In this document: one piece after another, positions 1 to 64,000 of the stretch
Layout: each line of letters opens with the position of its first letter
How positions within the stretch are numbered: position 1 is the first letter of the stretch
Assembly (NCBI RefSeq): GCF_000215995.1
Contig: NC_015680.1
Location: forward strand, 310,001 to 374,000
Direction: 5' to 3'
Length of the DNA stretch: 64,000 nt
Source: Pyrococcus yayanosii CH1
Lineage (GTDB): Archaea; Methanobacteriota_B; Thermococci; Thermococcales; Thermococcaceae
Notes under the pieces: generated by a model
Seen by the model: only the letters and a program-made list of their open reading frames with translations
Told to the model about the DNA's origin: nothing
Databases searched by the model: none
Translations under genes and position numbers: made by a program

Positions 1-1197
1 CTCGGCAATTTCACCGTTTCTAATCACGTAGCCCTCCTGAATTCCAACCTGGAATGCCGAGTTGAGCTGGGCCTGGCCCCCCCTGAAATCGACCACGTAA
101 TAGCCGAACTTAATGTCCTCGATGAGCTCCTCGAAGGAGTAATCGCCGGGTTCAAAAATCGTGTTCCTCATCCTGATTATCGGTGGATAGGTGTAGTCCT
201 GGGCCCTAGCGTGGCCGTTGGGTTCCATGCCCCACTTGGCAGCGTACTCGCGGTTGAGCATTATTTCCTTAAGAATGCCATTCTCGATGATGTGGATATC
301 CTTAACCGGAACGCCCTCGTCGTCGTACTTATCATTTCCAAAGCCGCCCTCAACGTAGCGCTCGCTCATGGTGACGAACTCTGGTGCTATCTGCTTTCCA
401 ATGAGGTCCTTGAAGGGCGAGTTTATCGTTAGGTCAGCCTCCGCCAAGTGGCCAAGAGCCTCATGGGCGATTAGGCCAACAACTATGGGGCCCGCTACGA
501 TGGGCCATTCGCCCCTCTTTGGCGCCACGCCGTTTAGCTGGGAGTGCATCTTTCTGAGCAGTCTTTCGGTAACCTTTTCGTTTGGTTCTATATCTGTCAT
601 GAGCTCCCAGCCGTAGTCCACCGCTCCAATGCTGTCCCTTGCCATCGCGAGCCTCCCCTCCTTCTTGCCGGTGATGTAAGTTCCCTGCCATAGGTAGTTG
701 TAGTCCCACTCTATTCTGGTGCCTTCGTTGGTTAGGAGTATTTTCTCGCCGCTCCCGTCCTCGTAGCGGATTTGGACGCTCTTGACAGCCTTGTCTTCCT
801 TCAGAAGCTTCTCGAGTTCTCTGAGGTGGGCAACCTTCTCCTCTATGTCAACCTCCACAGGCTTAACTCTCATCTTGCTCTTCACGAAGTCCTCGACCGG
901 CTTAATCTCTGCTAAGGTTATCTTCTCCTTCTTCGTCTGAGCAGCTGCCTTAGCTAGCTTGTATGCCTCTTCTATGGCCTTCTCAAGATTCTCCAACCTG
1001 CTGGTTGAAGAGAAGCCCCATGCACCATCGGCAAGGACTCTAATAGCGACGCCCCTCTGGAACTTCGTCGTGAAGCCCACGAAGACACCGTCCTTCAGGC
1101 TGAGGGCCGTCTTCTTCAGGTTCTCGTAGCGGAGTTCTATGTATTCGGCCTTCAAGTTATCCTCCGCCCAGCGGAGGGCTTTCTCCAGCGCTTCCAT
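1..1197 (-). CDS. tldD: TldD/PmbA family metalloprotease, C-terminus cut by window edge
   Basis: Translating the minus strand from the ATG at 1197 gives 399 codons that stay open to base 1, so the C-terminal end lies outside the window. The protein carries the HEALGH zinc motif at residues 245-250, which is the metal site of the TldD half of the TldD/TldE protease. In bacteria that pair degrades unfolded peptides and trims peptide antibiotics such as microcin B17. Family members are usually about 450-480 residues, so roughly 70 are missing. No tldE partner is visible; it may lie beyond the left edge. The identity is strong from the motif and the N-terminal domain. The substrate in archaea is not established. 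Confidence 0.9.
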   Translation of the reverse strand, partial: MEALEKALRWAEDNLKAEYIELRYENLKKTALSLKDGVFVGFTTKFQRGVAIRVLADGAWGFSSTSRLENLEKAIEEAYKLAKAAAQTKKEKITLAEIKPVEDFVKSKMRVKPVEVDIEEKVAHLRELEKLLKEDKAVKSVQIRYEDGSGEKILLTNEGTRIEWDYNYLWQGTYITGKKEGRLAMARDSIGAVDYGWELMTDIEPNEKVTERLLRKMHSQLNGVAPKRGEWPIVAGPIVVGLIAHEALGHLAEADLTINSPFKDLIGKQIAPEFVTMSERYVEGGFGNDKYDDEGVPVKDIHIIENGILKEIMLNREYAAKWGMEPNGHARAQDYTYPPIIRMRNTIFEPGDYSFEELIEDIKFGYYVVDFRGGQAQLNSAFQVGIQEGYVIRNGEIAE

Positions 1198-1416
1198 GGT
1201 TACCACCGTTTCTATCTGTTCACTGATGAATCGCTGGCTGGGTATAAAAGTCTTTTGAGCCTTTCGATGGAGGTCGAAAGGAATATCTAAACGGAATGGA
1301 CTTAAGTCTGGAGTTTCAGACATTCCTCAGTTAGGAGGTTTCGAACGATAGTGTACATTTTGCAAGCATAAGTATACTTTCGCGAGTTTAGTTTTAAACC
1401 TTTGGTTGAAATAACC

Positions 1417-1426
1417 CTTATATATC
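1417..1426 (+). promoter_or_regulatory. TATA box for the cysteine-rich protein gene
   Basis: CTTATATATC preceded by an A-rich BRE-like stretch (AAATAACC). Transcription would begin near 1446-1450, about 20 bases before the ATG at 1470. A small CCCC-GTT-GGGG hairpin (1453-1463) would sit in this short leader and cover part of the G-rich ribosome binding site. Confidence 0.7.
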
Positions 1427-1469
1427 ATTGGCAGTATAATATGTATGCAAAACCCCGTTGGGGGGATCG

Positions 1470-2201
1470 ATGCTGAGGCGTGCACTGCTGGCCATGTTTG
1501 TGGTTTTGCTGTTGATTGGGGCTTATGGGGCGTACGTGGTGAGCTACCCCAAGTATCCGGAGGTCAACGGCTGCGTGAATCCTTTCAGGGTTACAACACC
1601 CGTAAGCAGGGTTCAGGAAAACTGGTCGAAGGCTCACGTTTTCCTAAAGCTGGCAACGAGCAGGGACTTCTGGAAGCTGGCAAAACCTTGGGACGTTGAC
1701 TACTCGCACGTTAAGATTGTGAAGCACACGATCGAGTACAACGGCGAAAAAATAACAATGCTCGCCATGGGAATCCCGCTGAAGGACGGCAAGCACGTGA
1801 TAGCGCTGTACGAGTTTTCAAAGCCCGTGCAGGGAGTGAAAGTTAGAGGGTACCGTATCGATGTCTCTGAAGGGAAACTAAAGCCAGAGTTAATAAGTGT
1901 AAATGGAGGAAAGACTACTACACTCGGCAGTTGTAGACATGAGTGTAGTAGTAATGCTGACTGCCCGGGACCAAGAGAATATTGCACTGAATATTGCTGT
2001 TCATATGATAGAGGTGCTGCAATTGACTGTTGCCTTAATGCGGGGCGCTGTGGTGCAGTATGTGGGATAGGGGCTACGATCTGTCTGATAAATCCAATAG
2101 GTTGCGTGATATGCACAGCATGTGTGGTTGCTAACTGTTATTTCTGCATTGAAGAAAGTTGCCTGGAGTGGGGTACTGGGTGCGAATATCATGGCTCTTA
2201 G
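1470..2201 (+). CDS. Exported protein with an 18-cysteine C-terminal domain, halocin C8-like architecture
   Basis: 243 residues from the ATG at 1470; an in-frame TTG at 1458 is less likely because it lies before the hydrophobic start. Residues 5-24 are one hydrophobic helix (signal or membrane anchor). Residues 30-150 form a hydrophilic domain of unknown type. Residues 155-238 hold 18 cysteines with glycines and short hydrophobic runs. No PSI/zinc-ribbon CxxC spacing is repeated. The plan (exported precursor, middle domain, C-terminal Cys-rich peptide) resembles the haloarchaeal halocin C8 precursor, whose N-terminal part is the immunity protein. That is an inference from architecture, not from alignment. 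Codons in the Cys-rich part are clearly more A/T-ending than in the N-terminal part. A small membrane protein gene follows after 10 bases. It could instead be a disulfide-rich surface protein. Confidence 0.6.
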   Translation: MLRRALLAMFVVLLLIGAYGAYVVSYPKYPEVNGCVNPFRVTTPVSRVQENWSKAHVFLKLATSRDFWKLAKPWDVDYSHVKIVKHTIEYNGEKITMLAMGIPLKDGKHVIALYEFSKPVQGVKVRGYRIDVSEGKLKPELISVNGGKTTTLGSCRHECSSNADCPGPREYCTEYCCSYDRGAAIDCCLNAGRCGAVCGIGATICLINPIGCVICTACVVANCYFCIEESCLEWGTGCEYHGS

Positions 2202-2211
2202 GTGACAGGCC

Positions 2212-2622
2212 ATGGAGAATAGAAAACTCTCATTTGGAATGCTTTTCATTCTTTTTCTTATGCTTTTCATCTCGTACAGTGGCATATCGAGGGGAACTTT
2301 TTGGGAGAATCCACTGAGAGGTACACTAACTGGTCTCGGCATAGGTTTGGGTTTATTGCTACCTCCCTTAATCGTTGTCCTAACCCTGATGAATCGGACG
2401 TCCCTCTATGTGGCCGTTGTGATAGCCGCCGGAACTGAACTGTTGCTTTCAGGAATCCTTGCTTTAAGTGGATACACAGGATACGCAAGAGTTTTCGTGG
2501 AGGCAACGGTGATCGGACTTCCTGCTGGTCTGCTGATGGCATGGGTTGTCGCCCAGGAAAGGGGAGATTCAAAAATAACCAAACAAAAGGAGAGTGAGAC
2601 CATTATCAACCGAGAAGCTTAA
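2212..2622 (+). CDS. Small four-helix membrane protein, partner of the cysteine-rich protein
   Basis: 136 residues, not recognised as a named family. Hydrophobic helices are visible at about 8-23, 38-60, 64-87 and 94-114, followed by a short charged tail rich in Lys and Glu. The ATG lies 5 bases after a GGTGACAGG ribosome binding site and 10 bases after the stop of the cysteine-rich gene, so the two are almost certainly cotranscribed. That arrangement would fit an immunity, anchoring or export helper for the upstream product, but nothing in the sequence proves this. No charged residues in the helices suggest an enzyme. Confidence 0.7.
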   Translation: MENRKLSFGMLFILFLMLFISYSGISRGTFWENPLRGTLTGLGIGLGLLLPPLIVVLTLMNRTSLYVAVVIAAGTELLLSGILALSGYTGYARVFVEATVIGLPAGLLMAWVVAQERGDSKITKQKESETIINREA

Positions 2623-2647
2623 AATAAAGCATCTCCACCATTAAACC

Positions 2648-2995
2648 ATGAAGGCCGAAATCAAGAACCTTATCGACAGGGGCACCTACCAGAAGCTCCC
2701 TCTCTTCGAAGGAGATCTCCCTGAAGGAAGCTACGCCCAGATAGTCGAGGTCAAGCCAAGGCAGACCGTCAAAAAGCACTATCACGAAAGGCAGTACGAG
2801 CTGTTCTACATAATAGGTGGCGAGGCGAGACTTGGCATCGGTGATACTGAATACCTCGCGAAGCCGGGAGACATCTTCCTCGTCAAGCCAAGAACAGTTC
2901 ACTGGGTAATCAACGAGAGCGACGAGCCCTTCAGGCTCTTTATTGTTAAGCTGGACTACTACGGCGATGACACTGTGTGGCTTGAACTTGAATAA
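2648..2995 (+). CDS. Single-domain cupin protein
   Basis: 115 residues with both cupin motifs. Motif 1 supplies H44, H46 and E51 (HYHERQYE), and motif 2 supplies H85 after GDIFLVKP, giving the usual three-His/one-Glu metal site. It resembles the small mannose-6-phosphate isomerase-type cupins; the substrate cannot be told. A TATA-like CTTAAAATAA at 2618-2627 is about 20-30 bases from the ATG, so the mRNA is probably nearly leaderless and the gene has its own promoter. Confidence 0.85.
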   Translation: MKAEIKNLIDRGTYQKLPLFEGDLPEGSYAQIVEVKPRQTVKKHYHERQYELFYIIGGEARLGIGDTEYLAKPGDIFLVKPRTVHWVINESDEPFRLFIVKLDYYGDDTVWLELE

Positions 2996-3012
2996 GTTAA
3001 TGAAAAAAGTTA

Positions 3013-3513
3013 TTAATATATTGATATCCGCTTTACACCCTCGAGCTTCGAAAGCTCGTTAATGAGATCCCCGGGCACTGGCTTCTCCGTTATTATCGTC
3101 AATGTGGCCTCGGGGTATAGTTCTGGATCCTCAGCAACAACTTGAACTATGTTTATCCCTCTATCGGCTATCTTCTGGGCTATCTTGGCAAGAATTCCAA
3201 CGGCCCTGGGTTCGGGCTCTATCTCGATTACCCCGTAGCCCACGTGCCTTCCAACGTACTTCATGTGAACCGTAGGCTCGAGGTTCATGTATATTTCGCG
3301 GAGCTCGGGGGTCTTGAGGATCATCGCGACGGTCTCCTTTACGACCCTCCTGTCAACGTCGAGGGCCTTAGCTATCTTGGTGTATGGGACCTCTACGTTG
3401 CCTGCCTTTATTTTCATGTCTTCCGAGACCTTGAGACCGTACCTCAGGAGCGTCTTTGCTATAAGCTTCCTAACTGGATATTCTTCGAAATAATGCTCTA
3501 TTCGACCCCACAT
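3013..3513 (-). CDS. HTH-ACT domain regulator of amino acid metabolism
   Basis: 166 residues. The first ~75 form a helix-turn-helix-like domain (YTKIAKALDVDRRVVKETV), and residues ~92-165 form an ACT domain (VGILAKIAQKIADRGINIVQ), which normally senses amino acids. This is the archaeal family annotated as a predicted regulator of amino acid metabolism (COG2150). The ATG at 3513 is preceded by a strong G-rich ribosome binding site. It stands alone and divergent to psmA. The ligand and DNA target are unknown. Confidence 0.8.
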   Translation of the reverse strand: MWGRIEHYFEEYPVRKLIAKTLLRYGLKVSEDMKIKAGNVEVPYTKIAKALDVDRRVVKETVAMILKTPELREIYMNLEPTVHMKYVGRHVGYGVIEIEPEPRAVGILAKIAQKIADRGINIVQVVAEDPELYPEATLTIITEKPVPGDLINELSKLEGVKRISIY

Positions 3514-3636
3514 GGAACCCTCCCCCCATTAATGTTCAGCATTCCACTATAGGGATCACCAGTATTAAAATGTTTCCATGCTAACAATGATATCATCAGA
3601 AGCGATTCCAGCCCCAGTTAGAACGCTTGATGGGAA

Positions 3637-3646
3637 GATATATAAG
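3637..3646 (+). promoter_or_regulatory. TATA box for the psmA-SBDS-exosome operon
   Basis: GATATATAAG lies about 40 bases before the psmA ATG at 3681. Transcription would start near 3668, which rules out the in-frame upstream ATG at 3627 that lies before this box. Confidence 0.75.
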
Positions 3647-3680
3647 TCTAACCCAGGATAAGCTGATGGGGGGATGGGAG

Positions 3681-4463
3681 ATGGCGTTCGTGCCACCTCA
3701 GGCAGGTTACGACAGGGCAATAACGGTCTTCAGCCCCGATGGTAGGCTTTTCCAGGTCAACTATGCCAGGGAGGCCGTTAAGAGGGGTGCCACCGCCGCC
3801 GGTGTTAAGTGCGAGGAGGGTGTTGTTCTGGCGGTCGAGAAGAGGATAACGAGCAGGCTTATAGAACCCGAAAGTTACGAGAAGATATTCCAGATAGACG
3901 ACCACATAGCGGCTGCTTCAAGTGGTATAATCGCCGACGCGAGGGTCCTCGTAGATAGGGCCCGTCTTGAGGCTCAAATTTACAGGCTAACCTATGGGGA
4001 GCCGGCTCCTCTTCCGGTTCTCGTGAAGAAAATATGTGACCTCAAGCAGATGCACACCCAGTATGGCGGTGTCAGGCCTTTTGGTGCTGCCCTGCTCCTC
4101 GCAGGTGTTAATGAAAAGCCTGAGCTCTACGAGACGGACCCGAGTGGAGCTTATTTCGCATGGAAGGCCGTTGCTATAGGCAGTGGCAGGAACACGGCAA
4201 TGGCGATATTCGAGGAGAAGTACCGGGACGACATGAGGCTCGAAGATGCCATAAAGTTGGCGATATTCGCCTTGGCAAAGACTATGGAGAACCCGAGTGC
4301 CGAGAGCATAGAGGTTGCCGTGATAACGGTCAAGGACAGAAGATTCAGAAAGCTCACTAAGGAAGAGATATCCAAGTTTCTCGAGGAGGTTATGAAGGAG
4401 ATAGAGCAGGAGCAGGTGGAGGAAAAGGAGGAGGATTACTCTGAGCTTGACAGCAATTACTGA
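3681..4463 (+). CDS. psmA: Proteasome subunit alpha
   Basis: 260 residues beginning [20 protein letters not shown], the conserved N-terminus of archaeal 20S alpha subunits ([20 protein letters not shown]). The alpha subunit forms the outer rings and gates entry to the catalytic chamber; it has no catalytic N-terminal Thr. The C-terminus is a Glu-rich tail. The start at 3681 follows a G-rich ribosome binding site and fits the promoter. It opens the classic archaeal psmA-SBDS-rrp4-rrp41-rrp42 operon, which links protein decay with RNA decay. Confidence 0.97.
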
Positions 4464-4473
4464 GGTGATTTCT

Positions 4474-5184
4474 ATGCCGATTAGCGTTGACAAAGCCGTA
4501 ATAGCGAGGTTAAAGATTCATGGGGAGACCTTCGAGATACTCGTTGATCCATATCTCGCCAGGGACTTTAAAGAGGGTAAGGACGTTCCCATAGAGGAGA
4601 TCCTCGCCACCCCTTATGTTTTTAAGGATGCTCACAAGGGTGACAAGGCAAGCGAACACGAGATGGAAAAGCTCTTTGGAACCAGCGATCCCTACGAGGT
4701 TGCCAAGATAATCCTGCGAAAGGGAGAGGTTCAGCTCACGGCGCAGCAGAGAAGGGAAATGATGGAGGAGAAGAAGAGGCAGATAGCAACCATAATCCAC
4801 AGGCACGCCGTTGACCCAAGGACGGGCTATCCTCATCCTGTTGACAGAATACTCAAGGCCATGGAAGAAGTTGGGGTAAGGGTTGACATTTTCAAGGACG
4901 CCGAGGCACAGGTTCAGGACGTCATAAAGGCTCTCAGGCGAGTTCTTCCGCTGAAGATAGAGGTCAAGATAATAGCCGTCAAGATACCTAGTGAGTACGT
5001 TGGCAGGGCTTACGGTGAGGTCAGAAAGTTCGGAAAGATAAAGAGGGAGGAATGGGGAAGCGATGGCTCTTGGATGTTCCTCATCGAGATTCCAGGCGGT
5101 GTCGAGGAGGAGTTTTATGAGAAGCTTAACGCCCTCACGAAGGGCAACGTTCAGACTAAGCTTGTAGAGAGGAAGGGCCTATGA
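4474..5184 (+). CDS. Ribosome maturation protein SDO1/SBDS homologue
   Basis: 236 residues starting at the ATG at 4474, which sits 4 bases after GAGGTGAT and 10 bases after the psmA stop. The N-terminal FYSH domain and two following alpha/beta domains of the SBDS family are recognisable ([33 protein letters not shown]). Archaeal SBDS is thought to help release the anti-association factor aIF6 from the large ribosomal subunit, together with an EF-2-like GTPase. Its stop overlaps the rrp4 start by four bases (ATGA), so the genes are translationally coupled. Confidence 0.96.
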
Positions 5185-5954
5185 AGAGAGTTTTCGTTCA
5201 GAATAGGGAGCTTGTTGTTCCTGGGACGCTGCTGGCTCAGGGACCCTTCAAGAACGGAAGGGGAACTTTCAGGGAGGGTAGCAGAATATACTCGACCGTG
5301 ATAGGGCTCGTTGACATAAAGGGGAACCTCATAAGAGTGATACCTCTCGAGGGGCCCTACATACCCGAGGTGGGGGACAACGTCATCGGAAAAGTTGTAG
5401 ATGTCAAGTTCTCGAGCTGGACCGTGGACATAGGGGCCCCATACCAGGCTACCCTTAGGATTCAGGACCACACGGACGAGAAGATTGACCTCATCAAGAC
5501 AGATCTAAAAAAGTTCTTCGACATAGGGGACATAATATACGCTAAGGTTAAGGCAATTAACGAGGTGAATAACATAGACCTCACGACCAAGGGCATGCCT
5601 TTCAACGGTGGCCCGCTCAGGGGAGGTCAGATAGTCAAGATAACCCCGTCAAAGGTCCCTAGGCTAATAGGCAAAGGAGGCTCAATGATAAACATGATAA
5701 AGAGGCTCACGATGACGCGAATTATCGTCGGCCAGAACGGCTGGGTATGGATCAGCGGAAAGAAGGAGGAGCTTGAGAAGCTCGCCATCGAAGCGATACT
5801 GAAGGTTGACAGGGAGAGCCACACGAAGGGCCTCACTGACAGGATAAAAGAGCTTCTCCTGGATAGGCTCCAGGAGCTCAAGGAACGGGGCGTTATTGAA
5901 GAAATCCCCCAGCTTGAGGAGGAGCAAAATGGGGAAGAAGGTGAAGAGGCATGA
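5181..5954 (+). CDS. rrp4: Exosome RNA-binding subunit Rrp4
   Basis: 257 residues. It has an N-terminal domain (1-60), an S1 domain (~65-140) and a KH domain whose GKGG loop is at 164-167. Rrp4 forms the cap of the archaeal exosome and feeds RNA into the Rrp41/Rrp42 ring. The tail is acidic ([12 protein letters not shown]). The start overlaps the SBDS stop by 4 bases and the end overlaps the rrp41 start by 4 bases, the tight coupling expected of this operon. Confidence 0.97.
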
Positions 5955-6700
5955 TGGACAAGCCCGAGGGATTGAAGCTTATTGATGAGAACGGGCGAAG
6001 GATAGATGGCAGGAAGAAGTACGAGCTCAGACCAATAAAGATGGAGGTCGGTGTTCTCAAGAACGCCGACGGCTCTGCCTACGTGGAGTGGGGTAAAAAT
6101 AAGATTTTGGCCGCGGTTTATGGTCCTAGGGAGATCCATCCTAAGCACCTCCAGAGGCCCGATAGAGCAATACTTCGTGTTCGCTACAACATGGCCCCCT
6201 TCAGCGTCGAGGAAAGGAAGAAGCCCGGCCCTGACAGGAGGAGCATAGAGATAAGCAAGGTCATAAAGGGCGCCCTTGAGCCGGCTCTCCTTTTGGAGCT
6301 CTTCCCGAGAACCGCCATAGACATTTTCATAGAGGTTCTTCAGGCCGATGCTGGGACAAGGGTGGCCGGGATCACGGCCGCCTCGCTGGCATTGGCAGAC
6401 GCTGGGATACCGATGAAGGATCTTGTGGCTGCATGTGCCGCCGGGAAGATAGAGGGACAAATTGTCCTCGACCTCAACAAGGAGGAGGACAACTACGGTG
6501 AGGCAGACGTTCCAGTCGCCATAATGCCCATGAAGAACGACATAACCCTCCTTCAGATGGACGGCTACCTCACGAGGGAAGAGTTCATAGAGGCTGTCAA
6601 GCTGGCTATTAAGGGGGCCAAGGCTGTTTATCAGAAGCAGCGCGAGGCTCTGAAAGAGAAATACATCAAGATAGCCCAGGAGGTAGAGGCGGGTGAGTGA
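5951..6700 (+). CDS. rrp41: Exosome catalytic subunit Rrp41
   Basis: 249 residues of the RNase PH family, with the phosphate/RNA-binding arginines in [17 protein letters not shown] and [11 protein letters not shown] and the acidic catalytic segment [14 protein letters not shown]. It is the active 3'-to-5' phosphorolytic subunit of the hexameric ring. Two ATGs stand in tandem (5951, 5954); the first overlaps the rrp4 stop. The length equals that of the Pyrococcus protein. Confidence 0.98.
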
Positions 6701-7508
6701 AATGGAAGTAATGGCCGGCATAATGAGAGATCACATACTCAGCATCCTCAAGGAAGGCAAGAGAATAGATGATAGGGGCTTTGAAGACTACAGGCCAATA
6801 GAGATTCAGGTGGGCGTAATAGAGAAGGCTGAGGGTTCGGCCCTCGTGAAGCTCGGCAATACCCAAGTGCTTGTGGGCATAAAGCTTGACCTTGGCGAAC
6901 CCTTTCCGGACACGCCCAATATGGGCGTGATGACGACAAACGTTGAACTTGTTCCTCTCGCATCGCCTACTTTCGAGCCCGGACCGCCGGATGAAAGGGC
7001 CATAGAGCTGGCTCGTGTCGTTGATAGGGGGATAAGGGAGAGCAAGGCCCTTGACCTCGAAAAACTTGTAATAGTTCCGGGTAAACTTGTCCGCGTGGTC
7101 TTCATAGACGTTCACGTCCTAGACCACGATGGGAACCTTATGGATGCCATAGGCATAGCTGCCATTGCCGCTCTCCTTAACGCCAAGATGCCTAAGGTCG
7201 AGTACGACGAGGAGAAGGGTGAAGTAACGATACTGGACGAGTGGGAGCCCCTACCGGTTCAGAAAATACCAATACCCGTGACCTTCGCCAAGATAGGAGG
7301 GACGCTCGTCGTTGATCCGAACCTTGAGGAAGAGCAGGTCATGGATGGCAAGCTGACGATAACGACGGACGAAACGGGGCACATCTCCGCGGTTCAGAAG
7401 AGTGAGGGAGGTGCATTCAAGCTCGAAGAGGTGATGTACGCCGTTGAGGTTGCCTTTAAGAAGGCTGAGGAAATAAGGAAACTAATCCTTGAGGCTGTCC
7501 AAGGGTAA
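6693..7508 (+). CDS. rrp42: Exosome non-catalytic ring subunit Rrp42
   Basis: 271 residues from a GTG at 6693, six bases after AGGAGGT and overlapping the rrp41 stop by eight bases. An ATG at 6702 after GGGTGA is the alternative. The RNase PH fold is clear ([40 protein letters not shown]), but Rrp42 lacks catalytic activity and completes the ring with Rrp41. Last gene of the operon; a tRNA gene follows directly, with its TATA box overlapping the rrp42 end. Confidence 0.96.
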
Positions 7509-7510
7509 TA

Positions 7511-7518
7511 TTTATAAG
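7511..7518 (+). promoter_or_regulatory. TATA box for the tRNA-Thr/tRNA-Pro unit
   Basis: TTTATAAG begins 3 bases after the rrp42 stop and lies about 33 bases before the first tRNA base, so it can drive both tRNA genes as one transcript. Confidence 0.6.
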
Positions 7519-7547
7519 CCCTTCCCCCTTCCTCTCTTCGGCTTCGG

Positions 7548-7624
7548 GCCCCGGTAGCCTAGCCTGGTGGGGCGGGGGACTTGTAATCCCCAGGTCGCGG
7601 GTTCAAATCCCGCCCGGGGCTCCA
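7548..7624 (+). tRNA. tRNA-Thr (anticodon TGT)
   Basis: 77 bases with a perfect seven-pair acceptor stem (GCCCCGG with CCGGGGC), discriminator T and encoded CCA. The anticodon loop CTTGTAA gives anticodon TGT (Thr, ACA). The T loop GTTCAAATC is standard. There is no intron. The next tRNA begins after a single base. Confidence 0.97.
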
Positions 7625-7625
7625 C

Positions 7626-7703
7626 GGGGCCGTAGGGTAGCTTGGTCCATCCTGCGGGCTTTGGGAGCCCGTGACCCGGGTTCAAATCCCGGCGGCCCCA
7701 CCA
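7626..7703 (+). tRNA. tRNA-Pro (anticodon TGG)
   Basis: 78 bases with a perfect acceptor stem (GGGGCCG with CGGCCCC), discriminator A and encoded CCA. The loop CTTTGGG gives anticodon TGG (Pro, CCA). It is separated from tRNA-Thr by one base, so the two must come from one precursor cut at adjacent 3' and 5' ends. Confidence 0.97.
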
Positions 7704-7722
7704 AAAAGATTTGGTGGTGTCC

Positions 7723-8343
7723 ATGTATTATGACCACTTTCCCACCTTCGGCGGCTACATCTTCGGCATGATACTCTACTTCGCTCTAATTCCACTTGTT
7801 TTCCTCGTCGTCCTCAGGGCTGAGTGGGACTATATAGGTAAGAAGATGTGGAAAAAAGTCATGAGGCCTTTCATAATTTGCCTGCTATTGGCGAGCTCCC
7901 TGACATCACTCCTCCAGTTCAAGCTTACCAACGATTACCTCTACGTTTACTCCCTGACGAGGACGGACACCTGCCTAACGGCCTCATGCCTAGTTTCTGA
8001 GATGGAAAGAAACGAATATTACAAATTCAACGTGACAGCCATTCAGAAGCTCGGAATGCCCCGCTTCGGTCTCATGAGGGCCTTTAGGCTCGTTGACAAG
8101 AAGTTCAATAAGATGAAGTTCGGGTATGAGCAAGTGAACGCCGTTGTGATAACGAGGAGCATGTTTCCTCTCCCGATTACAGAGGTCTGGAGCTATGAGG
8201 TGGACCCTAAGGACAGCCATAAGATAACGGGTCTGAAGAAGTTCTATGTTTACTACCCTTACAACCCCGGAACACTGCTATCGAGATTCTACGACTTCGA
8301 GTTCACTATGTTTCTGTGGGACATCGGTGGAGCTCCCGGCTGA
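7723..8343 (+). CDS. Two-helix membrane protein of unknown function
   Basis: 206 residues from the ATG at 7723, just after a GGTGGTGT ribosome binding site; in-frame TTG/GTG codons at 7711-7719 overlap that site and are unlikely. Hydrophobic helices lie at about 11-31 and 48-65. They are followed by a ~140-residue mostly hydrophilic domain with two Cys (near 83 and 88) that probably faces outward. No family was recognised. It sits between tRNA-Pro and tRNA-Thr(GGT) with no promoter of its own visible, so it may be read through from the upstream tRNA promoter. Confidence 0.75.
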   Translation: MYYDHFPTFGGYIFGMILYFALIPLVFLVVLRAEWDYIGKKMWKKVMRPFIICLLLASSLTSLLQFKLTNDYLYVYSLTRTDTCLTASCLVSEMERNEYYKFNVTAIQKLGMPRFGLMRAFRLVDKKFNKMKFGYEQVNAVVITRSMFPLPITEVWSYEVDPKDSHKITGLKKFYVYYPYNPGTLLSRFYDFEFTMFLWDIGGAPG

Positions 8344-8350
8344 CCGAAAA

Positions 8351-8360
8351 CCTTATATAC
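8351..8360 (+). promoter_or_regulatory. TATA box for tRNA-Thr(GGT)
   Basis: CCTTATATAC about 30 bases before the first base of the tRNA at 8386. Confidence 0.7.
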
Positions 8361-8385
8361 TATCTTTTCAGGACATCCCGTCGGT

Positions 8386-8462
8386 GCCCCGGTGGCTCAG
8401 CCTGGTGGAGCGGCCGCTTGGTAAGCGGCAGGTCCCGGGTTCAAACCCCGGCCGGGGCTCCA
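8386..8462 (+). tRNA. tRNA-Thr (anticodon GGT)
   Basis: 77 bases with acceptor stem GCCCCGG/CCGGGGC, discriminator T and encoded CCA. The anticodon stem GCCGC/GCGGC encloses loop TTGGTAA, anticodon GGT (Thr, ACC). The acceptor stem and discriminator are identical to the tRNA-Thr(TGT) 0.8 kb upstream, as expected for substrates of one threonyl-tRNA synthetase. Confidence 0.97.
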
Positions 8463-8486
8463 CCCCTTCTAAAGCTTTTCGCAACC

Positions 8487-8530
8487 GATATATATTTCTG
8501 GGGCCGAGTCCTCAGTAAAGCTTATATACC
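8487..8530 (+). promoter_or_regulatory. Two TATA boxes ahead of the RNA polymerase operon
   Basis: GATATATATTT (8487-8497) and CTTATATACC (8521-8530, with A-rich AGTAAAG before it) both lie between the tRNA and the rpoH start at 8593. The second would give a leader of about 40 bases, the first about 75 bases. Two promoters in tandem would suit a heavily used operon. Confidence 0.6.
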
Positions 8531-8592
8531 AGAACCTGAAGCGGGGATGTGGATGAAACCCGGTAGAAAAAACTTCTGGGGGGCAATTCTCC

Positions 8593-8841
8593 GTGGCGGG
8601 GAAGAAGGAGTTTAACATATTTGATCATGTATTAGTACCCGAACACAGGGTGCTCAGTGAAGAGGAGAAGAAGGCTCTGCTTGAGAAGTACCGTATAAGC
8701 CTCTCCCAGCTTCCGCAGATAAAGGCGAGCGACCCGGCCGTTAAGGCCTTAGGTGCCAAGCCTGGGGATATAATAGAAATAAAGCGCAAGAGCCCAACAG
8801 CGGGTGTTTACTATTATTACAGGGTTGTTGTTGAGGATTAA
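8593..8841 (+). CDS. rpoH: RNA polymerase subunit H
   Basis: 82 residues from a GTG. It matches the archaeal Rpb5 C-terminal domain ([40 protein letters not shown]). The subunit forms part of the jaw of RNA polymerase. It is the first gene of the rpoH-rpoB-rpoA1-rpoA2 cluster; rpoB follows after 18 bases. Confidence 0.97.
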
Positions 8842-8859
8842 AGCTTCTGGGGTGAGAGC

Positions 8860-11800
8860 ATGAGGGGACCTACGGTTGTAGAGGTTACTCCCGACGATCT
8901 TTGGGTTGTTATGGAGAGTTATTGGCAGGAGAAGGGCCTTGTGAGGCAGCACCTTGATTCTTACAACGCCTTCATCGAACGCGGCCTTCAGGAGGTCGTT
9001 AACGAGTTCGGAGGCGTCAAGCCCGACATCCCTGACTTTGAGGTCAAGTTCGGCCGTATAAGGGTCGGTGAGCCCGAGTTCCAGGAGGCCCACGGTCAGA
9101 GGAAGCCACTCTACCCTATGGACGCGAGGATAAGGAACCTTACGTATTCCGCACCCCTGTACCTCGAAATGATACCCGTGGTTAAGGGTATCGAGCAGGA
9201 GCCCGTTGAGGTTCGCATTGGTGAACTCCCAATAATGCTCAAATCCAAGGTCTGCCGCCTCTACGGCCTTAGCGATGAGGAGCTCATCAAGCTCGGTGAA
9301 GACCCCAAGGATCCGGGAGGTTACTTCATCATAAACGGCTCTGAGAGGGTCATCGTTTCTATCGAGGACATAGCCCCTAACAGGACGCTGGTCGAGAAGG
9401 ACGAGAGGCAGGAGCGCTACCTAGCTAAGTGCTTCTCCTACAGGCATGGTTACCGTGCCCTTATCACGGTGGAGAGGAGGAAGGACGGCATACTATACGT
9501 CAGCATACCCAACGTTCCCAAGCCTGTCAAGTTCGTCTACGTTATGAGAGCCCTAGGCCTTGAGAAGGATAAGGACATCGTCGATGCCGTTGGCAACGAC
9601 CCGGAGGTTCAGCAGGTTCTCTTTGACAATCTTGAAGATGCCAGCGACATACAAACGCAGATGGAGGCCCTTGAACTCATAGGGAGGCTCGTGGCGCCGG
9701 GACAGGCGAGAGAGTACAGGCTGAAAAGAGCAGAATACGTCATAGACAACAACCTCCTTCCGCACATGGGTGTGAACCCCGAGGACAGAATAAGAAAGGC
9801 CTACTACCTCGGTATGATGGCCCTCAAGGTCATCGAGCTATCCCTCGGCAGAAGAGATGAGGACGACAAGGATCACTACGCCAATAAGAGGCTCCGTCTC
9901 GCCGGAGATCTCCTCAAGGACCTGTTCCGCGTTGCCTTTGCTCAGCTTGTGAAGGACATCCAGTACCAGATGACCAAGACCTACCAGAGGAAGGGGGAGA
10001 AGTACACCTTTGGTAACATTCACCGCTTCATAAGGAACTCCATAAGGCCTGACGTTCTGACGGAGAGGATTGAACATTCCCTGGCAACTGGGGCTTGGCC
10101 CGGCGGGAGGACGGGTGTCAGCCAACTCCTTGACAGGACCAACTACATGTCCACGCTCTCCCACCTAAGGCGCGTGACCTCTCCACTCGACAGGGAGCAG
10201 CCCCACTTCGAGGCCCGTGACCTGCACGGGACTCATTGGGGCCGCATATGCCCAACGGAGACTCCAGAGGGTCCGAACTGTGGTCTCGTCAAGAACCTTG
10301 CCCTTATGGCTCAGATAACGACGGCGGTTCCTGAGAAGGAGGTCAGGGAATACTTGATGAAGCTTGGCATTATCCCAATAGAGGTCAGGAGGCCCAGCCC
10401 CGAGCTCTGGCGTGTCTACCTCAACGGCGTCCTTATAGGAACCATTGAGGATGGAAAAGCCCTTGTCGAGAGGATAAAGAAGGATAGGAGGAGCGGAAAG
10501 ATAAGTGACGTCATCAATGTTGCATACTATGAGGACATCAAAGAGGTTTACGTGAACAGCGATGACGGTCGTGTCAGGAGGCCGCTTATAATAGTGGAGA
10601 ACGGGAAGCCAAAGCTCACGAGGGAGCACGTGGAGGCCGTGAAACAGGGCAGGCTCAAGTGGAGCGACCTGATAAAGATGGGCATCATTGAGTACCTAGA
10701 CGCTGAAGAGGAGGAGAACGCTTACGTCGCTATGTGGCCGTGGGAAGTAACTGAGGAGCACACCCATCTCGAGCTCATGCCGGCAGCCATACTTGGTCTT
10801 CCTGCTTCGCTCGTTCCGTATCCGGAGCACAATGCGGCTCCAAGAAACACTTACGGTGCGGGCATGGCCAAGCAGAGCCTTGGGCTTGGGTGGGCCAACT
10901 TCCGCATAAGGGTGGACACGAGGGGTCATCTCCTCCACTACCCGCAGGTTCCGCTCGTTAACTCGAGGATAATGAAGGCCGTTGGTTACGAGGACAGGCC
11001 CGCCGGCCAGAACTTCGTCGTTGCCATCCTTGCCTACCAGGGTTACAACATGGAAGACGCCATTATAATAAACAAGGCCTCCATAGAGCGTGGCCTTGCT
11101 CGCTCGACGTTCTTCAGAACCTATGAGGCCGAGGAGAAGAAGTACCTCGGAGGTCAGACAGACCGCTTCGAAATACCTGACCCGACAGTTAGGGGTTACA
11201 GGGGCGAGAAGTATTACCGCAACCTCGATGAGGATGGTCTTATCTTTCCAGAGTCGAAGGTCGATGGCAAGGACGTTCTCATTGGTAGAACATCTCCGCC
11301 CAGGTTCCTCGAGGAGAGAGGTGGCCTCGGTGGCATGATACTTCAAGAAAGGAGAGAAACCAGCGTCGCCGTCAGGCCGAGCGAGAAGGGTATCGTTGAT
11401 AAAGTCATAATCACCGAGACCGGCGACGGAACCAAGCTCGTCAAGGTCACCGTCAGGGACCTCAGGATTCCCGAGCTTGGAGACAAGTTCGCGTCAAGGC
11501 ACGGTCAGAAGGGTGTTATTGGTCTGATCGTCCCGCAGGAGGATATGCCTTGGACCGAGAGCGGAATCGTGCCGGATCTCATAGTCAACCCGCACGGTAT
11601 ACCATCGAGAATGACCGTTGGACAGCTCATAGAGGCAATAGGTGGAAAGGTCGCCTCGCTGAAGGGAAGAAGAGTTGATGGCACGGCCTTCATAGGTGAG
11701 CCCGAGGAGAGGCTTAGGAAGGAGCTGGAGGAGCTTGGATTCAAGCACAACGGTAGGGAAGTCATGTACGACGGCATAACCGGAAAGAGGCTTGTGGCCG

Positions 11801-12216
11801 ACATCTTCATCGGTGTCATCTACTACCAGAGGCTTCACCACATGGTTGCAGATAAGATACACGCCCGCTCCCGCGGCCCTGTCCAGGTCCTAACCAAGCA
11901 GCCCACTGAGGGAAGGGCTAGGGAAGGCGGCCTCAGGTTCGGTGAGATGGAGCGTGACGTCTTGGTCGGACATGGAGCGGCCATGTTGCTCATCGAGCGT
12001 CTCCTGGAGGAGAGCGATAAGACAGAAGTCTGGGTCTGCGAGAACTGCGGTCATATAGCACTCGAAGACAAGCGGCGTGGCAAGGTATACTGCCCCGTCT
12101 GTGGCGAGGAGGAGAGAATTAGCAAGGTCGAGATGAGCTATGCCTTCAAGCTGCTCCTTGACGAACTCAAGGCTATGATTATTAGGCCTAAGCTCAACCT
12201 TACGGAGAGGGTGTGA
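8860..12216 (+). CDS. rpoB: RNA polymerase subunit B, undivided
   Basis: 1118 residues as a single chain, whereas many methanogens and halophiles split it into B' and B''. Recognisable family segments are [15 protein letters not shown] (catalytic lobe), [15 protein letters not shown] near the C-terminus, and a terminal zinc site (CENCG...CPVCG). It is the second-largest core subunit. The ATG at 8860 follows GGGGTGAG. The stop overlaps the start region of rpoA1 (TGATG). No intein was seen. Confidence 0.99.
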
Positions 12217-12221
12217 TGGCC

Positions 12222-14945
12222 ATGCAGTCGGTTAAGAAGGTTATCGGGAGTATCGAGTTTGGTATTCTTTCCCCTCAAGAAATCAGGAAGATGAGTGCTG
12301 TCGAAGTAACAGTTCCCGACACTTACGATGACGATGGCTATCCTATCGAGGGCGGCGTGATGGACAAAAGAATGGGCGTCATAGATCCCGGCCTTAGGTG
12401 CGAGACTTGCGGTGCAAGGGCCGGAGAATGTCCGGGTCACTTTGGCCACATAGAGCTGGCCCGTCCGGTAATTCACGTGGGTTTCGCCAAAACCATCCAC
12501 CGTATCCTTGAGAGCACTTGTCGCGAGTGCGGCAGGATAAAGCTCACGGATGAGGAGATAGAGGAATATATGAAGAAGTTAGAGCTCGCAGGCAACAGGA
12601 GGAGCGAGGTCAACAAGATACTCAAGGAGATACATAAGAAGGCGAGGGAGAGAATGGTCTGTCCGCACTGTGGTGCCCCGCAGTTTCCCATCAAGTTTGA
12701 GAAGCCCACCATATACTGGGAGATAAGGAAGGACGAGCAGGGCAACGAGTATAGGCACAGGATGATGCCCACAGAGGTCAGGGACAGGCTTGAGAAGATA
12801 CCCGACAAGGACCTGCCGCTCCTAGGCCTCCACCCCGAAAAGTCTAGGCCTGAGTGGATGGTTCTCACCGTCCTGCCCGTTCCCCCGGTCACCGTAAGAC
12901 CCTCTATAACCCTCGAGACTGGCATTAGGGCCGAGGACGACCTCACCCATAAGCTTGTCGACATAATAAGAATAAACAATAGGCTCAAGCAGAACATCGA
13001 GGCCGGTGCACCACAACTCATCATCGAAGACCTCTGGGATCTCCTTCAGTACCACGTCACCACCTACATAAACAACGAGACCTCCGGCATTCCGCCGGCC
13101 AAGCACAAGAGCGGAAGAACCCTCAAGACCCTTGCCCAGAGGCTTAAGGGTAAGGAGGGACGCTTTAGGGGCAACCTCAGCGGTAAGCGTGTTAACTTCT
13201 CAGCGAGAACCGTCATCAGCCCTGACCCGATGATAAGCATTAACGAGGTCGGCGTGCCGATAGAGATAGCGATGGAGCTCACCGTTCCCGAGAAGGTCAC
13301 GGAGTTCAACATCGAGAAACTCAGGAAGATGGTCCTCAACGGGCCCGAGAAGTATCCAGGAGCCAATTATGTCATTGACCCTGAGGGAAGAAGGATAAGA
13401 ATTATGGACAGTAACAGGGAGCTCCTTGCCGAGAGGCTCGACATAGGCTGGACGGTCGAGAGGCACCTTCTTGACGGCGACATAGTGCTGTTCAACCGAC
13501 AACCATCTCTCCACAGGATGAGCATAATGGCCCATAGAGTTAGGGTCATGCCCTACAAGACGTTTAGGCTCAACCTTGCCGTTTGCCCGCCTTACAACGC
13601 CGACTTCGATGGTGACGAGATGAACTTGCACGTGCCGCAGACGGAGGAGGCTCAGGCCGAGGCCAGGATACTCATGGAGGTTCAGAATCACATCATATCG
13701 CCGAGGTACGGTGGCCCGATAATTGGTGGTATACAAGATCACATCTCTGGCGGCTACCTGCTGACGCGCGAGGGGGCCTACTTCACGAGGGAAGAGGTAG
13801 AGCAGATGTTAATGTTTGCTGGCGTTGACGTGAAGGAACTACCTGAGCCCGACAAGTACGAGAACGGAAAGCCTCTTTGGAGTGGAAAGACAATATTCTC
13901 CCTTCTCCTTCCGGATGACCTGACCGTTTGGTATAGGAACAAGCTTTGCGACGAGCCTGAGCGCTGTGAAGCTCTGGAGAAGCTCATAGAGGAGAAGCTG
14001 ATGCCCGACCCAGAGGAGGTCAGAAAGCTAGCCTACGACGGCTTTGTTTACATCCAGAACGGAAAGCTTCTGAGCGGTGCCATAGACAAGAAGGCCTACG
14101 GAAGGGAGGACGGCATAATCCTCGACCTCATAGTAAGGGAGTACGGCGTTGAAAGGGCCAGGCAGTTCCTTGACCAGGTTACCAAGCTTGCCATATGGGT
14201 CATTACCCACAAGGGTTTCACAACCGCGATAGACGATGAGGACCTTCCGCAGGAGGCTATAGATAGGATAAAGGAGATAATCCGCGAGGCCGAGGAGAGA
14301 GTTGAGAGGCTCATAGAGGCCTACAGAAGGGGAGAGCTTGAGCCACTACCCGGTAAGACCATTGAAGAAACGCTAGAAAGCAAGATAATGGCCGTACTTG
14401 CCGAGGCCCGTGACAACGCCGGTAGCGTCGCTGAGAGGTATCTCGGTATGGACAACCACACGGTCATCATGGCCAAGACGGGTGCGAGGGGTAAGATACT
14501 TAACATAACTCAGATGGCGGCCCTGCTTGGCCAGCAGTCCATCCGTGGCAAGCGCCTCTACCGTGGCTACCGCGGAAGGGTTTTGACTCACTTCAAGCCT
14601 GGCGATTTGGGAGCTAGGGCTAGGGGTTTCGTCGTCAACTCCTACAAGAGCGGACTTACCCCGCAGGAGTACTTCTTCCACGCCATGGGTGGTAGGGAAG
14701 GCCTCGTTGATACCGCAGTCAGAACAGCCCAAAGCGGTTACATGCAGCGCCGTCTGATAAATGCTCTCCAAGACCTTAAGGTGGACTACGATGGAACCGT
14801 CAGGGATCCAAACGGCGTCATCGTTCAGTTCCGCTATGGCGAGGATGGTATTGATCCTATGAAGAGCTGGGGTGGAAAGACGGTTGACGTGGACAGGATA
14901 ATTATGAGAACCCTCTTCAAGATGAGAGTGAACGGGAAGGCGTGA
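12222..14945 (+). CDS. rpoA1: RNA polymerase subunit A'
   Basis: 907 residues from the ATG at 12222 ([16 protein letters not shown]); an ATG at 12216, overlapping the rpoB stop, is the alternative. N-terminal zinc sites are CETC...CPGH and CREC...CPHC. The catalytic magnesium motif [10 protein letters not shown] places the aspartates at 461, 463 and 465. The bridge helix region follows near the C-terminus ([20 protein letters not shown]). The chain ends where all archaea split the large subunit, with A'' encoded next. Confidence 0.98.
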
Positions 14946-14955
14946 GGTGATCCCC

Positions 14956-16146
14956 GTGGTTTCCCCCTCCACAATCAAATCTTTGGTAGAGAAGAAAGGT
15001 TCCCTCCTGCCCAAGAGCGTTAAGGAAGAGCTCTACCAGAAGCTCGTGAAGTACAATGAGAAGTACAAGCTGAAGAAGGCCGAAATCGAGGCCATAATAG
15101 AAGAGGTCGTCCGCGAGTACGAGAGGGCCCTTGTGGAACCTGGGGAGGCCGTTGGAACGGTTGCCGCTCAGTCCATCGGCGAGCCCTCGACGCAGATGAC
15201 CCTCAACACCTTCCACTACGCCGGTGTCGCCGAGATAAACGTCACTCTAGGTCTGCCGAGGATAATAGAGATAGTGGACGCGAGGAAGAACCCCTCAACT
15301 CCTATGATGACAGTGTACCTTGACGAGGAGCACCGACACGACAGGGCTAAGGCGGAGGAAGTCGCGAGGAGAATTGAGGGAACAACCGTCGAGAACCTTG
15401 CCCGCTCAACTACCATAGACCTCATAAACATGGAGTTCATCGTCGAGATAGACCCCGAGAGGCTCGAGAAGAGCGGCCTGAGCATGGAGAGGATTCTCAA
15501 GAAGCTTCAGGGTTCTTTCAAGAGCGCCGAGTTTGAAGTGGAAGGTTATACATTGATTGTTCGCCCCAAGAAAGCTGAGAAAATCTCTGACCTCAGAAGG
15601 CTTGCCGAAAAGGTTAAAAAGCACCGCCTTAAGGGTCTGTCAGGCGTCGGAAAGACCATAGTGAGGAAGGAGGGCGACGAGTACGTCATTTACACGGAAG
15701 GCTCAAACTTCAAGCAGGTCCTGAAGGTTCCCGGCGTTGACCCGACCAGGACGAGGACGAACAACATCCACGAGATCGCTGAGGTGCTCGGCATCGAAGC
15801 GGCAAGAAACGCCATAATTGAGGAGATCGTCAACACGATGAGGGAGCAGGGTCTTGAAGTTGATATAAGGCACATCATGCTCGTGGCCGACATCATGACC
15901 CTCGACGGCATCGTGAGGCCCATAGGCAGGCACGGTGTCGTTGGTGAGAAGGAGAGCGTCCTTGCAAGGGCGGCCTTCGAGATAACGACCCAGCACCTCT
16001 TTGAGGCCGCCGAGAGGGGTGAGATTGACAATCTCAATGGCGTGATTGAGAACGTGCTCATCGGTCAGCCCGTTCCCGTCGGGACGGGCATTGTTAGGCT
16101 CGCCATGAAGCTACCACTGAGGCCGCAGAAAGAGGAGGAGGTGTGA
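14956..16146 (+). CDS. rpoA2: RNA polymerase subunit A''
   Basis: 396 residues from a GTG at 14956, four bases after GAGGTGAT; an earlier in-frame GTG at 14947 lies inside that ribosome binding site. The start [10 protein letters not shown] resembles Pyrococcus A''. The trigger loop region is evident ([20 protein letters not shown] and the following segment), completing the active site with A'. No intein interrupts it. rpl30e follows three bases after the stop. Confidence 0.98.
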
Positions 16147-16149
16147 TGT

Positions 16150-16449
16150 ATGGATCTTGCGTTCGAGCTGAGGAAGGCCATGGAGACAGGCAAGATTGTC
16201 CTCGGTTCAAATGAAACAATCAGGCTCGCCAAGACTGGGGGTGCAAAGCTCATTATAGTTGCCAGGAACGCTCCCAAAGAGATAAAGGACGATATCTACT
16301 ACTACGCCAAGCTCAGCGACATTCCAGTCTACGAGTTCGAGGGAACCAGCGTCGAGCTTGGAACCCTCCTGGGCAAGCCCTTCGTCGTGGCCTCCCTTGC
16401 CATCGTTGATCCCGGAGAGAGCAACATACTAGCCCTCGCCAAGAAGTGA
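16150..16449 (+). CDS. rpl30e: Ribosomal protein L30e
   Basis: 99 residues of the L7Ae/L30e fold ([38 protein letters not shown]), a large-subunit RNA-binding protein. It sits between rpoA2 and nusA as in other archaea. Confidence 0.97.
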
Positions 16450-16461
16450 GGTGAGCAGGGG

Positions 16462-16899
16462 ATGCCGCTGAAGCTCAACACGGAGCAGATAAAGTACATA
16501 GCCCTCTTCGAGAGCTTCACGGGGGCAACGGTGCTTGACTGTCTTATAGATAGCGAGAGAAACAGGCTCATCTACGTCATTAAGAAGGGGGAGATGGGGC
16601 TAGCCCTCGGCAAGAGGGGCATTAACGTGAGGAGAATCGAAGGGATGATAGGAAAGGAAATCGACCTCGTCGAGCACTCCGAGAACCCTGAGGAGTTCAT
16701 TAAGAACATTTATAAAACGATGGGCGTAAAGGTTAAAAAAGTCCACATCACTGAGAAGAGAGACGGCAAAAAGGTCGCCCTCCTTGATGTCAGCCCGAGG
16801 GATAAGCCGAGGGCAATCGGGAGGGGTGGTCACAACATAAACATCGTTAGGGAGCTTATGGAGAGACACCATGGTATTCATGACGTGATAATAATCTGA
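16462..16899 (+). CDS. nusA: NusA-like transcription factor with two KH domains
   Basis: 145 residues, much shorter than bacterial NusA and lacking its RNAP-binding and S1 domains. Two KH domains are visible with loops GKRG ([15 protein letters not shown]) and GRGG ([15 protein letters not shown]). The position between rpl30e and rps12 is conserved in archaea. The likely role is RNA binding during transcription or termination. Confidence 0.95.
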
Positions 16900-16915
16900 A
16901 GGTAAGGTGATGCTA

Positions 16916-17359
16916 ATGCCTGGAAAGAAGGCTCCTAATGGTGAGTTCGCAGGCAGGAAGCTCAAGCTCAAGAGGAAGAAGTTCCGCTGGAGTGACATAA
17001 GGTACAAGAGGAGGGTCCTTCGCCTCAAGGAGAAGAGCGACCCGCTTGAAGGTGCTCCGCAGGCCAGGGGAATAGTGCTAGAGAAGATAGCCGTCGAGGC
17101 CAAGCAGCCCAACTCAGGAATGCGTAAGGCCGTCCGTGTCCAGCTCATCAAGAACGGTAAGGTTGTCACCGCCTTCTGTCCCGGTGACGGTGCCATCAAC
17201 TACATCGATGAGCACGACGAAGTTATCATAGAGGGCATCGGTGGTCCTAAGGGCGGTTCAATGGGTGACATCCCTGGAATCCGCTACAAGGTCGTCAAGG
17301 TCAACCGCGTTAGCCTCAAGGAGCTCGTCAAGGGCAGGAAGGAGAAGCCGAGGAGGTGA
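16916..17359 (+). CDS. rps12: Ribosomal protein S12
   Basis: 147 residues from the ATG at 16916, four bases after AGGTGAT. The decoding-site loop is conserved ([31 protein letters not shown]). It is very basic, in operon with rps7 six bases downstream. Confidence 0.98.
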
Positions 17360-17365
17360 TCTGCC

Positions 17366-18013
17366 ATGGCCAAGCCGCTCACAGAGAGGTTCTTCATCCC
17401 CAAGGAGATTAAGGTCATGGGGCGCTGGAGCGTCGAGGACGTCGAGGTTAGAGACCCCTCCCTCAAGCCCTACATAAACCTTGAGCCTCGCCTCCTCCCG
17501 CACACCCATGGAAGGCATGCAAAGAAGCACTTTGGTAAGGCCAACGTCCACATCGTTGAAAGGCTCATCAACAAGGTCATGCGTAGCGGCGGTAGCCATT
17601 ATAAGGTCGCGGGTCACTTCATGCGCAGGGAGCACCGCTCCCTGATGAGCAAGAAGATGAAGGCCTACGAGGTTGTTAAGGAGGCCTTCAAGATAATCGA
17701 GCAGAGGACAGGAAAGAACCCGATCCAGGTTCTCATCTGGGCCATAGAGAACGCCGCCCCGAGGGAGGACACGACGAGCGTCATGTTCGGTGGAATAAGG
17801 TACCACGTGGCCGTTGACATATCCCCGCTCAGGCGCCTTGACGTTGCCCTCAGGAACATCGCCCTTGGCGCCAGTGCCAAGTGCTATCGGACCAAGATGA
17901 GCTATGCGGAGGCTCTCGCCGAAGAGATAATCCTCGCCGCCAACAAGGACCCCAAGAGCTACGCCTACAGCAAGAAGCTGGAGATAGAGCGTATCGCCGA
18001 GTCTTCGCGCTGA
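17366..18013 (+). CDS. rps7: Ribosomal protein S7
   Basis: 215 residues, archaeal length, with the RNA-binding core ([40 protein letters not shown]). It nucleates assembly of the 30S head. It is the last gene of the operon; elongation factor genes do not follow here. A new promoter appears 28 bases after its stop. Confidence 0.98.
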
Positions 18014-18040
18014 GCCCTTCTCACTTCTCCTTTGGGAAGT

Positions 18041-18050
18041 CCTTATATAG
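18041..18050 (+). promoter_or_regulatory. TATA box for the universal stress protein gene
   Basis: CCTTATATAG, 36 bases before the ATG at 18086. It excludes the longer open frame that begins at 18032. Confidence 0.7.
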
Positions 18051-18085
18051 GGGATTTTTTCCAAACTTCTTTTCGGTGTAAGGCC

Positions 18086-18913
18086 ATGTTTAAGCGGATA
18101 CTATATCCTACAGACTTCTCTGAGGTTTCAAGGAAGGCCCTTCTCGAGTGCGTTCCCAGCATCGCGACCGGCGCCGAGCTCATACTGCTCCACGTCGTGG
18201 ACATAACCCTTGCCGAGATGGAAGCCTTCCAAATGTCCGATGTTGCGGAGGAGGAGCTTAAGAAACTGGCTGAAGCTCTGAGGGAGAAGGGAATAACGGT
18301 CGAAACCATCGTCAGGATAGGTATACCCTCCCTTGAAATCGCAGAGGTCGCGAAGGAGAAGGACGTTGACCTTGTTGTGGTCCCATCCAAGGGCGAGAAC
18401 ATCCTGAGACAGATGTTCCTCGGGAGTACAGCCTCAAACCTCGTGAGAGCCACCCATAGGCCCGTTCTCCTCCTTAGGTACGAGGTCGAGGATGGAACCC
18501 TTAAGGCCCTTCAGGATTGCTCCACGATTTTCAAGAGGCCCCTCGTGGCTTTGGACTTCTCCGAGTGCTCGGCCAGAGTTATTGAAGTCGTCAAGGAGTT
18601 GCCCGAGGTTGAGGAGGTAATTCTGGCCCACGTGGTTGACTATGGTAAGGTCGAGAAGCTTGAGGAGAACATAAGGGAGGCTGAGAGGAAGCTAAAAGAA
18701 TACGCAAGGGAACTCCCGTGGAAAACGGAGGTCGAGGTCCTGGCCGGCATAGCCTCTCGCGGCATAATTGGGTTGGCCCTTACAAAGAACGCCACCGTTG
18801 TAGTTATAGGGAAGAGGGGAAGGAGCGTCCTGAGGGAGTTACTCCTCGGGAGCACGGCTGAAAGAATTATCCGGGAGTGCAGGTTGCCAGTTCTACTCGT
18901 TCCATGCGAGTGA
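18086..18913 (+). CDS. Tandem-domain universal stress protein (UspA family)
   Basis: 275 residues made of two Usp domains of about 140 residues. Each ends in the ATP-binding type GxxG...GS motif: residues near 96-118 (SKGENILRQMFLGST) and near 240-256 (GKRGRSVLRELLLGST). The tandem fusion is like bacterial UspE. The specific role is unknown. The start at 18086 follows GGTGTAAGG. pth2 starts 19 bases downstream, probably cotranscribed with truD. Confidence 0.92.
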   Translation: MFKRILYPTDFSEVSRKALLECVPSIATGAELILLHVVDITLAEMEAFQMSDVAEEELKKLAEALREKGITVETIVRIGIPSLEIAEVAKEKDVDLVVVPSKGENILRQMFLGSTASNLVRATHRPVLLLRYEVEDGTLKALQDCSTIFKRPLVALDFSECSARVIEVVKELPEVEEVILAHVVDYGKVEKLEENIREAERKLKEYARELPWKTEVEVLAGIASRGIIGLALTKNATVVVIGKRGRSVLRELLLGSTAERIIRECRLPVLLVPCE

Positions 18914-18932
18914 ATAGGGGGCAAGGGGAGTC

Positions 18933-19289
18933 ATGTTCTACTACAAGCAGGTCATGGTCGTTAGGAAAGACCTGAAGATAAGCAAAGGTAAGCTGGCGGT
19001 GCAAGTGGCCCACGGGGCCGTCACGGCGGCCTTTGAGGCATATAGGAAGAGGAGGGAGTGGTTTGAGGCATGGTTCAGAGAGGGGCAGAAGAAGGTCGTG
19101 GTCAAGGTGGAGAACGAAGAAGAACTGTTCCAGCTTAAAGCACAGGCTGAAAAGCTTGGCCTTCCAACAGCCCTGATAAGGGACGCCGGTCTGACGGAGA
19201 TTCCGCCCGGAACGGTTACTTGCTTGGCGATAGGACCGGCCCCGGAGGAGCTCGTAGACAAGGTAACCGGCCACCTCAAGTTACTGTGA
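18933..19289 (+). CDS. pth2: Peptidyl-tRNA hydrolase, archaeal/eukaryal type
   Basis: 118 residues of the Pth2 family ([46 protein letters not shown]). It releases tRNA from peptidyl-tRNAs that drop off the ribosome. It is nine bases ahead of truD, making a small tRNA-related operon. Confidence 0.97.
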
Positions 19290-19298
19290 GGTGCTCCG

Positions 19299-20540
19299 AT
19301 GGACTTCAGGGAGCTCTTCAGAAGGTTCAGGCATCTTAGCGAGACTCCTGGAATAGGTGGGAGAATAAAGGTCTATCCTGAGGACTTCATCGTTAGGGAG
19401 GTACTACCAAAGGCAGCCTTTAGAGGCCCCTGCCTTCTCTTCCTCCTCAAGAAGCGGAACTGGGAGACGATGGCGGCAATTAAGGAAATTGCGAAGAGGC
19501 TTGGTATCCACTACTCGGAGATAGGCTTTGCGGGAACGAAGGACAGGCACGCCGTCACATACCAGTACATAAGCATCTGCAGGCCTGAGCTCAAGGAGAG
19601 AGTCAACTCAATCAAGATGAAGGGCGTTGAGCTGAGGTTTGTCGGCAAGGGCAGAAGGCTCAAGCTTGGAATGCTCCTTGGTAACCGCTTCCTAATCCGG
19701 GTTAGGGGTCCTGAGAGACCCGAGAATCTTCCGGAGATTATAGGGGAGCTGAAGGAGAAGGGCGGCTTTCCCAACTACTTCGGCCCCCAGCGGTTTGGGG
19801 AAAGGAGGGTTGTAAATCATCTCGTCGGGAAGCTCCTTCTCCTGGGGGACTTCGAGAGCGCCGCAAGGCTCTTCCTCGGCTACGCCGAAGGGGACATGGA
19901 GGGGGATGAAGCTAGGAGGAACTTTTGGGAGACGGGTGACGTTGAGAGGGCGTTGGAGGAGTTTCCCAAGTTCCTCCGCTACGAAAGGGCCATGCTTTAC
20001 CGGTACAGGGAGACAGGCAGCTGGAAGAAGGCCTTCCTCGTCCTCCCGAGACCTATCGCGAGGATATTCATCCATGCCTATCAAGCGTATCTCTTCAACC
20101 TTTACCTGAGCAGGCGCATTGAGGAAGGGATGTCCCTTGCGGAGGCCATACCCGGCGATATAGTTGTTCAGGTGAAGGGAGGCATCCCCCTGAGGTCTAG
20201 GACGTACAGGGTTACCGAGACAAACGTGGACTTCGTGAACGAGAAGATAAAGGCTGGAGAAGCTATGGTAACCGGCCCGATATTTGGACTCTTGATGCGC
20301 CGGGCCCGCGGTCTTCCTGGCCGTCTTGAGACCGAAATCCTTGAGGGGGAGGGTATAAGCCTCGAAGCCTTCAAAAGACTTCCGAAGCCTCTAAGAGAGC
20401 CGGGCGGGAGGAGGGAGCTCCTCATAAAGCCCCTCCACTTTGCCTATAAGATTGAGGAGAGAAGTGTCCTCTTCAGGTTCTTCCTGCCCAAGGGTGTTTA
20501 CGCTACGAGCGTCCTCCGGGAAATCATGAAGGACCACTAA
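19299..20540 (+). CDS. truD: tRNA pseudouridine synthase TruD
   Basis: 413 residues. The catalytic Asp is D82 in [11 protein letters not shown], and the family signature NYFGPQRFG is present. TruD makes pseudouridine 13 in tRNA. The ATG follows GAGGTGCTCC. The length agrees with archaeal TruD, which carries an extended insertion. Confidence 0.97.
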
Positions 20541-20591
20541 CCGGGGATAGCGTTATAAGGATTGCTAAAGAGCTCCTCAGGGGTGATGCTC

Positions 20592-20930
20592 ATGGCAGAG
20601 GACATCGAGGAGATCAGGAAGAGGAAGCTCCTTGAGCTTCAGAGAAAGTACCTTGAACAGCAGAGGGCTCGGGAGGAAGAGGCGAGACAGCAGGCTCTCA
20701 TAGAGGCCCAAATACAGGCCATCCTGAGGAAGATACTCACGCCAGAGGCGAGGGAGAGGCTCGCAAGGGTAAAGCTGGTGAGGCCAGAACTTGCTAGGCA
20801 GGTCGAGCTCATACTAGTCCAGCTCTACCAGACCGGCCAGATAAGGGAGCCCCTCACGGATGCCCAGCTGAAGAGGATACTCGCTCAGATAGAGGCCAGG
20901 ACCAGGAGGGAGTTCAGGATAAAATGGTGA
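20592..20930 (+). CDS. PDCD5-family DNA-binding protein
   Basis: 112 residues from the ATG at 20592 after GGGTGATG. It has a long charged N-terminal helix followed by a three-helix core (AILRKILTPEARERLARVKL; ILAQIEARTRREFRIKW), as in archaeal PDCD5/TFAR19 proteins. The biological role is not settled. The stop overlaps the next start by seven bases. Confidence 0.92.
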   Translation: MAEDIEEIRKRKLLELQRKYLEQQRAREEEARQQALIEAQIQAILRKILTPEARERLARVKLVRPELARQVELILVQLYQTGQIREPLTDAQLKRILAQIEARTRREFRIKW

Positions 20931-21346
20931 GGGAAGTCATCAGGTGCCGTGGTCATCCCAACGTCAGGGCCACGCACCGCTCCACCTTCGAGATAACGAA
21001 GGAAGACTTCCTGACTCCGAGGGGAGACTGCATAATCTGCGTCTCCGCCGACAAGGCTCTTAAAGACCTTTCAGAGGACTTCAAGAGGGCCCTTAGGGCC
21101 GGGAAGAGGGTAAGAATAATAATCCGGGTTGACGAGCTAGAGGAGGAGGTAGTAGCCTGGGGTCATCCCGGGCTGAGCCTTGAGAGTGACGTTTCAATAG
21201 TCGTAAGGAAGAGTGACTATCTGGACGGCAGAACCCTAGCGATAAGGGCGAACAAGGCCGCAAAAGATTTGAAGAGGGACCTTGTGGAAAAGCTAAAGGA
21301 TCCGGAGACGGTTGCAGTCGTTGAGCTCGTGGTCGATGATGAGTAG
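20924..21346 (+). CDS. DUF371 family protein
   Basis: 140 residues matching the archaeal DUF371 family (COG2090). The conserved opening has Arg/His residues (IRCRGHPNVRATHRSTFEIT), and AWGHPGL and SDYLDGRTLAIRANKAAKDL follow. The function is unknown. The start overlaps the PDCD5 stop, so the two are coupled; this PDCD5-DUF371 link may hint at a nucleic-acid role, but that is inference. Confidence 0.85.
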   Translation: MVREVIRCRGHPNVRATHRSTFEITKEDFLTPRGDCIICVSADKALKDLSEDFKRALRAGKRVRIIIRVDELEEEVVAWGHPGLSLESDVSIVVRKSDYLDGRTLAIRANKAAKDLKRDLVEKLKDPETVAVVELVVDDE

Positions 21347-21386
21347 TTGGACTCCTGATAGGGTGATGAGGGACGCCCACCCTGAG

Positions 21387-22649
21387 TTAGAGACTCGCCC
21401 TCTCGAACTTCTCCTTTCCCTTGAGGGGCTTCGTTGCGTCTATCCCCCACTTGGCCGTGAGGCCGTCCTCCCCAGACGGGTCAAGGGAACTCCCGCGGGC
21501 ATTGGGAACTATGATTAGGTCCCTATCGGGCTGGAATCTTGTCGCTATTGCCCACTCAACTTCGCGGTCGTCGTATATGTCAACATCCTCATCCACTACT
21601 ATCACGCGCTTGAGGGACGGGTGGCCAGCGAAGGCCGCCAGGATGGCATTCTTTCCGTCCCCTTCATGCTGCTTGGTTATACTGACGACGGCATGAAGCC
21701 ACATGCATCCCCCTTCAGTCAGCCTTACTCCATGAACCTTCGGCACAACGCGCTTGACGCTCGCGTATATCTGGGGCTCCTTCGGGAGGCCCATGAGCAT
21801 GTAGTGCTCGTAGCCACCTGGGAGGAGAACGTGGAATATCGGATCGTCCACGTGATACATCCTCTCGAAGACCACGATGGGTTGTTTCCTTACATGGTCG
21901 TAAGTTCCCGTTATGTCCACGAAGGGTCCCTCGTCCGTCAGCTCAGGTAGAATTCTAGCCTCGAAGACGAACTCGCTCTCTACGGGCACGGGAATACCCC
22001 CGACGTCAACCACTTCCAGCGGCTTTCCAAAGGCAATCTCGCTTATCGCGGACGCTATTTCCAGCTCGCTCACCCCGTAGGCTACGCTTGTCGCCCCTGC
22101 CAGGAGGAGGTGCACCGGATTGCCCACGACTATCCTGACGTCAAGCTCCTCTCCCATTTCCGCTTTCTCCTTCCACATGGCGTAGAGGTGCCTGGGAACT
22201 AGCCTTATCGCGGCCCTTTCGCTATCGAGCACCATCATCCTGTGGAATGAGACGTTCACAAAGTCATCCCTCTTGGCAATCACCATTGCTGACGTGAAGT
22301 ACCTGCCCCCATCTTTCGAGTAGAACTTTGGCACGGGCAAGGCCTCCAGGTCGGCCTTCTCCACGTTCTTCAGGAACGGAGCATCCTCTACTACCCTATA
22401 GGTCCTGGGATTTTCTATTGCATCGGTGAGCAGGAAGAGAAGCCCCCTTCTGTCAGTGTTGAGGAACCTCGCTATCCTCTCCCTCGTCGACCAGAGGTTG
22501 CCCACGACCTCCCAGCCTTCAACGTCCCTGAAGAGGATTGGCCTGTCCCTGTACCTGAGGAGGAACTTCGTTATTTCAAGCTCCCTGCTAACCGGCTCCT
22601 CGATGACGACAAGCTCATCCTTGAACCTCCCAATTATCTCCTTCAGCAA
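21387..22649 (-). CDS. UbiD family decarboxylase
   Basis: 420 residues from a TTG at 22649 that lies four bases after GGAGGTGAT; ATGs at 22655 and 22664 overlap that ribosome binding site. Family segments are [13 protein letters not shown] and [14 protein letters not shown], the prenylated-FMN and substrate region of UbiD enzymes, which interconvert aromatic or unsaturated acids with CO2. The real substrate cannot be read from the sequence. The UbiX flavin prenyltransferase it would need is not in the window. It overlaps the end of pus10 by 35 bases. Confidence 0.88.
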
Positions 22650-23829
22650 TTTCATCACCTCCATCCAGCACGTCAAGGACGTCGAGAAGCTCGCACCAAG
22701 CGTCCTTACCGAGGATCTCCGCAACAGATGGCCTCGTCCTCCCCCCGTCCCCCGATATCAGCTCCTTTATGTAGAGACCCCCATCCGTCAGGAGCCGCAA
22801 GCGGAAGTGGGTCTCATCTATGGGCTCGCCCCAGGCCTCGTAAACCCTCCTAACTCTCACAGTATCGCTCCGGCTGTTGAGAACCCTTCGGGGAGTTCTC
22901 TGCCTTATCTCCGCCCCTCTGAGAGTCTCGACTACCTTCCTAACCTCCTCGGGCATTACACCTTCCCTCACAAAGATGAGGGCCTCATAGAGCTTCCTGT
23001 GTCTCTCCGTCAGGACTTTCTCGGCTTCCTTCGGCCCCACGAACTTCATCTCAAGAACCTCGACCTTCCCGCTTGCCGCGATATCCTCCGCGATTTTCTC
23101 TAAGTTAGCCTTCCTCCTCTTAGGTCTCTTAATTTCCACGATGAAGGGTCGGCCCCTGCCAAGCATTCTCACATCAACGTCTTCCCTTCCCGCGCCCTTG
23201 AAGACACACTTTCCCCCGAAGGCCCTTGAGAAGGCCCTGCAGATTATCGACGCCACGCTGTCCCTGAAACCGGGTAAGGGCGTCTGCGGAATTCCTCGAA
23301 CGAGCTTTCGGTAGCGACCGTAAACGTAAATGGGGTTCACCTGGAGCTCCACCCGTCCAGAGGCAGGCTCGACGATGAATACTACATCGGGTCTCTCCCT
23401 GTTAACTTTCTTGCCGAGGAGCCCCTCGAGGAGCTTTCCAAGCTCCCTGTTGAACTCCCTGTTTATCGGTTCTCCCCATTCGATACCGAACCTTTTCCAG
23501 ATTTCTTCCTCCTTCTCAAGTACTTCCTTTGGGAACCTTGAGCCCACGAGAAACGTGTCAAACTCAATTCCCTCCCTCTCAACGGCATTGAGACAACGGT
23601 TCGCGTATTCCTCAAGCCTCTCGAAGACACCTCCACATAGCTCACACCTCTTTGGCTCCTTCAGCAAGGGTAGTTCGCTCGCGGCCCTCTCCATGTTCAG
23701 GACGAACCTTATCGCCTTTCCTCTCTCCTCGTTGCTACCCTTTCCAAGCTTCGCGAAGAGCCTGCCGAGGCAGTGGTTGCAGAGCTCAACTTTCCCCAAT
23801 ACTTCCGCGGCCTTCTTGACTATTATCAT
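22615..23829 (-). CDS. pus10: tRNA pseudouridine synthase Pus10 (positions 54/55)
   Basis: 404 residues. N-terminal zinc cysteines are C17, C20, C62 and C65 (CNHC, CELC). The catalytic Asp lies in the [15 protein letters not shown] motif. In archaea this enzyme makes pseudouridine 54 and 55 of tRNA, replacing bacterial TruB. The protein runs about 16 residues past the usual end, with a Asp/Glu-rich tail that overlaps the ubiD start. It is divergent from the aIF2alpha gene. Confidence 0.95.
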
Positions 23830-23894
23830 CCCTACACCTTTGAAGGCACAACTTTAAAAGGATGACCGTGAAGGGAGTTTGGAGGTTGATGGAG

Positions 23895-24722
23895 ATGCCG
23901 AGGAGGGCAAGGGAGTTCCCTGAAGAGGGAGAGTTCGTAGTCGCCACGGTCAAGAGGGTTCACCATTACGGTGCTTTCCTCGAGCTTGACGAGTACCCCG
24001 GAAAGGAAGGTTTCATGCACATAAGCGAAGTCGCCTCGACCTGGGTGAAGAACATCAGGGACTACCTCAGGGAGGGACAGAAGGTAGTCGCCAAGGTTAT
24101 CCGCGTCGACCCCGAGAAGGGCCACATAGACCTGAGCCTCAGGAGGGTCACCCAGCAGCAGAGGAAGGCCAAGCTTCAGGAATTTAAGAGGGCCCAGAAG
24201 GCCGAGAACCTGCTCAAGATGGCCGCCGGGAAGCTCGGTAAGGATTTCGAGACGGCCTGGAGGGAGGTCTGGGTTCCCCTCGAGGAGGAGTACGGAGAGG
24301 TTTATGCGGCCTTCGAGGAGGCCGCCAAGGAGGGTATAGAGGTCCTCAAGGGGCTCATCCCCGACGAGTGGCTTCCCGTCCTCAAGGAGATAGTCGAGAA
24401 CTACGTGGAAGTGCCCACCGTAACCATCGACGCTGAGTTCGAGATAACGGTTCCCAAGCCCAATGGCATAGAAATAATCAGGGAAGCCTTGATAAAGGCC
24501 AGGGACAGGGTGAACAAGGAGAAGGACATAGAAGTGAAATTCACTTATCAGGGTGCGCCCCGTTATAGAATAGACATCACCGCCCCTGACTACTATAAGG
24601 CAGAGGAGGTCCTGGAAGACATTGCCGAAGAAATTCTGCGCGTTATAAAGCAGGCCGGCGGTGAAGCCACCCTCCTGCGGAAGGAGAAGAGGATTAGGAA
24701 GGTTAAGAGGAGGAAGAAGTAA
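23895..24722 (+). CDS. eif2a: Translation initiation factor aIF2 alpha subunit
   Basis: 275 residues from the ATG at 23895, four bases after GGAGGTTGAT; ATG 23889 overlaps this site. An S1 domain occupies residues ~10-85 (VKRVHHYGAFLELDEYPGKE), then a helical domain and a C-terminal alpha/beta domain. It brings Met-tRNAi to the ribosome with the beta and gamma subunits. It is cotranscribed with nop10 and a PAC2 protein, a conserved archaeal cluster. Confidence 0.97.
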   Translation: MPRRAREFPEEGEFVVATVKRVHHYGAFLELDEYPGKEGFMHISEVASTWVKNIRDYLREGQKVVAKVIRVDPEKGHIDLSLRRVTQQQRKAKLQEFKRAQKAENLLKMAAGKLGKDFETAWREVWVPLEEEYGEVYAAFEEAAKEGIEVLKGLIPDEWLPVLKEIVENYVEVPTVTIDAEFEITVPKPNGIEIIREALIKARDRVNKEKDIEVKFTYQGAPRYRIDITAPDYYKAEEVLEDIAEEILRVIKQAGGEATLLRKEKRIRKVKRRKK

Positions 24723-24723
24723 G

Positions 24724-24912
24724 ATGAGGTTCCGAATAAGGAAGTGCCCGGAATGCGGCCGCTACACACTAAAGGATGTCTGCCCCGTTTGCGGAGCGAA
24801 GACAAAGGTGGCTCATCCGCCCCGCTTTTCACCGGAAGATCCCTACGGCGAGTATAGGAGGAGGCTCAAGAGGGAGATTCTCGGTATAAGGCGCAAGGAG
24901 GAAGGAGCATGA
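24724..24912 (+). CDS. nop10: H/ACA RNP protein Nop10
   Basis: 62 residues starting one base after the aIF2alpha stop. A zinc site is formed by C8, C11, C20 and C23, followed by the conserved AHPPRFSPEDPYGEYRR segment that binds Cbf5. It is part of the guide-RNA machine that makes pseudouridine in rRNA. Confidence 0.97.
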   Translation: MRFRIRKCPECGRYTLKDVCPVCGAKTKVAHPPRFSPEDPYGEYRRRLKREILGIRRKEEGA

Positions 24913-25709
24913 GGGAGACGACAATAGTCGTTTACGAGAGGCCCGACATATATGATCCCATATTCATCGAAGGTCTGCCCGGCATAGGGCTCGTCGGAAA
25001 GCTGGCGGCCGAGCATCTCATCCAAGAACTCAATGCCAAGAAGTTCGCTGAGCTATACTCGCCCCACTTCATGCACCAGGTCCTCATAAGGAAGAACTCC
25101 ACCGTTGAGCTCATGAAGAACGAGTTCTACTACTGGAAGAGCCCCGATGACGAGCACAGGGACCTGATAATCATCACGGGTGACACCCAGGTTCCCCCAA
25201 CGGACAGCTACGGTCACTTTGAGGTCGTCAGCAAGATGCTCGACTTCGTGGCCGAGTTTGGCACGAGGGAGATTATAACTATGGGGGGCTACCAAGTGCC
25301 CGAACTGCAAGGAGAGCCAAGAGTGCTGGCAGCGGTAACGCACGAGGACCTCATAGACTACTACAAGGCCAAGCTTGAGGGATGTAGCGTCGAGATCATA
25401 TGGAGGGAGGACGAGGGCGGTGCGATAGTCGGCGCCGCTGGACTGCTGCTCGGCATAGGGAAGCTCCGCGGGATGTACGGCATAAGCCTGCTAGGGGAGA
25501 GCCTCGGTTACATAGTGGACGCTAAGGCCGCCAAGTCCGTCCTCTCGGCCGTTACTAAGATACTCGGCCTCGAGATTGACATGACGGCCCTTGAGGAGAG
25601 GGCCAAGGAGACGGAGGAGATTCTGAGGAAGGTCGAGGAGATGCAGAGGGCCATGCTGGAACAGCAGCTTCCGAGGCCTCACGAGGAGGAGGACAGGGGC
25701 TACCTCTGA
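24909..25709 (+). CDS. PAC2 family proteasome assembly chaperone
   Basis: 266 residues with the PAC2 hallmark IEGLPGIGLVGKLAAEHLI near the start and GGYQVPE around residue 122. The C-terminal ~50 residues are a predicted coiled coil. Archaeal homologues are thought to help 20S assembly; psmA lies 20 kb away. The start overlaps nop10 by four bases. Confidence 0.92.
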   Translation: MRETTIVVYERPDIYDPIFIEGLPGIGLVGKLAAEHLIQELNAKKFAELYSPHFMHQVLIRKNSTVELMKNEFYYWKSPDDEHRDLIIITGDTQVPPTDSYGHFEVVSKMLDFVAEFGTREIITMGGYQVPELQGEPRVLAAVTHEDLIDYYKAKLEGCSVEIIWREDEGGAIVGAAGLLLGIGKLRGMYGISLLGESLGYIVDAKAAKSVLSAVTKILGLEIDMTALEERAKETEEILRKVEEMQRAMLEQQLPRPHEEEDRGYL

Positions 25710-25731
25710 CCCTTTCCTTTTGGGTGGTTTA

Positions 25732-26997
25732 ATGCTCGTCGACGCCGATCTTCACATTCATTCCCACTATTCTAAGGCGGTCTCGAGGACGATGGTCTTC
25801 CCCGTTATAGCCGAGAACGCAAGGCTCAAGGGTCTTGGTATAGTGGGCACTGGGGATATCCTGAACCCGAAGTGGGAGAAGGAGCTTCTCAAATATGGGA
25901 AAGAGGTTGATGAGGGCACCTACGAGGTGAAGGGCGTCCGTTTCCTTCTCACGGCTGAGATCGAGGACGAAAAGAGAGTCCATCACCTCCTCGTATTCCC
26001 GAATATCGAGGCGGTTAGAGAGATGAGAACCCGGATCGGGAACATCGAGAGCGAGGGAAGACCGCATGTAAACCTCTCCGCGGAGGAGATAGCAGAGCTT
26101 GCAGGGGAGCTTGACGTCCTAATAGGGCCAGCTCACGCCTTCACACCCTGGACGAGCCTCTACAAGGAATATAATAGCTTGAAGGAAGCCTACGGCGATG
26201 CAAAAATTCACTTCCTAGAGCTGGGCCTCTCGGCGGACAGCGAGATGGCCGACAGGATAAAGGCCCACCACAAGCTCCCTTACCTCTCAAACTCCGACGC
26301 CCACTCCCCAATGCCTCACAGGCTCGGCAGGGAGTTCAACCGCTTTGAAATTCAAGAGGCCACCTTTGAGGAGGTTAGAAAGGCAATTCTCGGGCGTGGA
26401 GGAAGGAGAATCGTCCTTAATGCCGGTCTTGATCCCCGACTGGGGAAGTATCACTTAACGGCATGCTCCCGGTGCTACACGAAATACTCGCTCGACGAGG
26501 CGAGAGCCCTGAAGTGGAGGTGTCCTCGCTGTGGAGGAAGGATAAAGAAAGGTGTCCGCGACAGGATACTCGAACTCGCCGACACGGAGGAGAGGCCCAA
26601 GGACAGGCCCCCCTACCTCAAGCTCGCCCCGCTCGCCGAGATAATAGCCATGGCCCTGGGAAAGGGTGTCGAGACGAAGGCCGTGAAAATTGTGTGGGAG
26701 CGTTTCCTGAAGGAGTTCGGGAGTGAGATTCAGGTCCTCGTTGACATCCCCATAGAGGCCCTAGCGGACGTTCATGAGGACGTTGCCAAGGCAATTTGGG
26801 CCTACAGGAAGGGAAAGCTCATAGTGATTCCGGGCGGAGGCGGCAAGTATGGAGAAATAAAGCTTCCTCCTGAAATAATGAAAGCTAGAGTGGACGAGCT
26901 GGAGAGTGTGGATGTTGAGGTTCCCAGCGAAGACGTCCGGCCGAGGCAAACTACACTTTTTAAGTTTCTGAGGAGGGTAAACTGCTTCAAAGCTTAA
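25732..26997 (+). CDS. endoQ: Endonuclease Q, DNA repair enzyme with PCNA-binding tail
   Basis: 421 residues. The N-terminal PHP domain begins DADLHIHSHYSK (H8, H10), with further metal ligands in SNSDAHSP. A zinc finger follows (CSRC...CPRC). The C-terminal tail at 406-413, QTTLFKFL, is a PIP box for PCNA. The Pyrococcus furiosus enzyme cuts 5' of uracil, hypoxanthine and abasic sites. The start at 25732 follows GGGTGG. The 3' end overlaps the convergent regulator gene by 11 bases. Confidence 0.93.
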   Translation: MLVDADLHIHSHYSKAVSRTMVFPVIAENARLKGLGIVGTGDILNPKWEKELLKYGKEVDEGTYEVKGVRFLLTAEIEDEKRVHHLLVFPNIEAVREMRTRIGNIESEGRPHVNLSAEEIAELAGELDVLIGPAHAFTPWTSLYKEYNSLKEAYGDAKIHFLELGLSADSEMADRIKAHHKLPYLSNSDAHSPMPHRLGREFNRFEIQEATFEEVRKAILGRGGRRIVLNAGLDPRLGKYHLTACSRCYTKYSLDEARALKWRCPRCGGRIKKGVRDRILELADTEERPKDRPPYLKLAPLAEIIAMALGKGVETKAVKIVWERFLKEFGSEIQVLVDIPIEALADVHEDVAKAIWAYRKGKLIVIPGGGGKYGEIKLPPEIMKARVDELESVDVEVPSEDVRPRQTTLFKFLRRVNCFKA

Positions 26998-27916
26998 GCT
27001 CCACCCAGTTTTCCCTCCTTTTCTTGTAAACCCTCACCAGCCCCTGCTTCTCAAGGCGGTTGAACATTCTCCAGGCGGTCGTCTTAGGAATCCCAAGCAT
27101 CTCCCTGACCTCCGCTTGCCTCGCTTTTCCGCCCCTGTCAAACAAGTAGAGCAGAACTTTTTCTTCGTCCTTTGTTAGCTCGTACTTCTTGAGAAGTTTC
27201 TCAAAGTCCTCCCTGCTAATGCCGACGACTTTTTCTTTACTCCCTCGTCTCATGTAGACAAAGCTCCCAGCAGCAATGGCGAGAAGGGTCAATATACCAA
27301 CCATCGCCCAATTCGTGGAGCTTTCGCTGGAAGTGCTTGAACTCTGAGATGAAGAGCCTAAGCTTGATGGTGCCGTTGAGTTGAAGGATTCGGTGGCTGT
27401 TCCCGATGCGGGAGCCTCAGTTCTTGCTGGTCTGTATTCAAGGACATAGGAAACCGTCTGATTTCCAGGGGGCATGAGAATCGAGTTTCCATCTATCTTA
27501 AGGGGTATATCTGTAAGGTCGACTATAACAGCGTTATCTGGAAACGTGATTTTAACTGGTATTTCTGAAGTGAAATGGACACTCCATATTGCCCCTTTCT
27601 TTGATGTAAGATCGGGAGTATAATAAGTTATTTTAATTGGGATGGCGTTTTCGAAGTATACGGTAAGAATGGAACCGTTTATTTTGTACGGTAGAGGATT
27701 CCCATTCTCATCGATAACGGTCAGCCCTTCAACGTTGGTGGCGAGAAGTGATATGGAAAAGCTGACCGTGTAGTTTTCTGGGATAATGACCTCGGATACC
27801 TTAACGTACCCGTCGGAATAGACTGTAAGGCTTAGAGACTCGACGGAGTACTGCCCGCTTATGAAAGGCAGAATCATGAGTGCAATTGCCAGCAGTATTG
27901 CTGCTTTGCTCTTCAT
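26987..27916 (-). CDS. Membrane-tethered winged-helix regulator
   Basis: 309 residues from the ATG at 27916 after GGAGGTGC. A signal peptide is at 1-22. An exported beta-rich domain spans ~23-165, a Ser/Thr-rich linker 171-201, one transmembrane helix 203-222, and a cytoplasmic winged-helix domain ~247-300 (KARQAEVREMLGIPKTTAWR). That is the layout of a one-component sensor that reads an outside signal and binds DNA inside (COG2512-like). The stop is just inside the convergent endoQ gene. Its upstream neighbour in the same orientation is an acidic secreted protein 77 bases away, a likely operon partner or target. Confidence 0.85.
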   Translation of the reverse strand: MKSKAAILLAIALMILPFISGQYSVESLSLTVYSDGYVKVSEVIIPENYTVSFSISLLATNVEGLTVIDENGNPLPYKINGSILTVYFENAIPIKITYYTPDLTSKKGAIWSVHFTSEIPVKITFPDNAVIVDLTDIPLKIDGNSILMPPGNQTVSYVLEYRPARTEAPASGTATESFNSTAPSSLGSSSQSSSTSSESSTNWAMVGILTLLAIAAGSFVYMRRGSKEKVVGISREDFEKLLKKYELTKDEEKVLLYLFDRGGKARQAEVREMLGIPKTTAWRMFNRLEKQGLVRVYKKRRENWVELKL

Positions 27917-27993
27917 TCCAGCACCTCCTGAAGTTAAGAAATTCCCCTTAAAAAATATTCTTAAAACCAAGAAAAAGATACTTAAAAAGATGT

Positions 27994-29307
27994 TCACTCC
28001 TCATCCTCCAATTCGTCTTCACCGTTGTGTTTCCCGTCTCCGTTGTTATCCTCAGAGTCCTCATACTGGCCGTTATCGTCATCATGAGACTCCTGCTCTT
28101 CGTAGTTTCCATTGTTGCCATAATCATTGTCGCTTTGTTCTTCATAGCTCTCATTCTGGTCGTCTTCGCTCTCCTCCTCGGCGTATTTTTCGTCATGTTC
28201 CCCATGATCGTCCTCGTGCTCGCTCTCATTTTCCTCTATATGTTCGTCGTGATCATCCTCGTGATCCTGTTCGTATTCATCGTGTTCTTTTTCATAGTAT
28301 TCCTCTTGCAACTCCTTAACTTCCTCAACGATGTCGTGGAGCTCTTCGTTGATGTCGTGGAGCATGTCAAGGGCCTCCTCGTACTGGCCGCTCTCAACGA
28401 GGGCGTTGAACTGCTCGTACATCGTCTGGAGCTCCATGAGGTTCTCTTGTAGGTAAGTGGCGTTTATCGTGGAGTTCTGGAGCATGGCAAGCAATTCATT
28501 CATGAGCTTCATCTGCTCCTGGAGCTTCTCCATGAAGGCTTGGCTTATCTCATCAGCCTTTGCGCTGACTATCTGCTCCTGGAGTTCCTCAACGGCATCC
28601 TCAAGCTTGTCCATTAGCTCTTCCGCATACTCAAGGTCTGTCTTGAGCGTTGTGACGTTGCCACTGGCAAGATCCTGGGCGACGACCATATAAGCCGCTT
28701 TAGTTTCGTTGTAAAGCTCCATGACGTAGGTGACGTTGAGCCCCTCTGCCTTAGCCTCCGCGATAACTTTCTCCACGTACGGGAAGTACTCACTGGCCCT
28801 CTGAAGTTCCTCCTTGGCGTCCATTATGAGTTCATAGTACTCGTAGTACTCGTACTGTTCCTCAATGTGTTCTTTGTAGTGGTCGGTGAGCTCCTCTATG
28901 ACCTCCTTGTAGAGGTAGAGGGCATTTATGGAGGCGTTTATGCTCTCGCTGTAGTTGCCGGCATTGTAAAGCTTCCACGCCTTGGTATGCATTGCTTCAG
29001 CCTGGGAGTAGAGCTCGAGGGTGTAGTTGGATATTGTGACGTTGCTCGCATTGAGCTCGGCCATCAGGCTCTCGCTATAGTTGGCGACCTTGTCCAGTAT
29101 CAGGAGCAGATTGTACGCCTGAACAGCGCTCGTGTTCGTTGTATTGGTGACGTTGGTCATGTTAACGGGGGTGGTGCTGGTCACGTTCGTGGCGTTGACC
29201 ACCGAGACGTTGCTCACTGCGGTTGTGTTGGTTGCCCCCCATGCAGTGCTTAGAGGTATCAGTGCCCCTATGAAGAGCACCAGCAGTGTTTTCATACTCA
29301 TCTTCAT
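27994..29307 (-). CDS. Secreted acidic glycoprotein with helical core and Asp/Glu/His tail
   Basis: 437 residues from the ATG at 29307 after CAGGTGAG. A signal peptide occupies about 1-25. I count 21 Asn-X-Ser/Thr sequons, many in a Thr/Asn/Val-rich stretch at 26-62. A long, mostly helical middle (~65-340) follows. The last ~95 residues are extremely rich in Asp, Glu, His and Asn with no hydrophobic anchor. No family was recognised. Such tails can bind metal ions or stay soluble in salt; that is speculation. The gene precedes the membrane-tethered regulator on the same strand. Confidence 0.85.
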   Translation of the reverse strand: MKMSMKTLLVLFIGALIPLSTAWGATNTTAVSNVSVVNATNVTSTTPVNMTNVTNTTNTSAVQAYNLLLILDKVANYSESLMAELNASNVTISNYTLELYSQAEAMHTKAWKLYNAGNYSESINASINALYLYKEVIEELTDHYKEHIEEQYEYYEYYELIMDAKEELQRASEYFPYVEKVIAEAKAEGLNVTYVMELYNETKAAYMVVAQDLASGNVTTLKTDLEYAEELMDKLEDAVEELQEQIVSAKADEISQAFMEKLQEQMKLMNELLAMLQNSTINATYLQENLMELQTMYEQFNALVESGQYEEALDMLHDINEELHDIVEEVKELQEEYYEKEHDEYEQDHEDDHDEHIEENESEHEDDHGEHDEKYAEEESEDDQNESYEEQSDNDYGNNGNYEEQESHDDDNGQYEDSEDNNGDGKHNGEDELEDEE

Positions 29308-29340
29308 GGGTTCTCACCTGATTGCGAGTAGATGGTCACC

Positions 29341-29351
29341 TGTATATTAGG
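29341..29351 (-). promoter_or_regulatory. TATA box for the acidic glycoprotein gene
   Basis: On the minus strand the bases read CCTAATATACA, about 40 bases before the ATG at 29307. It probably drives the glycoprotein-regulator pair. Confidence 0.55.
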
Positions 29352-29487
29352 AACTTGTTGGACTCACAGATTTCAAAACGTTTCTTCAGGTTCCTTGCTT
29401 AGAAGGCAGGAATTAAAGCATTTGCCCGCACTTTTGCCTCTATGATTCTGTGTCCTTTGGGTGAAATGGACAGATATTGGCATAAAA

Positions 29488-29496
29488 CTTATAAAT
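29488..29496 (+). promoter_or_regulatory. TATA box for the membrane/XRE/ABC operon
   Basis: CTTATAAAT. The predicted start of transcription, about 25 bases on, falls inside the tandem palindromes at 29500-29531. Confidence 0.75.
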
Positions 29497-29499
29497 GAT

Positions 29500-29531
29500 G
29501 TAAAGTGAACTTTACGTAAAGGAAGCTTTAC
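29500..29531 (+). promoter_or_regulatory. Two perfect tandem palindromes, probable repressor operator
   Basis: GTAAAG-TGAA-CTTTAC (29500-29515) is followed directly by GTAAAG-GAAG-CTTTAC (29516-29531). Both have six-base arms and four-base spacers, so their centres are 16 bases apart. They start four bases after the TATA box and span the expected transcription start. A dimeric regulator bound there would block polymerase. The XRE protein encoded third in this operon (30294-30500) is the obvious candidate, which would make it autoregulated; this is inference. Confidence 0.8.
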
Positions 29532-29545
29532 ATGGAGGGAGCACC

Positions 29546-29821
29546 ATGATGAAAGTTGTTGGCGTATTGGGGATATTGGCAATTCTTGGTTACGTTTATT
29601 TAGTTCTGAGATTCGAGAACAGGGACGAGAGGTTCAGGACGATAAATGCAAAGAGTCACATATGGGCGGTTATGCTCCTCCTTTTCGTAAACTTGCTAGT
29701 ACAAACTCTCAACTACCTTAATAAAACCGACAAAATGTTCGTGTTAGGATTTACAGCTGCGGTAATAGTGGTGAGTATCGGATACATTCTGGGGTTTGTG
29801 TACTATTCGAAGGTGATGTGA
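29546..29821 (+). CDS. Small three-helix membrane protein, half-size relative of its neighbour
   Basis: 91 residues from tandem ATGs after GGAGGGAGCACC. Helices lie at about 3-22, 38-56 and 64-88. It contains an RDERFR segment and ends YYSKVM. The next protein has EDERTLR followed by two helices and ends YYSRVM, so this looks like a version of the C-terminal half of that family. First gene of the operon behind the tandem palindromes. Function unknown. Confidence 0.8.
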   Translation: MMKVVGVLGILAILGYVYLVLRFENRDERFRTINAKSHIWAVMLLLFVNLLVQTLNYLNKTDKMFVLGFTAAVIVVSIGYILGFVYYSKVM

Positions 29822-30292
29822 ATGAATGAGGCAATAGTTAATTTCATCATATGGGCTTTCTTGGCTATAATAACAACGTTAATCCTGCTCCAACTTTCAA
29901 AAAGTGATGAGAAAAAGAAAACACTCATCCCTGCAATGCTTGTGATATTGACAATGGGCTATTTGATGGGCTACGCCGTCAGCAACGGTAACTTACCCCT
30001 TGCATTTTCCGTCTTTTTGGTTGGAGGTATCATGCTCAATCTCTACTATGCTTCAATGAAGAGAAGAGGCTATGTGCTTGAAGACGAAAGAACTCTGAGA
30101 ATCGAAGAGATTTCAGCAAGAAGAACCCTTCAAGTGTTTATGATTGGATTGGCATTTGCTGTGATATACCTCTCGGTAGCCCAGCAGAAAAATCCGGCGC
30201 TCAGAGATGCATTTATTCTGGCAGAGGCTTTGCTCGTAGCTGTGATGCTCCTTCACATGGCGTTTAGAGCTTATTATAGCAGGGTGATGTAA
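29822..30292 (+). CDS. DUF2178-like five-helix membrane protein
   Basis: 156 residues, starting immediately after the previous stop. Hydrophobic helices lie at about 5-24, 34-52, 58-76, 103-120 and 129-150. The cytoplasmic loop carries EDERTLRIEEISARRT, resembling the DER motif of DUF2178 membrane proteins that are often encoded beside a small XRE regulator in archaea and bacteria. The role of the family is not known. The XRE gene follows one base after the stop. Confidence 0.8.
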   Translation: MNEAIVNFIIWAFLAIITTLILLQLSKSDEKKKTLIPAMLVILTMGYLMGYAVSNGNLPLAFSVFLVGGIMLNLYYASMKRRGYVLEDERTLRIEEISARRTLQVFMIGLAFAVIYLSVAQQKNPALRDAFILAEALLVAVMLLHMAFRAYYSRVM

Positions 30293-30293
30293 A

Positions 30294-30500
30294 TTGAAAA
30301 ACCGCCTAAGGGAGCTTAGAGAAGCAAGAGGATTGACTCAGGAAGAACTCGCTAAAGCCCTTGGCGTGACGAGGCAGACGATAATAGCGATTGAAAAGGG
30401 TAAATACGACCCATCGCTGAGACTGGCCTTCAAGATTGCAAGGTTCTTTGGGGTTAAAATCGAGGATGTATTCATTTACGAGGGTGATGAAGATGAGTAA
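30294..30500 (+). CDS. Small XRE-family HTH repressor
   Basis: 68 residues from a TTG after AGGGTGATG. Almost the whole protein is one Cro/CI helix-turn-helix domain (recognition region residues ~16-36, ELAKALGVTRQTIIAIEKGK) with an acidic tail. It is the compact type paired with DUF2178 membrane proteins. It probably binds the palindromes at 29500-29531. The next gene starts inside its last codons. Confidence 0.9.
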   Translation: MKNRLRELREARGLTQEELAKALGVTRQTIIAIEKGKYDPSLRLAFKIARFFGVKIEDVFIYEGDEDE

Positions 30501-30858
30501 GAAATTGGCCGGACTGATGGTTTATCTCCTCGGCACAGGCCTTGGCATAGCAAAGCCACCCATTGAACGACTGGCGTGTATGGAAGTGCCAAGCGGAGAT
30601 GTCTGCACGGGGGTAAACACACCCCTTCTAATCCTTGAGCTCGGCCTTGTGATGATGGGAGCGTTGCTTATGGGGCTTAGCCATGGCTTTAAAAACCATC
30701 ACGAATTGAATGGCTGGCTCGGAGTTTCGAGTGGCCTTGGCGTTGCCATCATCGGGAGCTACGCTGGGATAATGGAGCTGTTCCTTTTAGGGGTTACTCT
30801 AGCCACCCTTGGACTGCTCGTTTACAAAGTTGGGAGGGCTGAAAATGCCCATGGTTGA
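30493..30858 (+). CDS. Small four-helix membrane protein
   Basis: 121 residues from the ATG at 30493, after GGGTGATG; it overlaps the XRE stop by eight bases. Helices lie at about 5-20, 44-63, 75-91 and 94-112. Two Cys (near 29 and 38) lie in the first outward loop (ACMEVPSGDVCTG) and may form a disulfide. No family was recognised. It overlaps the start of the ABC ATPase gene by 14 bases, so it is part of the same operon and may help the transporter. Confidence 0.75.
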   Translation: MSKKLAGLMVYLLGTGLGIAKPPIERLACMEVPSGDVCTGVNTPLLILELGLVMMGALLMGLSHGFKNHHELNGWLGVSSGLGVAIIGSYAGIMELFLLGVTLATLGLLVYKVGRAENAHG

Positions 30859-31573
30859 GGTTCTGAACCTCGAGAAAGACTACGGAAAGGTCAAGGCTCT
30901 TAAGGGGATAAGCTTCGAAGTCCATGAGGGAGAGATATTTGGGCTCATAGGACCTAATGGGGCTGGGAAGAGTACGACGCTCAGGATACTGGCCACACTG
31001 CTCAGACCAACGGCCGGGAAGGTAACAATAGCAGGTTATGACGTTGTGGAGGAAGCTGAGGAGGTCAGGAAGCTTATAAGCTATCTGCCCGAGGAAGCGG
31101 GTGCGTATAAGAACCTCACAGGCCTCGAATATCTCCAGTTCATGGCGAGGCTCTACGCTAAGGACAAAAGGAGAGCCAAGGAGATGCTGGAACTTGGGAT
31201 TAGGCTTAGCGGCCTCGGAGACAGGCTTGGGGACAAAGTCTCCACGTATTCCAAGGGGATGACGAGGAAGCTTCTGCTCGCGAGGGCCCTTATGGTAAAA
31301 CCAAAGTTGGCGATCCTCGATGAGCCCACGAGCGGCCTCGATATAATGAATGCATACGAGGTCAGGAAGACCATAAAGGCCTTCGCCCGCGAGGGTGTAA
31401 CCTTCCTTATCTCGAGCCATAACATGCTGGAGGTCGAGTTCCTCTGCGACAGGGTTGCCATGATAAGCAACGGCCAGATAATCGAGGTGGGCACTCCAAG
31501 GGAGCTGAAGGAGCGCTACAATGCCCAGAACCTTGAGGAGGTTTTCATGAAGGCCGTGGAGGGAAGGGCATGA
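30845..31573 (+). CDS. ABC transporter ATP-binding protein (NatA/CcmA-like)
   Basis: 242 residues from the ATG at 30845; ATG 30851 is the alternative. The Walker A motif GPNGAGKST is at 36-44. The signature is STYSKGMTRK at 133-142 rather than the usual LSGGQ, as in drug/Na+ export ATPases. Walker B is LAILDEPTSGLD ending at 166. It pairs with the permease whose start overlaps its stop. The cargo is unknown. Confidence 0.93.
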   Translation: MPMVEVLNLEKDYGKVKALKGISFEVHEGEIFGLIGPNGAGKSTTLRILATLLRPTAGKVTIAGYDVVEEAEEVRKLISYLPEEAGAYKNLTGLEYLQFMARLYAKDKRRAKEMLELGIRLSGLGDRLGDKVSTYSKGMTRKLLLARALMVKPKLAILDEPTSGLDIMNAYEVRKTIKAFAREGVTFLISSHNMLEVEFLCDRVAMISNGQIIEVGTPRELKERYNAQNLEEVFMKAVEGRA

Positions 31574-32832
31574 GCGACTTCTGGGTAATATTCATGAAGG
31601 AGCTAAAGCATATGCTGAGGGACAGGGGCCTGATATTCGGAATAATCATCGTTCCTCTCATTCTGTACCCGGCACTCGGGCAGGTTGTCCAGCTTGGCAT
31701 GGAGCAGGCTCAGGAGGAAACGAAGGTCGTCATAGCTAACTTCGACGAGGGGCCTTATGGAGCTCTGCTGATAAAAGCCCTCATTGCCGCTCCGAACGTG
31801 ACGGTCGTTCAGATAAACGCGTCGAGCGTTGACGAGGCTCTACAGGAAGCTATAAATGGGGACCAGAACGTTCTCGTGATCATTCCCGCCAACTTCTCAG
31901 AGAGCATTGAGGCCAACGAGAAGGCCGTCGTCGAGGTCTACGGCATATTCGGAGGGATGAGTCTCGGGATGAGGGAGAGCGTGAGTGAAGGAAGGATAAA
32001 CGCCGTAGTTAACGTCCTTGGGGAGGAGCTGTCCAAGCTGAAGCTTAAGAACTTTGGAAACCCAGAGGCGGTTCTCCATCCCATAGAGGTTAGGGGATAC
32101 TCCGTGCTGAGGGGTAAAATAATAGATATGCCTCCCTCCGTCGTGGCAAACGTGCTTGCCTCGCAGGCTTTCTCGATACCGCTTGTAATATTCATAATGC
32201 TCACGCTCGTGTCCCAAATGGCCGCTGGAACAATGGCGAGCGAGAAGGAGAATAAGACCCTTGAGACACTCTTGACCCTGCCGGTGTCGAGAACGGCCAT
32301 AGTGGCGGGCAAGATGATGGGAACGGGTGTCATGGGTCTCATTGCGGCGATAGCCTATATGATTGGCATGAAGCGTTACCTTGGAACCTTCTCCCAGTCC
32401 AATATCAGCTTGGAGGAGCTGGGCCTACACGTAACACCCCTTGGCATGGCCCTCTTCGCCCTGACAATATTCCTTGCAATAACCTTCGCCCTCTCCCTTG
32501 CGATGCTACTCGGGATATTCGCCGAGGACATCAGGAGCGCCGGGACGCTCGTGAGCGCAGTCATGATGCCCCTGCTCTTTCCAACGTTCATATTCATGGT
32601 TACCGATGTCGAAGCACTTCCCGCAATAATCAAATACGCCCTGCTGGCGATTCCCTTCAGCCACCCAGTGCTTGCCTCAAGGGCCATGCTCCTGGGGGAC
32701 TACGGCCATCTCTACGTCAGCGTTGCCTACTTAGCCTTTGTCTCGGCGGCAATGCTCTACGTGACGGCAAGGTTCTTCAGGACGGAGAAGCTCTTGACGG
32801 CGAGGCTAAAGTTCGGGAAGAAGAAGCGGTGA
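31570..32832 (+). CDS. ABC-2 type permease (NatB-like)
   Basis: 420 residues. One helix lies near residues 20-40 (GLIFGIIIVPLILYPALGQ). An exported domain of ~160 residues follows, then a block of five or six helices from ~200 on, with the conserved EKENKTLETLLTLPVSRTAIV segment after the second helix. This matches NatB-type exporters. It forms a transporter with the ATPase upstream (four-base overlap). Last gene of the palindrome-controlled operon. Confidence 0.93.
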   Translation: MSDFWVIFMKELKHMLRDRGLIFGIIIVPLILYPALGQVVQLGMEQAQEETKVVIANFDEGPYGALLIKALIAAPNVTVVQINASSVDEALQEAINGDQNVLVIIPANFSESIEANEKAVVEVYGIFGGMSLGMRESVSEGRINAVVNVLGEELSKLKLKNFGNPEAVLHPIEVRGYSVLRGKIIDMPPSVVANVLASQAFSIPLVIFIMLTLVSQMAAGTMASEKENKTLETLLTLPVSRTAIVAGKMMGTGVMGLIAAIAYMIGMKRYLGTFSQSNISLEELGLHVTPLGMALFALTIFLAITFALSLAMLLGIFAEDIRSAGTLVSAVMMPLLFPTFIFMVTDVEALPAIIKYALLAIPFSHPVLASRAMLLGDYGHLYVSVAYLAFVSAAMLYVTARFFRTEKLLTARLKFGKKKR

Positions 32833-32863
32833 TGCTCCGACTAATATTTCCCCTTTCCGGGGG

Positions 32864-33709
32864 CTACTCGGTCATTTCAACTCCGTACACCTTCTCCGGA
32901 TTTTCCACGTGAATCTTGTAAACGTCCTCTTCCCTGAAGAGGCCACTCTGCAAGAACGCCTTCGTTTTCCGGGGAACTGTCTTCGGACCGAGAACTGCTC
33001 CAGGACGGCGCTTGTCGTCTATGTAATCTGTCTCCATCATGAAGCGGTTTCCCTGCCTTATGGCCTCCTCGATGTTCTTCCGGCTCGCTATGATGCTCGG
33101 GAAGACACCTACCTCCTCGGCCACTCTAACCAGCGGTGGCGAGAAGTGTTTAACAACGCGGTAGGGCTTTATGCCAACCTCCCTCACGATTTCGCCAAGC
33201 TCCCTGAACTTCGCCTCATCGAAGCTCTCGGTATGCAATTGCACGGCGCAATCAGCTTCTTTCGCGAGGGTCATTCCATACTTCATGAGCTCGATGCTAG
33301 CCTCCCACACTTCAGAAGGAACATCAAAGTGCGGTCTGCCAATCTCGCCTATCGCTATAGCCTTTCCTTCAAGGCACAGCTTTTGGGCGTATTCGAGGGC
33401 TTTCATGACTTCACCCTTGGCATATTCGAGGCCCTTCTGCTCTGCCAAGTATACGAACTCGGCCGGATGCACACCGACGACGGCGTAGGCCTTAACAGGT
33501 GTCTCCTTGTTTATCCTCTCCACGAGTTCAACGTGGAAATCCATTGCCTTGATGAAGTCCTCTGCCTTAAGGCCGGGAAAGCCGTAGTCGTGGGCCGTTT
33601 TATACACGACTACCAAGTGAGTGCCTCCAGCGCGATGAAACTGCTTAACCGCCTCGAGGAAGAGCCCCTTGAACGGATCGACGTGAAAGTGGTTGTCCAG
33701 AATTATCAT
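32864..33709 (-). CDS. TatD-like metal-dependent hydrolase
   Basis: 281 residues of the TIM-barrel amidohydrolase group. The metal-binding HFH is at residues 7-9; AIGEIGRPHFDV and QLHTES supply later ligands, and METDYIDD supplies the last acidic residue. It resembles the archaeal COG1099 family rather than bacterial TatD nuclease. The substrate is unknown. It shares a four-base overlap with the gene upstream. Confidence 0.87.
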   Translation of the reverse strand: MIILDNHFHVDPFKGLFLEAVKQFHRAGGTHLVVVYKTAHDYGFPGLKAEDFIKAMDFHVELVERINKETPVKAYAVVGVHPAEFVYLAEQKGLEYAKGEVMKALEYAQKLCLEGKAIAIGEIGRPHFDVPSEVWEASIELMKYGMTLAKEADCAVQLHTESFDEAKFRELGEIVREVGIKPYRVVKHFSPPLVRVAEEVGVFPSIIASRKNIEEAIRQGNRFMMETDYIDDKRRPGAVLGPKTVPRKTKAFLQSGLFREEDVYKIHVENPEKVYGVEMTE

Positions 33710-34017
33710 GCCCGGTACACCTCAAGTACATCTCCCTTTCTTGCCTTTAGGCTTCCCTCCAAGATTAGGGCAACCCTGTCGCCTGAAATTGCGAATTCTA
33801 CCTCCCTCCTCTCCATCTGAATTTTATATATTTCGGCCACACCTTCACCCTTCACCTTGTAGCCGGGATATATGACTCCCCCGAGGACCTCACCGACAAG
33901 GACATGCCTCCCCATGACCCTGAAGACGTCCTCAACGCGAAAGCTCCCGATGGGTTCCCGTGAGGCTATCTGGATACGTTCAATCTTCCTCCCAAACAAT
34001 CTGTCCAACAACCCCAT
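33706..34017 (-). CDS. Small EF-Tu domain 2-like protein, possibly tRNA-binding Pbp11
   Basis: 103 residues predicted to form a beta barrel like domain 2 of translation GTPases (IGSFRVEDVFRVMGRHVLVG; GYKVKGEGVAEIYKIQMERR; ALILEG). Thermococcales proteins of this size and type have been named tRNA-binding protein Pbp11. I assign that name only tentatively. It overlaps the hydrolase start by four bases, so the two are cotranscribed. Confidence 0.65.
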   Translation of the reverse strand: MGLLDRLFGRKIERIQIASREPIGSFRVEDVFRVMGRHVLVGEVLGGVIYPGYKVKGEGVAEIYKIQMERREVEFAISGDRVALILEGSLKARKGDVLEVYRA

Positions 34018-34087
34018 CTCAACTCCCCACCGGATTTTTACCCTAATCCTTAAATCCTTATATGCCGAAATTGTTAGGGTGTGACCG

Positions 34088-34552
34088 TTGCAGGAGTGGT
34101 ACCAATCCCGGGGCCTCTACGAGATGGTGCTGAAGCTAATCGAGAGGGGCAATTTTGAGACGGCGATTCAGGTTGCCTCCACGATTCCTGACCGCTCTAT
34201 GAGGGCGAAGAGTCTCGCCAAGATAGCCGTTGAGATGGCGAAGAGAGGCCTTGATTACCGAGATGCCCTCAAGAAGGCCGAGGAGGCGATTTTCTCCCTT
34301 AATGGCGATTCGGTGGCTAAATTCCTGATGAGCCTCGCCTTCGACCTTCTGGAAGTCGAGAAGTTTGAGGATGCCCTGGAGGTTGCCTCCCTGATAAAGG
34401 ACATCTCGGCGGCCTCGAAGGTGAAGGCCGAAGTGGCCCTCGTCCTCGCAAAGAGGGGAAGGATAGAAGAGGCCCTGCGAATAATAAAAGAAATCCTTGA
34501 CGAAGACGTCAAGACGTGGGCGATGTCGAGGCTCGCCACCGAGATCTCCTGA
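34088..34552 (+). CDS. Helical-repeat protein of unknown function
   Basis: 154 residues from a TTG after GGTGTGA. It is all-helical with three or four repeats of ~35 residues, each with Ala-rich helices and an I-P/K-D turn (ASTIPDRSMRAKSLAKIAVE; ASLIKDISAASKVKAEVALV). It is related in style to the larger repeat protein at 58244-59539. Such repeats usually bind proteins. It stands alone and abuts the convergent aspS stop with no gap. Confidence 0.75.
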   Translation: MQEWYQSRGLYEMVLKLIERGNFETAIQVASTIPDRSMRAKSLAKIAVEMAKRGLDYRDALKKAEEAIFSLNGDSVAKFLMSLAFDLLEVEKFEDALEVASLIKDISAASKVKAEVALVLAKRGRIEEALRIIKEILDEDVKTWAMSRLATEIS

Positions 34553-35869
34553 CTATGGCACGAGCCTCCTCCTGTCCCTCGGGAAGAGGATTACCTCCCT
34601 TATATTCCCTATATTCAGCATCCTCATTATGAGCCTCTCGGCACCGAGCCCGAAGCCTCCATGGGGTGGCATACCGTAGCGGAAGGCCCTGAGGTAGAAC
34701 TCAAAGCTCTCCGGGTTGAGCTCCTTCTCCTTTATCTGCTCGACGAGTTTGTCAGCCCTGTGTTCTCTCTGTCCTCCCGATGCTATCTCAACTCCTCTGT
34801 ACTCAAGATCAAAGGCCTTACAGATCTCGGGCCTGTCCTCGTACTTCATTATATAGAAGGGCTTGGCCTCGGTCGGATATCTGCATATAAAGTAGAGCGG
34901 AGCTTCTTCTGTCTCAATCATGTACTTCCCTAGGAGCTTCTCGCCCTCGGTGTCTATGTCCTCTCCCCACGGTATCTCCTTGCCGAGGTCCATCAGTATT
35001 TCAAGGGCCCTGTCATAGGTGAGACGCGGGAAGGGTCTCTTCGGAGCCTCAAGCTCGAAGCCAAGGGTCTTCAGCTCCCTCTCGTTGTTCTCCCTCACGT
35101 AGTCGATTGTATAGGCCACAAGCCCCTCGAGGAGCTCCATAACATCCTCCTCACTCTCGATGAAGGCAACCTCTGCATCTATGCTCCAGGCCTCGTTCAG
35201 GTGCCTCGTTGTGTTGTGCTCCTCGGCCCTGAATATGGGCGCTATCTCGTAAACGCGGTCGAGGCCGGTTGCCATCATCATCTGCTTGTAGAGCTGGGGA
35301 GATTGAGCCAGAAAGGCGTCCCTCTCGAAGTACTTCATGGGGAACAGCTCCGTTCCTCCCTCCGTGGCCGTGGCGATTATCTTGGGCGTGTGTATCTCAA
35401 TGAAGCCCTCCTTCTGGAAGAAGTCCCTCACAGCTTTGAATACACTGGAGCGTATCTTGAATATCGCCATGACCTCGGGCCTTCTCACGTCCATGAAGCG
35501 GTTGTCTAGCCTCGTGTCGAGCTCGGCCTTGACTTTGCCCGTGGGGTCAAGTGGAAGGGGCTTCTCAGCCTTGTTCAAAACTATTATCTCCTCGGGGAGT
35601 ATCTCAAAGCCCAGCTTTGCCTTCGGCGTGAAGTTGACGATGCCTTTGACAGCCACAACATCCTCGCTCCCGAGCCTCGGGATGAGCTTGAAGACTTCTT
35701 CGCTCACCTTCTTCTTCGGGGCCGTGACTTGGACTATGCCCTCCCTGTCCCGTATCCAGAGGAACTTTATCCCACCAAGGTCCTTGATCTCGTGAACCCA
35801 GCCGGCGACCTTAACCCTCTGACCGTTGAGCTCTTCAGTAATCTCGTTTGAATAGTGGGTCCTCAACAT
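34553..35869 (-). CDS. aspS: Aspartyl-tRNA synthetase, archaeal type
   Basis: 438 residues. An N-terminal OB fold binds the anticodon ([20 protein letters not shown]). The class II catalytic domain follows with motif 2 ([20 protein letters not shown]) and motif 3 ([12 protein letters not shown]). The lack of the bacterial insertion domain marks it as archaeal. A minus-strand TATA-like TTTAAATTTAAAAG at about 35900-35913 gives it its own promoter behind the KH gene. Confidence 0.98.
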
Positions 35870-35917
35870 GATTAACCCCCCGAAAAGAAGAGCCTAGATG
35901 CTTTTAAATTTAAAGGT

Positions 35918-36430
35918 TCAAAGAAAAGCTATCTTGGTCTCCATGCCGGTTATCTGCGTGAGTATGTTCTCCAGGACCTCTGCCTTCTCAGGGAGCTTGT
36001 TCTTGTCCCTTCCGAGCACGAGGACCTTGTAGTACTGGCCGCCTCCGGGCTTGTAGACTATATTCACTCCAAAGACGCCGGCTGGATAGAGCAGGTCGGT
36101 GGCAAGCTTTTTGACGTCGTCGGTGCCCTTAATTTCTCTGCCCTCGATAACGCGGACCCTCTTGCCAAGTTCCCTCATGAGAAGCTTTATGTTCTTTCCA
36201 CCTTTGCCTATGACGACGGGGACATCGCCTTCGCCCACTATGAGCACCACGAGGTCACCGGCTTCAACGGCTTTCCTGAACTCAACGTCAGCATCCCCGA
36301 GGAGCTTATAAAGCATGCGCGAGATTTTAACGTCCAGTTCAGTTATGACACCATCCTGGAGCTTCTTCTCGTCAGCAGGACAAAGAATCCCGTCCGTTTT
36401 AAGACAGACCTCGCAAATTGGTGCCTTCAT
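35918..36430 (-). CDS. KH-domain protein with N-terminal Cys cluster
   Basis: 170 residues. [12 protein letters not shown] near the start looks like part of a metal site. A KH-like RNA-binding domain has a GKGGKN loop ([20 protein letters not shown]). The C-terminal half has the [22 protein letters not shown] region. It resembles archaeal NusA/KH-type RNA-binding proteins of unknown role. It is divergent from thrS and upstream of aspS. Confidence 0.78.
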
Positions 36431-36519
36431 TCCCTCACCCCCATCGTTTTCAAGAAATCGAGGCGGAGGCTAAGAGCACTTCGGGAGGGGCGTTTAAAAA
36501 TCTTATGGGAACCGCACCA

Positions 36520-36528
36520 CTTATAAGC
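36520..36528 (+). promoter_or_regulatory. TATA box for thrS
   Basis: CTTATAAGC. Transcription would start near 36550, just before the thrS ATG at 36559, excluding the longer open frame from 36418. Confidence 0.7.
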
Positions 36529-36558
36529 GGTCGCGGTCAAAGTTGGAGGGGTGGTAAC

Positions 36559-38436
36559 ATGAGGGTTCTCCTCATCCACAGCGACTACATAGAGTACGAG
36601 GTAAAGGACAAGGCCCTAAAGGAGCCCGAGCCGATACCCGAAGAAATGAAAAAGGGTCGGATGGAAGAGGTTCTCGTAGCCTTCATAAGCGTTGAGAAGG
36701 TGGACGAGAAGAATCCTGAAGAAGTTGTTGCTAGGGCCGTTAAGGAGATAGTCGAAGTTGCGGAGCAGGTCAAAACCAAGAACGTCTTCGTTTACCCATT
36801 TGCCCACCTCAGTAGCGAGCTGGCGAAACCTTCGGTGGCCCTAGAGGTTCTTAAAAAGGTTGAGGAAGGTCTCAGGAACGCGGGCTACAACGTGGGCAGG
36901 GCTCCCTTTGGCTATTACAAGGCCTTCAAGCTCTCCTGTAAGGGTCACCCCCTCGCCGAGCTCAGCAGGACGATAGTGCCAGAGGGGATTGTAGAAGAAG
37001 AGGTTCCTGAGGCTTTGAAGAAGGAGGAGACGGAGCTCGTCAGCTACTGGTACATCCTCACGCCAGAAGGGGAGCTCATAGAGGTGGACAAGTTCGACTT
37101 CACCGGCCACGAGAACCTTAGGAAGTTCGTGAACTACGAGATAGCCAAGAACAGGATTGCGGAAAGGGAGCCGCCGCACGTAAGGCTGATGCTTGAGCAG
37201 GAGCTTGTGGACTATGAACCCGGAAGCGACCCCGGAAACCTCCGTTACTACCCAAAGGGAAGGCTCATTAAGTCCCTGCTGGAGCAGTACGTCACGGAGA
37301 AGGTAATAGAGTACGGGGCTATGGAAGTCGAGACCCCGATTATGTACGACTTTGAGCATCCAGCCTTAGAGAAATACCTCAACCGCTTCCCGGCAAGGCA
37401 GTATATAGTTCTCAGTGGCGACAAGAAGTATTTCCTCCGCTTCGCGGCCTGCTTCGGTCAGTTCCTTATAAAGAAGGATGCAATCATAAGCTATCGGAAC
37501 CTACCACTCAGGATGTACGAGCTCACCCGCTACTCCTTTAGGAGAGAGAAGAGGGGAGAGCTTTCAGGTCTTAGAAGGCTCAGGGCTTTTACGATGCCCG
37601 ATATGCACACCTTAGCTAAAGACATAGAGCAAGCGAAGGAGGAGTTCAAGAAGCAGTTCAAGCTCAGCATGGAGGTCCTTGAAGGCGTTGGGCTTACACC
37701 GGAGGACTATGAAGTGGCCATACGCTTCACAGAGGACTTCTGGAAGGAGAACAGGAACTTCATAGTAGAGCTCGTCAAGATAATCGGCAAGCCTGTCCTC
37801 GTCGAGATGTGGAAGCAGAGGTTCTTCTACTTCATCCTCAAGTTCGAGTTCAACTTCGTCGACAACCTCGACAAGGCCGCCGCCCTTTCCACGGTCCAGA
37901 TTGACGTTGAGAACGCCGAGAGGTTCGGCATAACCTATTATGGCGAGAATGGTGAGGAGAAGCACCCGCTAATCCTCCACTGCTCGCCGAGCGGTGCAAT
38001 CGAGCGCGTGATGTATGCTATATTGGAGAAGCAGGCTCGCCTTATGGCTCAGGGTAAGAAGCCTATGTTCCCGCTCTGGCTCAGTCCGATACAGGTCCGC
38101 GTCATCCCCGTCAGCGGGGAGTACCTTGACTACGCCCTTTACATTGCCGGGAAGCTCGAGGGTGCCAAGATAAGGGTGGACGTTGACGACGAGGACGACA
38201 GGCTCAACAAGAAGATAAGAAAGGCCGAGAAGGAGTGGATACCCTACATAGTTGTTGTGGGTCAAAGGGAGAAGGAGAACGGCACGATAACGGTCAGGAG
38301 GAGAAGCGACGGCAAGCAGTACGAGACCCGGATAGAAGAGCTGATAAGGGAGATAAAGAGCCAGACAGAGGGATTCCCATACAAGCCAAGGCCCTTACCC
38401 CTTCTCCTCAGCATGCGCCCTAAGTTCAGGGGCTGA
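36559..38436 (+). CDS. thrS: Threonyl-tRNA synthetase with archaeal editing domain
   Basis: 625 residues. Residues 1-~145 are the archaeal editing domain related to D-aminoacyl-tRNA deacylase ([20 protein letters not shown]). The class II catalytic core follows with motif 2 ([20 protein letters not shown]), and the anticodon domain starts near 520 ([20 protein letters not shown]). The ATG follows GGAGGGGTGG. Editing and catalysis are on one chain here, unlike some Crenarchaea that split them. The 3' end overlaps the convergent DUF257 gene by 11 bases. Confidence 0.98.
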
Positions 38437-39169
38437 GCCTCTCCACCCTTATTCTTTCCTTTGTCTTCTCCTCGGCTATGTGCAGTCTGTATGCAGAGGG
38501 CATAAATCCCTCGCTGGGGCTCTTGACGACGTAGAGCCTTTCCATTATGCCCTCGCTTGTCAACTCCGACCTTGTCACTATGACGTAGTCGCTCATCTCT
38601 GAAACCCAAGCTATGAACCTCTTCGAAAGCACGTCTCTGTTCATGAGCATAAGGAGAATTGAATTGGGGAATTGTATTATCCTCTGGGCCACGGTAATGC
38701 TAAGGAGTTTCAGCACTTCTTCTTCCCCAAGCATCATCGCGGCACCGCCAAGGGTGTACACGGCCCTTATGAGTTCCTTTCCCTTCATCTTTGGTCTTAG
38801 CATATCGTAAATCATGGAGATCTTCGGGTTTAGGGTGTCTGGGTCAACTCCCTGGAGGTAGTAAGTATTCTTGAAGTCGTAAGTTAGGCCGTATTTGGAG
38901 CCGAAAACGTCGATTATGGCCATTTTGTCGTTCTCCAGCTCCCGCCGCATGTTGAGGCCCACGGCAGATGCACGTTTGAAAAGGTTTGGGAGGGGAAGGT
39001 TGTAGTTGGATATCACGGGGAAATAGCCCTTCTCGAGAAGTTCGGCTATGATACCAAAGAATATTTGCCACCCCGCGGAATACGTATCATGGATTATCGA
39101 GACGACCGTGCCGGGCTCGGGGGTTATTTTGAACACTTCCAATACTTCGTTTGCTTCCTCCTTTTCCAT
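38426..39169 (-). CDS. DUF257 family protein
   Basis: 247 residues of the Thermococcales DUF257 family. The fold looks like a RecA/KaiC-type alpha/beta protein ([33 protein letters not shown]), but the usual Walker A lysine motif is absent, so ATP binding is doubtful. Function unknown. Monocistronic; convergent with thrS. Confidence 0.8.
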
Positions 39170-39253
39170 ATCTCTCCCCCTAGTGGGTAGAGAAGCCCGC
39201 CTTAAAAATTTGTCCCTAGAGAGGGAAAATATTTGGGAAATAATTGAAATTAG

Positions 39254-40324
39254 TCAATAAATTTCCCCAAATAACTTTTTGAGGTTCCTTTTGAATGGTG
39301 GCCAAACTACACCCCTGTCCGTTATTATTCCCGTGAGGTATTTGTGCGGGGTTACATCGAAGGCAGGGTTGTAGACGTCTACATCTGGTGCCACCCTACA
39401 GCCCCCGCACCTTAGGACCTCCTCGGGTGAGCGCTCCTCTATCGGAATATCTTTACCACTCTTCAGGCTCATATCAATCGTCGAGAGAGGTGCCACCGTG
39501 AAGAAGGGTATTCCGTGCTCCCTCGCGAGAACTGCTAGCATGTAGGTTCCTATCTTGTTGGCGAAGTCTCCGTTGGCCACTATCCTGTCTGCTCCAACGA
39601 TTATCGCGTCGACCTTCCCCTGCTGCATTACGAAGGCGGCTGCGTTGTCAGCTATGAGCTTGAGCGGTATTCCGTCATAGCTGTACTCCCAGGCCGAAAG
39701 CCTCGCTCCTTGTAGTACCGGCCTCGTTTCGTCCACCCAGAGGAGTTTTAGCGTCCCCTCCTTGTGCATCACCCTAAGGACAGCCCCCACCGTGCCGAGG
39801 TGGACGGTTGCCAAGCTACCGGCGTTGCAGTGCGTTAGAACGTTGCCCTCGGGCAGAACTTCCGCACCGTAGTGACCCATCCTGAGGTTCGCCTCTACAT
39901 CCTCATCGGCAATCCTCTGAGCCTCCTCGACAATCAGGCGTTTGATCTCGTCGAGTGAATCCTCCCGGTGCTCCTCAGCGAGCTCCTTAACCCTGTTGAG
40001 GGCCCAAAAGAGGTTCACAGCGGTGGGTCTCGTGTTCTTGAGGGTCTCGTAGGCCTTGTAGAAACCGGCGAAGAAATCTTCCTTGGTCTTTGCCTTCGAG
40101 GTCTCTGCATAGAGGGCCAGGCCGAAGGCGGCCGTCGCTCCGATGGCAGGAGCACCGCGCACCTTCATAGTCTTTATGGCCTCAGCAACTTCCTCAACGG
40201 TCCTTAGGGCAATAATTTTAAACTCCGCCGGTAGTTTCGTCTGATCGATGATGTAGACCGTGCCCGCCTTGTACTCCACGCTCCTCGGCAGCTTCGTAAG
40301 CTCCTCGGGCCTATACTTCAGCAT
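39254..40324 (-). CDS. mtnA: Methylthioribose-1-phosphate isomerase
   Basis: 356 residues from the ATG at 40324 after GGTGATTCCC; a GTG at 40333 overlaps this site. Family motifs include MKVRGAPAIGATAAFGLALY, LTHCNAGSLATVHLGTV (active-site Cys) and GADRIVANGDFANKIGTY (active-site Asp). It converts 5-methylthioribose-1-phosphate in methionine salvage. A related archaeal enzyme, ribose-1,5-bisphosphate isomerase, is shorter and lacks this exact set. A minus-strand TATA (GTTATAAGG) lies about 35 bases upstream. Confidence 0.93.
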   Translation of the reverse strand: MLKYRPEELTKLPRSVEYKAGTVYIIDQTKLPAEFKIIALRTVEEVAEAIKTMKVRGAPAIGATAAFGLALYAETSKAKTKEDFFAGFYKAYETLKNTRPTAVNLFWALNRVKELAEEHREDSLDEIKRLIVEEAQRIADEDVEANLRMGHYGAEVLPEGNVLTHCNAGSLATVHLGTVGAVLRVMHKEGTLKLLWVDETRPVLQGARLSAWEYSYDGIPLKLIADNAAAFVMQQGKVDAIIVGADRIVANGDFANKIGTYMLAVLAREHGIPFFTVAPLSTIDMSLKSGKDIPIEERSPEEVLRCGGCRVAPDVDVYNPAFDVTPHKYLTGIITDRGVVWPPFKRNLKKLFGEIY

Positions 40325-40415
40325 GGGAATCACCGAGTTTAATTCTGCTCCTCCCTTATAACGGTTAGCGACCGCCTAGAAATGAAGGTAAAATGAAATA
40401 GAAGCAAAGTTGAAG

Positions 40416-41855
40416 TCATCCCTTCGCGACGCCTATGGGCCTCATCCTGGCGACGAGCTTCGCTATTCCGGCCTCGCTGACAACTTTGACGACGTTGTCC
40501 ACGTTCTTGTAGGCTCCCGGGGCTTCTTCGGCGACCACACGCATACTAGCAGCTCTGACGTAGATTCCCCTCTGGAGAAGCTCCTGCCTTATCCTGTCGC
40601 CGCGGTACTGCCTCGTGGCAGCCTTCCTGCTCAGCACCCTCCCGGCACCGTGGCAGGTGGAACCGAAGGTCTCCTCCATGGCACCCTCCGTTCCCGCTAG
40701 GACGTAGCTGGCCGTTCCCATGCTTCCCGGGATGAGGACGGGCTGGCCGACGTGGCGGTATACCTTCGGCACGGCCTCATGGCCGGGCGGGAAGGCTCTC
40801 GTGGCTCCCTTCCTGTGGACGATGACCCTGACTTTCTTCCCATTAACGACGTGCTCCTCGACCTTACCTATGTTGTGGGCCACGTCGTAAACGATCTCCA
40901 TTCCCATGTCCTCGGGATCCTGCCTGAAGACCTCCTGGAAGCTCTCCCTGACCCAGTGTGTTATCATCTGCCTGTTGGCCCAGGCGAAGTTGGCAGCAGC
41001 CTTCATGGCGCTGAAGTACTTCTGACCTTCTTCGCTCTGGAAGGGAACGCTCACAAGCTCGCGGTCGGGCCAGGGAAGACCGTATTTCCTCACGGCCCTC
41101 TCCATTATTCTGAGGTAGTCGCTCGCCACCTGGTGGCCCAAACCTCTTGATCCTGTGTGAACCATGACAACGACCTGTCCCTCGAAGAGTCCATAGGCCT
41201 TGGCTATTTCGGGGTCGAAAACCTTATCAACGACCTGAACCTCGAGGAAGTGGTTTCCAGAGCCGAGAGAACCGAGCTGAGGAGCACCTCTCTGCTTTGC
41301 CCTCTGGCTCACTGCGTTCGGATCTGCTCCTTCCATTCTGCCGCCTTCCTCAAGCCTTTCCAGGTCCCTCTCCCATCCGTAACCGTTGTCGACTGCCCAC
41401 TTGGCTCCATCGGCAAGAACATCGTCAAGCTGGGTCCAGTGTAGCCTGACGCGGCCCTGGCTGCCGAGACCGCTCGGAACGTTCTTGAAAAGCGTGTCGA
41501 CGAGCTCCTTAATCCTTGGCCTGACATCCTTCTCGGTAAGGTTGGTTCTTATGAGCCTGACGCCGCAGTTTATGTCGTAGCCGATTCCTCCGGGGCTTAT
41601 AACACCCTCGTTTACGTCAAAGGCCGCAACGCCACCTATTGGGAAGCCGTAGCCCTGGTGGCCGTCGGGCATGACTATGGAGTACTTGTAGATGCCCGGA
41701 AGCATTGCAACGTTGGCGGCCTGCTCAAGTGTCCTATCCTGCTTCATCTTCTGGAGCAGAACCTCGTCAGCATAAACCCTCCCCGGAACACGCATTCTCC
41801 TGTCGAACTTCGGTATCTCCCACCTTATCTTATCTATCCTTTTCAGCGGGACCAC
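40416..41855 (-). CDS. rtcB: tRNA-splicing ligase RtcB, intein-free
   Basis: 479 residues from a GTG at 41855. The metal-binding Cys is C97 in GYDINCGVR, with [10 protein letters not shown] and GSGNHFLEV supplying His ligands; the His that is guanylylated lies in STCHGAGR near the C-terminus. RtcB joins tRNA halves after intron removal and repairs 2',3'-cyclic phosphate ends. The Pyrococcus horikoshii homologue carries an intein; none interrupts this copy. Confidence 0.98.
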
Positions 41856-41891
41856 CGGCCCACACCCAGCCTTAATATATGGGGCAGATAT

Positions 41892-42572
41892 TTAAAGGTT
41901 GAGTAACCTCAGGAGGTAGGGAAGAATAACCGCCGTTAGGACACCGTTAAGGGCCATCGCCAGCCCGCTCACAGCTCCCGAGAGTTCGTCATCGAGGATT
42001 ATCCTGGCCGTTCCAAGGCCGTGTGAGGTAACCCCCATCGCGAGACCCCTCGCGACCCTGTCCCGGATGCGGAGGAATTTCATAAGCTCGACGCCGAAGG
42101 CGTTGCCCATAATCCCGGTGAGAATAACGAAGACGGCGGTCAGTGCTGGGATGCCTCCTATCTTCTCGCTAACTCCGACGGCTATCGCGGTCGTGACGCT
42201 TTTTGGAGCTAAGCTCCTTAGAATATCTTCACCGGCCCCCAGCCCCTTCGCAATCAGGTAAACGCTGAAGAATGCCGTCAGGCAGCCAAAGGCGATGCCA
42301 ACGGCTATTTCCTTTCCGTATTCAGCTATGATGCGCCTCTGCTTGTAAACCGGCACCGCTAGGCTTACGACGGCCGGTCCGAGCAGGAAGCTAAGGAACC
42401 TTGCCGATGCCATGTAGTCCTCGTAAGGGATGCCAGAGATCCAGAGGAAGGTTGCTATGGCCGCTATTGAGAGTAGGACAGGGTTCAGAAGGGGGCTCCT
42501 CTTCCTCGCGTATAGCCCCGAGAATAACCAGTATAAAAGCAGGGTTGCGAAGATGCCGAAGGTCTCAGGCAT
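41892..42572 (-). CDS. LrgB/CidB-type membrane protein
   Basis: 226 residues from the ATG at 42572 after GGTGGTGG. Six or more hydrophobic helices are visible, with the family segments SLAPKSVTTAIAVGVSEKIG and TSHGLGTARIILDD. In bacteria LrgB works with LrgA in membrane permeability and, as shown in chloroplasts and some bacteria, in glycolate or pyruvate transport. The role in archaea is open. It overlaps the upstream LrgA-like gene by eight bases. Confidence 0.93.
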   Translation of the reverse strand: MPETFGIFATLLLYWLFSGLYARKRSPLLNPVLLSIAAIATFLWISGIPYEDYMASARFLSFLLGPAVVSLAVPVYKQRRIIAEYGKEIAVGIAFGCLTAFFSVYLIAKGLGAGEDILRSLAPKSVTTAIAVGVSEKIGGIPALTAVFVILTGIMGNAFGVELMKFLRIRDRVARGLAMGVTSHGLGTARIILDDELSGAVSGLAMALNGVLTAVILPYLLRLLNL

Positions 42573-42915
42573 TGCCACCACCCCGCACGAGCTCCACAAG
42601 CTTCCCCGTCAGGGACAGCGTCAGGAGAAAGCTTCCGACGAGTGCTAGGGATACGGGAACGATGTTGCCCTTCAGCAGGCCTGCGTAAGCGATTATCCCG
42701 ACGCCCGGGGGTATGAACATGATGCTCATGTTCCTCACGAGGAACTCGGCTTCTCTTTCAACGTGCTCGAGCTTCACGAGGCCGGTTAGCAGGGCGAGGA
42801 GGAGGAAGAGCATCCCGATGACGCTGCCCGGCGCCATGAGGTTGAAAGTTTCCTCGAGGAGCTGGCCGAGGAATAGAAACCCGAATATTATAGCGAGCCC
42901 CCTGAACATTTGCAT
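42565..42915 (-). CDS. LrgA/CidA-type holin-like membrane protein
   Basis: 116 residues with four helices and the family signature PGSVIGMLFLLLALL and FIPPGVGIIAYAGLL. The start is ATG 42915 or, with better spacing from GGGATG, ATG 42909. Together with the LrgB gene it forms a two-gene operon, without the LytSR regulators that control it in bacteria. Confidence 0.92.
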   Translation of the reverse strand: MQMFRGLAIIFGFLFLGQLLEETFNLMAPGSVIGMLFLLLALLTGLVKLEHVEREAEFLVRNMSIMFIPPGVGIIAYAGLLKGNIVPVSLALVGSFLLTLSLTGKLVELVRGGGNA

Positions 42916-42976
42916 CCCTAAAGGGGTTGAGGCGAAGGGATAATAAGGTTGCCCCCCAACTTTCTATGGTGATGGT

Positions 42977-43366
42977 ATGGAGCAGAGGACACACCTGCTC
43001 ACGTCGAGGGAGTTCGTTGGGGAGCCCCTTGAACTTAAGCCGGGCTATGCAAGGGTCAGGCTGAAGACGAGAGAGGATATGAAAGTTGATGAGAAGGGCC
43101 TCGTTCACGGAGGTTTCACATTCGGCCTCGCCGATTACGCCGCCATGCTCGCCGTTAATGAACCCACGGTGGTGCTTGGAAAGGCGGAGGTTAGGTTCAC
43201 GAGGCCGGTGAAGGTAGGGGACGAGCTCGTGGCAGAAGCCAAGGTTGTTGAGGACCTTGGTCGGAAGAAGATTGTCTGGGTGGAAGTCTTCAGGAGGGAG
43301 GGGGAGAAGGTTTTAGAGGGGACCTTCCACTGCTACGTCCTCGAGAAGCACGTGCTTGAGATGTGA
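42977..43366 (+). CDS. Hotdog-fold thioesterase, PaaI-like
   Basis: 129 residues with the PaaI/YbgC-type motif LVHGGFTFGLADYAAMLAVN, whose HGG and Asp are typical catalytic positions, and the central strands GKAEVRFTRPVKVGDELVAE. It probably cleaves an acyl-CoA thioester; the substrate is unknown. A TATA-like ATAATAAGG lies about 35 bases upstream. Confidence 0.9.
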   Translation: MEQRTHLLTSREFVGEPLELKPGYARVRLKTREDMKVDEKGLVHGGFTFGLADYAAMLAVNEPTVVLGKAEVRFTRPVKVGDELVAEAKVVEDLGRKKIVWVEVFRREGEKVLEGTFHCYVLEKHVLEM

Positions 43367-43373
43367 AATTTAC

Positions 43374-43763
43374 TCACTTATCCACCAACCTCCTTTCCTT
43401 CGGCACGTAGTTCTTCACGACGCCGTCCACGAGCCTCCCGCCGCCGAGCCAGTAGTCCTTCCACTTCAATATTACCCAGGCTCGTCCTTTGACGTTCACG
43501 GGGACATCTTCACCTTTAAGCCATGCGAGAGCCCTCTTATCGTCTAGCTCTATCACGTTTTTTGTCGCCTTAGGACCCACGAGGAATGCGCCCTCTATCG
43601 TCAGCCTTATCCCGTCCTTCTCAATCTTCCCGAAGTAAACTCCCTGATGGCCCTTCTCTCCAAATTTACATCCTTTGTACGCGTAAACGCGGTCATTTCT
43701 TACCTCATAGATGAGGTCAGGGGCGTAGCCATAGCCCTCGATGAGGAGCTTCTTCACGTCCAT
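43374..43763 (-). CDS. PUA-like domain protein related to the RsmF C-terminal domain
   Basis: 129 residues from the ATG at 43763 after GAGGTGG. The end WLGGGRLVDGVVKNYVPKER matches the lGxGK...G..KN.yPK..R pattern of the PUA domain at the C-terminus of RsmF/NOP2-type rRNA methyltransferases, but no methyltransferase domain is attached. It is probably an RNA-binding module. The gene upstream on the same strand (43774-44265) ends 10 bases before it, so the two are an operon. Confidence 0.7.
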   Translation of the reverse strand: MDVKKLLIEGYGYAPDLIYEVRNDRVYAYKGCKFGEKGHQGVYFGKIEKDGIRLTIEGAFLVGPKATKNVIELDDKRALAWLKGEDVPVNVKGRAWVILKWKDYWLGGGRLVDGVVKNYVPKERRLVDK

Positions 43764-43773
43764 GAGACCCACC

Positions 43774-44265
43774 TCACAGATACTTCATTAGCGTGTTGAG
43801 GGCCCACTCGAAGGCCTCCCTATCCTCGACATCCACGACATGATCGAGGTACTGAAGAGCCCTCAGGTTGATTATCATATATGCCTCGTTCCTGTCGAGA
43901 CCGAGGTCGTAGGCGTCGTAGTAAACCCGCTCCTCCCCCAGGGCCTCGTTCATTATATCGACGAAGTATCGAATATCCTCCACGCTCAGCTCGTCCCGCT
44001 TGCTCTCCATTTCGTCCATAAACCTCTCAAGCTTCATGAGGGGCTCGATATCGAGCTTCAGCGCGCCTCTCACGAACTGGAACTGCCCTATGCGGAACAC
44101 CTTGACGTCCTCATCATCTCTAACGGCTATCGAGTCCCAGAGGATGAGGCCCTCTATAACCCTCGCACCCCCGTACTTCATGCTGAGTTCGTCGAGGACC
44201 TCCATAGTGGCCTTCATCTCTTCGAGGAACTCCTCCTCGTCGTCGAACCTAACAACCTTGCTCAC
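43774..44265 (-). CDS. Unrecognised acidic cytoplasmic protein
   Basis: 163 residues from a GTG at 44265 that follows GGGAGGA; an ATG at 44277 would overlap that site. The protein is acidic and mostly helical, with no membrane segment, no cysteines and no motif that I recognise (RFDDEEEFLEEMKATMEVLD; LNTLMKYL). It precedes the PUA-like gene in the same operon and is divergent from truA, so a link to RNA modification is possible but unproven. Confidence 0.7.
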   Translation of the reverse strand: MSKVVRFDDEEEFLEEMKATMEVLDELSMKYGGARVIEGLILWDSIAVRDDEDVKVFRIGQFQFVRGALKLDIEPLMKLERFMDEMESKRDELSVEDIRYFVDIMNEALGEERVYYDAYDLGLDRNEAYMIINLRALQYLDHVVDVEDREAFEWALNTLMKYL

Positions 44266-44344
44266 GGTTCCTCCCATAACCATATCCGCTACCCAATGGA
44301 TGTAGGGCCGAGCTCCTTATTAAGGGTTAGGTCGAGGTACGAGC

Positions 44345-45145
44345 ATGAAGGTTGCCCTAAGGATAGCCTACGACGGGACGCAGTTTCACGGCTTTCAGAG
44401 GCAGCCTAGCCTGAGGACTGTGGAGGGCGAGCTTCTGAGGGTTCTGGAAGAGGTGGGCCTCGAGCCCGTGGACTTCAAGGGGGCCTCTCGGACGGACAAG
44501 GGTGTGAGTGCCTTTGGCAACGTCGTGGCGTTCACTGTGCCAGATGATGCGGCCCATCTAGTAAAACCAAGGGTTCTCAACGCTCGGCTGGAGGATGTCT
44601 GGGTGCTGGGCGTGGCGAAGGTTCCCAAGGACTTTCACCCCCGCTTCTGGGCAAAGTCCAAGGTTTACAGGTACTATCTCGTCGGGTGGGGGCTCAACGT
44701 GGGGGCGATGAGGGAATGTGCCGCCCTCTTTGTTGGAGAGCACGACTTCTCTGCCTTTGCGAGGCTTGACGGAAGGGACCCTGTCCGAAGAATACTCCGG
44801 GCATCCGTGGAGGAGCGGGGTCCAATCGTGGTTGTAGAAATTGAAGGGGAGAGTTTCCTCTGGGAGATGGTTAGAAGGATTGTTACCGCCGTAAGGCTCT
44901 GTGGCGAGGGTAAACTAGAATTGGGGGATGTTGAGGCCATGCTCCGTGGCGAGTTTGAGGAAAGCAGGAAGCTCCCGCCGGCCCCACCTGAAGGCTTAGT
45001 CCTCTGGGCCGTAAAATACGAGGGCGTTGAGTTTGAGGTGGACGCCTACACTGTCGAATTAGTGAGGAAGGAGCTCTTTGAGCGGTTTTCGGCGGCGGCT
45101 GTCAGGGCGGCCATCTTCGAGGACTTCCTCCGCCAACTTTATTAA
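44345..45145 (+). CDS. truA: tRNA pseudouridine synthase TruA
   Basis: 266 residues. The catalytic Asp is D51 in GASRTDKGVSA, and AYDGTQFHGFQRQ and the SKVYRYYL segment are typical. It makes pseudouridine 38-40 in the tRNA anticodon arm. With truD and pus10 the window thus holds three stand-alone tRNA pseudouridine synthases. Confidence 0.97.
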   Translation: MKVALRIAYDGTQFHGFQRQPSLRTVEGELLRVLEEVGLEPVDFKGASRTDKGVSAFGNVVAFTVPDDAAHLVKPRVLNARLEDVWVLGVAKVPKDFHPRFWAKSKVYRYYLVGWGLNVGAMRECAALFVGEHDFSAFARLDGRDPVRRILRASVEERGPIVVVEIEGESFLWEMVRRIVTAVRLCGEGKLELGDVEAMLRGEFEESRKLPPAPPEGLVLWAVKYEGVEFEVDAYTVELVRKELFERFSAAAVRAAIFEDFLRQLY

Positions 45146-45175
45146 CGTCCCCTTCCATGGGAATCCGGTGATTGC

Positions 45176-45643
45176 ATGAAAGTCGAAGGCCTCGTGGCGA
45201 GCCTGAGGAACGCCGAAACAATAAAGGAGCTCTTCACCATACTGAGGAAGAAGGGGGCACCAGTAATCGAGCTCGACGGCGAGAGGTTCCTCATCGTTGT
45301 GGAGGGGGACTTCGAGGGGAAGCCCTTCTGGACCGAGATAAACGGCGTCAAGGCTAATATGGCCCTTGGAGACGCTATGTTGAACTCCGCGAGCGTCCCC
45401 TTTAAGTGCAAGAGGCCCTACACGGGCGGTAACCTCATACTGGTCAGGACATCGGAGATCGAGGCATCCGAGTTCCTCATTGCCTACAGGGACGGCGGAG
45501 TCCTCTACTTCCACGTGAAGGACGGTGAGGTCAAGGAGATAAGCTCCCAAGAATACGAAGCCCTGAAGGAGAAGATGCCAGAGTTCAAGGTTAGGAGCTT
45601 CAGCGACGAGCAGATGGAGGGAATGGGGGCGTTCTTCGGTTGA
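45176..45643 (+). CDS. Unrecognised soluble protein
   Basis: 155 residues starting at the ATG at 45176; a TATA-like CTTTATTAAC sits about 35 bases upstream, just at the truA end. It has mixed alpha/beta character, one Cys (KCKRPYTGGNLILVR) and no membrane segment. I recognise no family. Monocistronic or cotranscribed with the MoaD-like gene 66 bases downstream. Confidence 0.7.
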   Translation: MKVEGLVASLRNAETIKELFTILRKKGAPVIELDGERFLIVVEGDFEGKPFWTEINGVKANMALGDAMLNSASVPFKCKRPYTGGNLILVRTSEIEASEFLIAYRDGGVLYFHVKDGEVKEISSQEYEALKEKMPEFKVRSFSDEQMEGMGAFFG

Positions 45644-45709
45644 CCCCTCGGGAGTGGTGGCCCTCATCATCCTCAGTGCCGGGCTCAGCTCCTCATCGGG
45701 GGTGATGCT

Positions 45710-45913
45710 ATGATTCGCGTTAAGGTCATCGGTAGGGGCATTGAGAGGGAGATCGAGTGGAGGGAGGGAATGCTCGTCAGGGACGTTCTTAAAGCAGTGG
45801 GCTTTAACACTGAGAGCGCTATCGCTAAGGTGAATGGCAAAGTCGCCCTTGAGGATGCTCCCGTAAGGGACGGCGACTTCGTGGAGATAATTCCCGTTGT
45901 CTCAGGGGGCTGA
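45710..45913 (+). CDS. MoaD/ThiS-like ubiquitin-fold protein ending in Gly-Gly
   Basis: 67 residues from the ATG after GGGGTGATG. It has the beta-grasp pattern and the C-terminal tail IIPVVSGG, the double glycine that is adenylated by E1-like enzymes. It could be a sulfur carrier for molybdopterin, thiamine or tRNA thiolation, or a protein modifier (SAMP). A second MoaD-like gene lies at 60175-60444. No E1-like gene is in the window. Confidence 0.88.
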
Positions 45914-45942
45914 GCTTTTTCCAACTTTCCAAACACCAAAAT

Positions 45943-45952
45943 CTTTATAACC
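45943..45952 (+). promoter_or_regulatory. TATA box for the TRAM protein gene
   Basis: CTTTATAACC. The start of transcription would be near 45972, exactly at the beginning of the leader hairpin. Confidence 0.65.
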
Positions 45953-45971
45953 TCTTCCCCCAAGTCTCCCA

Positions 45972-45991
45972 GACGCCCTTCTCGGGGCGTC
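45972..45991 (+). promoter_or_regulatory. Strong hairpin in the leader of the TRAM gene
   Basis: GACGCCC (45972-45978), a six-base loop, and GGGCGTC (45985-45991) form a perfect seven-pair G+C-rich stem at the expected 5' end of the mRNA. It is about 24 bases before the ATG at 46015. It may stabilise the mRNA or regulate translation. TRAM proteins act as RNA chaperones, so feedback through this structure is conceivable, but this is inference. Confidence 0.6.
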
Positions 45992-46014
45992 GAAAGTCTG
46001 TGGATGTGTTGGAA

Positions 46015-46236
46015 ATGTATGGTGGAAGATTTGGAGATAGGGAAAGGTTTGAGGCCCCCGTTAAGGTTGGAGAACGCTACAGAGTGAGGATTGAAAGCAT
46101 AGGAAAAGGCGGAGATGGCATAGCCAGAATAAAGGGCTTCGTGGTGTTCGTGCCCAACACGAAGGTTGGGGAGGAAGTTGAGATAGTCATAAACTCCGTG
46201 AAGAGGCGCTTCGCCTTTGCGGAGGTTATCGGCTGA
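46015..46236 (+). CDS. TRAM-domain RNA-binding protein
   Basis: 73 residues from the ATG at 46015 ([20 protein letters not shown]); GTG codons at 46000 and 46006 are less likely. The whole protein is one TRAM beta barrel ([34 protein letters not shown]). Stand-alone archaeal TRAM proteins serve as cold-shock-like RNA chaperones. A structured leader precedes it. Confidence 0.93.
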
Positions 46237-46899
46237 ATGCGCTTCTGGATGGGGAGGATGGCCTTAAACCGGCTCCTCCCCCTTGTTTTAATCCTCTTCG
46301 TCGGCAGCTCCCTTGGAGAACCGCACTCCGTTAAGATCTATTTTGAGGCCCATGATGTTAGCCCTCTCTACAAAGCTGAGGTGGAGAGGATACTCAACGA
46401 GCTCGACGGCTTGGACGTGTTAGTTTTCGTAATCCCTAATCATGGTGGCGTTGCTGACCTGAGGCGACATCGGGACTTTGCGACGAAGCTTGGAAAGTAC
46501 AGGGTTGTTCTTCACGGATACGAGCACAGGCCTGGCGAGTGCGACCTGGAGGCCGTTGAAAAGGGTCTCAAAGTCCTGCGAGCCGTTAACTTAACCTCCG
46601 ACTATTTCGCCCCCTACGACTATGATTATACCTCCAGCTGCCTGGAGGCCCTCGGAGCTTTCAATCTAACACCCCTCACCGAGCGGTACATGGGAGGGGA
46701 ATTCTGCCCATACAGGGAGTACACCTGGTACACACCCTCCTTCTTGAAGCCCGTTCTCGTGGCTCTCTTCAGAAGCGACCTCCAAGCTTTTCCCTGTCTC
46801 CGCGTCGGCGTTCATCCGAGGGCCGTTGATTCAAGCTGGGAGGCCTTTGAGGAAATCGTTGAGGTCGCAAAAAGGCTAAATAACAGAACCGGCAACTAA
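46237..46899 (+). CDS. Exported DUF2334-type polysaccharide deacetylase-like protein
   Basis: 220 residues. The ATG at 46237 is immediately after the TRAM stop; ATG 46258 would also be possible. An N-terminal hydrophobic helix at about 10-27 looks like a signal peptide. EAHDVSPLYKAEVERIL and VIPNHGG near the start, VVLHGYEH in the middle and VGVHPRA at the end match the metal-binding pattern of DUF2334/NodB-like deacetylases. The substrate, perhaps a surface sugar, is unknown. Confidence 0.82.
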   Translation: MRFWMGRMALNRLLPLVLILFVGSSLGEPHSVKIYFEAHDVSPLYKAEVERILNELDGLDVLVFVIPNHGGVADLRRHRDFATKLGKYRVVLHGYEHRPGECDLEAVEKGLKVLRAVNLTSDYFAPYDYDYTSSCLEALGAFNLTPLTERYMGGEFCPYREYTWYTPSFLKPVLVALFRSDLQAFPCLRVGVHPRAVDSSWEAFEEIVEVAKRLNNRTGN

Positions 46900-46903
46900 G
46901 GGC

Positions 46904-47944
46904 ATGTTGCATGAGGTTCCCTTCGAGGAGGTACTCAGCGATCTAAGGAGGCTTGGAGCGAGGCGCGTTTTAATCCAGTCACCCGAGGGCCTGAGGAGAG
47001 AGGCTGAGGAGCTCGCCGAGTTCTTGGAAAGAGAGGGCATAGAGGCCATCCTCCACGGTGAGGTGAACTACGGAGCCTGCGACCCAGCCGACGCAGAGGC
47101 CAAGAGGCTCGGCTGCGATGCCCTCATACATCTCGGCCATTCCTATATGCGGCTCTCCCTTGAGGTTCCCACGATATTCATCCCCGCCTTCGCCCGCGTT
47201 GACGTCGTTTTGGCCCTTGAGAGAAACCTCAGAGAGATTAAGAAGCTCGGCCGCAGGATAATTCTTGTAACGACGGCTCAGCACATTCACCAGCTTCGGA
47301 GGGCAAGGGCGTTCTTGGAAAAGGCTGGCTTTAAGGTTGTCATCGGCCGGGGAGACTCGCGGGTGAGTTGGCCTGGCCAAGTTCTTGGCTGCAACTTTTC
47401 GGCCGCGAGGTTGGATGGGGACGGTATCCTCTTCATCGGAGCCGGAACATTCCATCCGCTTGGAGTGGCTCTCGCAACCGGAAAAAGGGTGCTTGCCGTG
47501 AATCCTTACAGCGGCGACGCCCTCTGGATGGACGAGATGGCGGAGAGGTTCATAAGGAAGCGCTGGGCCCAGATAGCCAAGGCCATGGATGCGAGGCGCT
47601 TTGGCGTGGTGGTGAGCACGAAGAAAGGACAGCTCCGGCTGGCGGAGGCGAGTAGAATAGTCAGGCTCCTCAGAGAGCACGGCCGCGAAGCGATGCTAAT
47701 CGCGATGGATGAGATAAGTTACTCGAAACTGGAAGGCTTTTCCTTTGATGCCTACGTCGTGGTTGCCTGTCCTAGAGTCCCCATAGATGACGTTGAGAAT
47801 TGGAGGAAGCCCGTGCTCACTCCGCCAGAGGTTGAAATTCTCCTCGGCCTTCGCACCGATTACAAGTTCGACGAGATAAGGGGTAGGGAGAGGGACAAAG
47901 ATGAACCCCTCGGTCCAAGCGTCCACGGGCCCGGTGCCCGCTGA
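46904..47944 (+). CDS. dph2: Diphthamide biosynthesis enzyme Dph2
   Basis: 346 residues. The three cysteines that hold the non-classical radical-SAM [4Fe-4S] cluster are C59 (YGACD), C163 (LGCNF) and C289 (VACPR). The enzyme transfers the aminocarboxypropyl group of SAM to a His of EF-2. It follows the deacetylase-like gene by four bases. The last 44 bases overlap the next gene. Confidence 0.96.
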   Translation: MLHEVPFEEVLSDLRRLGARRVLIQSPEGLRREAEELAEFLEREGIEAILHGEVNYGACDPADAEAKRLGCDALIHLGHSYMRLSLEVPTIFIPAFARVDVVLALERNLREIKKLGRRIILVTTAQHIHQLRRARAFLEKAGFKVVIGRGDSRVSWPGQVLGCNFSAARLDGDGILFIGAGTFHPLGVALATGKRVLAVNPYSGDALWMDEMAERFIRKRWAQIAKAMDARRFGVVVSTKKGQLRLAEASRIVRLLREHGREAMLIAMDEISYSKLEGFSFDAYVVVACPRVPIDDVENWRKPVLTPPEVEILLGLRTDYKFDEIRGRERDKDEPLGPSVHGPGAR

Positions 47945-48305
47945 CCTGTTCCTCTTAGCGCTGGCGTTCCTCCTCTACTACACGTTCCTGAAGACCTCTG
48001 TGGAGGTATTCACTTACCGCAGGCCCTCTCTTCGTTTTCTAATTCCCGCGACAATCTTGGGAACTTTCATAACCCTCTACCTGGACATCTTCTTAGGCCT
48101 GATCTTCCTCCTTATCGCCCTCTTGCTCTGGAGGCTGGGATTTAGGGAGGCCTTCGTCACGGCCCTGACGGCCGAGTTTGGCTTCCTGGTAAGTTTCATA
48201 GTCGTGGTGTTCTTCCTGACGCTTTTCGGGACGATTGCGGGAATCGAGGGACTGGAGCTGAACGTGGACTGGGATGAGCTTCTTCACATTTTCAGAGGCC
48301 CGTAG
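47901..48305 (+). CDS. Small membrane protein of unknown function
   Basis: 134 residues starting at an ATG inside the end of dph2. Three or four hydrophobic helices are visible (DLFLLALAFLLYYTF; LIPATILGTFITLYLDIFLG; LIFLLIALLL; FGFLVSFIVVVFFLTLFGTI). No family recognised. The end overlaps the convergent Nif3-like gene by 14 bases. Confidence 0.72.
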   Translation: MNPSVQASTGPVPADLFLLALAFLLYYTFLKTSVEVFTYRRPSLRFLIPATILGTFITLYLDIFLGLIFLLIALLLWRLGFREAFVTALTAEFGFLVSFIVVVFFLTLFGTIAGIEGLELNVDWDELLHIFRGP

Positions 48306-49047
48306 GGCTGTCTATAAAGATCGTTCTAACACCGAAGCGCTCCCTGAGGATGGGCATAAGTGCTTTCACGCCCAAGGTCTCTGTGGCGTAGTGGCCAGCG
48401 GCTATGACGCTTAGACGCAGGTCCTCGGCCGTCCTGTAATCCGCGTGGGTGAACTCGCCCGTTATGAAGAGGTCAACCTTCTCTGCAGCCTCTTCAAGAG
48501 CGAAGCCACCTGCCCCACTTATGGCCCCGACCCTTTTTATCTCTTGGAGACCAAACTCGTAGCTTCTGACGTAATCGACGGGTAGCTTCTCGGCGAGTAT
48601 CTGGGCTATTAATGGCAGAGGCTTCGGGTCCTTGAACTCCCCGATGAAGCCTATTTTAATCCCCTTATATTCCCCGAAGGCCTCCTTCGGCTCAAGGCCG
48701 AGGAGCTTGAGAAGCTGGGCGTTGTTGCCGACCTCTGAGTGGGCGTCGAGTGGCACATGAGCTACATAGAGATTGATGTCTGCCTTTAAGAGGGCTTTAA
48801 GTCTCCTTGCGATAAGCCCGCGGACGTAGTCTATCCCGCCCCAGACGAGCCCGTGGTGGACGATGAGCATGTCCGCCTTGAAGGTCCTTGCCTTCATTAT
48901 CGTGTCAAGGCAAGCATCGACAGCGAAGGCAATCGTGTCAATTTCTTCCTTCCCCTCGACCTGAAGGCCGTTCCTAGACTTGTCAGGGTAGATAGCAATG
49001 TTCAGGTACTCATCGAGGAACGTCACTACCTCATCCCTTTTGACCAT
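48292..49047 (-). CDS. Nif3/YbgI-type dinuclear metal protein
   Basis: 251 residues of the NIF3 family, which forms hexameric toroids with two metals. The metal residues lie in LIVHHGLVWGG, VAHVPLDAH and near the C-terminus in AAGHYATETLG. It is sometimes annotated as GTP cyclohydrolase type 2, but the function is unproven. The start has a minus-strand TATA (GGGATTTAAAGG) about 34 bases upstream. Confidence 0.93.
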   Translation of the reverse strand: MVKRDEVVTFLDEYLNIAIYPDKSRNGLQVEGKEEIDTIAFAVDACLDTIMKARTFKADMLIVHHGLVWGGIDYVRGLIARRLKALLKADINLYVAHVPLDAHSEVGNNAQLLKLLGLEPKEAFGEYKGIKIGFIGEFKDPKPLPLIAQILAEKLPVDYVRSYEFGLQEIKRVGAISGAGGFALEEAAEKVDLFITGEFTHADYRTAEDLRLSVIAAGHYATETLGVKALMPILRERFGVRTIFIDSPTGL

Positions 49048-49103
49048 TGGGGCCCACCTCCCGGATCTCGGCGAGAACCTTTAAATCCCTCCCGATGAAA
49101 AAA

Positions 49104-49112
49104 CTTATAAGC
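49104..49112 (+). promoter_or_regulatory. TATA box for rps8e
   Basis: CTTATAAGC about 50 bases ahead of the ATG at 49161; transcription would begin near 49132. Confidence 0.65.
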
Positions 49113-49160
49113 CACTCACCTGAACCGAGGGTAGGTTGAGAGAATATTGAGGTGAGAAGA

Positions 49161-49553
49161 ATGGCGATTTGGCAGGGAAGGTCGCTCAAGAAGCCCTCTG
49201 GTGGTAGGATCATCCTTGCAAGGAAGAAGAGGAAGAGGGAGCTCGGTAGGGAGCCCGCTAACACGAGGGTCGCTGAGAAGGACCAGAGGAAGATCATCAG
49301 GACCTACGGCGGAAACAGGAAGGTTCGCCTTACCGCGGCTGCATACGCTAACGTCTTCGATGAGAACGGCAGGGGTAGGAAGGTTAAAATACTGAGGGTC
49401 ATAGAGAACCCTGCCAATAGGCAGTTCGCGAGGAGGAATATAATCACCAAAGGGGCCATAATCGAGACCGAGATAGGGAAGGCAAGGGTCACCTCCAGGC
49501 CCGGTCAGGATGGCGTCGTCAACGCCGTCCTCATAAAGGAAGAAAAGGCCTGA
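49161..49553 (+). CDS. rps8e: Ribosomal protein S8e
   Basis: 130 residues from the ATG at 49161, five bases after GAGGTGAG. It has the conserved opening [20 protein letters not shown] and end [20 protein letters not shown]. Small-subunit protein of archaea and eukaryotes. Monocistronic. Confidence 0.98.
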
Positions 49554-49599
49554 TTCCCCTTCTTCAACTTTGAATTCGTGCGGTTCGGCGTTCCAAACC

Positions 49600-49610
49600 C
49601 TTATATAATC
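49600..49610 (+). promoter_or_regulatory. TATA box for the coiled-coil/zinc-ribbon protein gene
   Basis: CTTATATAATC, about 36 bases before the ATG at 49641. The leader is short and has no clear ribosome binding site. Confidence 0.65.
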
Positions 49611-49640
49611 TTATGGCAGATTTGTAATTGATGAATCAAA

Positions 49641-50558
49641 ATGGAAAGTGAGTATTCCCGAGCCGAAAAACTCTTTGCAACGCTATTTGTTGTGTTCCTC
49701 CTTCTGGCGAGCATCAACTTTCTCCGTGAGCTTGATGGCATTCCTGCAAGACCGAGCTACTCCTACTATGAGGCCAAATACGGTGTAGATGAACTCCGCG
49801 ATAACCAGAGCAGATTAATGGTTCTTGAGCGGGAACTATTGAGGACGTATCAAAAGTTCAAGGATAATCTAACTGAGGCGGAAAGGGTCTACCTATTCAA
49901 GCGCGAGGAATATCGCCTTGCCATAGAAAGCGGCAACGCTACTGAGGTGCTAAAGCGGGAATACCTTCAGGCAAAAGAAAACTATGAAAGGGCATACGCA
50001 AAGTATCTGGCAGCTAAAAGCGCTTATGAGGAAGTCAGCCAACAGCTGGCGGAGCTCAACGCGCGTATAAACGAGCTGAGTGCAAGAGCCTGGGAGGAGT
50101 ACAATCGAGAGTATCAGCTTTATAGGCTCAAAGTCCTGGCGCTGAAGCTTCTTTTCGCCCTGCCGATTTTCATAGCTTCTTTCCTGCTCTTCAGAAAGCG
50201 TAGGAACATTTATACAACATCTTTGATAGCATACTCTTCGCTGTTGCTCGTCTACCTGATCCTCTCAGTGATCTGGAGCACGGTTCAGGTGATAGGACTG
50301 AGCCTCTTTGGAGCAGGGGCTTCAGCCGTGGCACTCTACTACCTTAGAAAGGAGTACTTCAGGCCTGAGAGGGTTTACAGGCGCAGGATATGGCAGAACA
50401 GGTGCTACCGCTGTGGATTCCCCGTTAAGGACGACTATCTCTACTGCCCCAACTGCGGGACAAGGCTGAAAGAAAAATGCGAAAACTGCGGTGCTATGAA
50501 GCCACTGTATCTCGATTTCTGTCCGTACTGTGGCGTTGATGCGGAGAAAGAACCCTGA
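49641..50558 (+). CDS. Membrane protein with exported coiled coil and double zinc ribbon
   Basis: 305 residues. One helix lies at about 11-27. A charged coiled coil runs ~50-160 with heptad-like spacing and probably faces outward. Two or three helices follow at ~165-180 and ~190-235. The cytoplasmic tail holds two zinc ribbons, CYRCG...CPNCG and CENCG...CPYCG. No known family covers this whole layout. The gene stands alone. It could relay an outside signal to an inside partner, but this is inference. Confidence 0.75.
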   Translation: MESEYSRAEKLFATLFVVFLLLASINFLRELDGIPARPSYSYYEAKYGVDELRDNQSRLMVLERELLRTYQKFKDNLTEAERVYLFKREEYRLAIESGNATEVLKREYLQAKENYERAYAKYLAAKSAYEEVSQQLAELNARINELSARAWEEYNREYQLYRLKVLALKLLFALPIFIASFLLFRKRRNIYTTSLIAYSSLLLVYLILSVIWSTVQVIGLSLFGAGASAVALYYLRKEYFRPERVYRRRIWQNRCYRCGFPVKDDYLYCPNCGTRLKEKCENCGAMKPLYLDFCPYCGVDAEKEP

Positions 50559-50577
50559 TGGCTAAAGTTATCTGAAT

Positions 50578-51645
50578 TCACAGTTTTTCAAGTATTTTTG
50601 GAATATCTTGAGGCTCCAGCGCAGTTTCCACGATGTAGCCCTTCTCCGTGAGTATCTTCGTGAACAGCTGGTCCCTCCTCCAGCCGTCGAGCGTCATCTC
50701 ACCGTAAAACATCAGCTCAGGAAGGAGTAGGAGGCCGAGATCAACATCTGGAAGCTCTCTCACGGTTCTCAGTACGTCCGCACCAGTCAAAAGTCCCGCA
50801 GTTCCTATGTTGCCCCCGAAGAACTCATTCTTAACCGGGATGACGCTAAGCTTCGGGAAGAGGCGCTTCATTTCAGGGTAGGCCAGCTCTCCAGTGAGAA
50901 CATAGGTGGGGAACTCGGGCTCAACGTCGAAGGGCTCAAGGCCGGTTGTGAACTCTCCAAGAAGTGCGAGGAATATTGGTGGGAGGACAACCTCTATGTC
51001 AAGCTCCTTATCCTTCTGTAGGGCTGTTTCCTTAACGTAGAGAAGCTCATCTCTCATTAGTGGCCTGACATCCCTATTGAACTTCGTTACACCGACGGGA
51101 AATAGGCGAACCTCGTGAACGCCCATAGCGTCGAGATCCTCGATTATCTCTCCTATATCGTCCACGTTGTAGCCGGGCGTCAGGATTATGTCAGCTATAA
51201 CCCTGAAATGCTTCGTAGCTGTAGAGAGTAGGTCTATGAGCTTTCCGGCGTGCCGGTTCCTCATGAGCTTTATCCTAACATCTTTTTTCGTTGTGTGCAC
51301 GGATATCTGAATCTCGTCAAGACCAGCCGAGTATAGGCTTTCTATCCTCCTCTCGTCGAAGCGAACGTTGCCGGCCGTGTCAGTAACTCTAATCCAGAGG
51401 TCGTAGTGCTCCCTCGCATACCTTATCCGAGCCTCGAGGTGGGGATCGTTGAGCGTGTCGTGTCTTGCAACGCGGTATATCATTGCTGGTGGGTTCTGGA
51501 GGAGGTAGCAGAAGACGCAGGCATTGCCGCAGGGGCCTGCCTTGGAGGACGGTGGTATTACGAGCAGGTCCTCTCTCTCTTCCACCCCGTCAAGCTCGTA
51601 CTTTGTTATCCTCCTGAGCTTCAGGTCCTCAGTGAGCTCATACAT
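50578..51645 (-). CDS. Radical SAM enzyme of the NifB/MoaA-related COG1625 type
   Basis: 355 residues. The [4Fe-4S]/SAM site is C39-x3-C43-x2-C46 (CGNACVFC). TIM-barrel strands follow ([29 protein letters not shown]). The C-terminal ~120 residues resemble the DUF512 region of this family ([20 protein letters not shown]). The reaction is unknown. It has no close partner except the membrane protein genes upstream on the same strand. Confidence 0.88.
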
Positions 51646-51672
51646 GTTGGGGGGTTAGAGGGGAAGGGGGTT

Positions 51673-52536
51673 TTAAAGGTTGTCAGCCCTTTCCAGTTCC
51701 TCCTTCAGCTCCAGGTAAAGGAAGAGACCGGCCACCGAGGCAAAGGTCTGGGCAACCGCCTGAAACGGTGCCTGAATAAGGGCGGCGACGATCCTTGCGG
51801 TAAGCCCCTGGGAGGCCAGAAGAATTATTGCGACGATGGCAGCTGGGGCTATTACAATGGCCATTATGAATATGAGAAGGAGGGCGCCAAAGCCCATCGA
51901 GGAAAGCTTGTTCTTCCAGGCCACAGCAAAGCCATCTATGAAGCTACCGAACGAGCCCTTGACCACGTAGGCTGGGACCGTCATAGAGCTGGCTCCGACG
52001 AGGAAGGGCAAGATAATAACCTCCACTATTAGCAGGAGGATGACACCGGCAAGCATGAGGGAGTTGGAGTTGACGAACGCACCCCCAATCACAAGCATCA
52101 GGAAGGGGAGGCCAGCAGCTATAGCCGCCGCGGCAACAATGATGGTCGTTAGGACGTTTATTCCGAACACTTGAACGATGTGCTCCAAGCCCTTCACGAA
52201 GAGCTCCGAGAGAGGGACATCTTTACCCTCCCCTGCCCTCAGTGCTCCGTAGATTACCGAATACTGGGCGGCGGAGTTGAGGAGAAGGGAGAGGAGGAGA
52301 AGGAAGAGAAGAGGCCAAAGATTTTCTAAGCCCATCTCTCCGGTGGCACCGTGTTCCTCAATTATTATCCCCTCAATCTCCTTCCCGCGCTCCATCGGGG
52401 AAAAGGGTTCGATATCCCTCTGAATGTAGGCAGACATAGGTGCGAGGATTAGGGCTATCAAAAGGGGAATTAGCGCGAGCCTGGGATTTCTAAGGGTAAA
52501 ATTCACAGCGTCACCAAATGCCTTTAGAGCACCCAT
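51673..52536 (-). CDS. Polytopic membrane protein of unknown function
   Basis: 287 residues from the ATG at 52536 after GGTGATTTGG. It starts with an amphipathic segment (MGALKAFGDAVNFTLRNPRL) and has about six hydrophobic helices, similar in style to archaeal DUF4013/GDPD-membrane-domain proteins that modulate membrane traffic or lipid metabolism. No catalytic motif. It lies 34 bases from another membrane protein gene in the same direction. Confidence 0.75.
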   Translation of the reverse strand: MGALKAFGDAVNFTLRNPRLALIPLLIALILAPMSAYIQRDIEPFSPMERGKEIEGIIIEEHGATGEMGLENLWPLLFLLLLSLLLNSAAQYSVIYGALRAGEGKDVPLSELFVKGLEHIVQVFGINVLTTIIVAAAAIAAGLPFLMLVIGGAFVNSNSLMLAGVILLLIVEVIILPFLVGASSMTVPAYVVKGSFGSFIDGFAVAWKNKLSSMGFGALLLIFIMAIVIAPAAIVAIILLASQGLTARIVAALIQAPFQAVAQTFASVAGLFLYLELKEELERADNL

Positions 52537-52570
52537 CCAAATCACCAAAAATTTGGAAAAAGAAACCTCT

Positions 52571-52954
52571 TTAAAAAGCTAATGCCCATAAGCCGGCTCC
52601 TAAGAGAGCCCCTAGCAAGAAGAATGTCACAATTTCTATCACGATTGCTAGTATGGTTGCTATGAATGCCTTCAGCCACCCGGTGCTAAAGATGGCCTTC
52701 ACGACCCACACGTATGCTATAAACGCCATGAGAGGTCCTAGTATCATTCCAAGAATCGGAATCATGCCGAATATAAAGCCAACGATTACCCCTAGGATGC
52801 TACCGGCGAGGACCGCCAACATGCCCTTGCCTATACTGGCCTTTTCTATTCCCGCCAGCTTGGCTCCCAGGTACATAAAGAGCCCCGCTATGAAGAGGGC
52901 AACCAAGAACACTATTATTGCCAATATACCAAGGCCTGCTAGCACTACTCCCAT
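52571..52954 (-). CDS. Small glycine-rich membrane protein
   Basis: 127 residues from the ATG at 52954; a GTG at 52957 is one codon upstream, and both follow GGTGATAC. It has four hydrophobic segments with many Gly and Ala (GVVLAGLGILAIIVFLVALF; MLAVLAGSILGVIVGFIFGM). No family assigned with certainty. Promoter-like CTTATTTAG on the minus strand lies about 40 bases upstream. Cotranscribed with the gene downstream. Confidence 0.72.
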   Translation of the reverse strand: MGVVLAGLGILAIIVFLVALFIAGLFMYLGAKLAGIEKASIGKGMLAVLAGSILGVIVGFIFGMIPILGMILGPLMAFIAYVWVVKAIFSTGWLKAFIATILAIVIEIVTFFLLGALLGAGLWALAF

Positions 52955-53014
52955 CACGGGTGTATCACCCTTTTTACTTGGCAGGTTATCTAAATAAGCC
53001 TTCCGGACCAAAAG

Positions 53015-53024
53015 CTTTTAAAAC
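53015..53024 (+). promoter_or_regulatory. TATA box for tRNA-Ala
   Basis: CTTTTAAAAC about 32 bases before the tRNA. Confidence 0.6.
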
Positions 53025-53051
53025 CGGGCAGACCCCTATAACATGACGGGT

Positions 53052-53128
53052 GGGCCGGTAGCTCAGCCTGGGAGAGCGCCGCCCTCGCAAGGCGGAGGCC
53101 GCGGGTTCAAATCCCGCCCGGTCCACCA
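53052..53128 (+). tRNA. tRNA-Ala (anticodon CGC)
   Basis: 77 bases. Acceptor stem GGGCCGG/CCGGTCC contains the G3-U70 wobble that identifies alanine tRNA; discriminator A and CCA are encoded. The loop CTCGCAA gives anticodon CGC (codon GCG). No intron. Confidence 0.97.
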
Positions 53129-53154
53129 CACCAATTCTCGAGACTTCATTCCAC

Positions 53155-54567
53155 TTAATCCTCCTCTATTATCCTCTTCATCCAGCTCCCACGCAGGAAC
53201 CATGCCAATCCGACTAGAGCCGCGAGGAAGTTGCTCATACCCATTCCAAAGAAGACACCTCTGCTCGTCATCCCGAAAAGCTCGCCTAGGGGCATTGTAA
53301 AACCGAGTATTGTTACCGCCGGTATGTAGCCGAATGCGTAGCTCAGAGGAATCCTGAGGCCCCAGAGTCGGAGTATGCCAAGCAACATACTTTTCTTTGT
53401 GTGCCCCGCAGAACTGAAGACCCGCCTCACAACGACGAAGATGCCGTTGAAGAAGGGGACCGAGATAAGGAAGTACTTTAGGACAATCTCGCTCTCCGCT
53501 ATCACGGCCGGATCGTCGAGAAAGACCTTGAATATTGGCACCCTGAAGAAGCCGATCGTCAAAACGGCAAAGCTGGCGATTCCGAAGTTGATGAGCATAG
53601 TCCTCTCTGCTATCTTCTTGGCCCTCTCGTACCTCTCTGCACCGACGTTCTGGGCCACCATGGCACCCATTGCCATGCTTATGCCCCTTGCTATGCTTGT
53701 TATGAAGTTCACGAGGCGTGTCGTTATGACATAAGCCGCGTACGTGACATCACCAAAACCGTAGATTATCCTTGTGAGCACGACGAAACCGAATGAGTTT
53801 GCGGAGTCCCCTATGCTGGAGGGAAGGCCCACCCTGAATATCCTCCCGTAAAATGACCAATCAGGTCTCATGTTCTCCCTCGTTATCCTGAGACCTACCC
53901 TGCCTGTCATCATTAGGTAGGCCCCTATGACGGCCCCAACGGCGTTGGAGAAGACGGTGGCAAGGGCCGCTCCCGCAACTCCCATTCCGAGGGAGAATAT
54001 GAATATCGGGTCGAGGATTATGTTAAGGAAGACCGTGAACATGCTTATCTTCACGGGCGTCTTGGTATCTCCCGTTGCCCTCATGAGGGCATTGAAGGCC
54101 ATAAAGGTGAAGGAAAAAGGAACGCCGATGAATATTATCGTCGCGTACGTCTTGGCGTAGGGAAGGACGTTAGGAGTAACCCGCATAAAGCTGAGGGCGT
54201 AAGGGAGTACCAGGAGGCTTATTATTGCCGTCATCATCGAAAAGATTAGCATGAGGGAGTAGAGGGCACCGGCGGCCCGGTTTGCCCTCTCGTATTTCTC
54301 GGCCCCGACGTACTGGCCAACAAAGGCGAAACCTGCCATAGCGAAGCCCGTGCCAAAATGCATCAGTGTCCCTATCACGGGCCACGTCGTCCCAGGGGCT
54401 GCTAGGGCTTCTCTTCCCAGTTTTCCAAGCCAGAAGGTGTCCGCCATGTTGTATAGAACCTGGACGAGGTTGCTGGCTATTAGAGGATAGGCCAACTTTA
54501 ATAGCGTTCTCTCTATGGGGCCGCTCACTATCTCCTCGCGCATCCTCCGGATTTTATCACTCTTCAT
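53155..54567 (-). CDS. MATE family efflux transporter, second of a tandem pair
   Basis: 470 residues from the ATG at 54567; the longer open frame beyond it has no ribosome binding site. Twelve helices, closely like the structurally known PfMATE of P. furiosus (EEIVSGPIERTLLKLAYPLI; NMADTFWLGKLGREALAAPG; RATGDTKTPVKISM). The Asp of the N-lobe (MADTFW) and the DTKTP Asp are kept. It exports drugs or other cations/lipids using ions. It overlaps the upstream paralogue by four bases, so the two are coupled. Confidence 0.95.
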   Translation of the reverse strand: MKSDKIRRMREEIVSGPIERTLLKLAYPLIASNLVQVLYNMADTFWLGKLGREALAAPGTTWPVIGTLMHFGTGFAMAGFAFVGQYVGAEKYERANRAAGALYSLMLIFSMMTAIISLLVLPYALSFMRVTPNVLPYAKTYATIIFIGVPFSFTFMAFNALMRATGDTKTPVKISMFTVFLNIILDPIFIFSLGMGVAGAALATVFSNAVGAVIGAYLMMTGRVGLRITRENMRPDWSFYGRIFRVGLPSSIGDSANSFGFVVLTRIIYGFGDVTYAAYVITTRLVNFITSIARGISMAMGAMVAQNVGAERYERAKKIAERTMLINFGIASFAVLTIGFFRVPIFKVFLDDPAVIAESEIVLKYFLISVPFFNGIFVVVRRVFSSAGHTKKSMLLGILRLWGLRIPLSYAFGYIPAVTILGFTMPLGELFGMTSRGVFFGMGMSNFLAALVGLAWFLRGSWMKRIIEED

Positions 54568-55931
54568 TCCACTATCCTCCTCATCCAACTGCCCCTCAAG
54601 AACCACGCGAAACCGATAAGGGCTGAGATGACGTTGCTCAGTCCCATTCCAATCCACACGCCTGTGCTGTCTCCCATAACCTTTCCAAGGCTGTAGCTGA
54701 GGGGTATTCTCAAGCCCCACAGCCTGAGCATGCCAAGTATCATACTCTTCTTCGTATGCCCAGAGCTCTGGAAGACGTTCGTGACGGCACTGAATATCCC
54801 GAAGAAAGGTAGGGAGGCTGAGAAGTAACGGACAACCTTGACGCTCTCCGCGAGTATGGCCTCATCCTTTATGAAGAACGAGAATATCTGGGCGCGGAAG
54901 ATGACGATGATTGCCGTGCCAAGTCCGAGGATTATTAAGTTGATGAGCATAGCTCTCTCCGCTATCTTCTTGGCTCTCTCGTACCTCTCTGCACCGACGT
55001 TCTGGCCGATCATCGTTCCCATAGCCTGGCTTATTCCATTGGCAAAGGCGAACATGAAGTTCGTGAGCCTATTCGTGATGCTGTACGTGGCAAAGGCGAC
55101 CGTCCCGTAGGTGTAGATTATCCTCGTGAGCACGACGAAGCCGAAGGCATCCGTGGAACCCCCTACGCTCGCCGGAAGACCAACGCGGAACATCTTAAAG
55201 TAGAGCTCAATGTCGGGCATGAGCGTTTCGGAGGTAATGTGGATCCCGACCTTTCCCGTAAAGAGCAGGTAGCCGCCTATAAGCGAGCCTACGGTGTTAG
55301 AGAGCATTGTGGCCACGGCAGCGCCAACGACTCCAAGCTTTGGGAAGCCAAACCAGCCGAATATAAATATCGGGTCGAGGATTATGTTAAGGAAGACCGT
55401 GAATATGTTAATCTTTACCGGCGTTTTCGTGTCTCCAACGGCTCTCAGGAGAAAATTGAAGGCGAATAACGTGAAGGAGAATGGAATACCGAGGAATATC
55501 ACGCGCGTGTAGTTAACTGCGTAAGGGTAGACCTCGGAGGTCACGTTCATAAACTTCATGGCGAAAGGAGTTATAAGAACGCCGATAACCGCCACGGCGA
55601 TGGAAAATATAAGCATGAGAGAATAAAGGGCTCCAGCGGCCTTGTTGGCCTTTTCGTACTCCTGGGCTCCTATGTACTGGCTCACGAAGGCGAATCCCGC
55701 AGTGGCAAACCCCATTCCTAGGCTCATAATGAACCATACGAGAGGCCAAGCTGTCCCCGGAGCCGAAAGCTGCTCTTTGCCAAGCTTACCCAGCCAGAAG
55801 GTGTCCGTGAGATTGTATAAGACCTGAACCATGTTGTTGATTATGAGGGGCCAAGCTAACCGGATTAGCGTCCTTTCGATATGCCCCTCGACTATTTCGT
55901 ACCTCATAGCGTCTATCCTGTCCTGCCTCAT
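54564..55931 (-). CDS. MATE family efflux transporter, first of a tandem pair
   Basis: 455 residues, a close paralogue of the neighbour (VQVLYNLTDTFWLGKLGKEQ; AVGDTKTPVKINIFTVFLNI; SSGHTKKSMILGMLRLWGLR). Conserved acidic residues of the N-lobe are present. A minus-strand TATA-like TTTTTATTATAG lies about 30-40 bases upstream, so this is the first gene of the two-gene operon. Several stretches are nearly identical in DNA to the second gene, pointing to a duplication with possible gene conversion. Confidence 0.95.
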   Translation of the reverse strand: MRQDRIDAMRYEIVEGHIERTLIRLAWPLIINNMVQVLYNLTDTFWLGKLGKEQLSAPGTAWPLVWFIMSLGMGFATAGFAFVSQYIGAQEYEKANKAAGALYSLMLIFSIAVAVIGVLITPFAMKFMNVTSEVYPYAVNYTRVIFLGIPFSFTLFAFNFLLRAVGDTKTPVKINIFTVFLNIILDPIFIFGWFGFPKLGVVGAAVATMLSNTVGSLIGGYLLFTGKVGIHITSETLMPDIELYFKMFRVGLPASVGGSTDAFGFVVLTRIIYTYGTVAFATYSITNRLTNFMFAFANGISQAMGTMIGQNVGAERYERAKKIAERAMLINLIILGLGTAIIVIFRAQIFSFFIKDEAILAESVKVVRYFSASLPFFGIFSAVTNVFQSSGHTKKSMILGMLRLWGLRIPLSYSLGKVMGDSTGVWIGMGLSNVISALIGFAWFLRGSWMRRIVE

Positions 55932-56073
55932 GACTACTCAAACGCCAATCGAAACGCTATAATAAAAAGTTTGTCTCGGCAATTTAATCCACGCTTCTTC
56001 CTGAACGAACTTCGGTTGCGGCCTTTAGATGCTGAAAACAAAACGTGAGAGCTTTGGCATAGGCAACGATAAG

Positions 56074-56084
56074 GGTTATAAGAG
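56074..56084 (+). promoter_or_regulatory. TATA box for the cyclic 2,3-diphosphoglycerate synthase gene
   Basis: GGTTATAAGAG about 55 bases before the ATG at 56134; it places the true start after the open frame's earlier ATG at 56029. Confidence 0.6.
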
Positions 56085-56133
56085 CTGGGGAGAAGTGGAA
56101 TTTGCCGGAAGTAAATATTTCGAGGTGGTTAGT

Positions 56134-57486
56134 ATGGCCGAGAAGAAGAGGAAGAGGGTCGTGATTTTGGGGGCTGCTGGAAGGGACTTCCACAACTTCA
56201 ATGTGTTCTTCAGGAACAACCCCGACTACGAAGTCGTGGCTTTCACGGCCACCCAGATTCCTGACATTGAGGGCAGGGTTTATCCAGCGGAGCTCGCCGG
56301 CGAGCTCTACCCGAACGGAATCCCGATTCTGCCCGAGGACGACCTAGAGAAGATAATCAAGGAGAAGGACGTTGACATAGTCGTCTTCGCTTACTCCGAC
56401 GTTTCCCACGAGCACGTTATGCACTTGGCAAGTAGAGCTCACTCAGCTGGAGCGGACTTCTGGCTTTTAGGGCCCAAATCAACCATGCTCAAGAGCAAGA
56501 AGCCTGTTGTAGCGGTTACGGCAGTCAGAACAGGCTGTGGAAAGAGCCAGACCAGCAGGAAAGTTGCTCAACTCCTCCAGGAGATGGGGTTCAAGGTCGT
56601 CGCCGTCAGGCACCCGATGCCCTACGGTGATTTGAGAAAGCAGGTCGTTCAGAGATTTGCAACCTTCGAGGACCTCGACAAGCACGAGTGCACCATAGAG
56701 GAAAGGGAAGAATACGAGCCCTACCTCGAGAGGGGCATGGTGGTTTACGCTGGAGTCGACTACGAGAAGATTCTCCGCGAGGCTGAGAAGGAGGCTGACA
56801 TAATCCTCTGGGACGGCGGAAACAACGACTTCCCGTTCTTCGAGCCCGACCTCTGGATAGTGGTTACAGACCCACACAGGCCCGGCCACGAGCTCAAGTA
56901 CCACCCGGGCGAGACCAACTTCCGCTCAGCGGACGTCATAATCATAAACAAGGTCGACACAGCTAACAGGGACGACATCCAGAAGGTCAGAGAGAACATC
57001 GAGAAGATTAACCCGAACGCCATCGTCATCGAGGCTGCCTCGCCGATATTCGTTGACAACCCCGAGCTCATCAAGGGCAAGCGCGTTTTGGTGGTTGAGG
57101 ATGGCCCAACCCTCACCCACGGCGGCATGAGCTACGGTGCCGGCTACATCGCTGCCAAGAAGTTCGGTGCCAAGGAGATAATCGACCCGAGGCCCTACGC
57201 TGTTGGCTCCATCATCGAGACCTACAAGAAGTATCCGCACCTCAGCAACATCCTGCCCGCCATGGGCTACGGCAAGAAGCAGATTAAGGAGCTCGAGGAG
57301 ACCATCAACAGGGCAGATGCAGACGTCGTCATCATGGGAACGCCCGTTGACCTTCGCAGGTTCATGAACCTCAACAAGCCAGCGGTGAGGGTCAAGTACG
57401 AGCTCGAAGAGATTGGCCAGCCCAAGCTCAAGGACATCCTAGAGGAGTGGGTCAAGAACTGCGAGAAGCTCAAGAAGAAGGAGTGA
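56134..57486 (+). CDS. cpgS: Cyclic 2,3-diphosphoglycerate synthase
   Basis: 450 residues from the ATG at 56134 after GAGGTGG. An N-terminal Rossmann-like domain is followed by a P-loop domain (AVTAVRTGCGKSQTSRKVAQ, residues ~128-147). Thermococcales members of this family are annotated as making cyclic 2,3-diphosphoglycerate, a thermoprotective solute, from 2,3-diphosphoglycerate with ATP. Methanothermus provided the original enzyme, so the assignment rests on family knowledge. Monocistronic and well expressed by its codon use. Confidence 0.88.
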   Translation: MAEKKRKRVVILGAAGRDFHNFNVFFRNNPDYEVVAFTATQIPDIEGRVYPAELAGELYPNGIPILPEDDLEKIIKEKDVDIVVFAYSDVSHEHVMHLASRAHSAGADFWLLGPKSTMLKSKKPVVAVTAVRTGCGKSQTSRKVAQLLQEMGFKVVAVRHPMPYGDLRKQVVQRFATFEDLDKHECTIEEREEYEPYLERGMVVYAGVDYEKILREAEKEADIILWDGGNNDFPFFEPDLWIVVTDPHRPGHELKYHPGETNFRSADVIIINKVDTANRDDIQKVRENIEKINPNAIVIEAASPIFVDNPELIKGKRVLVVEDGPTLTHGGMSYGAGYIAAKKFGAKEIIDPRPYAVGSIIETYKKYPHLSNILPAMGYGKKQIKELEETINRADADVVIMGTPVDLRRFMNLNKPAVRVKYELEEIGQPKLKDILEEWVKNCEKLKKKE

Positions 57487-57572
57487 TTCCCCCTTTCTTC
57501 TACCTTTCGCTTTCTTTGGCTTCGAACTTGAGTTAGCGAAAAGCTAATAACCATCCTCCCCAACCGGCTTCC

Positions 57573-58175
57573 ATGAGGCTCCTCATAATCGCCCCCTGCC
57601 TACTAAGCCCCTTCTACGTTTACAGGGGTCCAAAGGAGAAGGAGCTAAGGACGGCCACCGAAATAAGAAGGCTGCTAGCCGAATTTGGCGATGACTGGCA
57701 CGTTCTGGCATATCCCTGTCCCGAGTTCGAGCTCCTTGGATGGCCGAGGCCCCCTATGAGCAGGGAGGTTCTCGAGGCCCTGGGGATAAGGGAGAAAGTT
57801 GAAGTCATTGCGGACTTCATAGGGAGAGTTTTGACGGAGGAAAAACCGGAGACTGTTGTGTTCGTAGGCGTTAAGGGCTCACCCACCTGCGGTGTCTTCA
57901 CGAGTACGTCAAGCGACCCGGAGGAATACCCCATCGAAGAGGTGAGGCACTTCTTTTACCTCTCGAAGGGGGAGAGGCTGGTCACATATGGGGACATCAT
58001 CGAGAGGGCAGGTCTGAAGCTCGTGAATGGGGAGGGGGGCCTATTCGCGGAGCTGAGGCATCGGTTTGGGAATATGGAAGCTGTTTGGCTTGAGTTCGAC
58101 AAGGATAACATCGGAGGAAGCATCTTAAGGCTTCAAAAGGTACTCAAAGGGTTAGAGGAAAGGCCGAAATCTTAA
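57573..58175 (+). CDS. TudS/DUF523-like protein with three conserved cysteines
   Basis: 200 residues. Three motifs in family order: APCLLSPFYVYRG with C9, PCPEFELLGWPRPPM with C49, and VKGSPTCGVF with C106. These match the CLxG, CPE...G.PRPP and SPSCG motifs of DUF523, whose bacterial members (TudS) use three Cys to hold a [4Fe-4S] cluster and remove sulfur from thiouracil. Here the CLLG is CLLS and the domain is longer at the C-terminus. The archaeal function is not known; a sulfur-related role is inference. Confidence 0.7.
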   Translation: MRLLIIAPCLLSPFYVYRGPKEKELRTATEIRRLLAEFGDDWHVLAYPCPEFELLGWPRPPMSREVLEALGIREKVEVIADFIGRVLTEEKPETVVFVGVKGSPTCGVFTSTSSDPEEYPIEEVRHFFYLSKGERLVTYGDIIERAGLKLVNGEGGLFAELRHRFGNMEAVWLEFDKDNIGGSILRLQKVLKGLEERPKS

Positions 58176-58243
58176 TTAGGCCCGAAATCTAAATTTCCAT
58201 CCAGATACGCTAAATAGAAGGTGCTCAAATTCAGGTGGTGTGA

Positions 58244-59539
58244 ATGGTCGTCGAAGAAGTCCTTGCCTCCGTTTCCTCGATTCCTGACCCCTATCTGAGA
58301 ATCGTCACCTACGGCAGGATAGGCGTTAGTCTCGCGAAGTCTAAGGACCCGCGGTACGAGAAGGCTTTTAGGCTCGCTCTTTCTGAGCTTGCAAGGATAG
58401 ACGATCCTTACATCCTCCTGCGTTCCCTCCTAGCCCTCGCGTACTCTACGAGCCTCGCGGGCTTCAAATCGGCAAAGAAGGCGTTTCGGGAGGTCATGGA
58501 AAGCTCTAAGGTTCTTCCCAAGCCCCTGAGGGATTCATTAAGGATAGAGGCTGTCAAATACCTCCTTGCCCTGGGTGAGGTGGAGGAAGCCCTCTTCTAC
58601 ACACTTGAAATCGAGGATAAGAAGGCGCGGAACGAGACCCTCCTAGCGGTTCTCAAACGCGCCCTTAGGGAGCTGTCGGGGGATAAGATGAATAGGCTCT
58701 ATCGGCGTAGGAAAATACAGCTTATACTGGAGCATGTAACTGACGAGCCTTACCGTTCCATGGCCATAGTGGAAACTATAAAGGCTTTCCTCTCCGTAGG
58801 CGAGTACGAAAAGGCCATACACCTCGTTGAGACAATAGGGAATAGGCACTGGCTAAAGCAGGCTCTCCGGGAGATACTCGTTCACCTGAGGCGCTCTAGG
58901 GTTGGAAAAGAATACGCCGAGAAGCTCATAATCCTCTCCCTCAACATCGCCAAGAGGCTGGGAGAGGACATAAGGGATGACATGGCATTCATCTTCGCCG
59001 CCTACGGCTATCCCGAATACTCCATCCAACTCCTCAGGGGCAGCCCCAAGTGGGAAGAAAGGTTGAAAGAGATACTTGAAATGCTTTTCAAGAGGGATAT
59101 GACCCTTCTAATTGACTACGTAAGCGCCCTCCCGGAGGACATGCTCCCAGCCCTTAAGCACCTCATGAATATCATTCTAGATGAGCCGCTCGGGGAGTAC
59201 AAGCCCGTGGTGGATGCCTTAGTTCAGAAAGAACCACCCCAGGACATCCTTACGAAGGCAACCGCCTACTATTTGAAGGTGGGCGCATTGCCTGATGCCG
59301 TTAAGGTTATCTCCAAAATAACGGACGAGAGGTTGCGCTCTCTTGCCCTCGGATGGCTCGCCCACTACCTCATAAAGGTCGGAAGGATAAGCGAGGCCGT
59401 TGACGTCGTCCTTCAGATAAGGGACAGGAATCTGGCCGCAAGGCTGGCCTCCGAGATACTGGTGAGAGTCGTCGAGGAGCGTGAGAAGGATGGAATTGCT
59501 GAGCCGACTAAGGAGTGGAGGAAAGAGAGAGAGGCTTGA
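58244..59539 (+). CDS. Large helical-repeat protein of unknown function
   Basis: 431 residues from the ATG after AGGTGGTGTG. All helical, with about a dozen repeats of 30-35 residues. Each has a helix, an I-x-D/D-P turn and a second helix (VSSIPDPYLRIVTYGRIGVS; ETIGNRHWLKQALREILVHL; ISKITDERLRSLALGWLAHY). No enzyme motif, signal peptide or membrane helix. It resembles the 154-residue protein at 34088-34552. It may be a scaffold. The next gene starts inside its 3' end. Confidence 0.78.
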   Translation: MVVEEVLASVSSIPDPYLRIVTYGRIGVSLAKSKDPRYEKAFRLALSELARIDDPYILLRSLLALAYSTSLAGFKSAKKAFREVMESSKVLPKPLRDSLRIEAVKYLLALGEVEEALFYTLEIEDKKARNETLLAVLKRALRELSGDKMNRLYRRRKIQLILEHVTDEPYRSMAIVETIKAFLSVGEYEKAIHLVETIGNRHWLKQALREILVHLRRSRVGKEYAEKLIILSLNIAKRLGEDIRDDMAFIFAAYGYPEYSIQLLRGSPKWEERLKEILEMLFKRDMTLLIDYVSALPEDMLPALKHLMNIILDEPLGEYKPVVDALVQKEPPQDILTKATAYYLKVGALPDAVKVISKITDERLRSLALGWLAHYLIKVGRISEAVDVVLQIRDRNLAARLASEILVRVVEEREKDGIAEPTKEWRKEREA

Positions 59540-59771
59540 GTTTGCCGTTGGCCTCCTCGAGCACCTGCTGATGGATGGAGATGCTCCCTTGGAGGATTCC
59601 CTCGACGAGCTCTATAGACTTCTTAAGGAGATGCTCCTGGCCGATTGCAATTCGAATATACTTGAGGCCTTTGAGGAGATAGTCCTCGCCCGATACGCCT
59701 TGAGTAAAAAGCCGCCGGTCGAAAGGCATCTGCAGAAGGCCCACGAAGTCCTTAGGGAATATCTGGGGTGA
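59490..59771 (+). CDS. Small helical protein
   Basis: 93 residues from the ATG at 59490; it overlaps the repeat protein by 50 bases in another frame. Predicted helices with one Cys and a charged N-terminus; no family recognised. It is translated as part of a three-gene unit with the upstream repeat protein and downstream YjbQ. The continuous open frame and coupled overlaps on both sides support a real gene. Confidence 0.65.
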   Translation: MELLSRLRSGGKRERLEFAVGLLEHLLMDGDAPLEDSLDELYRLLKEMLLADCNSNILEAFEEIVLARYALSKKPPVERHLQKAHEVLREYLG

Positions 59772-59776
59772 TGGAG

Positions 59777-60178
59777 ATGGTGGAAAAGATATCTTTCAGA
59801 ACTTCGAGGGAGGTCGAGATCATCGATATAACGGGAAAAGTGGCTGACATCGTTAAGAGGAGCGGCGTTGGGAGTGGCATCGCTCTCGTATTCACCAAGC
59901 ACACGACGACAGCCGTAATAATAAACGAGAACGAGCCGGGTCTCCTTGGGGATCTGGAGGAGCTTCTATCGAGGCTAGTCCCGAGAGGTGCCGGCTACAG
60001 GCACGACCGCATAGACGACAATGCCCATTCTCACCTCAGAGGTATTCTCCTTGGTCCGAGCGTTGCCGTCCCCGTGGAGGAGGGCAGGCTCCTCCTTGGT
60101 ACCTGGCAGAGGATACTCTTCGTGGAGCTCGATGGACCGAGGAATAGAGAGGTTTACGTCAAAGTCTGCAGGTGCTAG
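59777..60178 (+). CDS. YjbQ family protein (UPF0047)
   Basis: 133 residues from the ATG at 59777 after GGGGTGATG. The family signature is LVFTKHTTTAVIINENEPGL and AHSHLRGILLGPSVAVPVEE, whose His residues form a metal or active site. E. coli YjbQ has weak thiamine-phosphate synthase activity, which is notable because thiDN lies 340 bases on. The native role is unknown. Its stop overlaps the convergent MoaD-like gene by four bases. Confidence 0.92.
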   Translation: MVEKISFRTSREVEIIDITGKVADIVKRSGVGSGIALVFTKHTTTAVIINENEPGLLGDLEELLSRLVPRGAGYRHDRIDDNAHSHLRGILLGPSVAVPVEEGRLLLGTWQRILFVELDGPRNREVYVKVCRC

Positions 60179-60444
60179 CCGCCGCTGACTGGTGGGAATA
60201 TCCCAACGACATCCCCATCGTGGAGTTCCTGATCCCAGTCAACGTACCTCCCGTTCACCGAGATGTTCACATCCGCATCCTCATCGTGCCCCTCTCCGAA
60301 GACCTCGTCCTTGAACCTCGGGTGCCTATCTTTTATAAGCTCGATTAGGTCCCTCACGGTGGCACCCTCCGGTAGCTCCACATCTTCTTCTCCGACGCCC
60401 GCCAAGTCCCTAAACCTAGCGAAATACCTCACCCTAACCTTCAT
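60175..60444 (-). CDS. MoaD-like ubiquitin-fold sulfur carrier
   Basis: 89 residues from the ATG at 60444 after GGGTGCAC. Beta-grasp pattern (MKVRVRYFARFRDLAGVGEE; LPEGATVRDLIELIKDRHPR) and C-terminal IFPPVSGG. It resembles the small subunit of molybdopterin synthase more than the 67-residue protein at 45710. It is divergent from thiDN. Confidence 0.93.
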   Translation of the reverse strand: MKVRVRYFARFRDLAGVGEEDVELPEGATVRDLIELIKDRHPRFKDEVFGEGHDEDADVNISVNGRYVDWDQELHDGDVVGIFPPVSGG

Positions 60445-60476
60445 CGTGTGCACCCTTGGGCATTTTCTGGGAAAGG

Positions 60477-60486
60477 GTATAAAAGG
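60477..60486 (+). promoter_or_regulatory. TATA box for thiDN
   Basis: GTATAAAAGG. The predicted transcription start near 60508 lies after the in-frame ATG at 60497 and therefore points to the TTG at 60518 as the real start. Confidence 0.6.
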
Positions 60487-60517
60487 CCCTCGGGAGATGC
60501 TCGCTAGGGTGAGAGAT

Positions 60518-61864
60518 TTGAGGCCTTACGTTAAGACGGCACTCACGATAGCGGGTAGCGACAGCGGGGGAGGTGCCGGTGTAGAGGCAGACCTTAAGAC
60601 GTTCTCTGCCTTCGGCGTCCACGGGCTTGTCGCCGTTACAGCGGTTACGGCCCAGAATACCAATTCCATAATCGCCGTCCATGAGGTTCCACCTGAAGTC
60701 GTGGTGAAGCAGATAGAGGCCGTCGCCGAGGACATAGGCGTTGACGCGGCCAAGACCGGCATGCTGAGTAACGCGGAAATAGTGAGGGCCGTCGCGAGAA
60801 CCCTAAAGAGGTACGACTTTCCACTGGTCGTTGATCCCGTGATGGTATCGAAGACAGGTGTAACGCTCTTAACGGAGGGCGCCATAGGGGTGCTTGTGGA
60901 TGAACTCTTCCCCCGAGCAACCCTTGTGACACCCAACAGGTTTGAGGCCGAGAAGCTGAGTGGGATGACTATCAGAACCCTGGAGGACGCTAGGAGGGCC
61001 GCGAGAGCCATAGCAGAGGAAACTGGAGCTGAAGGCGTGATAATCAAGGGGGGACATATTGAAGGCGGTGATGCTGTTGATGTGCTCTACTACCAGGGGC
61101 ATTTCAGAGAGTACAGGGCACCGAGAGTCGAGGGATGCACCCATGGAACTGGTTGCTCCTTTTCAGCCGCCATAACGGCCAACCTCGCCAAAGGCTTGTC
61201 CCTCGAGGAGGCAATATCCCTCGCCAAGGAGTTCATAACCCTCGGCATAGTAACCGGCCATAGAATAGGACACGGTCACTGCCCTGTTAACCCTATCGCC
61301 TGGCTAGAGATTCCGGCCGAGAAGTGGAGGGTCTATGAGGCTCTCAAAAAGGCTGTAAGGGAGTTCGAGCGGATGAACCCCGTCGCCCTGATTCCGGAGG
61401 TTGGCGCGAACTTCGTTTACGCCTTACCCAAGCCCTATGCCCGCGATAAAAAGGACGTGGCTGGCGTGAAGGGCAGGATAGTCCGTTATGGTCGCTCCGT
61501 TAAGGCAGTGGGTCCCGTTGAGTTCGGGGCAAGCGACCACCTAGCAAGGGCCGTCCTGAGATTTATGGACTTCCATCCGGAGGTCAGGAGCGCCCTGAAC
61601 TTAAGATACAGCGAGGGCCTCGTCGAGAAGGCGGAGAAGGTTGGGCTTGTCGTGTCCTTCTACGACAGGCGAGAGGAGCCTCCCGAGGTCAAGGCTAGAG
61701 AAGGAGCCACGATTCCCTGGGGCATCGAGACTGCCATAAGGAGGGCTGGAAGGAGACCGGATCTGATATACCACCTCGGGGACTGGGGTAAGGAGCCCAT
61801 GGCAATAATTTTCGGCGAAACTCCTCAGGATGTCCTAAGGAAACTGTCCCTCCTGCTCAAGTGA
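60518..61864 (+). CDS. thiDN: Bifunctional HMP(-phosphate) kinase / thiamine-phosphate synthase ThiDN
   Basis: 448 residues from a TTG at 60518, four bases after AGGGTGAG (ATG 60497 is upstream of the predicted transcript). The N-terminal ~265 residues are the ribokinase-fold ThiD kinase (LTIAGSDSGGGAGVEADLKT; GCTHGTGCSFSAAI). The C-terminal ~175 residues are the archaeal ThiN domain (IPEVGANFVYALPKPYARDK; KAVGPVEFGASDHLARAVLR), which joins the pyrimidine and thiazole parts of thiamine. No TPP riboswitch was seen in the short leader. Confidence 0.94.
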   Translation: MRPYVKTALTIAGSDSGGGAGVEADLKTFSAFGVHGLVAVTAVTAQNTNSIIAVHEVPPEVVVKQIEAVAEDIGVDAAKTGMLSNAEIVRAVARTLKRYDFPLVVDPVMVSKTGVTLLTEGAIGVLVDELFPRATLVTPNRFEAEKLSGMTIRTLEDARRAARAIAEETGAEGVIIKGGHIEGGDAVDVLYYQGHFREYRAPRVEGCTHGTGCSFSAAITANLAKGLSLEEAISLAKEFITLGIVTGHRIGHGHCPVNPIAWLEIPAEKWRVYEALKKAVREFERMNPVALIPEVGANFVYALPKPYARDKKDVAGVKGRIVRYGRSVKAVGPVEFGASDHLARAVLRFMDFHPEVRSALNLRYSEGLVEKAEKVGLVVSFYDRREEPPEVKAREGATIPWGIETAIRRAGRRPDLIYHLGDWGKEPMAIIFGETPQDVLRKLSLLLK

Positions 61865-61909
61865 AAGCCTTTTAAATTTTTGATCCCAAATTTCAATGGG
61901 AGCCCTATA

Positions 61910-62200
61910 ATGACGAGAAGGGAAAGGATAATCGAGCTACTGCTCGAGAGGGACTACAGCGTAAGTGAGCTGGCTAGGATTCTTGAGATAAAGGGCAAGG
62001 GTGCTCGGAAGGCCATCATAGAGGAGCTGAAGGCTATATCGAGGATAGCTAAGAGGGAAAGAATGACCCTCCTTGTAAGGCCAGCCCAGTGCAGAAAGTG
62101 TGGCTTCTTATTCAAGCCCGAAATAAACGTACCGTCTCGCTGTCCCCGGTGCAAGTCGGAGTGGATAGAGGAGCCAAGGTTCAAGCTTGAGCGAAGGTAA
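61910..62200 (+). CDS. HTH domain fused to a zinc ribbon, predicted transcription regulator
   Basis: 96 residues from the ATG at 61910. A winged-helix-like region spans ~1-50 ([20 protein letters not shown]), and a zinc ribbon follows (CRKCGFLF...CPRCKSEW). This is the archaeal COG3357-type predicted regulator. A TATA-like CTTTTAAATT is about 35 bases upstream, so the mRNA is nearly leaderless. The end overlaps the convergent gene by 20 bases. Confidence 0.88.
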
Positions 62201-62558
62201 TTCTTTCGGCAATGAGTTTGAGGAGGGGGGCAAGGGCCCTTCCTATTGCCTCCTTTTTCTTCGAGAAGTCGGTCACATCCTCGGTCAGGTTCTCCCGGAT
62301 TATCCTTACTGCCTCCTCCACATTGAGTAGGCCGTTAAGCCAGGCCTTGGCGATGAGGGCCTCCGCATAGTCCCCTTTTCCATGCTTGTCCATCCTCTTG
62401 AGGTCCTTGGAGAGACCCGCTAGGTCGAGGGCAATGGCGAGAGAGGCGTTGGGGACTCTGTCTCCCGTTGGTCTCCCAAGGAATTCCGTAAGTGCGAGGG
62501 AAAAGAGGAAGTTCACAATAGCATCGCCAAGCTTCGCGAGCCCCCTGTCAAGTTCCAT
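62181..62558 (-). CDS. Small RNase III-fold protein
   Basis: 125 residues from the ATG at 62558. It opens [20 protein letters not shown], the RNase III signature helix with LGDA, and [20 protein letters not shown] keeps the second signature; there is no double-stranded-RNA-binding domain. It resembles the archaeal Ribonuclease III family of Thermococcales and mini-RNase III. Activity is unproven here. It is four bases downstream of the alcohol dehydrogenase gene. Confidence 0.82.
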
Positions 62559-62562
62559 CGCT

Positions 62563-63699
62563 TCACTCCCCACGGAAGGCCCGGAGGTATATCTCCCTAA
62601 TCTCATCCACCTTTGGTTCAACTGGGTTGAAGGAAACGAGCGGGTCCTCATAGGCCTTTCTTGACATCTCATCGAGCCTCTCCATAAAGACATCTTCCTC
62701 AGCGAGTTCGCTGAGCATTGGAACGCTGAGGGCCTCGTTCAGCTCACGCACCCTCTCCAGGAGCTCCCCCGCATCCCTAAGACCCAGCTCCCTCGCGAGC
62801 CTCTCGTAGAGCTCTCTCGCCCTCGCCATGTTGAACTCCATGACGTAAGGAAGCAATATAGCGTTCAGAAGGCCGTGGGGCCCCATCCATGCGGCCTTGT
62901 GGCTCATGGCGTGAACAAGGCCAAGACGCCCGTTGAGGAAGGCGATGCCCGCCATCGTGGCCGCGTAGTGCATGGCTTCCCTTGCCTCGGTATCCCTTTT
63001 TACGCTCCTCTCAAGGCTTTCAAAGACCGTCAATGCGGCCTTGATGGCCATGGCATCGCTGAAGGGTGTGGCCGCCTTGGAGACGTAGGCTTCAATAGCG
63101 TGGACAAGGACGTCGAGGCCCGAGTTCTTGGCAACTTCTGGAGGCATCTTCTCGGGGAGCCTTGGATCGAGTATCGCGACGTCCGGCGTTATCTCGGGGC
63201 TCACGATGGTGTACTTTATCCCGTCCTTTTTGATCACGGTGGCCGCGGAGACTTCGCTTCCAGCGCCGCTCGTTGAGGGCACGGCAATCAGCGGTGTCCT
63301 GAGCTTGGGGAGAGGTTCAGGCCTCTGGAACCGGCTGAAGAAGGCGACTTTATCGAATTCCACGTCTGGAACGTCGTAAAACACTTTCACGGCTTTGGCG
63401 ACATCTATCACGCTCCCCCCGCCTATCGCGACGAGGGCGTCGGGGGAAAACTCCCTGACCTTTGGAAGTAGCTCCTCGACTGCATCTATCGTGGGTTCGG
63501 CTGGAACGGACGTTATTGCCTCGACGAGGGCCCCCGCCTCTTCGGCGTAGTCCATCGCCTCCTTTAGGAAGCCGTGGGTTCTCATGGACCTGCTCGATAA
63601 GAAGAGAACCCTCTCCTTGCCTCTGAGGGCCTTCTCTAAATACGACAGGCTTTCCCTCCCGAGAACGACCTTCGTGTTCAGGAAGAAGAAGCCCCTCAT
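62563..63699 (-). CDS. Iron-containing alcohol dehydrogenase
   Basis: 378 residues. The nucleotide-binding site is [16 protein letters not shown]; the metal ligands are in [14 protein letters not shown] (Asp, His) and [20 protein letters not shown] (two His). It oxidises or reduces alcohols/aldehydes with NAD(P). Thermococcales homologues prefer NADPH-linked alcohols, but the substrate is not readable from the sequence. It is in an operon with the RNase III-like and zinc-finger genes. Confidence 0.94.
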
Positions 63700-63700
63700 A

Positions 63701-64000
63701 TCACTCCTCCTCGAAGCTTTCCTTTATGAAATCTACCGCCTCCTCGCTGAACTCCTCCATCGGAACTTCCTTCCCAAACTTGTTGTAAACCTTACCATCG
63801 GCAAAGTTTATCTCGAGGACCTCGTACTTCTCCTCGCTCCACTCCTTTACGTCCTCTCCATGGGCTTTCATGTGCCTCGGCAGGCTCTCTATATCCACGT
63901 ACTTGTTGCAGTAGGGACACCTGTAAAACTGCCAGAAGACGTAGTCCCTACCGCCTATCATGTTTCTCTTCAGATGCTCTATGAGCCTGCCTCCGAGGTA
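63701..64000 (-). CDS. C2H2-like zinc-finger protein, start possibly beyond the window
   Basis: The ATG at 63961 gives 86 residues, with CPYC and HMKAH spaced like a C2H2 zinc finger (residues ~15-34) and a Glu-rich C-terminus. No ribosome binding site precedes that ATG, and the same frame stays open to the window edge at 64000, so the true start may lie outside. The stop is one base from the start of the alcohol dehydrogenase gene, so they form one operon. No named family was recognised. Confidence 0.6.
   Translation of the reverse strand, partial: YLGGRLIEHLKRNMIGGRDYVFWQFYRCPYCNKYVDIESLPRHMKAHGEDVKEWSEEKYEVLEINFADGKVYNKFGKEVPMEEFSEEAVDFIKESFEEE

Follow-up and report, generated by a model that had tools for sequence, protein, structure and literature searches.

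The window analysed here, that is, the whole stretch of 64,000 nucleotides spanning positions 310,001 to 374,000 of contig NC_015680.1 of Pyrococcus yayanosii CH1, contains an operon that encodes membrane proteins, a small XRE regulator and an ABC-2-type transporter, and whose promoter carries two abutting palindromes. Its features are as follows (positions are those of the window).

29489..29496, + strand: TATA box TTATAAAT of the operon promoter, recognised from the sequence and from its near-fixed distance to the operator in 54 aligned promoters
29498..29533, no strand: full predicted 36-bp operator, AT-[GTAAAG N4 CTTTAC]x2-AT, as delimited by the 54-promoter alignment
29500..29515, no strand: distal palindrome GTAAAGTGAACTTTAC, located between TATA box and predicted start site
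29516..29531, no strand: proximal palindrome GTAAAGGAAGCTTTAC, at the predicted transcription start
29546..29821, + strand: 91-aa membrane protein with a DER motif (ENRDERFRTI), cassette gene 1
29822..30292, + strand: 156-aa DUF2178 (PF09946) membrane protein with a DER motif, cassette gene 2 (Pfam E 1.2e-14)
30294..30500, + strand: 68-aa CylR2-like XRE (HTH_3) regulator with a TTG start and recognition helix TRQTII (PF01381, 6.5e-22)
30493..30858, + strand: 121-aa hydrophobic membrane protein whose gene overlaps the XRE stop, found in 21/55 relatives
30845..31573, + strand: ABC-2-type transporter ATPase (TIGR01188-like, 1e-74, under that model's cut-off)
31570..32832, + strand: ABC-2 permease (PF12698, 8e-33)

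A purine-rich, BRE-like ATAAAAC sits immediately 5' of the TATA box, the tandem GTAAAG-N4-CTTTAC begins 3 bp past that box and the first ATG is reached at 29546. Both arms of each palindrome are perfect and the two copies abut, 16 bp from centre to centre, which bears out the preliminary description of this DNA, in which two tandem perfect 16-bp palindromes had been placed just after a TATA box. Judging by the usual archaeal TATA spacing, transcription would start at the proximal palindrome.

As for the encoded proteins, the 91-aa cassette protein has no significant Pfam family and the 121-aa hydrophobic protein no Pfam match. The 156-aa protein scores 54.7 bits against DUF2178, above the Pfam gathering cut-off of 22.8, and its model is helical, with DER (residues 88-90) lying between two long helices; a Foldseek comparison of this model with the PDB gave no significant match, and no paper on DUF2178 was found in the literature searched. 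Gene 3, a 68-codon ORF, is the small XRE regulator that had been assigned to the same operon from the outset. Its likeness to CylR2 is apparent both in sequence (phmmer E 7.6e-14 against 1utx, over residues 3-63, and 2.6e-19 against 9k3w) and in its AlphaFold model (pLDDT 92), which has five helices and short terminal strands, is of CylR2-like size and fold, and matches 1utx (CylR2) with a TM score of 0.88 and 9k3w (DR_2454) with one of 0.91. On the other side of the promoter, a divergent gene on the minus strand (27994-29307) encodes a protein of 437 aa that is signal-like at its N-terminus and, at its C-terminus, His-rich and very acidic; no convincing Pfam family was found for it.

Could the palindromes be a product of chance, or of local repeat structure with no regulatory role? 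Short AT-rich palindromes do arise by chance in genomes, but GTAAAG-N4-CTTTAC has no exact match in the whole 1,716,818-base genome other than these two sites, the reversed control pattern has none at all, and allowing one mismatch adds only 2 single sites (vs 1 for the reversed control). A motif common at unrelated places had been named beforehand as what would speak against an operator, and this genome-wide search found no exact site elsewhere. Under a first-order Markov model, 0.06 single perfect sites and 1.8e-9 abutting pairs are expected per genome, while any abutting pair of 6-N4-6 palindromes with the same arms would be expected 2e-6 times in the window. Since these expected numbers lie far below what is observed, the pair is not due to chance, as had been supposed from the improbability of such a doubling. 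A chance origin, which already has to contend with some 2e-9 pairs per genome, is refuted by conservation through the family and beyond, and its probability is negligible.

Conservation of the palindromes in Thermococcaceae

In a scan of 100 relatives, the pattern was found in nearly all genomes of the family, most of which have exactly two copies, generally an abutting pair (reversed controls gave 0 or 1), these counts being non-independent since the genomes are related. Two complete family genomes with no XRE hit (G007 and G060) have no exact site either. When ~6 kb of sequence was fetched round each XRE orthologue, the palindromic site was present at 52 of the 55 family loci, the other three having only 150, 360 and 1616 bases upstream before a contig end or cut. 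The 16-bp tandem occurs at all but one of the 52 site-bearing loci, and the 16-bp step is the same in every Thermococcaceae tandem; G005 has kept the XRE gene with a distal site that is degenerate in the promoter alignment. One locus (L227, genome G035) has two complete tandem operators, ~900 bp apart, 5' of a single XRE gene.

Alignment of 54 promoters shows near-invariance at the 24 positions of the half-sites and in the AT flanks at the outer ends, within variable surrounding sequence, with a TATA element ~10 bp upstream of the operator. The promoter-overlapping position described at the outset holds up, and the alignment makes the predicted operator a strong phylogenetic footprint. In Thermococcaceae, the proximal spacer is almost invariably GAAA and the distal spacer is variable, which would suit a proximal palindrome that acts on translation or stability as a hairpin in the mRNA leader (GUAAAG-GAAA-CUUUAC, with a GNRA-like loop), and folding at 37 C is indeed predicted to yield -6 kcal/mol. 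At 85 C, however, the predicted value is 0.0 kcal/mol, that is, the hairpin is unfolded; moreover, the 54 aligned promoters contain no compensatory stem changes, the inferred start site comes only after the distal palindrome and the spacer varies in bacteria, so that the probability of such a hairpin is very slim indeed.

The predicted operator lies upstream of the XRE gene, from which it is separated by 332-1648 bp and by a variable cassette comprising one to four small membrane genes, for which 15 cluster orders were found in 49 tiled loci (the tiling is automatic, a few items are doubtful and the lone cluster-F item appears spurious). At Thermococcaceae loci, operator and XRE are constant while the genes between them vary, and the link between the two that had been proposed thus holds, both being retained together across the family although the intervening genes differ. 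DER residues are found in 92 of the 97 cassette proteins. A Y-x-[RK]-x-M ending is seen in 83 of these 97 proteins, which belong to differing clusters (29546-30292 in the window, and relatives L181-L235), and the RVM codons at the ends of cassette genes include GGTGATG, which is Shine-Dalgarno-like for the following gene. On the 3' side of the XRE gene, the ABC-2 ATPase is present in 55/55 relatives and the permease in 54/55 (the exception is a short contig), and the ABC-2 exporter is a constant downstream partner of XRE. The cassette junctions, by their sequences, look standardised, as though genes were swappable.

In some genomes of genus g5 (L263, L264, L266 and L268), an extra single GTAAAG-N4-CTTTAC lies where an ABC-2 permease gene begins, outside the XRE operon, and this gene is likely a second member of the regulon.

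The same DNA word in bacteria

A DNA-first scan of 84,980 genomes of the GTDB collection with the word ATGTAAAGN4CTTTACAT, a form not met within the Thermococcaceae tandem (whose AT flanks are at the outer ends only), returned at least 119 stretches. Among the matches listed, a CylR2-like XRE gene lies beside the word in 58 of 119 loci, where random positions within these stretches give 7.3 ('beside' meaning an XRE of E < 1e-10 that is correctly oriented and starts between -200 and +600 bp), and about half of the loci have no XRE nearby. The loci that have one come from at least seven bacterial phyla plus archaea, the members included in a tree belonging to Bacillota, Pseudomonadota, Bacteroidota, Ignavibacteriota, Spirochaetota, Chloroflexota, Actinomycetota, Verrucomicrobiota and one archaeal MAG; this tree, of 121 XRE sequences with 67 usable columns, left the branching unresolved. 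At many of these bacterial loci, XRE adjoins a gene for a small membrane protein that contains DER or DEL. At six loci (L099, L114, L115, L120, L144 and L172), the word lies ~610 bp after the XRE start and not before it; those whose titles were read are Paceibacterota, Nomurabacteria or Parcubacteria, and another gene may be the target of the word there.

A protein-first sample consisted of 61 Bacillaceae genomes and 30 XRE loci picked without regard to the operator, with the exception of one (L283) in the genome that served as sample centre, which was itself operator-chosen. The site (with up to one mismatch, within 800 bp) occurs at 17/30 of these loci, shuffled half-sites giving a mean of 0.19 and a maximum of 2, and 7/30 have an abutting 16-bp tandem, GTAAAGN4CTTGAC-GTAAAGN4CTTTAC, with single mismatches in some. 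TTGAC is the -35 element, inside the distal site of this tandem, and the proximal site occupies the spacer to the -10. In other bacteria, the site that contains TTGAC precedes the perfect site by 21-54 bp, and the bacterial proximal site is found in the -35/-10 spacer or further downstream near the start.

The tandem is placed 3' of the TATA box in archaea, whereas in bacteria the sites lie on the -35 and spacer, and such placement on both promoter types is the geometry of a blocker. That a near-identical word precedes related repressor genes in many bacteria suggests that the switch spans two domains with unrelated promoter machinery. An XRE protein that helps to recruit TBP/TFB or RNA polymerase would have a precedent in restriction-modification systems, where some XRE-type C-proteins activate, and it would suit a site near the TATA box. 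Activation is nevertheless very improbable, given that the archaeal sites are 3' of TATA and extend over the start as inferred and that the bacterial ones overlap the -35 and spacer, both of which are positions from which a bound protein would block.

Recognition helix and half-site

Among operator-bearing relatives, 54 of them archaeal and 52 others nearly all bacterial, R27 and Q28 of the XRE protein are invariant and T29 is nearly so. Q28 occupies the same helix position as Gln28 of the 434 repressor, which contacts adenine. Archaeal XRE paralogues of ~50-60% identity without a GTAAAG site (loci L238-L258) fall into two classes. The first has RET for RQT at residues 27-29, plus R at 26 (RRET), and its upstream word is ATGTTA-N8-TAACAT, often in tandem at 21 bp; the second keeps RQT, with ATGTAA-N8-TTACAT upstream. 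With up to one mismatch, TGTTA-N8-TAACA is found at 11/11 archaeal and 2/2 bacterial RET loci, and TGTAA-N8-TTACA at 62/65 archaeal and 38/48 bacterial RQT loci. The base at half-site position 5 varies jointly with recognition-helix residues 26 and 28, the RET loci being mostly a single clade and therefore representing few independent events. Of the computational evidence for a reading of the palindrome by the XRE protein itself, this covariation is the strongest piece. For 27/113 XREs of the RQT type, the upstream stretch searched contains no site at up to one mismatch (some of these match the looser TGTAA-N8-TTACA core), so that sequence type alone is no guarantee of this particular operator.

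With XRE as the predicted binding partner, the palindromes might instead be the operator of another regulator (e.g. a global one), the XRE gene being merely a regulated passenger, and the single sites before the ABC-2 permease gene in some g5 genomes, which are off the XRE operon, would fit such an arrangement. It is very improbable, however, because it leaves unexplained both that the site follows CylR2-like XRE genes in archaea as well as in seven or more bacterial phyla, and that the recognition helix of these proteins co-varies with it.

A candidate repressor switch and known systems

The palindromes are very probably the doubled operator of the operon's own CylR2-like XRE protein, which would act as an autorepressor over the membrane genes and the exporter. 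Each 20-bp unit, ATGTAAAGN4CTTTACAT, would bind one XRE dimer (in the tandem, AT flanks stay at the outer ends only), and two adjacent dimers would cover the DNA from just past the TATA box to the start site, thereby blocking RNA polymerase recruitment. Repression would bear on (i) the XRE gene itself, (ii) the DER-motif membrane genes and (iii) the ABC-2 transporter. What the sequences show is the DNA word with its conservation, its association with XRE, its positions on two unrelated core promoters and its covariation with the recognition helix; from these features, we infer XRE binding, cooperativity and repression at the tandem. By analogy with what has been proposed for CylR1 with CylR2, the DER-motif proteins might serve as sensors that, on a membrane or peptide signal, release the repressor, whereupon the exporter would be turned on, a suggestion to which we give slightly less than an even chance. 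On a wider scale, and with the balance tipping modestly in favour, XRE, DER partner and 20-bp operator could form a portable module kept in Bacteria and Archaea, used on sigma-70 and TATA promoters, sometimes as an identical 16-bp tandem, with a code that pairs RQT with TGTAA and RET with TGTTA, and with, in Thermococcaceae, a swappable sensor cassette before one ABC-2 exporter.

To our knowledge, operators have been described for few archaeal transcription factors, and no paper with the exact site strings was found in the literature searched. A single DNA word and a single small protein family provide a testable repressor-operator pair for hyperthermophiles. A near-identical word accompanies relatives in Bacillota, Pseudomonadota, Bacteroidota, Spirochaetota and others; as archaeal and bacterial core promoters are unrelated, this amounts to a natural experiment on how a repressor can block either machinery. 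The RQT/RET pairing is a specificity code that could be tested by one or two substitutions, and it offers a handle on DUF2178-type membrane proteins.

The closest solved structure, DR_2454 of Deinococcus radiodurans (9k3w), is 61% identical in structural alignment, and no operator is described for it in any paper found. CylR2 of Enterococcus faecalis (1utx), a 66-aa XRE protein, has the same fold, with 48% identity in structural alignment; it binds a promoter and is paired with a small membrane protein required for induction (PMC3709268). A small membrane protein likewise adjoins XRE in the systems considered here, as DER genes in Thermococcaceae and at many bacterial loci. However, the CylR2/CylR1 regulator pair is divergent from the lantibiotic operon, whereas the XRE gene described here is inside the operon that it presumably represses, and the present system differs further by its archaeal TATA promoter, 16-bp tandem operator and ABC-2 transporter. 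A survey of palindromic motifs reported 223 clusters 5' of bacterial XRE genes and gel-shift binding for 9/10 tested pairs (Wang et al., 2025; PMC12565409). It draws on bacterial databases only, its main text contains neither the word archaea nor this half-site, and the bacterial form of the operator word may be among its supplementary motif tables. The 434 and lambda repressors, as well as C-proteins, are likewise small HTH dimers that use adjacent inverted repeats, but their half-sites differ and they belong to phage or restriction systems. Palindromic autoregulatory XRE operators are of a known kind in general, while what appears to be new is (i) the archaeal operator, in a form common with bacteria that includes the 16-bp tandem, (ii) the RQT/RET code and (iii) an operon that combines a swappable membrane cassette with an ABC-2 exporter.
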